A stretch of 33,202 nt of DNA, from positions 1 through 33,202 of IMG/VR virus record IMGVR_UViG_3300042517_001250. One strand, written 5' to 3'. The notes beneath the pieces are model-generated. The model did not search any database. It saw nothing but the letters and a program-made list of their open reading frames with translations, and was not told where the DNA came from. Source of the DNA: a virus. This document shows, in pieces, positions 1 to 33,202 of the stretch (positions are counted from its first letter, which is position 1; the number at the start of each line of letters is the position of its first letter). The position numbers and the translations under genes were made by a program.

Positions 1-1345
1 CCTTTTTCTGTGTTACATTTGCCCTTTCTAAGCCACCTCCAGCATTTATCATCACTTCTACTTCAGGTAGTGTAATGCCTTTCTTAAATATGTTACTTGC
101 AAGTAGCACCCCACCAATGCTCTTTAGGAACTTGGCTGTAATTGCAATTCTTTGCTTAATGCTGAAGCTACCATCTAGGAATTCATAGCCAGTCATGTTA
201 CTCAAATACTGACCATGTTGCTTTATTACAAATAACACCAACGTCTTCAAATTAAACCGATTACACATCTCTACAACCGTCGTAATTAGCATGTTTCTGT
301 GTATGTTGTGTGTCAATACTTGCTTTTCGTATGCTCGGTACATTTCGCCCTCTTCTATTTCTATATTTTTGTTTAAATCGTGGTTTATGTAAATCAAGCA
401 AACCGCATCCCTACTTAATACCCCCCTCTCCTTTAGTTCTTCTTCTTCCATTTCAAAAATTACATCACCACCCATTTGCATCATGTTCAATTTACCCTTC
501 AAATCCTCGCTTTTAAAGGGAGTAGCACTTAAAAATATGTTGTAGTTTAGTTGGTTCTTTTGTAGTTTTTCTATTATTGAAATTCTACTAGTGCTCGTTT
601 GCTCGTGGCACTCGTCCACAAATAGACTAGTAACACCACTAAAGTAATTAAGCAATATTCGTTTTCTAGCATTCCTTTCTTTTAGTGTAATTTTCTTAAT
701 TTCAGCATCTTCAATTTTGTCAATACCCCTAGATTTCCCATTCAGTATTACTTCCAACGTCTGTATTGTGGCAACCACGACATGACATTGCTCAAACCTT
801 TTACCCCTAATGCCACCAACATTAATTCCATGCTTAAATAGGAAACTATTTATGTCGTTCAGGCTTTGCTCAAACAAACTTGCACCATCTGTAATAAACA
901 ATATTCTTTCATTCTTGTTTTTACTTAATGCTATTCTACAAAACTCGCTAAATATGTAAGTCTTACCACTTCTAACTGGAGACTTAACTATACCAAACCT
1001 TTCCTTGAATATTTTAAGCAATGCTTCTTTTTGGTGCTCCATCATATTGTCGCCTATGTCGGCTTTAACTAAATTTGATACCGCAAAGTTTTTTTCGTTT
1101 ACTCCAAAATCAATTTTTTTATTTTGCAAATTTTCAATAACTATGTTTAACATACCTACCGAAAAAGATTCATTGTTTTTATTAAAATATATATTATACC
1201 CATCCCATTTACCTTCCTTAACTAATGGACTATAATGACTACCCTTAAACACAAATGATAAACTTTTTTCTATTGCAAGTTTTTCAGATAGAAATGTGTA
1301 TTCATAGCCATACTCTCTTATATTTAACCTAGTTATTTTAATCAT
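1..1345 (-). CDS. UvsW-like SF2 DNA helicase (3' end cut by window edge)
   Basis: Superfamily 2 helicase of the T4 UvsW type, an ATP-driven 3'-5' helicase/branch-migration enzyme acting on recombination and stalled-fork intermediates. I translated it from the ATG at 1345; the frame stays open to base 1, giving about 448 residues with the C-terminus missing. An N-terminal substrate-binding-like domain (residues 1-95, with KEGKWDGY) is followed by the Walker A-like SPVRSGKT (122-129), DECH box (244-247), SATP motif III (273-276) and a motif V/VI region (ASNIFKKGITLPEVEV then GLERANVTQ) near the edge. Its start overlaps the end of the RNase H gene by 8 bp (ATGATTAA), which implies translational coupling. 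The family call is firm; the exact UvsW orthology is inferred from the WDG N-terminus and the phage setting. Confidence 0.9.
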   Translation of the reverse strand, partial: MIKITRLNIREYGYEYTFLSEKLAIEKSLSFVFKGSHYSPLVKEGKWDGYNIYFNKNNESFSVGMLNIVIENLQNKKIDFGVNEKNFAVSNLVKADIGDNMMEHQKEALLKIFKERFGIVKSPVRSGKTYIFSEFCRIALSKNKNERILFITDGASLFEQSLNDINSFLFKHGINVGGIRGKRFEQCHVVVATIQTLEVILNGKSRGIDKIEDAEIKKITLKERNARKRILLNYFSGVTSLFVDECHEQTSTSRISIIEKLQKNQLNYNIFLSATPFKSEDLKGKLNMMQMGGDVIFEMEEEELKERGVLSRDAVCLIYINHDLNKNIEIEEGEMYRAYEKQVLTHNIHRNMLITTVVEMCNRFNLKTLVLFVIKQHGQYLSNMTGYEFLDGSFSIKQRIAITAKFLKSIGGVLLASNIFKKGITLPEVEVMINAGGGLERANVTQKK

Positions 1346-1760
1346 TTTGTTTTGCTTTAAATGCCAATTTGTCAACAATGTTGTTGAATAAATTATTACT
1401 ATGCCCCTTAACCCAATTAAAATTAACTTTCTTGTTTAACCTAGTGTATTCTTCAAGTAGTAAAACCCACAAATCAGCATTCTTAACGTCTTCTAGGTCT
1501 CTATTTAGCCAATCAATTATCCACCCCTCTGTAAATGGCTTAACTATGTATTGGCTGTCAGAAAACAGATTAACTTCGTCGCATTTTTTTACCATTTTTA
1601 AAACTTCAATGGCTGAAGTCAATTCCATTCTGTTGTTGGTAGTGTTCGGGTAATACTTTGAAAATATTTTAACTTGGTTATCAGCATCAAAAAGTAAACA
1701 CCCTATGCCACCATCACCATTCTTTGAACTTGCACCATCACAATAAGCTGTATATACCAT
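1338..1760 (-). CDS. rnhA: Ribonuclease HI
   Basis: Cytoplasmic endonuclease that cuts RNA in RNA-DNA hybrids, probably removing replication primers or R-loops during phage DNA synthesis. At 140 residues it is the usual size of a single-domain RNase HI. The catalytic set is intact: D8 in YCDGA, E46 in RMELTSAIE, D68 in FSDSQYI, H120 in WVKGHSN and D130 in NIVDKLA. The ATG at 1760 lies 2 nt after the stop of the upstream small gene and the stop overlaps the helicase start, so the three genes form a tight operon. There is no N-terminal hybrid-binding domain. Nothing appears broken. Confidence 0.95.
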   Translation of the reverse strand: MVYTAYCDGASSKNGDGGIGCLLFDADNQVKIFSKYYPNTTNNRMELTSAIEVLKMVKKCDEVNLFSDSQYIVKPFTEGWIIDWLNRDLEDVKNADLWVLLLEEYTRLNKKVNFNWVKGHSNNLFNNIVDKLAFKAKQND

Positions 1761-1762
1761 AA

Positions 1763-2002
1763 TTATAGATTATCAATGCACCATATTGGTGTCTTTTCAC
1801 CAACGTATGCACCGCTTACATTAAAATTAAAATGTTCAACCGCTTCTTCCTTGCTCATTTGCTTTTCCAATATTTCAATACATTTGGATACAGAATAAAT
1901 TAACCTCATGCTACTTTCTTCTATCCCAATAATTGCTTCATCAAAGCCATCAGCTTTTAAAAGCCCTTTTTCTGGAAACCAAACTAATATTTTATCTAAC
2001 AT
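1763..2002 (-). CDS. Small conserved phage protein of unknown function
   Basis: 79-residue soluble protein, first gene of the DNA-metabolism operon. Visible features are a short N-terminal region (ILVWFPEKG), a GFDEAIIGIEE segment, a helical stretch with RLIYSVSKCIEIL and the ending NVSGAYVGEKTPIWCID. From memory this combination (a RLIYS..KCIEIL helix followed by FNVSGAYVGEKTPI) recurs in small unnamed proteins of many phages; I know no function for it. Its ATG at 2002 is the first good start after the 231-nt gap that holds the late-operon terminator. It is followed by RNase H after 2 nt, so it is probably co-expressed with replication genes. I do not assign an activity. Confidence 0.75.
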   Translation of the reverse strand: MLDKILVWFPEKGLLKADGFDEAIIGIEESSMRLIYSVSKCIEILEKQMSKEEAVEHFNFNVSGAYVGEKTPIWCIDNL

Positions 2003-2048
2003 TGTACATTCATTTAATTACTTCTATTATTATTCACTTCTTCTCACT

Positions 2049-2066
2049 GATGAAGCAGATGAAGCA
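2049..2066. repeat. Tandem 9-bp direct repeat in the operon gap
   Basis: GATGAAGCA occurs twice back to back on the plus strand (2049-2057, 2058-2066), about 50 nt upstream of the start of the small gene at 2002. Its position between terminator and start codon would suit a regulator-binding site, but a chance repeat is equally possible. Confidence 0.4.
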
Positions 2067-2131
2067 CTAATCCCCCTACCCCCTTGTAACTATCTAAAAT
2101 AATTCACATAATTCAACTATAAAAATGAAAA

Positions 2132-2166
2132 TTAAAGAAAAAAAATAGAGCCATTTTAAGGCTCTA
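2132..2166 (-). terminator. Rho-independent terminator ending the late structural operon
   Basis: The stem arms TAGAGCC (2146-2152) and GGCTCTA (2160-2166) pair perfectly over 7 bp with a 7-nt loop. On the minus strand the stem is followed by eight T residues and more T-rich sequence (2145-2132). It sits 67 nt after the stop of the last structural gene and upstream of the DNA-metabolism genes, so it probably ends late transcription. Confidence 0.85.
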
Positions 2167-2233
2167 AATTTAAGTTTGCTATAGTTTGTATGTTAAATGG
2201 TATATTATTAAAATATGAGGACTTGAAATTAAA

Positions 2234-2779
2234 CTAGTCGTGCCTTATTATTATATTAAAACCCCTAGTTGTATTTGTGTCAGCCTCTATTTCTGAAAAG
2301 TGTTCGCATGGGTTTTCTATTGTAGGTGATTTGAAAACATTTCTGTTTACCCACAACCCAATATAAGATCCATCTGCTTTGTTGCCAATGGTAAACAAAT
2401 TCACAATATCGTTTATGTCATCCATATACAATACACCTTCCATTTCTGTATACAATGGTTTAGAAGCATTGTTAGCCAACTTTTCAAAAGCTAATTGGTT
2501 GTTGGGTGATATAAAACCTAGTTGTATGGAGTAGCTCATTGGCTCATTGTTAATTATACCAACTCTAATATTGGTTGTATCACCAACTACCTTTAAAACT
2601 ATTAATCTGTATTGCGACTGCTTATTAAGTCTGTTCAGATAGCTGATGTCACCAAATAAATTCTTACTTGAACCATTGGGAATTTTACTACTGCTAATGT
2701 AGCCACCTATGCTATTAAATGCCTCTGTTTGTACCCCTAGCGGTGTTTCTGCACCAGAATAATAAATTTCTATTGCCAT
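2234..2779 (-). CDS. Putative tail/baseplate accessory protein, last gene of the late operon
   Basis: 181-residue protein with no motif I recognise. It looks beta-rich and globular (for example YRLIVLKVVGDTTNIRVGIINN and GSYIGLWVNRNVFKS), with no signal peptide, membrane segment or coiled coil. The ATG at 2779 follows the tail-fibre gene after 12 nt and the intrinsic terminator comes 67 nt after its stop, so it belongs to the late operon. Position directly after a collar-domain fibre fits a fibre chaperone, a fibre-tip partner or another small virion protein. These are guesses from position only. Confidence 0.65.
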   Translation of the reverse strand: MAIEIYYSGAETPLGVQTEAFNSIGGYISSSKIPNGSSKNLFGDISYLNRLNKQSQYRLIVLKVVGDTTNIRVGIINNEPMSYSIQLGFISPNNQLAFEKLANNASKPLYTEMEGVLYMDDINDIVNLFTIGNKADGSYIGLWVNRNVFKSPTIENPCEHFSEIEADTNTTRGFNIIIRHD

Positions 2780-2791
2780 TTGTCATTGTTT

Positions 2792-4831
2792 TTAGTTTAT
2801 TCTCATTATCCAAACCAAACTTATATAAGTTGGTAAATTTTCATGTTTGTCGCCACCGCCCTGACCGTTTATGGAGTGAGCATGGTCAGCTACAGAATCA
2901 ATTGAAATTCCAGTTGTCGCACTATCCGTAGTTACGCTCGGTGATGTGTTACCATTTCCAGTTCTAACCCTAGCCAAACCACCTATACCATTTTGACCTA
3001 ACATATTATGCGTATGTCCTGGATCAGTGAGGTTGTGGGTATGACCACCATCGTTTCCAGTTGCACCTCCATGGTCATGGCTAGGCATTTCAGATATTGC
3101 CAATGCAACTTTTTGTTTACCGCCAATATCACCGAAGCTAAAGTTTGTAACTCCAGGAGTCAATGGGTCAACATCAACACCCAACGGACTTGTACCTTGT
3201 ATGTTGTTGACAGTACCAATAATCATTCTACCTCTCATATCAGGCGTCGTATTCTGACCATTGCAAATTGCCCATCCAGTAAATATGTTGTTTGTAACAC
3301 CTAATCCAGTTGCATCAAAATAAGTTGAAATTTGTGCTGTAGTTTCTGGATACCAACTAATTGGACATCTAAGTGGAAAATATTTTTGACTACTTGAAAT
3401 TGTATTTTGCAAAATTACATTTGAACTAGTTGTCGTTTTAGTTGGGTCTGTTAAAACACCACTCAAACTATAAGCCAATTCATTGTAGTATTCGTTTTCG
3501 TAAAACCTAGTTTCATTATTATACTTAAAATGATTTTTAAGAACAAAATACAATTGGAAAATTTGGTTTTCAAAAACTACCTCATCCTTATTAATCATTA
3601 TGGTTGGAGTGGTACAATTAATTGGAAAGTATTCAGTTCTAGTAAACAACGTGGATGTTTCAGTGTCGTTTACCATTTTCATCAATATTTTAATGTCTTC
3701 ACAATTTGGTGTAATGCAAGTGCCAACACCACTCCCCAACCTTACACTATCAACAATTAAAACTATGGTTCCCTGATTAATATAGCTTTTCAAAATTGTG
3801 CTATAATTACCATCTTGGTAGTAATATCTCCAATTGTCAAAATCACCATCAACAAACTCAGAAGTTCCAGTCCAAACACCACCATATCCATTGTTAATAT
3901 GTATAGTGCTGTTGAAATTGTTTTGAACCTCACCTGTGATATTGAATTTAAAATCAAAGTTTACAATATAAACATAGCTATCTGTATTTGGGACACCTAT
4001 TTTCTTAACAGATTCTATACCAACCAATTTATCAATTGCGCTTATATCATCGACTTTACGATGTGTAAAATCTTCATGTACAAAATTCCACCTATAGTCT
4101 TCAATTAATATACCATTTGTATCGTAGTAAACGCTACCTAGTATAAATTCCTTACCGAATATTGTAGGTGGAGTGAAGCCGTTATCAAGTATCATTTCCA
4201 TTTTACAGCTATCGTACATGAAAATGTTTTTATGTAATGGTAAAACTTGAACTCCTGGAGTAAAAGAACCAACCACAATGAATTGCAAATCTGCCTCAAG
4301 GGTATCAAATATACCTTGCACTAAAACATTGTTGTCGTCAATTACTTCAAGTATTTCATACTCCAATGTGTAATATTGGCTGTTTGTGAATTTGATTCTA
4401 CTTGGAAAATTGGGTTGACCTCTAAGTATTTCTGTAAACTTGGTTCCAACGCCATTTATCAAACTTTTATTTGCGCCACCAACGCTAACATATCCTTCTT
4501 CTATGTTTGAATATTCGTGTGAAATTTTTATCCAATACTTTTGACTTGAAGTTGGTATGGTAATATCCTTATCTCCATTATTCCACTTTATAACAAGCCT
4601 ATCAATATCAAATGCGAAGCCGTTTTGAATTCTGAATTTGTTTGAATTGGCTGTGTCAACTATTTTAAGAAAATCAAAGTTTGGATCGTAAAATTTATTT
4701 CTAATAATGCCCCACATTGCCGTATCTGTTTTCTTATCGAAAACAAAACCATTATCACGCAAACCTTGCTCAAATCTGCTGAGCTCGGCTTTTTCTAGAA
4801 AAATTTCTTCATTTATTTTTAAATATGACAT
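2792..4831 (-). CDS. Tail fibre with C-terminal phage tail-collar domain and HxH metal motifs
   Basis: 679-residue fibre, probably the receptor-binding long or short tail fibre. The N-terminal 480 residues are beta-rich without a named domain. The last 160 residues form a tail-collar (T4 gp12-type) domain: GWAICNG at about 519-525, PDMRGRMIIG at 530-539, then HDH (585-587), HTH (597-599), HTH (606-608) and HAH (650-652), ending in NLPTYISLVWIMRIN. In T4 gp37, HxH pairs bind iron along the trimer axis, so the four pairs here suggest a metal-stabilised needle. Collar domains of this kind mark the end of a fibre exposed to the host surface. It follows the gene at 4835-5575 after 3 nt and precedes the last late gene. 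Confidence 0.85.
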   Translation of the reverse strand: MSYLKINEEIFLEKAELSRFEQGLRDNGFVFDKKTDTAMWGIIRNKFYDPNFDFLKIVDTANSNKFRIQNGFAFDIDRLVIKWNNGDKDITIPTSSQKYWIKISHEYSNIEEGYVSVGGANKSLINGVGTKFTEILRGQPNFPSRIKFTNSQYYTLEYEILEVIDDNNVLVQGIFDTLEADLQFIVVGSFTPGVQVLPLHKNIFMYDSCKMEMILDNGFTPPTIFGKEFILGSVYYDTNGILIEDYRWNFVHEDFTHRKVDDISAIDKLVGIESVKKIGVPNTDSYVYIVNFDFKFNITGEVQNNFNSTIHINNGYGGVWTGTSEFVDGDFDNWRYYYQDGNYSTILKSYINQGTIVLIVDSVRLGSGVGTCITPNCEDIKILMKMVNDTETSTLFTRTEYFPINCTTPTIMINKDEVVFENQIFQLYFVLKNHFKYNNETRFYENEYYNELAYSLSGVLTDPTKTTTSSNVILQNTISSSQKYFPLRCPISWYPETTAQISTYFDATGLGVTNNIFTGWAICNGQNTTPDMRGRMIIGTVNNIQGTSPLGVDVDPLTPGVTNFSFGDIGGKQKVALAISEMPSHDHGGATGNDGGHTHNLTDPGHTHNMLGQNGIGGLARVRTGNGNTSPSVTTDSATTGISIDSVADHAHSINGQGGGDKHENLPTYISLVWIMRIN

Positions 4832-4834
4832 GTG

Positions 4835-5575
4835 CTATTGTTTAATTAAATTGATTGATTTGTTTGCTGTATTGTACGGAAATAAGAAATCTGTAGCTAA
4901 ATCGTCAACTTGCTTTTCGGTAAATTTCTCACTATTGTTTTTTCTCCAATTTACAAGTAAGTCGCTACCCTGAACATGACCTCTACTAAATGGAGTCCTT
5001 AACGGCTTTACTTTAAAATTGTACATTAAAATTTTTGTATTAAATTCATCGGTTAAAAATGTTGCTAAATCAACTAAAATTTGTGATGTCTTTTTGTTCA
5101 TCTTCAAATTTTTACCCACACTTAGACTTGTATAAGGCTGTAGACCGAATTGTATGTTTTCGTTTGCACCATACAAAATATAACGAGCAAAATACCAATT
5201 TTCAGCTTCAACTATAACTTGGTCGTAACCAACAAAAGTATTTTCTACAGCACCATTGGTAATATTGTATGTATCTAATTCGTTATCGCCACAATCAAAG
5301 GCATGAACCCTTAAAAACCAACAAGGTGTCACAACGTCTTGTTTAAACCAAAAACTAATTTCGTAATCTATAAATGGGTCAACCTTCATAAACCATTTCT
5401 TGCTAATTTCAACACTTTCAAATCCAAACCCACTTCCAGGTTCAATTTGCATTACCCTACCTTGACCTAAACCCATTGGCAAATCTTGTGTAACAATTGA
5501 AACACCACCTATTACCATTGTTGGATTTGGGTTTACATATTGTTCAAGTTGGTAATTTAAAAAATATTGTTGCAT
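4835..5575 (-). CDS. Putative tail protein with carbohydrate-binding-module-like jelly roll
   Basis: 246-residue protein with no enzyme motif. Residues about 35-150 alternate strands and aromatics in the manner of CBM-like jelly rolls (EISFWFKQD, CWFLRVHAFDCGDNELD, ENWYFARYILYG). The C-terminal 80 residues are more helical and include RTPFSRGHVQGSDLLVNWRK. Flanked by a beta-helix protein upstream and a collar fibre downstream, it is probably a virion adhesion or fibre-attachment subunit. Its start is preceded by one copy of a 27-bp element that is also found before the chaperone gene at 20208, so its expression may be set separately from the upstream gene. Sugar binding is inferred from general appearance only. 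Confidence 0.6.
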   Translation of the reverse strand: MQQYFLNYQLEQYVNPNPTMVIGGVSIVTQDLPMGLGQGRVMQIEPGSGFGFESVEISKKWFMKVDPFIDYEISFWFKQDVVTPCWFLRVHAFDCGDNELDTYNITNGAVENTFVGYDQVIVEAENWYFARYILYGANENIQFGLQPYTSLSVGKNLKMNKKTSQILVDLATFLTDEFNTKILMYNFKVKPLRTPFSRGHVQGSDLLVNWRKNNSEKFTEKQVDDLATDFLFPYNTANKSINLIKQ

Positions 5576-5581
5576 TTTTTG

Positions 5582-5608
5582 TGTTTACGTTTTTTATTAA
5601 ATACATCT
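5582..5608 (-). repeat. 27-bp intergenic element, copy 1 (possible promoter or leader)
   Basis: On the plus strand it begins TGTTTACGT and ends ATTAAATACATCT. It matches a second copy at 20212-20238 at 26 of 27 positions. It lies 6 nt upstream of the ATG at 5575 in the gap after the beta-helix gene. On the minus strand it reads as a TATTTAATA core followed by an AACGTAAACA segment. Both copies sit in the same position relative to a start codon, which suggests a late promoter or a translation leader; which of the two is not visible from sequence. Confidence 0.7.
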
Positions 5609-5612
5609 ATAT

Positions 5613-7013
5613 CTAAACAACAATTGCTAATTGATTAGCACCACTAACGCTAATGTTGTAAATATCTCCTGGAAGTAAGCCATTTGCAACCGCATCAGCA
5701 TTGTCATTGTAAACTGGAATGTTTGCCATATTTAGCAACCCATTGAAAATATTTACACATGAAATTGGTTGGTTGAAATTGCTGTTAGCACCAATAAAAA
5801 TATTTGGATCAACAAAGTAGCCATTCATAAATATGCAATTTTGAATTTCAACTAGGTCTGTAGTTGTTGCCCCAACAAAGAATATCAAATTTGGATCTGT
5901 ACAAGGGTTTCTTAATACTCTACAATTTTTTATCAAGAAAATGAAATAAGCATTAATATTATACACCGCTGTGATATCACCAATCGTTATGCAATAAGTT
6001 GGGTGAGTGGGTATCGGTCCAGCATCGGTGAAGCTTAAATTTCTAAGTTCAATATTATTGAAATTACCCTCTATGTGAATTTCACTTAAACAATTTATTC
6101 CAATAACATTGAAGTTGGCTATGTTACAAGTTGCATAATACTTTCTAGTTGTAGCATCAGTATTTTCGTACAGCACACATCTTCCACCTACGACACCTCC
6201 AGTATATGCTCCAGTTATAGAATTCAAACCATATATTAAATAATTTTCACCACCCTCTTCACTGGATAATGAAAAAGTACCACCATTGATAACATGCACA
6301 CAATGTTGATTGTAACTGCTAATAGTGCCATTTCTTCTGATTTGTATGTAGGTTGATATTGGTGAATATCCAGTTCCAGTAATTCTGTTATGCAATATCA
6401 GCGGTGTATCATCTGGGTTTGCACTAATTTTAGTGCTTATCATTTGGTATGCTTCAATTAAAAAAACTTTATTATCAACAAAGTTTGTCGATGTTACGCC
6501 ACCTTCATTTCTGACAATGCCCCCAGTATTAGTTCTAAATATGGCTCCTCCTGCAACAATGAATCTACCACTTAATTCATTTGGATACACTGAAGAATCA
6601 AACAAATGTCCAGTTCCAGTATATACAACAATAGCACCATCGGCAAATATCCAACTAGTATTAGTTATCCATAAATTCAAAGCTGTTGTGTATGAAGCTG
6701 AAGCAACCATAACACCCACATTTGTAAATTGTGGAGCCGATTGTGTTCCAGTTCCGATTATAGCTGACCTAGCCTCATCTAATGTTTGAAATGGTTTAAG
6801 TACACTACCATCTCCAACGACGGTTGAATTTGCATCAACATAATATAGTTTTGAACCATTGTTTGTTGAAGCTAATAATATTTGTGTCACAAGTGTTCCA
6901 AAATCAATATAGTATGCTTCACCTGGATTCGGCAATTTTGCGACAATAAATAGGTCGTCAGTTAAACTAAGTGGAGTAGTTGCGACAGGTAATTGGTTTA
7001 CTTTTTTATCCAT
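5613..7013 (-). CDS. Beta-helix tail spike/adhesin (first of two tandem relatives)
   Basis: 466-residue virion protein. Residues about 1-50 form an attachment-like N-terminus (KVNQLPVATTPLSLTDDLFIV), a common opening of phage fibre proteins. At about 53-85 comes the opening of a pectate-lyase-like beta-helix (KLYYVDANSTVVGDG, KPFQTLDEARSAI), followed by repeated short strands up to about 430. It ends in a capping motif (NGLLPGDIYNISVSGANQLAIVV) of the type at the C-terminus of many tail fibres. Such proteins bind or cut surface polysaccharide, but I see no clear catalytic carboxylate set. The gene at 8412-9848 has a similar helix opening, so the two may be old duplicates. Confidence 0.8.
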   Translation of the reverse strand: MDKKVNQLPVATTPLSLTDDLFIVAKLPNPGEAYYIDFGTLVTQILLASTNNGSKLYYVDANSTVVGDGSVLKPFQTLDEARSAIIGTGTQSAPQFTNVGVMVASASYTTALNLWITNTSWIFADGAIVVYTGTGHLFDSSVYPNELSGRFIVAGGAIFRTNTGGIVRNEGGVTSTNFVDNKVFLIEAYQMISTKISANPDDTPLILHNRITGTGYSPISTYIQIRRNGTISSYNQHCVHVINGGTFSLSSEEGGENYLIYGLNSITGAYTGGVVGGRCVLYENTDATTRKYYATCNIANFNVIGINCLSEIHIEGNFNNIELRNLSFTDAGPIPTHPTYCITIGDITAVYNINAYFIFLIKNCRVLRNPCTDPNLIFFVGATTTDLVEIQNCIFMNGYFVDPNIFIGANSNFNQPISCVNIFNGLLNMANIPVYNDNADAVANGLLPGDIYNISVSGANQLAIVV

Positions 7014-7025
7014 TTCTTTTGTGTT

Positions 7026-8399
7026 TTAATAAGGTACATGTGTTTGAATAGGGTCTGGTTGGTTGGCATTTAATAAGTCGTTATCAGAAGTTTTAATTAA
7101 AAATGTTTCTATTGGTGGAGGTGGAACTATGGTATCACCTATAATTGGATAATAAAGTAAATCCCAAACTTCTTCGGCAAAATTTTCGTACCCATTAATG
7201 AAAGTTCCATTTTGGTGATTTCTTAACCCCTTGTATAATGGTGATGAATTGCCAATATTCCAACCTCTATTTTCCTTATCCATAAGTAGGTATGCAAACC
7301 AATCACATTTATTATGGAAGCATATCAACCTCAAATATTCGCCATTGTAAGGCTTTTTCACATTGGTAAAATGCGTAGGCTCACTTGGCATGGCTAGAGC
7401 CAAATTTACTCGGTCTAAAGAATCTACAATGTCAATATAGTTTTCGTCAATTACTGGAGCAACAAGGTAGTCTACAATTTTAACTTCATAATAATTTACA
7501 TCTGGTGTATACAGATAATCTTCGTCTATTGTAAAACCAAAAGGTAGGTCAACCGCTTCAGTATATTTTACACCATTTATCCATATAGGATTTGTTGGTT
7601 GTATCACAAAACCAATTGGTAAAACAAATCTACTTCTGTACCCTAGTGGGTATTCGTAATCCTTAGTCGTGTAAATTTCTTTAGTACCCCTTTCTCTAAA
7701 TTCGTTAAAAATTGTTTTGGCAATGCATTGCAATTCTATAATGTCAGCATCTTCACAGAATATCACATTCTTCTGTTTCAGATATTCAGAAAGCAATTCC
7801 TTTCTCCACCATATAATTGTGAATTGTATGGCATAAACATAAGATAGACTTAAAAATTGCGCTATACTTGTCCAATAGGCAATAAAGTCAGCATCTTCAT
7901 ACAAGTCGTTAGGCTTTTCGTTCCTTTCGACATACAATGGTAAAATACCCTCTTCATAAATTTTATTGCTTAATGCTAACATATTGTTGTAAACATCTAT
8001 ATCATCGTAGCCTAACTTTGAAAAAATTGATTTCAGTTGGTTATCAAAGTTTGGATCGTTTAGAAAATAAGTTCCGTTGAAATTTATGGAATTTACTTCT
8101 ATATTTCCAGTTGGGTCTGTACCCACCCTCTTACATGAGAATATTATTGTCAAAACGGTTTTAGTAGTAAGTTTTGGGTTTATTTCAGCAATCATGTCAC
8201 CTATTCCAGTATATGGGTACATTTTACTAAACACCACACCATCTAAGCTGTAAGAAAATTTATATTCTAAAAACCTTGTAAGCGTTTCTCCAGTAGTGCT
8301 TATGCCTCCAGTTGTAAGTGATTCCAAGTTGAATATTGGAGTAGTTTTAAACTCCAACACATCGCCTATTTCAGTAAGTATGCTATTATTTACTATCAT
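7026..8399 (-). CDS. Putative baseplate/tail structural protein
   Basis: 457-residue protein with no motif I can name. The N-terminal 130 residues look beta-rich (FKTTPIFNLESLTTGG, YKFSYSLDGVVFSKMYPYTG). A helical aromatic middle follows (FIAYWTSIAQFLSLSYVYAIQFTIIWWRKELLSEYL, cited in part; about residues 155-190), then a beta-rich C-terminus with a proline run (VPPPPIE) near the end. The hydrophobic middle is aromatic-rich and interrupted by charges, so I do not read it as a membrane segment. It lies between two beta-helix genes downstream of the gpJ-like protein, so it may link the baseplate periphery to the fibres, the place of gpI or gp7-10 in other phages. That role is inferred from order only. 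Confidence 0.65.
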   Translation of the reverse strand: MIVNNSILTEIGDVLEFKTTPIFNLESLTTGGISTTGETLTRFLEYKFSYSLDGVVFSKMYPYTGIGDMIAEINPKLTTKTVLTIIFSCKRVGTDPTGNIEVNSINFNGTYFLNDPNFDNQLKSIFSKLGYDDIDVYNNMLALSNKIYEEGILPLYVERNEKPNDLYEDADFIAYWTSIAQFLSLSYVYAIQFTIIWWRKELLSEYLKQKNVIFCEDADIIELQCIAKTIFNEFRERGTKEIYTTKDYEYPLGYRSRFVLPIGFVIQPTNPIWINGVKYTEAVDLPFGFTIDEDYLYTPDVNYYEVKIVDYLVAPVIDENYIDIVDSLDRVNLALAMPSEPTHFTNVKKPYNGEYLRLICFHNKCDWFAYLLMDKENRGWNIGNSSPLYKGLRNHQNGTFINGYENFAEEVWDLLYYPIIGDTIVPPPPIETFLIKTSDNDLLNANQPDPIQTHVPY

Positions 8400-8411
8400 A
8401 TTTTATTACCA

Positions 8412-9848
8412 TTAAGGAACATAAGTGCAGAATTGGGTGCTAATTATATTGAATGAATTTGGTGCTGTACCCAACCCATTTGAGGAAGTCCAAATTTTGT
8501 TTAAATTGCAATGCGATATCAAACTAGCATCGCCTATAATTGTATTGCCAGAAGCATGGCAATTTTTAAAGGTGCAATACTCTATTATCATTGGTTGTAA
8601 TCCAATTGGCTTTTTAACATTGACACATGGATAGGTCGAACTAACAACACTTATGTACATGTTTCTAAGTTTACCATAAAACGGTCTACCCTTCAAAAAA
8701 CCTATGGTGCTGTAATCTGCCTTAACATCATCGAAATCACCGCTTAAATAGCCAGAAACTGGAAGCGAAGCACTATCACCAAATGTAACAAATTCGCAAT
8801 GCTTCATTGTTAAGTTTTCAAATGTTTTAATGCACCCACTACCACCATTTGTTCTTTTAATTGAAGAATTCAATGCATACCTAATGCTACCATCAGCTAA
8901 ATAGCTGTTTACAATTTCACAGCTAGTTATGTCTCTAATCGGCTGTGTGATAGCAACATCGCCGAATATCTTAACATCATCTAGTGTGCAATAGCTATAG
9001 TCGTTTGTTTTATCAAAAATACAATTTTTTATCACCGAATGGCTTACTGATATAGAATCGTAACAAAATCCATCTAGTACAATTATTTTTTCAAAATAGC
9101 TATACTGAACATTTGAAACATTTGTTCCAAAATAACCCTTTGATACTATATCTATGAAATTACCACTTACCGAAGGTGAAGGTGCTCCAGTTGAAGCGAA
9201 TGCTAAATTGCCAACCAATAAGTTTTGATATAGGTTTCTTTTGAAATAAGAATTGTTTGGTGATGATTGATTAATTGTAAGTAACGTAAAATCCAAACCT
9301 AAAATTTCAACACCTTCAATGGATTCACTTATGGTAAAATTACTTATTTTCACATCTCTGTTACAATTGCTATAATGCCCACTTAGCAAATCAAATTGCT
9401 GTTTGTTTTGAACACCCTTAAACAACTCATTTCTTAAAGTAAGAGGTTTAATGGTAATGTAATTCAGATTAAGTGTTATCGTTTCAGCATAGTTTCCAGG
9501 TGCAATAACAACCTGAGCCTTTTCCAGTATACTTGTTCCATCTATACTTACTTGCCCCAATGCCCCTGCTATGGTTTTCCATGGTTTTAATAAATTGCCA
9601 ACCTCGGCATCAGTATCATCACCATTGGTTTTACATACAAAGTATATTTTACCCAAATTTGTCGTTGGGCTAGTTGGTGGAGTTCCTACTGGAAGTGCTA
9701 CCCATGTGAGTGAAACATTGTTCCACGTTTTCCATTCATTTGCTACTGGATTATACCAGATTAACGCTGTATTGGTCGGAGCAATTGTTCCAGAATAAAA
9801 CGAACTTATTTGCCCTAAATTTTTACTAGTTGTTGTTGGGTTTGCCAT
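8412..9848 (-). CDS. Beta-helix tail spike/adhesin (second tandem relative)
   Basis: 478-residue virion protein. The first 65 residues contain Pro/Thr-rich linkers (VGTPPTSPTTNLG) and a WYNPVANEWKTWNN segment like those in fibre attachment regions. From about residue 68 a right-handed beta-helix opens with KIYFVCKTNGDDTDAEVGN then LLKPWKTIAGAL, followed by VVIAPGNYAETITL, a classic pectate-lyase-like strand. The rest is made of short strands with many Cys and Asn. It probably recognises or trims surface glycans, but I see no catalytic site. It precedes the structural gene 7026-8399 by 12 nt. Similar architecture to 5613-7013 suggests an old duplication with strong divergence. Confidence 0.8.
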   Translation of the reverse strand: MANPTTTSKNLGQISSFYSGTIAPTNTALIWYNPVANEWKTWNNVSLTWVALPVGTPPTSPTTNLGKIYFVCKTNGDDTDAEVGNLLKPWKTIAGALGQVSIDGTSILEKAQVVIAPGNYAETITLNLNYITIKPLTLRNELFKGVQNKQQFDLLSGHYSNCNRDVKISNFTISESIEGVEILGLDFTLLTINQSSPNNSYFKRNLYQNLLVGNLAFASTGAPSPSVSGNFIDIVSKGYFGTNVSNVQYSYFEKIIVLDGFCYDSISVSHSVIKNCIFDKTNDYSYCTLDDVKIFGDVAITQPIRDITSCEIVNSYLADGSIRYALNSSIKRTNGGSGCIKTFENLTMKHCEFVTFGDSASLPVSGYLSGDFDDVKADYSTIGFLKGRPFYGKLRNMYISVVSSTYPCVNVKKPIGLQPMIIEYCTFKNCHASGNTIIGDASLISHCNLNKIWTSSNGLGTAPNSFNIISTQFCTYVP

Positions 9849-9855
9849 GTGTTTT

Positions 9856-10179
9856 TTATCTAAATGTATAAATTAAATTTCCATTACCGTCAATGTGGTA
9901 ATTTTTGCTATCTTCACAATGTATATATAGTTCTCCAGTTTTGTTTTCTATGGTGTAATTAATATCCTTTAATGCATTTTTTATTGTAACATTGAGTTCA
10001 CCATATCCAAATTTCTTATTGTTCCTAAGTTGCATATTTTGTCCATCAGAGCCAATTACCGCCAGAAGTGTATTCTTATGACTTGAGGCTTTTATTAAGG
10101 AAATTCCAAACAACCAATCCACACCAGATTTTGCTACTTGGTATAATGTATCTGATAAAATTTTCTTTTGTTCAGGCAT
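9856..10179 (-). CDS. Small hypothetical baseplate-module protein
   Basis: 107 residues, soluble, no known motif. The N-terminal half is helical (KKILSDTLYQVAKSGVDWLFGISLIKASSH) and the C-terminal half beta-like (GELYIHCEDSKNYHIDGNGNLIYTFR). It follows the gpJ-like gene after 3 nt and precedes a beta-helix gene after 7 nt, so it is co-translated with the baseplate set. It could be a baseplate wedge or fibre-linker subunit. No function is assigned beyond position. Confidence 0.65.
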   Translation of the reverse strand: MPEQKKILSDTLYQVAKSGVDWLFGISLIKASSHKNTLLAVIGSDGQNMQLRNNKKFGYGELNVTIKNALKDINYTIENKTGELYIHCEDSKNYHIDGNGNLIYTFR

Positions 10180-10182
10180 TGC

Positions 10183-11382
10183 TTATATATTTTGAAGTGC
10201 TGTTGTAATGAAACTAAAATCAGCTTGTTTTGGAAAATAAATTGGGTTTAAATTATTTTGAATGTCAAATATAATATTACCATTCAAATCCATTAACCTA
10301 AAACCTCTTATTCTTGGCAACTTAAACACATCAACTGGAACATCTATATTTGGGTAAAAATAGTAATCATTGACATAACGTACACCATCTACATTTTTTA
10401 CAATTTGTAGTAGATTATCCCATTCTATTTTTTGTCCAGTTCTCATGTACCTATAATCCAAATATTTGCCTAGTTGTATTTGAATTTGTTTTCTTACCTC
10501 GTCAGGGTTATAACTAGGCTGTAAATCAACCCTCATGCTTATATCCAATGGTTGGAAGTCTACATTTCTAAGCACCATACCATAACCATTAAAATTTGAC
10601 GGTCTAAATTCGGTAATTGAGAAGAATTTACTGCAACGTAGAAGCATGTCGTTAAACTCGCTTTCTGTAAAGTCAATTCCGTTTTCAGCAAGTACATTTA
10701 AAACAACCCTACCATCGTTATCTATTCCACCATAATATACTTTGAAAACATTTTCATTTATTTTCATTAATGTTTGTTCAATTTGCGCTATGGTGCTTCT
10801 GCTCAACAAATTTATACCTTCCTTAATTCGTTTACGAAAAACGTCATCGGATTCAGCATCACTACCCATCGTGGCATGGTATTCGTTTATGCTATATTCA
10901 TGCCCATTGGGTATTGGGTTAATTTTATTAATTGTGGTTGAAGGTACATTGGTTTTTTCTCCAGTAGTATTACTTCTAACCTTAACATAGCCGTATCCAA
11001 AATCACCTATGGTGTAATCGTTAACCAAATCAAATTCTATTCCGTCAACGCTTTGAAATGAATGTACTCCAGCTACATATTGAGTTCCAACTGAACCAAC
11101 TACCAACATATATGTTGAACTTTGTTTTTGCCCAAAACGCTGCCCGACTCCCATCAAATTAGCAATGTAATCCAAGCTTTCACCAAAAGCTGTATCTGGA
11201 AACATGTGGCTTTCAAGCAATGCAACATCCTTTGTAACTTTTTGTTGTAATTTAGCAACACCAAATGCATTGGCATTCATTACACTACCATCTGTAATTT
11301 TGGTAACTTCGTCTGTCTTATTTAAAAATATTTCTGAAAATATTGCTTTAAGTTCTTCTATTGGTGTTATTTTCGTTATCAT
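10183..11382 (-). CDS. Baseplate wedge protein, Mu gp47/P2 gpJ-like (Baseplate_J family)
   Basis: 399-residue baseplate wedge protein, equivalent to P2 gpJ/T4 gp6, which forms the ring joining the hub to the fibres. The Baseplate_J pattern is visible: an N-terminal LDYIANLMGVGQRFG segment, then VAGVHSFQSVDGIEFDLV and KTNVPSTTINKINPIPNG. Next comes the hallmark SDAESDDVFRKRIKEGINLLSRSTIAQIEQTLMKI (in part, about 165-205), then NEN-VFKVYY. The C-terminus (RPSNFNGYGMVLRNVDFQPLDISM, in part) matches the beta-rich distal region. Length is typical of the family. It lies directly after the gp25-like gene (3 nt), the usual order W-J of contractile tails. Confidence 0.88.
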   Translation of the reverse strand: MITKITPIEELKAIFSEIFLNKTDEVTKITDGSVMNANAFGVAKLQQKVTKDVALLESHMFPDTAFGESLDYIANLMGVGQRFGQKQSSTYMLVVGSVGTQYVAGVHSFQSVDGIEFDLVNDYTIGDFGYGYVKVRSNTTGEKTNVPSTTINKINPIPNGHEYSINEYHATMGSDAESDDVFRKRIKEGINLLSRSTIAQIEQTLMKINENVFKVYYGGIDNDGRVVLNVLAENGIDFTESEFNDMLLRCSKFFSITEFRPSNFNGYGMVLRNVDFQPLDISMRVDLQPSYNPDEVRKQIQIQLGKYLDYRYMRTGQKIEWDNLLQIVKNVDGVRYVNDYYFYPNIDVPVDVFKLPRIRGFRLMDLNGNIIFDIQNNLNPIYFPKQADFSFITTALQNI

Positions 11383-11385
11383 CTT

Positions 11386-12333
11386 TTATAAATTATTTTG
11401 AATATTTTTGTAGTTTAAATAGTAGAAAGTACCAACATTGTAAGTTATAAATACATCCCCATCAACATAAACATAGTTTTTCACATTGAAATTAACTAAG
11501 CTGTCGTCGGATAAAAACACTTCCTTCAACTGCATCATAAGCTGTTTGTATTGGAAAATGTTTTGATTTGAACCAACACCTAGATTTGCATCTATACCGA
11601 ATTTTGGAAATTCTGGAACATCGCCCTTTTTCAAGGTTATCAAAATTGAAATGGCTTGTATTACAGAATCATTGTAATTAAGTACTAGTATATCGTTGTT
11701 GTGGAATGTAATTTTTTTATATATGTCTCTACCATATAATTTTTCACCAACAAGATTGTCAACTATGCTATTAAGCCTAAAACCCTTTTCAAATTCTATA
11801 TTCTTTGTAATATTTATTTTTAAATTTAAATCTGAACCATAATCCTGTTCAGTTAGGTTATTTTCAAATGCTATGTTAACCCACCTATTGCCAAAATCTA
11901 CATCGCCGTAATTATTGTATTGAATTTGCTCTAGCGTTTCATGGTTTGAAACATAATGTTCCATGGATATGCCAGAAGTTCGCCAACTATTTTTACTTTT
12001 TGGACTTCTAGTAAACTTACTAGTTTGGGCAATTGAATTTAATTTGATTTGTATATTTTCAATGTAGTCAAGTAGTTCCCAATCATCGTACCTATTAAAC
12101 ACAGACTTATGAATTTTCAATAGGTTTGATATTTTAATACTTTCACTAATTAAATCTTCTAAAAATGAAAAGCTGTTTGCGTCAGCCTTAAAATCTGGTT
12201 CTGAAAAGTACCTATAAATAAACGAATAATTGTTCTGCAGGAAATACGCATACAAATCAATATAAACCTCAATATTGTAATTCAATATTGAACTAAATCT
12301 ATTTATTGTATTTTTATCAAAGTTACTTATCAT
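11386..12333 (-). CDS. Putative baseplate wedge protein with gp25/gpW-like C-terminus
   Basis: 315-residue protein. The N-terminal 110 residues are helical (FSSILNYNIEVYIDLYAYFL, FSFLEDLISESIKISNLLKI). Residues about 130-200 are less clear. The C-terminal third has a gp25-like pattern: SVIQAISILITLKKGDVPEFPKFG (in part, about 220-245), which resembles the 'llT..GeR...P.FG' core of GPW/gp25 proteins, then VDGDVFITYNV. It sits just before the gpJ-like gene, where gpW/gp25 is expected in P2, Mu and T4-like baseplates. The protein is longer than typical gp25 (about 130 residues), so it would be gp25 with an extra N-terminal domain. The family call is moderate. Confidence 0.6.
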   Translation of the reverse strand: MISNFDKNTINRFSSILNYNIEVYIDLYAYFLQNNYSFIYRYFSEPDFKADANSFSFLEDLISESIKISNLLKIHKSVFNRYDDWELLDYIENIQIKLNSIAQTSKFTRSPKSKNSWRTSGISMEHYVSNHETLEQIQYNNYGDVDFGNRWVNIAFENNLTEQDYGSDLNLKINITKNIEFEKGFRLNSIVDNLVGEKLYGRDIYKKITFHNNDILVLNYNDSVIQAISILITLKKGDVPEFPKFGIDANLGVGSNQNIFQYKQLMMQLKEVFLSDDSLVNFNVKNYVYVDGDVFITYNVGTFYYLNYKNIQNNL

Positions 12334-12334
12334 T

Positions 12335-13426
12335 TTAAATTCTGTTTAAAAGTCCCTCACCTGCTCTAACAAGAAAATTATCTGCGTTATTTGGGTCGCT
12401 AACCAATTGCTTTACAGCGTTAAATGCATTGGTAGTTTGAAAACCAATGGCATTATTTAACCTAGCCCTAATTTGCTTTTCTAGTGTTCTTCTAACTAAA
12501 GTGTTTTCACGTCCAGTTGGGTCTAGCAAATTTTTTATACCCAATGTTTGATCACCAAATTCTTTGTTCTTTTTACTAAACGAAAGTAATGTTGAAATAC
12601 TACTATCAACACCACCTTTTTTAAGTATGGCACTCGCTGGAGCAACCGCCTTCATAGTTATATTGTACGACCAAATTCTGTTTAAATCTTTAGTCATGCC
12701 ATAATCGTGAACAACCAATTCAACCATGTGAGCCTGATTAAAAGAAAGATTGTAAAATATCAATTTGTGGCTACCATAATACTTGTCACTACTTTGGCTT
12801 TTAAGCATTATGCTTTCAAGTATTTTGGTTGATCCATATCCAGTCTTATAATCAGTACTAAACATTTCATCCTTTGGTGTAATTGTTTGCTCTTTCATGG
12901 TCGATATTTTATTACCATCTTCATTTGCATATCTATTGTTTACACCGCTTACACCCTTTGAAGAACTGCTTATATCTTCAACTTTCATAACCCTTCTAAA
13001 TCTCCTACCGAAATTACCATTCAATGAAATTGAAAATGGTAAAAATGTTGAATTGGTTGTAATAACAACCCCACCCATTGTTTTACCAATATGTGATTTT
13101 GATTGATGTGTATACCTTATGGATGAAGGCATTACTGGAAAACTAAAAAATTCAACCGTTTCACCCTTACTATTTAACAACTCAAAGGCACACGCATAAT
13201 ATTCAATTTCATTTGGGTATTGGCTATGTACCGCTTCCATACCTTTAGCATGGCTATTTCCGAAAACCAATTCTAAATTTTTGTTACCAACTGAAGCTGA
13301 AACTTTTTCTAATTCATCGCCTACGTTTGTAAGACTATCTTTAGTGAATAATCCAAACCTACCATGTATTTCACCTAGCAATCTATTCTCTAAATCGGGT
13401 ATATTTGGGTCTAAAGTACTAGCCAT
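12335..13426 (-). CDS. Baseplate hub-associated protein, DUF6046-like
   Basis: 363-residue protein. Features: residues 80-160 hold a beta-rich core (YACAFELLNSKGETVEFFSF, PVMPSSIRYTHQSKSHIGKT, GGVVITTNSTFLPFSISLNG, FGRRFRR) and about 225-265 hold HMVELVVHDYGMTKDLNRIWSYNITMKAVAP (in part). This matches my memory of DUF6046, a baseplate/hub-adapter family in Bacteroidetes phages, and of LysM-adaptor proteins that join the tube end to the hub. The C-terminal 100 residues are helical. It lies between the spike and the gp25-like gene with 0-1 nt spacing, as hub adapters do. The DUF number is recalled, not checked. Confidence 0.65.
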   Translation of the reverse strand: MASTLDPNIPDLENRLLGEIHGRFGLFTKDSLTNVGDELEKVSASVGNKNLELVFGNSHAKGMEAVHSQYPNEIEYYACAFELLNSKGETVEFFSFPVMPSSIRYTHQSKSHIGKTMGGVVITTNSTFLPFSISLNGNFGRRFRRVMKVEDISSSSKGVSGVNNRYANEDGNKISTMKEQTITPKDEMFSTDYKTGYGSTKILESIMLKSQSSDKYYGSHKLIFYNLSFNQAHMVELVVHDYGMTKDLNRIWSYNITMKAVAPASAILKKGGVDSSISTLLSFSKKNKEFGDQTLGIKNLLDPTGRENTLVRRTLEKQIRARLNNAIGFQTTNAFNAVKQLVSDPNNADNFLVRAGEGLLNRI

Positions 13427-14518
13427 TTATGTCGTTTTTAATGTTTTGCTTTTTGCGTTCTCGAACTTTGACTTAATAGCTCTAATCTTGTTACCTATTT
13501 TTGCAAAATTGGTTAAATTGTCTGGCATAAATACCAAATTGCCACTAATAGGGTCTATTGTTTTTGTTTGAATTAATTCCAAACAAAGGTTGGAAGTTTG
13601 CTTTATTAATTCGTCAATTATTTCTAATGTTTTTTCGCCCAATAGTGTAACTTCTTCAGGGTTAGAATTTTTAGTTATAATCCTAACTTTCTTATCTTCA
13701 TCTGGCAACATAATAACAACCCCATCCTTATCCATTGTTATCTTGTTTTTGGTTTTATCCATAACAACGACACCATCACTATATGTTGAAATTGAATTTA
13801 GATTTTTATCAATTAACGTAATACCTTCCTTGCTAGTTGTAATATTGTTACCAAATTCATCTATTATGTTGAAGCCAATATTTACCTTATAACTTATTTC
13901 ACTTTTAGCCTTAACGTCACTACCTAGTTGGTTGTACACATTTATAATGCTGAAGCCACTATTGCTATGCAGATTCAAATATTTTTCACAATGTACATTT
14001 ATATCCCCTTGAACATACAAATCGTAGCTACCTAAGTTTTCAGAATTTTTAACTGCAACATTTATGCTATGACCATCAACCAATAATGACATTTTGCCAG
14101 AATTGCTATCGTGAACTATTTCCGAACTAAACCCATTGCCTCTAAGACCATGTACTATTTCGTTTTCAACCAAACTTGAATTTATTTCATCTCTTTTGGG
14201 CAAACAACCAATTATTATGGGTTGATTATTAATTGGTATATTTATCCAAACAACACAACTGCCAACCTCGTTGTATTTTTCTGGAAAAACAATGGAATCC
14301 CAACAGAAACGACTAACCAAACATTTAGTCATAACCTCACTTCTGTGTGAGAATATATTTATGGTATTGGTTCTCTTGCAATTTTTAATATAATCGGCTC
14401 TACTTTTAGTTTTATCTAAAACAACATATCCAATACCCATTGGCAACCTTTCAGCTTCCAAACGTACTGGATTAACACCATCGCTAATTGGTTGGCTTGA
14501 ACTTTCATTTACATTCAT
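13427..14518 (-). CDS. Baseplate spike protein (gpV/gp5/VgrG-like OB fold plus beta-helix)
   Basis: 363-residue central spike that tips the tail tube and pierces the outer membrane. Residues about 60-130 look like the OB-fold of gpV/gp5 (CLVSRFCWDSIVFPEKYNEVGSCVVWINIP in part, IIIGCLPKRDEI). Residues about 160-300 form regular strand repeats ending in a triple-helix-like stretch with FGNNITTSKEGITLIDKN, SDGVVVMDKTKNKITMDKDG and VVIMLPDE, typical of spike beta-helices. The start ATG overlaps the end of the hub gene by 4 bp (ATGA), so the two are coupled. A C-terminal helical tail of about 60 residues (EVTLLGEKTLEIIDELIKQT...) is unusual because most spikes end at the needle tip. Confidence 0.8.
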   Translation of the reverse strand: MNVNESSSQPISDGVNPVRLEAERLPMGIGYVVLDKTKSRADYIKNCKRTNTINIFSHRSEVMTKCLVSRFCWDSIVFPEKYNEVGSCVVWINIPINNQPIIIGCLPKRDEINSSLVENEIVHGLRGNGFSSEIVHDSNSGKMSLLVDGHSINVAVKNSENLGSYDLYVQGDINVHCEKYLNLHSNSGFSIINVYNQLGSDVKAKSEISYKVNIGFNIIDEFGNNITTSKEGITLIDKNLNSISTYSDGVVVMDKTKNKITMDKDGVVIMLPDEDKKVRIITKNSNPEEVTLLGEKTLEIIDELIKQTSNLCLELIQTKTIDPISGNLVFMPDNLTNFAKIGNKIRAIKSKFENAKSKTLKTT

Positions 14519-17500
14519 ATCTGCCTTCTGTTTAATAAAAATTTAAAAATTTCAGTATTCACACTCCAAGTCGTTGGATCCCATTTGTCTGAATTCTTGT
14601 TGTTTCTAAGCAATTTAACTAGGTTAAAATACTTCTCATAATGTTTTTCAACTATTCCTCTGTTAACTTGCAATGTTGTTTCGCTTGAAATAATTTCCCC
14701 AAACTCCCTAGAATTACTTACACCATCAACATAAAACAATTCTCCAGTAGGCACATAACGTATATTCATGCCACGCTTTATTCTTCTATCTGACTTTATT
14801 GTAATTGTGCCTTGTCTTGTAAATGGTAAATAGGCATGTGTTTCAATCAGCCAATCTAAATCTTGCCTACCTTGCGATTTTATTATATCTAGATTGTTTT
14901 CAGTTTGCACACTTTGGCTAACATCTATATCCAAATATTGTGTCGTAATTTCAAGTATTTTACTTCCCCAAATTTCCATGTATTCAGGTAACATAACCGC
15001 TGGAAGTATAGCCATGCTTTCACCCAAACTATCGTCAATCAAGCTACCATAAGGGTTCAGCTTGTACCATGTGTAAAATTCATTATTGAATGATAAATTG
15101 TCGGCAATAACATCATCTTCGTATATGTTTATTGTGTAATTACTTTTGTAACTACTTTCACTAAACGGAGGCTTCCTGCAAATGAAATAAAATTTGTCGC
15201 CGTATGTGTCCATAAAGAATTCAACAAAAGGCTCTTGGCATATTTTCCTTATCAAATTCATAAGACTTCCAGTTGCACTAGCAAAACTTTGGTCAGCTAA
15301 ACGCCTACCACCTATTTCCTTATCTATTACCAATTTAACTATTTGCCAAATGCCACTAGCTTTTATCAAATCAATGTCGTTTCCATTAATAAATGCTTCT
15401 CTACTTACAACAAATGTTTTTTCTTCAAAATAATTAAACAACGTATCGTGTACAATATCTATATTGGTTAATTGTGTGAATATAAACACTAACCATTCTT
15501 CAATGCTCTGTGTCTTGTCAAAATTAAAGGAAGCTGTTGGCATAAACCCTTGTAGGTTATTTTGTATATTAGCCTCGTATGAGTCTTTATTTGTGTCTTT
15601 AGACGGAGGAATAATAATCCTATTGCCAGACTTGTGGTTTGCACTATTTAAAATAATTTGCTCCCTGTCCTTAATTATGTATTCAATTGGGAAAAAGTAA
15701 ACACCGTCATCAATTAATAACTTACTTAAATCTTGTCCAGAAACATTTATTTTCCTTACACCACCTTCTGAATTTGTGGCATCTGCAACATTGGAAACCA
15801 AACCTATCATGTCAAAATAGTTATTTGGCAAACTACTATTTGAAATTTTAAATTCGTTTTCTAAATCTATTGTTTTTTTATCAATGCCAATTTTTTCCAT
15901 TCTAATAAAAACAATATCATTGTTTTGCAACAACCTATTAAAGAAATTAAATTTTCTAATAAATTGTTCACCTTCAACCTTACCATCACTATCACCAAAC
16001 TTAGCCTTTATATCCTCAGGCTTCAAAACATCCTTATAGTGTAATGTATCTTTGTTTACATAGTTTTTTTGACCATTGAATTCATATTCATAAACCAACA
16101 AATCTGCAAGGGTTTTAATATCCCGTTTGCCTACTGAAATATGTGGCAACGTAATTGAAAAATTGCCACCATTTTTATTGACATTTATTTGTATGTTTTC
16201 AACAAAATTAGTAATGTTTGTAAGAGTGCTACCATCTGAATCCATAGACTTTGACCAAACCCAAACCTTACACCAACTTTCCTTTTTGAATATGCTTCCC
16301 TTGTTTAAATCATTCCAACTATCTATGTTCAATTTTTTGTAATCCTTGTTTTTTATAATTGAACTTATTTTCTTTTCTATGAAAGCATTGTAATCATTAT
16401 TTTCAACTATTTTAGAATTTACACCAGAATTCTTTTCAGCGTAATATTTGTTTCTAGGTATCGCTAGTATTGTATTGGGTACAATAAAATCCTTATCAGC
16501 CTTGCCATAAAATTTTTTCTGTTCGTTATTGTAACTTGAATAAATTGAGGTTTTATTATCGTACAATTCGTAATCAAGTATTTCTTTTGGTTTCATTTGC
16601 AAACCATAGAAATCAATTATTTTTTGTAACGTATTGTTTTCTGTATTTGAATCCCTAATTGTTATGTATTCTGGAGGTGGAATTGGTTTAGTCTTTTCAT
16701 TTGCAATTGGTTCATCCCCCCTAGCAATGTCGTTTGTTAATTCACCTGAATTCCTTTCGCTATCTGTTGTAAGCTTGGTTGTTTTTGCATTTATCTCCTT
16801 TTTTAAATTTGATAAATTGAATTTTGTTATATTCAAACCACCATCTGGTATTTCAAAATGAACTGGATCGTAGTAACCCCTAAACTTGTCACCACCCCAT
16901 AAAAAACCTAATTCCTTTGCAATTTGTGGTATTCCAGTTGAATTCCATTCAGCTAAAGTACTACCCTTTTTGGTGTACTGCTTTCTTGTTTTTATTGAAA
17001 TTAAATTTAAATCAATTGCTCTACCCTTCTCATGTCTGCTGTTTCCAGGTTTAGCATTTCTACTATCCTTTGCATGTAATTGTCTTTGCTCTTCGTATGT
17101 TCTGTAACCGCTAGTTAAGTGAACCAAATAACCACGCTGATTAATGAGGTTGATAAGTGCCAAAAATATGTTCCTAATTTTTTCATCCTTCAAGCCATAA
17201 ACAAAATGCATGTTTATATTGTTGAAGACATTTGAAATTTTACGTTCTTTAGCTTTTTTATTTTCAACTGGAGGTTGCACCCCCTTAAACAGATTGTATT
17301 CCTTTATTCTTCTATCATCAATGCTTTTAGTGCCGTTGAAATTGTGTGATCTCCATGAAGCTTTTAACTTACTTTCGTTTGAATTTTCTTCATTAATAAT
17401 TTTAGCAATTTCAGTTGGTAAATTTCCTACCGCATAAATTAGCATACACAATGCATCAATTTGATTTTGGTTAAGGTTCTTAGATATTTTTGAAAAATGG

Positions 17501-17730
17501 TGATACACATTATTCTTCAAATGGCTTTTAATGTACTCATTGGCTTCAACGCTATCTTTATCAAAATTAACCCTTTCACCGCTTCTAACCTTCCTACCAT
17601 TTGGGTGATAATGGTTTCCAAAACAAATACACCAACCACTTGCAGAATTTAAATCTGGGTATGCAACCTTTCTAAACCCTTCGTCTGATTTTAAAATATT
17701 CAAACCATTATTGCTAATTTCTACTTTCAT
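14515..17730 (-). CDS. Tail hub fused to GH24-type lysozyme and M15 peptidase (tail lysin)
   Basis: 1071-residue fusion. (a) Residues 1-150: GH24 lysozyme with E17 in KSDEGFRK, D26, and GWCICFGNH (32-40) in the place of the usual WTIGYGH; the catalytic Thr position is C34. Helices NQNQIDALCMLIYAVGN and SWRSHNFNG fit the C-lobe. (b) 165-295: M15 L-Ala-D-Glu/D-Ala peptidase with SGYRTYEEQ (207-215), Zn ligands H233 and D240 in SRHEKGRAID, and D288-P-V-H291-F-E. (c) 355-430: LysM-like segment (TLQKIIDFYGL ... PNTILAIP). (d) From about 485: gpD/gp27-like hub (CKVWVWSKSMDSDG, NVNKNGGNFSITLP, INVSGQDLSKLL). It lies 1 nt after the tape measure gene and overlaps the spike gene, as a hub should. It would cut sugar and peptide bonds of peptidoglycan during DNA entry. 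Confidence 0.88.
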   Translation of the reverse strand: MKVEISNNGLNILKSDEGFRKVAYPDLNSASGWCICFGNHYHPNGRKVRSGERVNFDKDSVEANEYIKSHLKNNVYHHFSKISKNLNQNQIDALCMLIYAVGNLPTEIAKIINEENSNESKLKASWRSHNFNGTKSIDDRRIKEYNLFKGVQPPVENKKAKERKISNVFNNINMHFVYGLKDEKIRNIFLALINLINQRGYLVHLTSGYRTYEEQRQLHAKDSRNAKPGNSRHEKGRAIDLNLISIKTRKQYTKKGSTLAEWNSTGIPQIAKELGFLWGGDKFRGYYDPVHFEIPDGGLNITKFNLSNLKKEINAKTTKLTTDSERNSGELTNDIARGDEPIANEKTKPIPPPEYITIRDSNTENNTLQKIIDFYGLQMKPKEILDYELYDNKTSIYSSYNNEQKKFYGKADKDFIVPNTILAIPRNKYYAEKNSGVNSKIVENNDYNAFIEKKISSIIKNKDYKKLNIDSWNDLNKGSIFKKESWCKVWVWSKSMDSDGSTLTNITNFVENIQINVNKNGGNFSITLPHISVGKRDIKTLADLLVYEYEFNGQKNYVNKDTLHYKDVLKPEDIKAKFGDSDGKVEGEQFIRKFNFFNRLLQNNDIVFIRMEKIGIDKKTIDLENEFKISNSSLPNNYFDMIGLVSNVADATNSEGGVRKINVSGQDLSKLLIDDGVYFFPIEYIIKDREQIILNSANHKSGNRIIIPPSKDTNKDSYEANIQNNLQGFMPTASFNFDKTQSIEEWLVFIFTQLTNIDIVHDTLFNYFEEKTFVVSREAFINGNDIDLIKASGIWQIVKLVIDKEIGGRRLADQSFASATGSLMNLIRKICQEPFVEFFMDTYGDKFYFICRKPPFSESSYKSNYTINIYEDDVIADNLSFNNEFYTWYKLNPYGSLIDDSLGESMAILPAVMLPEYMEIWGSKILEITTQYLDIDVSQSVQTENNLDIIKSQGRQDLDWLIETHAYLPFTRQGTITIKSDRRIKRGMNIRYVPTGELFYVDGVSNSREFGEIISSETTLQVNRGIVEKHYEKYFNLVKLLRNNKNSDKWDPTTWSVNTEIFKFLLNRRQI

Positions 17731-17731
17731 T

Positions 17732-19519
17732 TTATTTCTTAGTTGAATTAAAACCTATTTTACTTAAATCCCACATTGATTTGAATACGCTCATTCCAGG
17801 AACAACACCAAACGCATTTACACCCATATTAACTCTATTTTCAATAGTACCATACTTTTCATTATCAGCCTTAGTTCCTAAGCCGACAGTACCTAGCATT
17901 TCACGTCCAGCATCTTGTATTCCACTAGTAATTGTTGTCTTAAGCTTATCCCAATTGGTTATACCCTCTTCAGCTCTAGTTTTTATTGAATTGAATTTTG
18001 CATTAATATCACTATCACTTGATTTCATACCATTGGTAGCCTTAATCATTTCTTCCAAACTGCCAGAATTGTCAAGCCTAATTGCATCCTGCCAATTCTT
18101 AGTGAGTTGAAATAAAACCATCCTTCTCATTTCACCTTGTTGCATTTGTGCAATTTGAGGTAAAATAGCCTTTAAATTTTCACCACTAGCACCATTTTCC
18201 ATTTGCCCCATTATGTCGGTATATGAACCTCCTGGATTAGCCCTTTGCAACATTTGATATATGTATGCCCTCATGCCCCCATTGGTAGGGTTTTTAATAC
18301 TACTATCAATTCTACCCAAACTTTCACCTAATCTATCATCACCAAAACGACCACCAATTTTATCTCCTGCTATTGCCATGCTAGTAGCAAAGTTGCTATC
18401 AACCGTTTCACCATTACCCCTCTGCATAGCCATAATATCGCCTATTGCAGATATTTTTTCAGGCAACCTACTAAAATCATTACCACTCACACCTAGTATG
18501 CCATTCTTTTCACTTCTTAAAAGTAAGTCGGCAATAATCATACTACCATCCCTTCTGTTTTCAGGCTTGTCGTATTTATAAAACCTATCCAAACCACTAG
18601 TTTCACCCTCGGTTAAGCTGTAGGCATTTTCCAAATATTTATGTCTCCTAGTATCTTGCGCTAAAGACTCCCCACCGAAACCCCTACTTTTAGCCAACCT
18701 AACTCCAGCACCCATCAATTCAGCATCGTCAAGTCCAGTTCCAGCGTCATTGTAATTTCCAGTAAAACCGCTAAATTTATTTTCAACCAACATGTTGCTT
18801 TTTGATTCAGCCCTACTTAATTTCAAACCCTCGTCAAAAAGCTTTTTAAAACCCATTATTAAGGCTGTAACAATTGCACCACCTAGTAACATACCTCCAG
18901 CACCTAAACCAACGCTTCCCATCATACCTTGCGCCCCTATTTGCATCATTCCAGTACCATTACCTTGTACTCCTGCTGAAGCCATGCGAGCCAACACGCT
19001 AGGTGAATCTTTTTCAACCACATTATTACCCAACATATTAGAAACTTTTCTATCGTGTTGCCTTTGCATGTGAGCACTATACTCTTCGGGTGACATTTTG
19101 TCTTTAAACTTTTCATAACCATGCATCGGGTCAAACCCAACACCCTTACTGGAGCCAGAAGAAGCTTGTTTTTCTAATGCTCTAATATATCTTTCAAATT
19201 TGTCCGTAAGTAGCTTAAACTTTTCATCTATGTTACTTCCTTCTTCTCTTCTAATTCTTGCCCTACCAAATGCATTCCCACCTCTACTATCATCAATGTT
19301 GTCGTGCATTTCACGACGCATTTCTTCAAGTTTTTTCTTAATGGCTTCTACACGCTCTTCAGTTTTTTCAAACGCTTTATCGGCATTTGCTAAAATATCA
19401 AAGTCGCTAATTTCTTCAAATGCTGACCTAAAGTTTTCCTTGGCTTCTCTTGCTGTTTGGTTTAACCCACTAGCATCAGCATCAAGCCTAATATTAATCC
19501 TTTTATCTTCAGAAGCCAT
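17732..19519 (-). CDS. Tail tape measure protein
   Basis: 595-residue protein that sets tail length and is ejected ahead of the DNA. Residues 1-130 are highly charged coiled coil (LDADASGLNQTAREAKENFR, EKTEERVEAIKKKLEEMRRE). Around 195-230 lies a Gly/Met/Ala-rich hydrophobic segment (GMMGSVGLGAGGMLLGGAIVTALIMGF, in part), the usual membrane-insertion region of tape measures. The rest has helical and Gly-rich parts. It follows the chaperone-like pair and precedes the hub, the canonical order. At about 0.15 nm per residue the length gives a tail of roughly 90 nm. There is no fused peptidase; lytic domains are on the next gene. Confidence 0.88.
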   Translation of the reverse strand: MASEDKRINIRLDADASGLNQTAREAKENFRSAFEEISDFDILANADKAFEKTEERVEAIKKKLEEMRREMHDNIDDSRGGNAFGRARIRREEGSNIDEKFKLLTDKFERYIRALEKQASSGSSKGVGFDPMHGYEKFKDKMSPEEYSAHMQRQHDRKVSNMLGNNVVEKDSPSVLARMASAGVQGNGTGMMQIGAQGMMGSVGLGAGGMLLGGAIVTALIMGFKKLFDEGLKLSRAESKSNMLVENKFSGFTGNYNDAGTGLDDAELMGAGVRLAKSRGFGGESLAQDTRRHKYLENAYSLTEGETSGLDRFYKYDKPENRRDGSMIIADLLLRSEKNGILGVSGNDFSRLPEKISAIGDIMAMQRGNGETVDSNFATSMAIAGDKIGGRFGDDRLGESLGRIDSSIKNPTNGGMRAYIYQMLQRANPGGSYTDIMGQMENGASGENLKAILPQIAQMQQGEMRRMVLFQLTKNWQDAIRLDNSGSLEEMIKATNGMKSSDSDINAKFNSIKTRAEEGITNWDKLKTTITSGIQDAGREMLGTVGLGTKADNEKYGTIENRVNMGVNAFGVVPGMSVFKSMWDLSKIGFNSTKK

Positions 19520-19520
19520 A

Positions 19521-19865
19521 TTAAAAATCGTTTAAATCAATGTTATTAAATTCGCTATCCAATTCTTTATTGTTCATTTTAACAATTTGCTTAGTGTTTA
19601 CATCCTCTGTATTGTTTAGCACACTATTATATAGTTCCTTTTCTTCATTATCTTCCATATCTCTAACCTTTTCATGAAATCTATCTTCCATGAATTCAAT
19701 AACCATATTAATGTGATTAGCTTCTAGGTGTTCTTTAGCACCAAATGGTATCCCATACTTCTTTCTCCACCAATAATCGTATGGGTATCTAATATTCCAT
19801 TCTGAAACAAACTCTTTTATTTTGAGTGTATTCCCATTAGCTAGTTTGACTTGGTTCATTATCAT
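19521..19865 (-). CDS. Putative tail assembly chaperone, second overlapping ORF
   Basis: About 114 residues from the ATG at 19865 (another ATG is at 19859; an in-frame TTG lies at 19889, and the frame is closed by TAG a few codons upstream of that). Features: NGNTLKIKEFVSEWNIRYPYDYWWRKKYGIPFG near the N-terminus (in part), then an acidic helical tail with EFMEDRFHEKVRDMEDNEEKE. It overlaps the end of the preceding ORF in another frame and lies directly before the tape measure gene, the position of lambda gpT or Mu gp42. Two readings are possible: independent start at the ATG, or joining to the preceding ORF by a +1 or -2 frameshift. I cannot tell which, and I saw no obvious slippery site. Confidence 0.7.
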   Translation of the reverse strand: MIMNQVKLANGNTLKIKEFVSEWNIRYPYDYWWRKKYGIPFGAKEHLEANHINMVIEFMEDRFHEKVRDMEDNEEKELYNSVLNNTEDVNTKQIVKMNNKELDSEFNNIDLNDF

Positions 19866-20208
19866 CTTTGTTAATGGTAACTTCCTCAAGTTGCTTTTCT
19901 AGGTTTGTTAAAAATGGGTACAACACTTTCGTGTATTCTATTTTGATTTCACTTGAAGTTTTTAAATCCATGTTATTGAAATCATCAATCCCCAAATTTA
20001 ATTCTTTGATTAAAATTGCAAAATTGGAAAATGCGTCTACTAAGTCCAGAAGATCAAGGCATGTTTTATGCCCACTCCTAACAAAGTCGCCATATTGACC
20101 ATTCGTAAGTAAAACCTTATAGTTTTCTATTTTGATTTTCTCACCTACATTTGGATAATTAACTACAAATTCTTTTCCTTTTAAATTTACTTTTACTGAT
20201 GTTTGCAT
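19837..20208 (-). CDS. Putative tail assembly chaperone, first ORF
   Basis: 123 residues. The N-terminus is beta-rich (TSVKVNLKGKEFVVNYPNVG), the remainder helical with a C-terminal acidic tail (KQLEEVTINKDDNEPSQTS). Lambda gpG-like chaperones wrap the tape measure before tube assembly; they are identified mainly by position between tube and tape measure and by an overlapping second ORF, both of which hold here. The ATG at 20208 is preceded by copy 2 of a 27-bp intergenic element. It ends inside the next ORF (overlap 19837-19865 counting from that ORF's ATG). Confidence 0.7.
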   Translation of the reverse strand: MQTSVKVNLKGKEFVVNYPNVGEKIKIENYKVLLTNGQYGDFVRSGHKTCLDLLDLVDAFSNFAILIKELNLGIDDFNNMDLKTSSEIKIEYTKVLYPFLTNLEKQLEEVTINKDDNEPSQTS

Positions 20209-20211
20209 TTT

Positions 20212-20238
20212 TGTTTACGTTTTGTATTAAATACATCT
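20212..20238 (-). repeat. 27-bp intergenic element, copy 2 (possible promoter or leader)
   Basis: Same element as at 5582-5608, differing at one position (G in place of T at position 13, plus strand). It lies 3 nt upstream of the ATG at 20208, in the gap after the anchored protein gene, and its last base is the first base of that gene's stop codon on the plus strand. Near identity over 27 bp of otherwise fast-changing AT-rich gaps suggests function. It could be a late promoter with a short 5' leader. Confidence 0.7.
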
Positions 20239-20942
20239 TAAAATTTCAATAGGCTGTATTGAAGTCCAGCTCCGACATATATACTAGGTTTAAAATTGTC
20301 TGATACACCATACCCAACTTGAAAACCAATACCGAATCTTTTTGGCTTTTGTTTAATTTCAATTTTGCTTACACCAATTGTTTTAACCAATGGATTAGTA
20401 TTATGGATATCTATTGTCGTTCTTGAAGACATTAACAGACGTTTTTTAGTAAATTCGGTTATGTATATGCTGTCGGTAATATTGTAGCTTATTTTTAATC
20501 TATTTACATAACCATTGGTATCTACATACCCATTGCCATAAAGTTGAAAATATTCACTACTATCCTTAATGCTAAAAAACCTTTGTGCTGTATCAACTAC
20601 TGTTATTTGTGGTTCAATTGTGTCATGTATGTTTACAACAACTTCTGAAACTGAATTTACATTTTTAGGCTTTATCTTCAGTAACTTTGTAATGTATTCC
20701 AATTTCTTATTGTAGGCAACTAGCAACAATTCTTTTTCCATTTTAACGGATTCAAATTGCACATGCTCCTTATTGTTTACATCAATCAATGTTTTTATCT
20801 TGGTTTCCCTTGTATCTACATCGTTTGATAGGTTTTCAATTATTGAATTCTTTATGGATATCTTTTTATACACCCAAATTGTTGCCCCTAGTAATGCTAG
20901 TAAAAATAGAATCAATAAAAATTTGTTTTTGTTGTTTTTCAT
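20238..20942 (-). CDS. Anchored periplasmic protein with outer-membrane-like C-terminus (spanin-like candidate)
   Basis: 234 residues from the ATG at 20942. Residues 5-26 form a hydrophobic N-terminal helix (KFLLILFLLALLGATIWVYKK) like an inner-membrane anchor or uncleaved signal. Residues about 30-90 are charged and coiled-coil-like (SIIENLSNDVDTRETKIKTL, SVKMEKELLLVAYNKKLEYI). A beta-rich part follows, then the ending FGIGFQVGYGVSDN and KPSIYVGAGLQYSLLKF, which alternates like outer-membrane strands and ends in Phe. It could span the envelope, as a spanin-type lysis protein does, or sit in the virion. It resembles unnamed Bacteroidetes-phage membrane proteins (DUF6808-like, from memory). 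It follows the tube terminator; an upstream in-frame start at 21074 is rejected. Confidence 0.6.
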   Translation of the reverse strand: MKNNKNKFLLILFLLALLGATIWVYKKISIKNSIIENLSNDVDTRETKIKTLIDVNNKEHVQFESVKMEKELLLVAYNKKLEYITKLLKIKPKNVNSVSEVVVNIHDTIEPQITVVDTAQRFFSIKDSSEYFQLYGNGYVDTNGYVNRLKISYNITDSIYITEFTKKRLLMSSRTTIDIHNTNPLVKTIGVSKIEIKQKPKRFGIGFQVGYGVSDNFKPSIYVGAGLQYSLLKF

Positions 20943-20958
20943 GTTTTTTGTTTTAAAC

Positions 20959-20989
20959 AAAACAACCTCCCAAGAACAGGAGGTCGTTT
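20959..20989 (-). terminator. Terminator after the tail sheath-tube pair
   Basis: ACCTCC and GGAGGT pair around an 8-nt loop; the stem extends outward by C-G and A-T pairs with one G-T wobble on the minus strand (11 bp in total, arms 20960-20970 and 20979-20989). On the minus strand it is followed by a broken T-run (TTTTGTTT). It lies 33 nt after the tube gene stop, as expected for a highly expressed sheath-tube unit. Confidence 0.75.
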
Positions 20990-21021
20990 CGTATTGTAAT
21001 TGTAATGAAATGTATAAAGAA

Positions 21022-21498
21022 CTAAAGTGGAAACAAAATTGGGTTAGTGTATTCAAAGTCAACATCTCTACCACTAATTTGCCCCTCGCTTATATCAAAT
21101 GATTCTCTTGTAATAAAGCAACCTATGATACTAGCAAAGACCTCAAGTTTAGGTGTGATAATGCCCCCTGGACTAGTGGTGTCCTTTACTTTTCTTAAAA
21201 CATCAATTTGTACACCATCAGAACTCAAAAGCAATGTGTTTTCAAATTCTTCAATAGTATTCATGTTTCGAAGTAATGCTCCAGGGATAGCTTGTTTTTT
21301 CAAGTCTATCATGAAGAATCCCATATTGAGTGTACAATTGTATTCTAACGGAGCATACTCGCTCGCAATTAAAGCACCTAGCCCAACTACCTTAGTTCTA
21401 CGAACATTTTCCGTACAACGAATGTTTTTTGCTTTTCCAACTGCAACACCATTTACTTTGATTATCGCTAGTGGTGCTGTCATTACTCTATCTGCCAT
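21022..21498 (-). CDS. Tail tube protein
   Basis: 158-residue tube protein forming the inner channel of the contractile tail. The N-terminus MADRVMTAPLAIIKVNGVAVGKAKNI and the mix of beta strands (VRRTKVVGLG, YNCTLNMGFFMIDLKK, LLSSDGVQIDVLRKVKD) fit the P2 FII/T4 gp19-like tube fold in length and order. The strongest evidence is position: it starts 27 nt after the tail sheath stop, and an intrinsic terminator follows. A second tube gene is not present, so a single tube protein builds the channel. The exact family was not checked. Confidence 0.85.
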   Translation of the reverse strand: MADRVMTAPLAIIKVNGVAVGKAKNIRCTENVRRTKVVGLGALIASEYAPLEYNCTLNMGFFMIDLKKQAIPGALLRNMNTIEEFENTLLLSSDGVQIDVLRKVKDTTSPGGIITPKLEVFASIIGCFITRESFDISEGQISGRDVDFEYTNPILFPL

Positions 21499-21525
21499 GT
21501 TAATTTTATTTTAAAGTGTTTTGAA

Positions 21526-23223
21526 TTAAAGTTTGATATTTGGGTCTAAAATGTATCCTGTGAAGAACAGCTTGTTAATCGGTCCGTTTGGTACAAAGCA
21601 ATACTCAATGTTCCAATAATCATTTACTAGTTCAACTTTTACATTTTCAAATCTAATAATCAGATTATCTTGCAATGCTCTTACTGAACGTGATTGTAAA
21701 TACCCTTCGGTGAACAGCTTAATTTCTTCAGCACTAGCTGTAAACAAATTGCCACCAACAAATCTAGTAGTTGCATTTATTTTCAACTCCTTATTAATTT
21801 GGTGAATAATTCGCATTATTTGAATTTCAGGACTTTGACCATTTGCAGAAATAAGCAAATTGTTGTTTTGCATGGTATTCACACCCTGATTAATTACCCA
21901 ACCTAATTGTTGTTGATATCTAGTGTGCAATACACCGCCGATAAGTGCTTGTTCTCTTTCGCTCTTTTTTAATTCATGCACCAACCCAGATATTCTAATA
22001 TTCTTGTAAGTAATTGGTATCTGTGGCTCCATTCCAGCTGTAAGACCGCAAACCATCGCAGAATGATAAAATGAATCGTATTCTTTAAATGTTGCACCAC
22101 CGCTATAATTTGGCATCAAAACACCACTATGCACAATTGAAACAAACGCATCGTTATAGTAACTTGCACTTTCCAAACTACCATCATCTGTTCCAGTAGT
22201 AAACTCGTCAGCATTATTACCGCCACCAATAAACATAAGCTTTTCGGTAAAGGTACTATTCTGCTTTATATAGGCTAGAATCTTACCATTTGCAACACTT
22301 TGAGCACCATTGTTTGTACCAACTACCATCTGAGGTGCTGTCCACGCTGGACTTGGTTTCAAGCCATAATCACATAACAAAAACAAGCTATTATCTAAGT
22401 CAACAATGTTATCCAACACATCGTCAACATCTGTTGGATTGTATGAAGTTGTACCACTTGCAAATAATTGCGCTGTTGTACCAAAATTGGTTAAATCAGT
22501 TGGTGTCAATGAAGTTGCACTTGCTGTACTTGCTGTTAAGGCAAATAGTTGATTGAATTTATAATCAGTAGCCATCCATGCAACCAAATCATTTACACTT
22601 GAAAATTCAGGAGTCTGGCAAACAATTTTAGCATCACAATTCACTTCCTCTGTAACGTATTCAACATTGTCAGCATTTTTGCCCCTATATTGCCCCTCGT
22701 AAAATTCAATTATGTATTTTGCTGTATCAATTATTCCAGCTTTAAGCTTCCAACCATAACCTCTACTTACTATTGAAAGTCCATTGTAATTTGTAACTAA
22801 TGCACCATTGCCACGAGTACCTTCATTTTTACATTTTAGTGTAATCGCTCCAGTAGAAAATGTAGTTGCCTTTATAGCAGGGACTGTCGTACAAGCACGA
22901 ACATAGATAACCTTTTCGGGACCTAAGCCATTTTTAGATGGAGACCATAAGAAGTCGGCAACATCATATAAAATTCCACCGCCAATGCTTTCCTTCATAT
23001 CCCTAGCGTTTTTGAATTCATAAACTGATTTCACACCTCCAGCTGTAGGTAATCCAGCGTTAATGCCACCTCCGTAACCATAACCAACACCAATTCCTGT
23101 ATCAATTATGCAAACATTACCATAAGTACCCAATGTTACTGGAACTGGAACACCGCTCTTAATTTGCGAATACGCTCCTGGTTCTATTACTTTTCTACCA
23201 TTGAAATTAACTATTGTAGCCAT
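21526..23223 (-). CDS. Tail sheath protein
   Basis: 565-residue contractile tail sheath. It opens with ATIVNFNGRKVIEPGAYSQ and a Gly-rich segment (GVGYGYGGGINAGLPTAGG). A region with RDMKESIGGGILYDVADFLW and EKVIYVRACTT (about 75-115) resembles the sheath core. The C-terminal third (KLFTEGYLQSRSVRALQDNL, then VELVNDYWNIEYCFVPNGPI and a final FTGYILDP) is the conserved sheath end, which makes inter-subunit strand exchange. Length is within the usual range. It defines the phage as a myovirus-type particle. Confidence 0.93.
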   Translation of the reverse strand: MATIVNFNGRKVIEPGAYSQIKSGVPVPVTLGTYGNVCIIDTGIGVGYGYGGGINAGLPTAGGVKSVYEFKNARDMKESIGGGILYDVADFLWSPSKNGLGPEKVIYVRACTTVPAIKATTFSTGAITLKCKNEGTRGNGALVTNYNGLSIVSRGYGWKLKAGIIDTAKYIIEFYEGQYRGKNADNVEYVTEEVNCDAKIVCQTPEFSSVNDLVAWMATDYKFNQLFALTASTASATSLTPTDLTNFGTTAQLFASGTTSYNPTDVDDVLDNIVDLDNSLFLLCDYGLKPSPAWTAPQMVVGTNNGAQSVANGKILAYIKQNSTFTEKLMFIGGGNNADEFTTGTDDGSLESASYYNDAFVSIVHSGVLMPNYSGGATFKEYDSFYHSAMVCGLTAGMEPQIPITYKNIRISGLVHELKKSEREQALIGGVLHTRYQQQLGWVINQGVNTMQNNNLLISANGQSPEIQIMRIIHQINKELKINATTRFVGGNLFTASAEEIKLFTEGYLQSRSVRALQDNLIIRFENVKVELVNDYWNIEYCFVPNGPINKLFFTGYILDPNIKL

Positions 23224-23228
23224 TTAAT

Positions 23229-23447
23229 TTATTTTTTATTGTTGTTTTTAATATCGTTTGATTCTTTTGGTTTTTCTGTAGTCCAAAATACTTTCTTTTC
23301 AGAAATATTAAAATTAGGTGAAACCACTTTATACCATGCATCGTAAGTTTTCTTAGTACCCTTATGCATTTTACACAAAACAAATTCATCTGAACTACTT
23401 ACTCCTTGTAGTCCGCAGAATGTTTGTATATCTATTTCGTTTTGCAT
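23229..23447 (-). CDS. Small hypothetical protein before the sheath
   Basis: 72 residues, charged and Lys-rich at the C-terminus (TTEKPKESNDIKNNNKK). The N-terminus has CGLQGVSSSDEFVLCKMHKG. Its ATG at 23447 is 32 nt after the preceding gene's stop and its stop is 5 nt before the sheath start, so it fills an otherwise empty gap. A second small ORF in another frame (23207-23389) overlaps the sheath start and is less likely. No domain recognised. Confidence 0.5.
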   Translation of the reverse strand: MQNEIDIQTFCGLQGVSSSDEFVLCKMHKGTKKTYDAWYKVVSPNFNISEKKVFWTTEKPKESNDIKNNNKK

Positions 23448-23479
23448 CTTTAAAGTTTGATAGTTAATAACTCAATTTT

Positions 23480-24193
23480 CTATGCACCATTGCCACCCAT
23501 TGTATCTTCGTAATCTGTTTTTAAATCTGCACAAACAGAAATTTTAAACCCTTCAATTGTTGGAATTGGTATTTTTGTTTTAACAATATATTCGTAGTCA
23601 AAATTAATTGAAAGGTTTCTGTGGAATATGTGTGGTGTACTTAATTCTTGTTGTATTATAACATCAGCCCCACTTATTTGCATATTCACTAAACCTTTAA
23701 GTTCGAAGTGGTCGCTAAACATCAATAACAATGCTTGTAGATAATAATAAGTAATCAACACTTCGGTACTATTGTCGCTTGTCACCATAAGGTGATAAAC
23801 GCTGTTTTTTGTCCTAGATTTGTTTATTTCTATTTTGTTGGTTAAATCGTTAATCACAATTTCAGCTTGGTCGTTTAATCCAACCGCATCAAATTTACCC
23901 TTAGTTTCATTTGGCAATAAAATGTGTATAGTTGTAATATTGTTTCTTTCCAAATTGTAACCAACAAACACTTCTAAGTTCCTTCTTTTATCTGTATCAA
24001 TAACAAACAACTTAACTGCCCTTTCATACCAATTATCAGTACTCCCCATTACCATTAAATCACCATTATCATCTTTATTGAAAATATCATATAATATTGT
24101 GTGAGTCTTATCTGATGCTAAAGTATAATCGGTTGATACCATATCTAGTATGGAATTTAAAGACTTGTATATTATAATTTCAGGTATTAACAT
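23480..24193 (-). CDS. Putative tail terminator/neck protein
   Basis: 237-residue soluble protein with mixed alpha/beta features. Residues 60-130 include WYERAVKLFVIDTDKRRN and NLEVFVGYNLERNNITTIHI, and about 150-190 include YYYLQALLLMFSDHFEL, a hydrophobic helix probably in the core. Its position just before sheath and tube is where the tail terminator (T4 gp15/lambda gpU) usually lies in many phages. No diagnostic motif is seen, so the function is inferred from order. It follows the AAA+ gene with a 3-nt gap, which hints at one operon from 28743 to 21022. Confidence 0.5.
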   Translation of the reverse strand: MLIPEIIIYKSLNSILDMVSTDYTLASDKTHTILYDIFNKDDNGDLMVMGSTDNWYERAVKLFVIDTDKRRNLEVFVGYNLERNNITTIHILLPNETKGKFDAVGLNDQAEIVINDLTNKIEINKSRTKNSVYHLMVTSDNSTEVLITYYYLQALLLMFSDHFELKGLVNMQISGADVIIQQELSTPHIFHRNLSINFDYEYIVKTKIPIPTIEGFKISVCADLKTDYEDTMGGNGA

Positions 24194-24196
24194 TTA

Positions 24197-26518
24197 TTAA
24201 AACATTTTTAAACCCATTCTAATATAAGCACATGCTTCGTCTGGGGAGCAACCAAACATTTCAACAAAACCTTTTGCAATATAGTTTTTATCCAATTTAC
24301 CATTCACTGTCTTATGTTGGTACAAATAATCAATGGATTTTCTGTTAAACTCTTCGTTAAATATTTCTTCCTTTTCTTTTTTAGTTAATGGAGGTTTTCC
24401 AGCTTCTTCCCTATCCAATTCTTGAGATTCAACTTCCGCTGTTGACATTTTACTAAAAGCTAATAATGTTTCAACACTACGAGCATTGATGTCAAATGCC
24501 TTATCCTTATGTTTATCGAGCATTTTAATCACATGGTCCATTTCGTCGTGTGAATAATTTTTAATACCATCAAATTCCATATTGGTTAATTCTCCATTGT
24601 CTTTTTTGGCAATATGTTTAATGTATGTCATTGTGTCCTTTCTATCCATACTAAGGTCTTGCGCAAAACTTCTACTCATAATTGGTTGCATTTCCTTACT
24701 TTTAGTAATAGTATCCTTAGGTATGTTGGTAATAAATATCATTTTACCACCGAAGTCAAATTGCTTTGGTATTTTACTTCCATCACTAGCTTTAACTTCC
24801 CTTTGGGACATATTACTAACTTGACTTTGACTGCTACCCAATGCTCCTTTCATATACCCTTTAATATCTGGGTCTTCTAAGGCTGAATCACAATCATCAA
24901 ACACCATTACCTTGTCGTTATGTTCCCACATCAATTGGTAAAATGAAGTTGCTGTAACCTTACCACCATCTATAAACACATAATCATAGTCATCACTTCC
25001 TGGAGTGTGAATCTTTGGGTCAAACATTCTGTCTTTACCAAATTTCCTCTTAAGTGTTTTTTTGACTGTGAAGGTTTTACCAACACCACCACTACCATAC
25101 ATGATAGCACTTTTTTTCATACCATCGCAAACAGCATTCACAGCTCCAGCAAAATCTTTAAATTTTAATGTAATTCTTTTTACAATGTCAGCATCTGATT
25201 CATTATCATCATCAGTTAGCGGATGTTTGTTATCATCATCAAGTTTTGCTTGTATTTTGTTAGCACTAGCATCAGCTTTAGCATCTGGAACTTTACCCTT
25301 AAAAGTAGATTTGTGGTCTGCTGGGAGTTCACCTCTTTCTTTAAGCACATCCTCTGCACTAGTATGGTATTCATGTGTGGTATCCTTTCCACTAATGTAT
25401 CGCTTTAAAACATCACTACTTTTAGTTCTAGCTAATTTGTGGTGAGGTGTATTTAATTTTTTACCATCTTGTTTTACTTTTGCTGTAGGCTGTCCAGTAA
25501 CTTGGTTCCCATTGGCTCTAGGCTTAATTTCATGGTGATGTTTTTTGTATATTGTACCGTCATCACCATGAATAACGTACTTTCCACTACTACTAACCCT
25601 ACCAACCTTTCCAGACTTTTTTTCACCACCATGTTCAAAATCTGCATGGCTACCATGTTCAGCATGTTCTTTACCATTGGCATCAACCCAACGCTTAGTC
25701 TGTTTGCCATTCTTGTCGGTAACTTGCTTTAGTGTTAAATGGCTTGTATCTAAACCTTTTTCAAGTTTGTCTTCACCATTGTTACCATTTTTAAAATTTT
25801 TTTCTATAAAATCATGTATTAAATCAAACCCTTCATCAGTTTCCTCCCAATAACTTCTTTCACTCATTGGTAATTCTAATTTTATTTTTTTTATTTTTAA
25901 TTTGAATTTGTTTAAATTTTCCCTACTAACTTTTAAATTTTTAAAATCAAAATCTTTTGGTAGTATTTCGTCTTCAATTAATTCCTCAATTGCAAAATCA
26001 AATGTTTCATGTAATGAATTTGGAATTTTTACACGTTCTTCTTTAATTTCCCTACTTGCTTTTTCGTGGGCATCCATGTTGTTATCCATCTTATCAACAA
26101 TTCCACTATGCGGATTATCATGCGATCTTTCCATGTATTTATCATACCTAGCCTGATGTAAATCACTTGCATCTAAATGATCCTGCTTAGTAAAATTTTC
26201 ATGCGATTCATGGTCAAAATGATTGTAAACATCCTTACCTGATTTTGTTTTACCAATTACTCTTGAATCAACACCATCAGATTTGTATTTTTTATCATAA
26301 GTAGTTAATCCTTCATTCGACACCTTTTGCCATTTACCCTCGGCAATTTTTTTGTAACCATTTCTAATCTCACCAATTTGACCATGCTTACCACCTTTTT
26401 CAAGCATGTCATTACTAGTAATGCTTTTTTGAAATTCATCTGCAATACCAAAACTAGCTAGTATTTGTTTTCTCTTACTTTCTCCGTAACTGAAGTTTGT
26501 TATATTATTATTTCTCAT
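24197..26518 (-). CDS. Modular AAA+ ATPase embedded in virion gene cluster
   Basis: 773 residues. N-terminal leader (1-28) with SKRKQILASFG; module A (29-67) with NDMLEKGGKHGQIGEIRNGY; module C (about 88-160) with IGKTKSGKDVYNHFDHESH; helical acidic region (about 165-245); module B (261-327) with LTLKQVTDKNGKQTKRWVD and GDDGTIYKKH. Next a low-complexity Lys/Asp-rich linker (330-430), then a AAA+ domain: Walker A GSGGVGKT (475-482), Walker B VMVFDDCD (D541, D542), a sensor-1-like MIFITN (about 595) and an Arg-finger-like MSRSFAQD (about 617). The AAA core resembles a known phage ATPase type with VFDD and SRS signatures. It probably acts as an oligomeric ATPase on protein or DNA; substrate unknown. 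Modules A, B and C recur in the two genes upstream. Confidence 0.85.
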   Translation of the reverse strand: MRNNNITNFSYGESKRKQILASFGIADEFQKSITSNDMLEKGGKHGQIGEIRNGYKKIAEGKWQKVSNEGLTTYDKKYKSDGVDSRVIGKTKSGKDVYNHFDHESHENFTKQDHLDASDLHQARYDKYMERSHDNPHSGIVDKMDNNMDAHEKASREIKEERVKIPNSLHETFDFAIEELIEDEILPKDFDFKNLKVSRENLNKFKLKIKKIKLELPMSERSYWEETDEGFDLIHDFIEKNFKNGNNGEDKLEKGLDTSHLTLKQVTDKNGKQTKRWVDANGKEHAEHGSHADFEHGGEKKSGKVGRVSSSGKYVIHGDDGTIYKKHHHEIKPRANGNQVTGQPTAKVKQDGKKLNTPHHKLARTKSSDVLKRYISGKDTTHEYHTSAEDVLKERGELPADHKSTFKGKVPDAKADASANKIQAKLDDDNKHPLTDDDNESDADIVKRITLKFKDFAGAVNAVCDGMKKSAIMYGSGGVGKTFTVKKTLKRKFGKDRMFDPKIHTPGSDDYDYVFIDGGKVTATSFYQLMWEHNDKVMVFDDCDSALEDPDIKGYMKGALGSSQSQVSNMSQREVKASDGSKIPKQFDFGGKMIFITNIPKDTITKSKEMQPIMSRSFAQDLSMDRKDTMTYIKHIAKKDNGELTNMEFDGIKNYSHDEMDHVIKMLDKHKDKAFDINARSVETLLAFSKMSTAEVESQELDREEAGKPPLTKKEKEEIFNEEFNRKSIDYLYQHKTVNGKLDKNYIAKGFVEMFGCSPDEACAYIRMGLKMF
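25538..25738 (-). repeat. Module B copy in AAA+ gene
   Basis: 201-bp coding segment for 67 residues, from LTLKQVTD to TIYKKH. It matches the segment at 27420-27620 at 57 of 67 residues. DNA similarity is clearly lower than protein similarity, with many third-position changes, so it is kept by selection on the protein. Confidence 0.85.
26318..26434 (-). repeat. Module A copy in AAA+ gene
   Basis: 117-bp coding segment for 39 residues, from FQKSITSNDM to GKWQKVS, identical at all 39 residues to the segment at 27973-28089 but with many synonymous differences in DNA. Confidence 0.85.
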
Positions 26519-26537
26519 TGTGTTTTAAATGTTTTTG

Positions 26538-27752
26538 TTATTTTAATTTTGAATGAAATTGGTAAACTTTAGCATCCCATTGACTAAATGAACCACTTAC
26601 GACTGGAAATCCAACCCACGAGCCCGAATACGAATAACCACTTGAACTAAACTTGTAACCGCCATCTCTAGACATAATTGAATTCAGCATTTCTGCGGAA
26701 ACATCCGCACTATTATTATTAATTGAAGACGAAGCCAATCCAGCATTGTTCTTTGAAAATTTATCTTTATGTTTTTCTTGTAAATCGTACTTATCAAACA
26801 TTATACTCATTTCATATTGAAGTTTTTTATTGTCTACTTCTACATCAAAATGAATACCAACATCCTTGCCATATTTTTTAAGAGTAGCTTGTGAAAGTTC
26901 CTTAAATCTAGCAAAACCTTTCTTAATTTCTGCAAACATTTTATGGTCTTTAGTGTACCCATTTCTTTTAAACCCACTTAAAAGTTCTTTCTCTTTACTT
27001 AATGCCTTATCTAAATTCGCCTTATTGTCAGCTAATTGTTTTACCTTTTTTGCATCAATAGGTTTGGTAGGCTTACTAGCTGTAGGTTTAGTTGCTGAAG
27101 TATTTTTTGTTGCTTCTTTGCTGTGTTTAAGTTTTTGTTCAGTATGGTGTCGCTTTTCATGATTTGCTAACATACCAGAGCCATACCCACCAGTCTCGTC
27201 AACAATTTTTTGCTTTTCAGAAATTTTATCGCTGTGCAATTTTACTGCATCCTCGTGGTCTTCTTTGCTGAAATCTTTATGTTCAGGGTGTTCAGCATCA
27301 TTGTATATATACTTTCCAGAATTAGTTTTACCAATCGCACCTTTCGGTAAGCCTTTGTTTTTAGAATCATTGCTTACATCTTTTGCCTTGTCACCATCAT
27401 GCTTCTGCAATTCCATTGGGTGTTTCTTGTAAATAGTGCCATCATCGCCATGTACTACATATCTACCACTACTGCTCACCCTACCAACTTTTCCAGTTTT
27501 CTTTTCACCATTGTGTTCAAAACTAGCATGTGTTCCATGCTCCATGTGTTCCTTATCGTTAGGGTCTACCCAACGCTTCGTTTGCTTTCCGTTTTTATCG
27601 GTTATTTGCTTTAAGGTAAGATTGCCTCTGTTAATAGCTTTTTCAAGCAAATCATCACAATCTATACCCTTTTCAAACGATACAAATGGTACATCTTGCT
27701 TAAAGTTTGCTAGAATTTGTTTTGCTCTAACTGCATCCAATATATTTCTCAT
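26538..27752 (-). CDS. Modular charged protein, paralogous to the AAA+ N-terminus
   Basis: 404 residues. The N-terminus (MRNILDAVRAKQILANF) shares the KQI(L/M)..F leader of its neighbours. Module B occupies 45-111, module C about 140-210 (IGKTNSGKYIYNDAEHPEH), then a Lys/Thr/Ala-rich linker with KKVKQLADNKANLDKALSKE (about 220-260), a helical domain with FARFKELSQATLKKYGKDVG, and a Ser/Gly/Tyr-rich C-terminus (YKFSSSGYSYSGSWVGFPVV). No catalytic motif is seen. It is unlikely to be a broken AAA+ gene because its C-terminal part is unrelated. It may be a partner, adaptor or substrate of the ATPase, or an internal virion protein. Confidence 0.75.
   Translation of the reverse strand: MRNILDAVRAKQILANFKQDVPFVSFEKGIDCDDLLEKAINRGNLTLKQITDKNGKQTKRWVDPNDKEHMEHGTHASFEHNGEKKTGKVGRVSSSGRYVVHGDDGTIYKKHPMELQKHDGDKAKDVSNDSKNKGLPKGAIGKTNSGKYIYNDAEHPEHKDFSKEDHEDAVKLHSDKISEKQKIVDETGGYGSGMLANHEKRHHTEQKLKHSKEATKNTSATKPTASKPTKPIDAKKVKQLADNKANLDKALSKEKELLSGFKRNGYTKDHKMFAEIKKGFARFKELSQATLKKYGKDVGIHFDVEVDNKKLQYEMSIMFDKYDLQEKHKDKFSKNNAGLASSSINNNSADVSAEMLNSIMSRDGGYKFSSSGYSYSGSWVGFPVVSGSFSQWDAKVYQFHSKLK
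27420..27620 (-). repeat. Module B copy in 404-residue gene
   Basis: Second copy of the 67-residue module described at 25538-25738, same length without gaps, ten residue differences (V/I, A/P, G/D, A/M, S/T, D/S, G/N, S/T, K/R, I/V). Confidence 0.85.
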
Positions 27753-27762
27753 TCAAATAGTT

Positions 27763-28158
27763 TTAAAAATGTTTATGTGAACTCCATTCTACATCTCCAT
27801 CATGGTGGTCATTGCGAATTCCACCAATGCTATTAACATGCTCATCATCGTAAACTTTGCTGTCAAGCTCACTTGCCGACTTCTCATGAGCAAAAGCACC
27901 ACTTTTGTCACCATAATATAATTTATTTTTAACTTCATTTTGGTGTTCTTTTTTTGTCCAACCATGTGTTTTAGAAACTTTTTGCCACTTCCCTTCGGCT
28001 ATCTTTTTGTAGCCATTACGAATTTCCCCAATTTGACCATGTTTACCACCCTTCTCAAGCATATCATTACTTGTAATGCTTTTTTGGAAGTTGTCGTCTG
28101 TAGTGCCAAAACACGACATAATTTGCTTTCTTCTAGCTTCGTCACCTATGTTTTTCAT
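27763..28158 (-). CDS. Small modular protein, first of the three-gene modular locus
   Basis: 131 residues. Leader MKNIGDEARRKQIMSCFG, module A at 24-62 (identical to that of the AAA+ protein), then a short region with HGWTKKEHQNEVKNKLYYGD and a His/Asp-rich C-terminus (IGGIRNDHHDGDVEWSSHKHF, in part). The C-terminal segment with AFAHEKSASELDSKVYDDEH loosely resembles module C. The gene follows the FnIII protein after 27 nt and precedes the 404-residue gene after 10 nt. Function unknown; probably works with the two downstream genes because they share its leader. Confidence 0.7.
   Translation of the reverse strand: MKNIGDEARRKQIMSCFGTTDDNFQKSITSNDMLEKGGKHGQIGEIRNGYKKIAEGKWQKVSKTHGWTKKEHQNEVKNKLYYGDKSGAFAHEKSASELDSKVYDDEHVNSIGGIRNDHHDGDVEWSSHKHF
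27973..28089 (-). repeat. Module A copy in 131-residue gene
   Basis: Encodes the same 39 residues as 26318-26434. Both copies start 23-28 residues after the initiator Met, right behind a KQI(L/M)..F leader. Confidence 0.85.
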
Positions 28159-28185
28159 AGTAATATGTTTTTGTTAATTTATGAA

Positions 28186-28743
28186 TTAAGAAGTGGTTCC
28201 AGTTCCGTTTGCACTATTAGCACTATCGGCACAACCAAAAAGATTCAAGGAACCTTTTGCCTTTACTCTAAAGTAATAGGCTGTTCCTGTTGTTAATCCA
28301 GTAACTACCTTATTCGCAGAAAGATTATCTAATTCAAAAGTAACAACTCCTGTTGTGAACCCTGCATTCGTTGCTCTTTGCAATGTGTAGCCACTTGCTC
28401 CAGTAATTGCACCCCATGTTACCTTCAATGAAGTTGTAGTTGGTGTATTAACTGCAGAAATAACTGGAGTGGTCAACACTTGGTTTGTAATAGCGTTCAA
28501 TTCAGAATTACCTGATTGTGCAACCATGTTCAAACTTTTAGATAACACAAAGGCTTTTAAATTAGCCAATGTGTAAGAATGACCAATTTTGTAGGCAACT
28601 TCAAACATTGATTTTTCCAAATCTGTGCTTATGAAGTCAATACTCATAATTGTAAATTTATCCTTGTTGGAAAGTTTTATTGCATCAGTTCTTAAACGAA
28701 CTAGTACTGTTCCTGCTGGATTAGCGATAATAAAGTCTACCAT
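28186..28743 (-). CDS. Virion protein with C-terminal fibronectin type III domain
   Basis: 185 residues. The N-terminal 80 residues (IIANPAGTVLVRLRTDAIKL, EKSMFEVAYKIGHSYTLANL) have no named fold; residues about 88-178 form an FnIII domain: TPVISAVNTPTTTSLKVTWG, GASGYTLQRATNAGF, TTGTAYYFRVKAKG. FnIII/Ig domains on virions decorate the capsid or tail and bind host surface sugars. The capsid gene 3.4 kb upstream also has such a domain. The N-terminal part could dock on the capsid as a decoration protein, or act as a tail component. The gene ends 27 nt before the modular locus. Confidence 0.75.
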   Translation of the reverse strand: MVDFIIANPAGTVLVRLRTDAIKLSNKDKFTIMSIDFISTDLEKSMFEVAYKIGHSYTLANLKAFVLSKSLNMVAQSGNSELNAITNQVLTTPVISAVNTPTTTSLKVTWGAITGASGYTLQRATNAGFTTGVVTFELDNLSANKVVTGLTTGTAYYFRVKAKGSLNLFGCADSANSANGTGTTS

Positions 28744-28779
28744 TTTATTTTGTTTTATTGTTTAAAAATAAATAACTCA

Positions 28780-29610
28780 TTAAAATCCAAATGTAGATAA
28801 AACCCTATCAACTTCATTGTTAACTACTAAATCTGAGTCAGTTGCTTGGACAGCTTTTTGCGCAAGGTTTAAAGTCGTTAACCCCTTGTGTATCCATGCT
28901 AAATCTTCACTATTTTGCCCCACTCTCCTAAAGGTGCTGTAAGATCCTTGTGTTGCTATTTCATATTTCTTTTCATCCCTTGTCATACCTTCAAAATAGC
29001 TGCTCTTATGTACATATTCATCAAATACCTTTTTAGCACCCAATTCTTCAAACTCTATTTTTGCCCTAGTTTTAGGTAAATCGTAAGGTGTTGGCACATC
29101 AATTTTTTGCAACCTATTTGGTGAATTCACTTTACTATTTCCAGGAGTGGTTTGTTTTGCATCACTTGCCTTAAAGTTTTTTACTATGTCGTAAATTTCC
29201 ATCGGCATAACTCCAGTAAAGGCACTACTGAAGCCATTTGCAGACGGAGTAGCCCATCTAAATGGTATGGTTAAGTACCAACCCCCCTTTTTATTAAATT
29301 TAACCTTAGAAGAATTTTTAAAACCTTCCTTCATGTCAAATGGTGATACACCATTTTCAAGCATATTGGCAAATTTACCAACCAACACAATACTCTTAGC
29401 ACCAATGCCAATATCAGCCATAAGTAAGCTAGAAATGTATTGGTCTCTAGTTTTGTTCAATGCTCCCTTTGCTTCTTCCACCCATTGTCTGTATATCTCC
29501 AACGTCAAGGCACTTGCACATGAATCAGCTAAAGATTCAGTTTGCTGTTGTGTTAATTGAAATTCATCAATGGTATCCTGTAAACTAATATTTATTTTTA
29601 TAGCACCCAT
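28780..29610 (-). CDS. Putative tail completion protein (HK97 gp10-like)
   Basis: 276-residue protein in the neck region. Features: helical N-terminus (QDTIDEFQLTQQQTESLADS), MADIGIGAKSIVLVGKFANML (residues about 64-84), GGWYLTIPFRWATPSANGF (about 108-126), and near the C-terminus SEDLAWIHKGLTTLNLAQKA (about 233-252), which resembles the 'WIHPGi.a..F..ka' motif of HK97 gp10-type minor proteins. The ATG directly follows the preceding gene's stop (TAG-ATG). It is longer than gp10 (about 130). The assignment is from motif resemblance and order, moderate. Confidence 0.6.
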   Translation of the reverse strand: MGAIKINISLQDTIDEFQLTQQQTESLADSCASALTLEIYRQWVEEAKGALNKTRDQYISSLLMADIGIGAKSIVLVGKFANMLENGVSPFDMKEGFKNSSKVKFNKKGGWYLTIPFRWATPSANGFSSAFTGVMPMEIYDIVKNFKASDAKQTTPGNSKVNSPNRLQKIDVPTPYDLPKTRAKIEFEELGAKKVFDEYVHKSSYFEGMTRDEKKYEIATQGSYSTFRRVGQNSEDLAWIHKGLTTLNLAQKAVQATDSDLVVNNEVDRVLSTFGF

Positions 29611-30435
29611 CTAATAATTATAGTTCGGCTTGTCTTTGTTGTAGTCTGTATTATCAAACAAACCAACACCGTCATAATTAGGATCGTCAAGTACATAATG
29701 TGCTTTTCTAGCTATGCAATGAATTGGGTAATTGTCAGTAGTATCGGAAGATCCGCAATCCTTATATGTCCTAACTTTAACCAAATCCCTATTAATGTCA
29801 ATAACATAAAATGTTGGGTTGTGTGAATAGCGTATACTCACTCTAGGAAATTCATCATCTGTAATTGCATCTAGTACAGAAGCTGATATTTTAATTTTGT
29901 TGTATTCAATTGCATATTCATCTTCTTCTAATCTAACTAATGCCTCATCAATGCTTTTGAATACATACACATCAAATACTTGTATTGGCTTGTAAGTTAA
30001 AAAAGAAAAATACAAATTTGCGCTAGATTTTGAAGTCATGAATAAATTTTGGCTAAACCATGCTTCAAGTTCTGTTAAAACAATTTTGTCCATGAAACCT
30101 AGCTTATCTGAGGCTTTAGCCGTAACGCTGACAGTTCCAGCATCCGTCATACTCCAGTTTTCGTACTTGCTTTTTACACCAATTCCTTGACACAACAATT
30201 TTGTAACAACCTTGTCTATATGAACCCAACTAGTGCCACCACAATTCAAACAACCACTACTAGCTTGTCCAGTAGCCTTTTCCTTACAAGGGCAACGCAA
30301 GGCTCTTTCAACATTTGCTTCATAGCCATGTGTTTCAATACTTTGTTCAAACCAATTTTTTGAATAACCAACTTGTGGAGTAGTTATAACATTGGGTGTT
30401 TCAGATATAAACGCTTGTTTGTCATGTGCTCCCAT
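29611..30435 (-). CDS. Neck/connector protein with CPC...CxxC metal-like motif
   Basis: 274 residues. The N-terminal 75 residues contain RCPCKEKATGQASSGCLNC (about 47-65) followed by GGTSWV, with four Cys in CxC-x12-CxxC spacing, a plausible Zn-binding knuckle. The remainder is beta-rich (VSVTAKASDKLGFMDKIVLT, YFSFLTYKPIQVFDVYVFKS) and ends in NTDYNKDKPNYNY. From memory, proteins with this CPC..C..CGG..W segment lie in head-to-tail gene clusters of other phages. Order (connector, this, gp10-like) supports a head-completion or neck role. Metal binding is inferred. Confidence 0.65.
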   Translation of the reverse strand: MGAHDKQAFISETPNVITTPQVGYSKNWFEQSIETHGYEANVERALRCPCKEKATGQASSGCLNCGGTSWVHIDKVVTKLLCQGIGVKSKYENWSMTDAGTVSVTAKASDKLGFMDKIVLTELEAWFSQNLFMTSKSSANLYFSFLTYKPIQVFDVYVFKSIDEALVRLEEDEYAIEYNKIKISASVLDAITDDEFPRVSIRYSHNPTFYVIDINRDLVKVRTYKDCGSSDTTDNYPIHCIARKAHYVLDDPNYDGVGLFDNTDYNKDKPNYNY

Positions 30436-30437
30436 AA

Positions 30438-30893
30438 TTATATAATTTGGTTTAAGTGGTTTTTTAAATCCAATATTAAATTCATACCATTGAATTGCAA
30501 CTTGTCAGCCATTACATAATTGTCATGCTCGTCTTCATCTAATACTATTGTGGCTTTGTCGTTAATCAAATTGCTAACAAAGTAATACAGAATACAATCT
30601 GGTAATTCCAACCTATATGGATTGCCTAATAAAACATAATCAACTTTTGGCTTTAATCCAGTTTCTTCGTATGTTTCCCTAGCACATGTTTGTAATAAGG
30701 TTTCACCCTCTTCCCTATGACCTCCAGCTGTACACCAACAACTTGGATGTGAACTTCTAATGCAACGCTTCAATAACAATATTTTATCAACGCTAATAAT
30801 AATGTTGTTCACAAACTCTTCCTTCTTTTCTTTTTTAAAAGAGTTGAATATTTGCCTTGAAATTATTTTATCTTTAGGGTTTATTTCGTACAT
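30438..30893 (-). CDS. Nudix hydrolase
   Basis: 151-residue Nudix enzyme, which hydrolyses a nucleoside diphosphate linked to another moiety. The Nudix box is complete at residues 58-80: G58 x5 E64 x7 R72-E73 x2 E76-E77 x G79-L80 (AGGHREEGETLLQTCARETY and onward). Upstream strands (IIISVDKILLLKRCI) and LLGNPYRLELPDCILYYFVS fit the fold. Its ATG at 30893 is preceded by a GGAGG at 7 nt spacing, the only consensus Shine-Dalgarno I found. It sits within the head-tail connector genes, so it may have been inserted from elsewhere. Substrate (dNTP, NAD/ADP-ribose, cap) is unknown. Confidence 0.92.
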   Translation of the reverse strand: MYEINPKDKIISRQIFNSFKKEKKEEFVNNIIISVDKILLLKRCIRSSHPSCWCTAGGHREEGETLLQTCARETYEETGLKPKVDYVLLGNPYRLELPDCILYYFVSNLINDKATIVLDEDEHDNYVMADKLQFNGMNLILDLKNHLNQII

Positions 30894-30900
30894 TTTAAGT

Positions 30901-30905
30901 CCTCC
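30901..30905 (-). promoter_or_regulatory. Consensus Shine-Dalgarno of the Nudix gene
   Basis: GGAGG on the minus strand, 7 nt before the ATG at 30893. Other starts in the window have A/T-rich leaders without such a site. Confidence 0.75.
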
Positions 30906-30916
30906 GTTTTTGCTTT

Positions 30917-31735
30917 TTAAACTACGTTAAAGGTAATTCCCTTGTAAGTACCCCTTATCCTTCCATAAAGGTCTTTCAATTGCTCTGTAGACGCTTTTAT
31001 TCTTTGTTGGAATATGTTACCACCATTCATTTTACTTACAGACTGACTAAGACCGTCAAAACCTAAACTTTGACTAGCTAAACCAAACGCTGAACTGCCT
31101 CCAGGACTTGATATACCCATTTCAAGTATTCCTAGTAAATCTATAGTAGTAGCCAATCCTATGAGGTTAATTATGCCATCTGGTATTCTGTCAAATCCAG
31201 TAACGTATGTAACATCCCAATAATAGGGTATCATTCGAAACCCTCTGAAATTAAACAATTGTGAAAATTGCACCCTTTGGTAATCAAAATTAGTAGAACC
31301 ACCACCATTGGGAACTATGAACAATTGGTGATTCGGCGTATTGTCATTACTATTGCTTCTTTTAATAGTAAGCCATTCTATAGGGTATGTAATAATATTC
31401 CTTTCATTAAACCTACCTTTTAAGCCACAAATACTATTGATTTGCCAACTAGTTTGAATGTAACCCCAACTTAAAAATTCTTCAGTAATTAAATCCTTTT
31501 GTTCCCTAATTTTTTGTTTGAAAAGTTTAATACCAAATTCGTTTTCAAACAAGTCTTGCCATGCTTTAATTTTGTTGGTAATAACTTCATCTGGTAATGA
31601 CGCTCCAGTCACTGGATTGCATAACGGCAACCCCCATAAGTAATTCAACTTAACATCATCGGAACTCATAACTAGGCTGTCATGGGTTCCGAGTGTTAAA
31701 TCGTTAAATTGTATGTCTAAATTAATAGTTGCCAC
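30917..31735 (-). CDS. Putative head-tail connector/adaptor protein
   Basis: 272 residues with a GTG start at 31735. The N-terminus has DDVKLNYLWGLPLCNPVTGA and DEVITNKIKAWQDLFENEFG (residues about 26-70), which resembles head-tail adaptor proteins that begin 'lk..YL.GiPl....G..ypde'. Later parts include YPIEWLTIKRSNSN, MIPYYWDVTYVTGFDRIPDG and a C-terminal helix with QRIKASTEQLKDLYGRIRGT. Such proteins sit on the portal ring. The gene follows the small acidic gene by 4 nt and precedes the Nudix gene by 23 nt. Function is inferred from fold hints and position. Confidence 0.65.
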   Translation of the reverse strand: MATINLDIQFNDLTLGTHDSLVMSSDDVKLNYLWGLPLCNPVTGASLPDEVITNKIKAWQDLFENEFGIKLFKQKIREQKDLITEEFLSWGYIQTSWQINSICGLKGRFNERNIITYPIEWLTIKRSNSNDNTPNHQLFIVPNGGGSTNFDYQRVQFSQLFNFRGFRMIPYYWDVTYVTGFDRIPDGIINLIGLATTIDLLGILEMGISSPGGSSAFGLASQSLGFDGLSQSVSKMNGGNIFQQRIKASTEQLKDLYGRIRGTYKGITFNVV

Positions 31736-31739
31736 TTAT

Positions 31740-32075
31740 TTAGATTCTTTTCTTTAAGAATGTTTTAAATGCTTTCTCATTTTTGGAAAACTTTTCATAG
31801 CCTTGTATTTTGGCTGTCTGAGCGAACTCAGCCAACTCTTCCAAATTCATTGAATCAATTTGCGCTTTCATTTCCTCAATTGCTTCAATTTCTTCTTCCG
31901 ATTTTTCAGGAGCAACACTAAGTTCCCATTCTTTGTTTTCACAAATAACTTTAGCTACTTCTTCAGTAACTTCAACTTCACAATTTTCATCCAACTTTGT
32001 TTTACCTACAATTGGTAAATTCAATTCCATGTTGGCATACCCATTGTTGGTGCATCTTACTTTTACGTTTTTCAT
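31740..32075 (-). CDS. Small acidic protein after the capsid gene
   Basis: 111 residues, strongly acidic. The N-terminal 50 residues form short strands (VKVRCTNNGYANMELNLP); the middle is acidic helix (EKSEEEIEAIEEMKAQIDS); the C-terminus NLEELAEFAQTAKIQGYEKF resembles a small helix-extended-loop-helix fold like HeH/Rho-N domains found in head proteins. It is the first gene after the capsid terminator (32115-32142), so it may have its own promoter. Possibly a head-completion factor; function unknown. Confidence 0.7.
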   Translation of the reverse strand: MKNVKVRCTNNGYANMELNLPIVGKTKLDENCEVEVTEEVAKVICENKEWELSVAPEKSEEEIEAIEEMKAQIDSMNLEELAEFAQTAKIQGYEKFSKNEKAFKTFLKKRI

Positions 32076-32114
32076 TTTAAATAGTTTTTTTATTAATAAA
32101 CTTAATATATCAAA

Positions 32115-32142
32115 AAAATGGTGAACCGAAGTCCACCATTTT
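32115..32142 (-). terminator. Strong terminator with C(UUCG)G tetraloop after major capsid gene
   Basis: Twelve-pair stem: arms 32115-32126 (AAAATGGTGAAC, plus strand) and 32131-32142 (GTCCACCATTTT). In the minus-strand RNA the one mismatch becomes a G-U wobble and the loop is UUCG closed by C-G, an exceptionally stable tetraloop. Seven T residues follow the stem on the minus strand (32118-32112, overlapping the end of the arm). It ends 19 nt from the capsid stop and gives the capsid mRNA a defined 3' end. Confidence 0.9.
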
Positions 32143-32161
32143 CTAATTTAAAGGATAGATA

Positions 32162-33202
32162 CTATGTGAGGTCAGTTCCAATGTTTATAAAGCGAACCAT
32201 TTTCCTAGGAGCATAAAGGAACGGAGTACCATAAAGCAACACCATGAATCGGAAGGCTGGACCAACAACTGCCAAATCCATTTTCATAAGTGGAGCCAAT
32301 TGCTTGAATTCCATTACCTCTTCGCTTTCTTCCATGAGTAACGCTTGGTTGGTTCCTGGCATGAAACGATTGCGGTCACGAACATGACCTGCACTACCGC
32401 CATCATATCCTGCTGTCAATTGGGTTAATGAAACCGTGAACAATGGGCTATAAACCGCATTGCCGACTGTCGCACCCGCTTGGCTTCTATAAATTTGGAA
32501 GCTAGTTGCATTATACGTTGAAGCTGAAGCTGTGAACGTAATGTCAACAGCACCTCCAGCGACAATTGTTGCAGGAGTAGCAAAGACTGTCAGCACACTT
32601 TCGCCGTAACGATTAATGGCTGATACTGCATAGATATAAGTTCCTGCATCAGAAGCGAACCACTTACCCAATGCATCAGTTGCAACTGGAGTAACCGCAG
32701 ACACAACTGGAGCAATTGGAGCATTCGCTGAAGTTGCACTAGAGGCTGAAGTTTTGGTCGGATTCTTGTTGAAGAAAATATCGTAGTTCAAATCAATGTT
32801 ACCAAATTGGGATTCAAAAGATTTTACTCTTTGTCCCATTACACCATCGGTCAAGGCATTGGTATTCGGCTGAATGAACTTGTTACCATAAAACTTCTTT
32901 ACAAAGTTTGATAACACTACTGGAGGAGCATACAAGGCTGTAGCTAAACCGAAGTTTTCAATAATACCATTAGCACCGCTTTCAATGGCTTCTTCAGACA
33001 ATACTTTACCACGCAAATCAATCACGACTTCGCTATTCATGTACTCATTAAATGAGGCAAATGCATCGTTGGATTGATGCTGTGCAATGAATCCGTTAAA
33101 CTCTTCAGGAATCATTGCTTCGTTACCGAAGTAAAGACCACGATTAAGTTTACGCAACAACCACAAAGTACCATTCTTAGCTTCTCTGTCAATAGCATCA
33201 CC
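32162..33202 (-). CDS. Major capsid protein with inserted FnIII-like domain (5' end beyond window)
   Basis: The frame is open to the window edge (about 346 residues shown), so the N-terminus is missing; internal TTG at 33166 is not the start. Visible: LWLLRKLNRGLYFGNEAMIP, GLATALYAPPVVLSNFVKKF, QRVKSFESQFGNIDLNYDIF; then an insertion at about 32400-32690 with GKWFASDAGTYIYAVSAINR and SASTYNATSFQIYRSQAG, an FnIII/Ig-like domain; then QLAPLMKMDLAVVGPAFRFM and YGTPFLYAPRKMVRFINIG, resembling the end of capsid proteins of large phages. The inserted domain probably projects from the capsid surface. The strong terminator right after it fits a very highly expressed protein. The identity rests on recalled family patterns plus gene order. 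Confidence 0.8.
   Translation of the reverse strand, partial: GDAIDREAKNGTLWLLRKLNRGLYFGNEAMIPEEFNGFIAQHQSNDAFASFNEYMNSEVVIDLRGKVLSEEAIESGANGIIENFGLATALYAPPVVLSNFVKKFYGNKFIQPNTNALTDGVMGQRVKSFESQFGNIDLNYDIFFNKNPTKTSASSATSANAPIAPVVSAVTPVATDALGKWFASDAGTYIYAVSAINRYGESVLTVFATPATIVAGGAVDITFTASASTYNATSFQIYRSQAGATVGNAVYSPLFTVSLTQLTAGYDGGSAGHVRDRNRFMPGTNQALLMEESEEVMEFKQLAPLMKMDLAVVGPAFRFMVLLYGTPFLYAPRKMVRFINIGTDLT

Follow-up and report, generated by a model that had tools for sequence, protein, structure and literature searches.

The viral DNA analysed here (33,202 nucleotides, hereafter the window) encodes a 1071-residue protein that is very probably a hub-hydrolase, meaning a tail-associated lysin carried by the hub at the centre of a contractile tail. 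This reading is based on the Pfam domains of the protein, the invariant residues of its M15 peptidase, the fold and homology of its hub, the order of the tail genes, a relative with a contractile tail and the exchange of modules among related hubs. Enzyme-bearing hubs are already known, including the two-enzyme hub of diffocin, and the fusion itself is not new. The novelty is a family of hubs from contractile tails that carry swappable wall-active modules; most of them come from uncultivated viruses, and the hosts are apparently Bacteroidota. The main interest lies in this modular family and in the odd active site of the lysozyme domain rather than in the fusion.

Domain architecture of the probable hub-hydrolase

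A sequence-only reading of the window had located the gene correctly; translation assigns it to the minus strand, where it forms one unbroken frame, the plus strand carrying many stops (Table 1). The same reading had divided the protein into a GH24-type lysozyme, an M15 peptidase, a LysM-like segment and a hub, a four-part make-up that Pfam and predicted structures bear out. Within the first 300 residues both lysozyme and M15 were matched above the Pfam cut-offs: Phage_lysozyme (PF00959) at residues 15-141 (E 2.6e-9, 37.9 bits, cut-off 22.3), Peptidase_M15_4 (PF13539) at residues 227-294 (E 1.1e-9, 39.2 bits, cut-off 25) and VanY (PF02557) at residues 184-278 (E 1.5e-8, above the curated cut-off). 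The two stretches also match solved enzymes, among them GH24 9kbq (3.8e-8) and the L-alanyl-D-glutamate peptidase 2vo9 (7.7e-7). Prediction of the full protein with AF2 gave no confident model of either enzyme domain (pLDDT mostly <50) because the alignment was too shallow, and their assignment rests on sequence evidence.

Table 1. Positions of the hub-hydrolase, its parts and the neighbouring tail genes in the window
Feature	Position	Strand	Basis
Baseplate J / wedge protein	10183..11382	-	PF04865 1.3e-16, phrog_6 1.1e-32
Probable central spike; lytic domain not found	13427..14518	-	inferred from position; Pfam, PHROG
Hub-hydrolase gene, 1071 aa	14515..17730	-	single ORF, translated
Conserved C-terminal motif, SVNTEIFKFLLNRRQ type	14518..14592	-	sequence comparison with relatives
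Predicted gp27/gp44/VgrG-type hub core, residues ~480-1041	14608..16293	-	AF2, Foldseek; homologs
LysM-like domain, residues ~346-436	16423..16695	-	AF2 model; VIA-align to LysM folds
M15 peptidase domain, residues 160-310	16801..17253	-	PF13539, VanY; alignment
GH24 phage lysozyme domain, residues 1-150	17281..17730	-	PF00959; residue comparison
Probable short tape measure; lytic domain not found	17732..19519	-	inferred from position; Pfam, PHROG
Contractile tail sheath	21526..23223	-	phrog_279 E 1.7e-34

The hub part, which has no match in Pfam or PHROG, is predicted to adopt a gp27/gp44-type tail hub fold over residues ~480-1040. Its AF2 model, built with an alignment of 27 family members, has pLDDT values mostly of 60-93 across residues 480-1040, with low stretches such as 681-738. 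Against the PDB, Foldseek matched the model best to a baseplate chain, ORF56 of phi812 (9euf_E, E 8.9e-17), and also to the diffocin hub-hydrolase (8v3w_H, E 3e-12), T4 gp27 (1k28_D, E 5.1e-7), MuSo2 (3cdd), Mu gp44 and VgrG; the matches to the phi812, Mu and T4 hubs agree with the gp27/gpD-like hub that had been proposed. The core is further related to the hub of a Lysinibacillus phage (blastp 1e-13), which itself belongs to phrog_1015 (1.2e-168), annotated as ‘tail protein with lysin activity’, and matches phi812 ORF56 (9euf_E, 5e-49). The window hub is homologous to the Herelleviridae hubs of that description.

The LysM-like segment (residues ~350-430) is modelled by AF2 with pLDDT values of 93-98 over most of its length, and neither this segment nor 31 hubs matched a LysM profile of Pfam at E values up to 0.05. 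VIA-align superimposes the model on 4uz2_A with a Z of 4.6 (1.8 A over 48 residues); LysM chains align at Z 4-5 with an rmsd of ~2 A over ~50 residues, the model having two extra helices, and the highest Z (5.1) belongs to a phiCD508 baseplate chain. Foldseek matches are weak, the best (E 0.05) being a LysM receptor. Since the segment is found across the family described below, including hubs without an enzyme, we read it as an adaptor that is probably structural rather than a wall-binding accessory, with wall binding as the lesser possibility. The proposed segment may be LysM-like in its fold and is less likely to be an accessory that binds the wall.

Active sites of the two enzyme domains

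The M15 active site is intact. An alignment of six hub-borne M15 domains has H233, D240, D288 and H291 of the window domain as invariant residues; we take H233, D240 and H291 to be zinc ligands and D288 to be the catalytic Asp, and the H-D-H/D set that had been picked out from the sequence is complete.

The first domain, a GH24 member by homology and not a proven lysozyme, keeps E17 and D26 together with the fold residues Q88, D92, G102, R140 and R141. Its catalytic Thr is replaced by Cys34 and the Gly at position 36 is also a Cys, and it carries a two-residue insert. Thr and Gly are found at these positions in 81/81 domains compared, a set made up of the domain of the family hub L120 and the best 80 of 119 viral GH24 domains, which were collected with two patterns and are somewhat biased, one pattern having demanded T or C at the position 34 site and so permitted Cys. 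According to excerpts of PMC8228626, every published structure in this family of endolysins shows E(X)8(D/C)(X)5T, a motif from which the window domain, with E17-X8-D26-X7-C34, departs. With the catalytic Thr and a conserved Gly both changed to Cys, glycan cleavage is possibly absent; the domain has lost a standard active-site residue, which leaves its activity uncertain and the usual mechanism doubtful. The idea that both cleavages reside on the hub stands as far as the presence of the two domain families is concerned, whereas cleavage of the glycan has become uncertain in view of the two substitutions and the insert.

How the pair of domains would work can be read in several ways. A serious candidate, to which we give somewhat less than an even chance, is that M15 alone is catalytic, the GH24 domain being what is left of a lysozyme, decayed or put to another use as a glycan binder or a spacer. 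The two cysteines at otherwise conserved positions and the insert argue for it, as does a second hub-borne GH24 domain, that of L120 (L120:5020-5490), which is likewise altered: Asp stands where the catalytic Glu is expected, and 10 residues are inserted; the retention of E17, D26 and the five fold residues is unlike typical decay and argues against it. The conventional dual-activity lysin of the sequence-only reading, with both enzymes fully active, is possible and we hold to it only tentatively: PF00959 is matched over nearly the full length of the model, E17 and D26 are in place and diffocin sets a precedent for paired activities on one hub, against which stands the departure from the published motif. 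Dual glycan and peptide activity of the window hub is as such plausible. On a more doubtful conjecture, the hub-mounted lysozymes of the family drift away from ordinary catalysis, and the window domain, with Cys34 and Cys36, may have a cysteine-based or strongly attenuated mechanism or be a glycan grip that steadies the wall for the M15 blade. The Thr to Cys change raises a direct question for biochemistry.

Tail genes, host and proposed mode of action

The tail genes are ordered sheath, tube, small ORFs, tape measure, hub, spike and wedge, where the sheath and the wedge are named by profile and the remaining genes by position. Pfam and PHROG detect no lytic domain in the genes on either side of the hub, which supports the earlier placement of the lytic domains on the hub and not on the spike or tape measure. 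An overlapping pair of ORFs between tail tube and tape measure (19521-20208) lies in the position of a tail assembly chaperone and is a possible frameshift or overlap. Elsewhere in the window, three adjacent ORFs (24197-28158) have repeated front modules of the KSITSNDMLEKGGKHGQIGEIRNGYKKIAEGKWQKV and LTLKQ(I/V)TDKNGKQTKRWVD types in common, the largest of them containing a P-loop-like GSGGVGKT, and an RNase H gene (1338-1760, 2.8e-29) adjoins a helicase-like ORF (2-1378) at the end of the record.

Judged by hub, sheath and baseplate J, the nearest cultured relatives are Bacteroides phages and Chryseobacterium phage MA9V-3, the tail of which is contractile by electron microscopy according to excerpts of PMC13120357. 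One hub of the family sits in a Chitinophagaceae genome bin, and a Shine-Dalgarno motif is present at 1/26 gene starts of the window vs 9% of random positions. Shine-Dalgarno use is weak in Bacteroidota. From the cultured relatives, the hub in the Chitinophagaceae bin and the scarcity of Shine-Dalgarno motifs, the host is probably a diderm Bacteroidota, in keeping with the Gram-negative host previously suggested. The sole gene start with such a motif is that of a NUDIX hydrolase (30438-30893, E 8.5e-14).

We infer the following course of events, including the trimer, its baseplate position, the timing, the enzymatic activity and the host. On the model of gp27-type hubs, the tail tube would be capped by three copies of the hub, situated above the spike, and each copy would hold its lysozyme-like and M15 domains at the edge of the hub by means of a proline-rich linker and the LysM-like adaptor. 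Contraction of the sheath and piercing of the outer membrane by the spike would bring the enzyme domains into the periplasm, where the M15 peptidase would cut the peptides of the peptidoglycan and let the tube through; the GH24 domain would cut the glycan strands, perhaps poorly, or grip them.

It is improbable that the enzymes serve virion assembly or lysis from within instead of entry. M15 and GH24 are common among endolysins and all PHROG matches of the front part of the protein are to endolysin families, bar one weak match to a tape measure (E 0.36); a hub fusion encoded among the tail genes, and modules that have been exchanged on the hubs of many relatives, nevertheless fit a virion-borne role. 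As the record is only 33 kb long, a separate endolysin gene is possible.

The hub family and its modules

When the window protein was used as a single query against viral contigs, zero relatives were found; queries built from the hub alignment found them. From viral contigs, genome contigs and phage records we collected 83 distinct hub ORFs, of which 24 were set aside (split over two ORFs, partial, or the Lysinibacillus hub), and the remaining 59, all with the core complete, were grouped together with the window hub at 90% core identity, which gave 58 clusters. Ahead of the core lie 132-205 residues in 43/58 hubs and 255-488 in the other 15; behind it lie 22-148 residues in 46/58 and 207-349 in 12. 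No hub is extended at both ends, an absence of co-occurrence that is only suggestive (hypergeometric P 0.017, kinship ignored), and 31/58 are extended at neither, a class defined by length and scanned with Pfam as far as its members stood in alignment A3.

Ten of the 15 hubs extended on the N-terminal side match a wall enzyme above Pfam cut-offs: GH24 plus M15 in the window, GH24 in L120, M15 in L071, L078, L121, L062/L100, L114 and L019, and M23 in L088 and L123. The matches of L036 and L089 to M15 are weak, and L007, L055 and L057 lack an enzyme match. L036, the nearest relative, has an N-terminus that is M15-like by sequence (M15_3, sub-cut-off, E 0.016), and the N-terminal module of L007/L026 has no match in Pfam, PHROG or phages and nothing notable in the PDB. 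Pfam wall enzymes are recognised in 8 of the 12 hubs extended at the C-terminus (NlpC/P60 in L022 and L023; M15 in L025, L030, L034 and L035; GH24 in L043; SLT_3 in L056); L074 has an OmpA-like domain, L002 and L020 match a transglycosylase or endolysin by PHROG only, and L051 is without a match. Home-made GH24 and M15 profiles added nothing further in any of 59 hubs, and the window hub is the sole one of the 58 with two recognised enzymes.

Across the family, modules precede either the LysM-like domain or the conserved C-terminal motif, which the window hub also possesses and just before which the C-terminal modules are inserted. In L071 and L078 the M15 peptidase interrupts the LysM-like domain, a third place of insertion. 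An OmpA-like domain, possibly a grip on peptidoglycan, lies ahead of the last hub motif in L074, L058 and L063, and in L063, L064, L072, L080, L085, L086, L099 and L185 the hub is spread over two neighbouring ORFs, the break falling at a similar position of the core in each, either as two genes or through frameshifts.

In a tree of hub cores the window groups with L036 and L007 (support 99), and each of the three has a different front module. M23, GH24 and M15 share one place in another clade, and in a third the C-terminal place is taken by M15, NlpC/P60 or transglycosylase. On this tree, made by a quick method and with several weakly supported branches, the place of the module changes at least 10 times and its type at least 18 times. 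The closest match found for the window M15 is the C-terminal M15 of L035 (48% over 121 residues); over the whole domain the two are 42% identical and their hub cores 36%, which fits modules having moved from hub to hub and from place to place, or having been drawn repeatedly from one shared pool. The family offers natural variants with a constant hub in which the wall-active module differs, as does the place it occupies, so that what a tail needs for crossing a thin wall becomes testable by comparison of domains.

In viral contigs, phage records and GH24 loci, no genome other than the window was found to pair GH24 with M15 on a hub. Among the relatives, 16 whole records or genomes gave one match to PF00959 and one to PF13539, both at known hubs, and the GH24-M15 stretch was covered to 80% at a single place in 0 of the 235 matching records among 50,697 phage records. 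At the 80 viral GH24 loci the hub profile matches no ORF and the home-made M15 profile a single one, in L238. A hub search of 395 genomes from the phylum of the Chitinophagaceae bin returned the bin itself and two weak matches, and these chromosomes are thus almost devoid of the family. That the fusion is an artefact of assembly or annotation is very unlikely: the hub-hydrolase is known from a single metagenomic virus record, but its frame is open throughout, the GC content is even (~0.32 in the lysozyme, M15 and hub parts) with no sign of a chimera, and L036 and L007 also join N-terminal modules just before the same LysM-like part.

As in the window, the cell-puncturing device of T4 (gp5-gp27) combines the gp27 hub fold with a GH24 lysozyme; T4 carries this lysozyme on its spike, gp5, and is not known to have a peptidase in the device. 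The tail lysin hubs of Herelleviridae (phage K ORF56/TAME, phi812 ORF56, phrog_1015) share with the window a homologous core, contractile phages and a fused wall hydrolase, but they serve against Gram-positive hosts and bear one C-terminal CHAP (ORF56) or NlpC/P60 domain, whereas the window hub bears two different N-terminal domains. In excerpts of PMC3207973, phage K ORF56 is the tail-associated muralytic enzyme that has been characterised; it has a CHAP domain at its C-terminus and was localised to the tail by immunogold. The presence of both activities on a hub, which the sequence-only reading had presented as distinctive, already occurs in diffocin, where a transglycosylase and an endopeptidase are carried on a gp27-like hub (excerpts of PMC10996793). 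Its protein CD1368 (8v3w_H) unites glycan and peptide cutting on one chain, as the window does by its domains; the enzymes of CD1368 are C-terminal and belong to a bacteriocin directed against Gram-positive cells, in contrast to the N-terminal GH24 and M15 of the window. HydH5, phiMR11 gp61 and SP-beta CwlP, virion lysins of Gram-positive phages, also have two different lytic domains per virion protein, from other enzyme families. A literature search by title and start of abstract found no hub lysin of Bacteroidota phages, of which published examples may exist. In the excerpts of a 2017 review (PMC5380687), two-domain virion lysins all come from phages of Gram-positive bacteria and are tied to thick walls, and one Gram-negative virion endopeptidase is named, phi6 Gp5; a dual-domain hub in an apparent Bacteroidota phage would weaken this link between two-domain lysins and thick walls.

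Follow-up and report, generated by a model that had tools for sequence, protein, structure and literature searches.

Three neighbouring phage genes, one with an AAA+ domain, as predicted head-packaged and protease-processed cargo

The 33-kb virus record IMGVR_UViG_3300042517_001250, whose 33,202 nucleotides were analyzed whole and are referred to here as the window, raises the question of what three modular genes, one of them encoding an AAA+ domain, are doing among genes for virion parts. Profile matches identify the window, in which almost all genes lie on the minus strand, as the virion cluster of a contractile-tail phage, with the gene order head protein, NUDIX, neck-type genes, FnIII protein, the 131-, 404- and 773-aa genes, a 237-aa gene, sheath, baseplate and tail fibre (Table 1). 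The first-pass annotation had described three open reading frames of these sizes inside a virion cluster; all are present on the minus strand, and the location is correct, since a head protein, sheath and baseplate wedge were identified on the same record. In the cultured Bacteroides phage DAC16, a 243-aa neck gene with a match in the window and a 218-aa gene adjoin each other directly in front of the sheath gene, and the 218-aa gene occupies the position of the 237-aa gene of the window. Because these two genes are neighbours in DAC16, the FnIII gene and the three genes appear to have been inserted into the neck-to-sheath gene row.

Table 1. Positions of features in the window (↓, predicted cut)
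Feature	Position	Strand	Remarks
Major head protein, PHROG 752	32162-33166		cut by record end
NUDIX gene	30438-30893		
FnIII protein	28186-28743		
131-aa protein	27763..28158	minus	leader, site, tag A, short His/Asp-rich tail
131-aa protein, leader, residues 1-36	28051..28158	minus	predicted removal after LEK36
131-aa protein, earlier predicted site FQK↓S	28078-28089	minus	
131-aa protein, predicted head-protease site LEK↓G	28048..28059	minus	
131-aa protein, module A	27973..28089	minus	39/39 identical to 773-aa copy
404-aa protein	26538..27752	minus	leader, site, module B, module C, then C-terminal part
404-aa protein, leader, residues 1-38	27639..27752	minus	predicted removal after LEK38
404-aa protein, further predicted site FEK↓G	27666-27677	minus	
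404-aa protein, predicted site LEK↓A	27636..27647	minus	
404-aa protein, module B	27408..27620	minus	hairpin + SH3/KOW-like part; relatives L103-L109
404-aa protein, predicted site LPK↓G	27339-27350	minus	ahead of module C
404-aa protein, module C	27210..27335	minus	
773-aa protein	24197..26518	minus	leader, tag A, module C, helical stretch, second site, module B, AAA+
773-aa protein, leader, residues 1-41	26396..26518	minus	predicted removal after LEK41
773-aa protein, module A	26318..26434	minus	
773-aa protein, module C	26132..26257	minus	
773-aa protein, internal predicted site LEK254↓G	25754..25765	minus	
773-aa protein, module B	25526..25738	minus	
773-aa protein, small beta-barrel, residues about 289-333	25520-25654	minus	model, pLDDT about 75-85
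773-aa protein, AAA+ domain, residues about 435-713	24380..25216	minus	PHROG 1250 / T4 NrdC.10 family
Sheath, PHROG 279	21526-23223		
Baseplate wedge, phrog_6	10183-11382		

The building blocks attributed to the three proteins were recovered. Each begins with a leader of the KQI(L/M)..F type (KQIMSCF, KQILANF and KQILASF). Module A (FQKSITSNDMLEKGGKHGQIGEIRNGYKKIAEGKWQKVS) is identical at 39/39 residues in the 131- and 773-aa proteins, reproducing the earlier count, and module B, previously given as 57/67, is shared at 58/71 residues by the 404- and 773-aa proteins with the boundaries used here; the looser module C is identical at 19/42 positions in the same two proteins. BLASTP inside the window gave E = 7e-30 for the 131-aa versus the 773-aa protein and E = 2e-43 for the 404-aa versus the 773-aa protein. 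The copies of module B are 71% identical at the DNA level, and those of module A differ at 19/117 bases, 18 of them third positions. Because 18 of the 39 codons differ and every change is synonymous, module A is, on this codon evidence, an old copy kept by purifying selection; the codon differences rule out a recent duplication as the source of its identity. The 131-aa protein has a counterpart in a 148-aa protein of the cultured Chryseobacterium phage MA9V-3 (48% over 62 aa, E 1.6e-9), and the C-terminal part of the 404-aa protein is without known relatives. No close relative of the locus as a whole came up in IMG/VR when either the 773-aa protein or the sheath was the sole query, the 404-aa protein had no phage match by tblastn, and module B was not found in GTDB genomes. 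In Pfam, the three proteins matched no family above cut-off, including, at this threshold, named polyvalent domains such as MPTase, ParB, ART and LPD; matches such as those to AAA_16, Cass2 and Aminopep were all below cut-off and were taken as chance.

The AAA+ domain of the 773-aa protein is complete, as had been claimed. Residues 377-690 of 773 align with positions 13-311 of the 327 in the PHROG 1250 profile (E 1.8e-32), and the domain has Walker A (GSGGVGKT), Walker B (FDDCD), a sensor N and an arginine finger (R616); the catalytic residues, which are invariant in a 67-sequence alignment, are all kept. Structure prediction, which the first-pass annotation had proposed, worked better for the AAA+ part than for the N-terminal half. 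In the AlphaFold2 model, residues 395-773 adopt an AAA+ fold (mean pLDDT 81.5, with the AAA+ domain mostly above 90), whereas the N-terminal half was modelled poorly (mean pLDDT 49.5), too weakly for a fold search. The nearest solved structures to the AAA+ domain are dynein AAA1, CbbQ and NorQ, which tie at Z 11.5-12.8, so that the fold favours no single AAA+ clade.

Members of the PHROG 1250 AAA+ family were counted in 1206 phage records, most of them T4-like. The KVP40 gene, annotated as similar to T4 nrdC.10, has nrdA, nrdB and nrdC close by and is not part of a head cluster. A 2006 comparison of T4-like phages reported an AAA ATPase match for NrdC.10 and gave no function (PMC1524935). We attribute the "thioredoxin" annotation of NrdC.10-type proteins to confusion with the adjacent gene nrdC and reject it. 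The protein in the window has the same core as the T4 family, with Walker A/B, FDDCD, sensor N and arginine finger. However, the T4-type protein stands alone, with about 340 aa, outside head clusters, whereas the 773-aa protein lies in a head-tail cluster and carries its AAA+ domain, a member of another clade, fused C-terminally to a leader, sites and tags. Among the 85 AAA+ domains placed in a tree, those of the window, MA9V-3, L009, L010, L011, L012 and DAC16 form one clade with 99/98 support, the inner order of which is unsure owing to long branches. By this tree, the AAA+ domain of the window is in a separate, well-supported clade whose members are linked to head genes or tagged. Among 80 IMG/VR loci with the AAA+ gene, only L009-L012 have this type of head gene nearby: a head protease in 4/4, the major capsid protein (MCP) and MuF in 3/4, and portal in 2/4. 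A site and tag precede the AAA+ domain in the window, L009, L010, L011 and MA9V-3, and a site in L012. The possibility that the AAA+ protein is a replication ATPase with no link to its neighbours therefore stands in part, in that it matches T4 NrdC.10, whose uncharacterised gene belongs to the nrd region, but fails in that it belongs to a separate, head-linked or tagged clade.

The leaders of the window proteins and their relatives all end in a short motif, such as LEKG, IEKG, IEKA or LMKS, and this motif recurs in front of two short tags. Tag A comprises the second half of module A, and tag B spans the initial 22 residues of module B. A tag A HMM found 22 copies in the window, MA9V-3, L009, L010 and L097-L099, and [LIVF]xK[GAS] lies no more than 18 residues upstream of 21 of them, most commonly at a distance of 3-7 residues. 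The background in random stretches of the same proteins is 7.9% (binomial p about 1e-22, a value that overstates the case because the copies are related, not independent). For tag B, the site stands in front of 6/6 copies (two in the window and those of L103, L105, L106 and L107) and of all five looser relatives, found in L011, L012, SPO1L2 and fRuSau02. In AlphaFold2 models, at low-to-fair confidence, both tags form short beta-hairpins and the remainder of module B folds into a small beta-barrel.

Proteins bearing a site and a tag recur beside head genes. In L009, a 340-aa AAA+ protein and three other proteins start with a leader, IEK[GA] and tag A, and sit between portal and MuF/protease/MCP. 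Tagged proteins also lie between portal and MuF in L097-L099, and in L098 and L099 one leader (MKQPFL.D.DFFKS) is common to many proteins in this interval; the leader layout of the 131-aa protein is likewise found in L009, L098 and L099. In MA9V-3, the gene for the 545-aa AAA+ protein lies between portal and MuF, as do those for the 148-aa protein and for a protein of 520 aa that bears two tags. The tagged proteins include a sigma factor in L098 (PHROG 351, E 2.8e-11), and site and tag are also carried by zeta-type kinases (L098, L107 and DAC16), a RelA/SpoT protein (L105) and NUDIX proteins (MA9V-3, L010 and L011). In DAC16 the gene for the 354-aa AAA+ protein is far from the head genes and five genes, counted with about 2.7 kb of the genome left out, share another tag. 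This tag is N-terminal on the AAA+ protein, the zeta kinase, a 314-aa protein and a 552-aa head-cluster protein, the fifth gene has a version of it at the C-terminus, and [IVL]xK[GAS] precedes it in 4/5 genes. The recurrence of site and tag beside head genes supports the earlier suggestion that the small modules are docking or targeting units, in the sense of targeting or processing units. The Staphylococcus phage fRuSau02 has the same layout in RS_088, in which VHK↓G is followed by a hairpin, and this protein is recorded as structural from LC-MS/MS of purified particles. By eye, the C-terminal part of RS_088 is GNAT-like, and it has no Pfam match.

The motif also links these proteins to the head maturation machinery. 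In 13 head protease/scaffold proteins, drawn from the relatives and from SPO1/phage K-type phages, [LIVF]xK[GAS] was seen 122 times versus 22.3 expected (5.5-fold, z 22.8), with up to 20 repeats in a protease-scaffold protein; it was not enriched in 10 tail proteins (25 versus 26.6 expected). Control motifs with Arg or Glu in place of Lys were flat or weak, and [LIVF]xE[GAS] showed no enrichment (15 versus 19.7 expected). The seven head-linked or tagged AAA+ proteins contain 44 motifs versus 20.2 expected (z 5.5). In the three window proteins the count of 12 versus 7.4 was not significant (69/1000 shuffles), and the case for sites there consequently rests on position: the motif stands at the end of a leader or at a module border. 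Motif and tag groups were chosen after the first examples had been seen, so these statistics, which draw on a small number of independent genomes, describe a pattern and do not test a hypothesis set in advance.

In the capsid proteins of the relatives and of SPO1/phage K types, the motif occurs in the N-terminal region (LQKA in MA9V-3 and DAC16, LSKA in L009, LMKA in L010, LNKA in SPO1L2 and VVKS in fRuSau02). The phage-812-type (fRuSau02) capsid protein in PDB entries 9row, 9rox and 9roz (48 chains) begins at S25, right after DVVK, a start that we read from the deposited sequence as the natural mature end. The protease gene beside the clusters of the relatives is a PHROG 1028 head maturation protease, and the capsid protein there belongs to PHROG 752, the same family as in the window. 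The window is a 33-kb fragment with its own portal, protease and scaffold genes outside it, and the pairing of protease and site is drawn from the relatives. Because the motif enrichment, the capsid N-termini and the start of the PDB chain combine, [LIVF]xK↓[GAS] is probably the cutting site of the PHROG 1028 protease; in the open-access literature we found no statement of a cleavage motif for SPO1/phage K-type phages.

These observations suggest, with fair confidence on our part, that the three genes encode head-packaged, protease-processed and probably injected cargo, with the AAA+ part as an ATP-driven remodeller. Carriage in the virion with injection is also the best of the three roles that the first-pass annotation had offered, as the tagged genes of the relatives adjoin portal, MuF, protease and capsid genes. 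The three proteins would be made late, each with a short N-terminal leader that may carry it into the prohead, an address role suggested by analogy with T4 propeptides (PMC10052503). The head maturation protease of the lineage would then cut after the lysine of [LIVF]xK↓[GAS], removing the leader and exposing module A or B, a small beta-hairpin tag, as the new N-terminus. In the 773-aa protein, a second cut would also split off the N-terminal half, since cutting at LEK254↓G would release module B and the AAA+ domain as residues 255-773. The trimmed proteins would share the capsid with the DNA and accompany it into the host. In the new cell, docking may fall to the hairpin, SH3-like and C modules, and the AAA+ part may use ATP to remodel a complex of the host or of the phage in the early phase of infection. 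Packaging, cutting, injection and the AAA+ target are what we infer from the pattern described above.

Three other explanations have to be weighed against this one. The leader and tags might bring the proteins into the prohead core for head or neck assembly, with the AAA+ part as a MoxR/BCS1-like chaperone and no injection. The three genes do sit among morphogenesis genes, MoxR-type CbbQ and NorQ are among the structural neighbours of the AAA+ domain, tied with dynein AAA1, and MoxR and BCS1 AAA+ chaperones have been proposed to act in jumbo-phage virion assembly (PMC7824862). We nevertheless regard an assembly role as unlikely, given that the same tags are borne by the sigma factor, zeta kinases, RelA/SpoT and NUDIX proteins, which make sense in a host cell and not in assembly, and that the AAA+ protein is missing from most SPO1-like clusters. 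A role in neck assembly, as the first-pass annotation had considered, is further disfavoured in that the relatives do not keep the genes between FnIII and tail terminator but have them near portal, MuF, protease and MCP.

Still less probable is that the AAA+ protein is an ordinary early protein of the T4 NrdC.10 type, its modules generic linkers and its position incidental. The PHROG 1250 match, the mostly T4-like records of this family and the location near nrd genes in KVP40 would fit, but the grouping of the seven head-linked or tagged AAA+ proteins in a clade of their own, the site and tag (in L012, the site) ahead of the domain and the purifying selection on the codons of module A argue against it. 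We give a similarly low probability to the idea that the modules bind scaffold or portal and that [LIVF]xK[GAS] is part of the binding surface and is not cut. Repetition of the motif up to 20 times in one protein fits a repeated interaction motif; however, the capsid chain of PDB 9row begins exactly at the motif, and many sites in one protein are unsurprising because SPN3US head proteins lose long propeptides by multiple cuts (PMC10052503).

Cargo proteins as such are not new, and the view that no system of this form has been described was too strong: polyvalent proteins, T4 Alt and internal proteins, phiKZ-type ejected proteins and crassvirus cargo are all on record (PMC5512222, PMC10052503, PMC10172136). 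Polyvalent proteins (Iyer et al. 2017) are multidomain proteins that, in the parts of the source consulted, are encoded beside virion genes and predicted to be packaged and injected (PMC5512222). The window proteins resemble them in having several domains per chain and in being encoded beside virion genes, and the relatives of the window resemble them in their zeta-kinase, RelA/SpoT and NUDIX domains. In contrast to the predicted head-protease site of the window proteins, processing of polyvalent proteins is, in the same parts, ascribed mainly to built-in metallopeptidases; these parts describe no head-protease site with hairpin tag, and "AAA+" and "sigma" appear nowhere in the paper's text (PMC5512222). 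The T4 internal proteins and Alt, and the ejected proteins of SPN3US and phiKZ, have a short N-terminal propeptide that is cut off by the prohead protease, and in T4 the propeptides target proteins into the prohead core (PMC10052503). Their protease and motif are different, the T4-type leader having LxE or IxE cut by gp21, whereas the leaders in the window end in LEK↓G or LEK↓A, with a predicted cut after Lys; no sequence relation was seen, and the tag behind the predicted cut is new.

The Herelleviridae (SPO1 and phage K) share with the window a PHROG 752 major head protein, and have the same site in capsid, protease and scaffold as well as a virion protein with site and hairpin of the RS_088 type. 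No AAA+ protein of the NrdC.10 type and no tag A were seen in two of their head clusters, and most SPO1-like clusters are without the AAA+ gene. In the crassvirus system, from phages of Bacteroidetes, cargo proteins are stored in the capsid and then ejected (PMC10172136); that phage order and its proteins differ from those of the window. Packaged and injected multidomain phage proteins are thus already known (PMC5512222, PMC7824862, PMC10172136). In the open-access literature, we found no description of the combination of site and hairpin tag, nor of an NrdC.10-type AAA+ protein as head cargo.

A broader proposal, to which we give an even chance, is that a head-protease site with one of a few small beta-hairpin tags directly behind it is a common code, used by MuF phages and by many kinds of tailed phage with SPO1-type heads to mark proteins that are packed, trimmed and injected. 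If so, cargo such as AAA+ motors, sigma factors and enzymes of alarmone or nucleotide metabolism would be predictable from sequence alone. If the cargo reading of the three genes is right, the tag could serve to list the injected effectors of phages that have not been cultured, and one could try the leader as an address that directs proteins into such capsids. Three unexplained genes have in this way led to a testable prediction of head-borne phage proteins and their cut positions, and the NrdC.10 family of ATPases, with members in more than a thousand sequenced phages, gains a context in which one clade is head-linked or apparently tagged as cargo.

The predicted N-terminal cutting region of the capsid protein is copied at the C-terminus of the same phage's own head protease in both the Staphylococcus phage fRuSau02 and SPO1L2. 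In the Bacteroides phage DAC16, a different tag, GIY..SPLNRKLGRVG..Y, is common to five proteins; it is N-terminal in the AAA+, zeta kinase, 314-aa and 552-aa proteins and C-terminal in a 146-aa protein.

RS_088, a virion protein of the phage-K-type phage fRuSau02, consists of a leader, VHK/G (slash, predicted head-protease cut), a hairpin tag and a C-terminal domain. Judged by eye, this domain looks like a GNAT acetyltransferase; a Pfam search with RS_088 returned no match. A sigma-70-type factor encoded within the head cluster of locus L098 carries at its N-terminus the predicted site LLKA and tag A, a small beta-hairpin module, and is predicted to be a virion-packaged sigma factor. The true start of the window's 278-aa ORF is probably more internal than the GTG, and from there the product probably has a membrane segment and is spanin-like.

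Coordinates of the features discussed
Feature	Location	Remarks
278-aa ORF	window 20238-21074	GTG start; overlaps adjoining 158-aa gene
NUDIX gene	window 30438-30893	among neck genes
RS_088	L101:7611-8411	fRuSau02
Head protease	L101:12993-13766	fRuSau02
Head protease	L102:6976-7584	SPO1L2
Sigma-70-type factor	L098:2658-3407	249 aa
RelA/SpoT protein	L105:1601-3334	MuF-type phage

NUDIX domains recur in the window's cluster type, in the Chryseobacterium phage MA9V-3, where tag A is C-terminal, and in IMG/VR loci L009, L010 (fused to AAA+), L011 and L012. The RelA/SpoT domain lies on a protein bearing module B, another hairpin module, and its gene adjoins the portal gene, which suggests injected alarmone chemistry.
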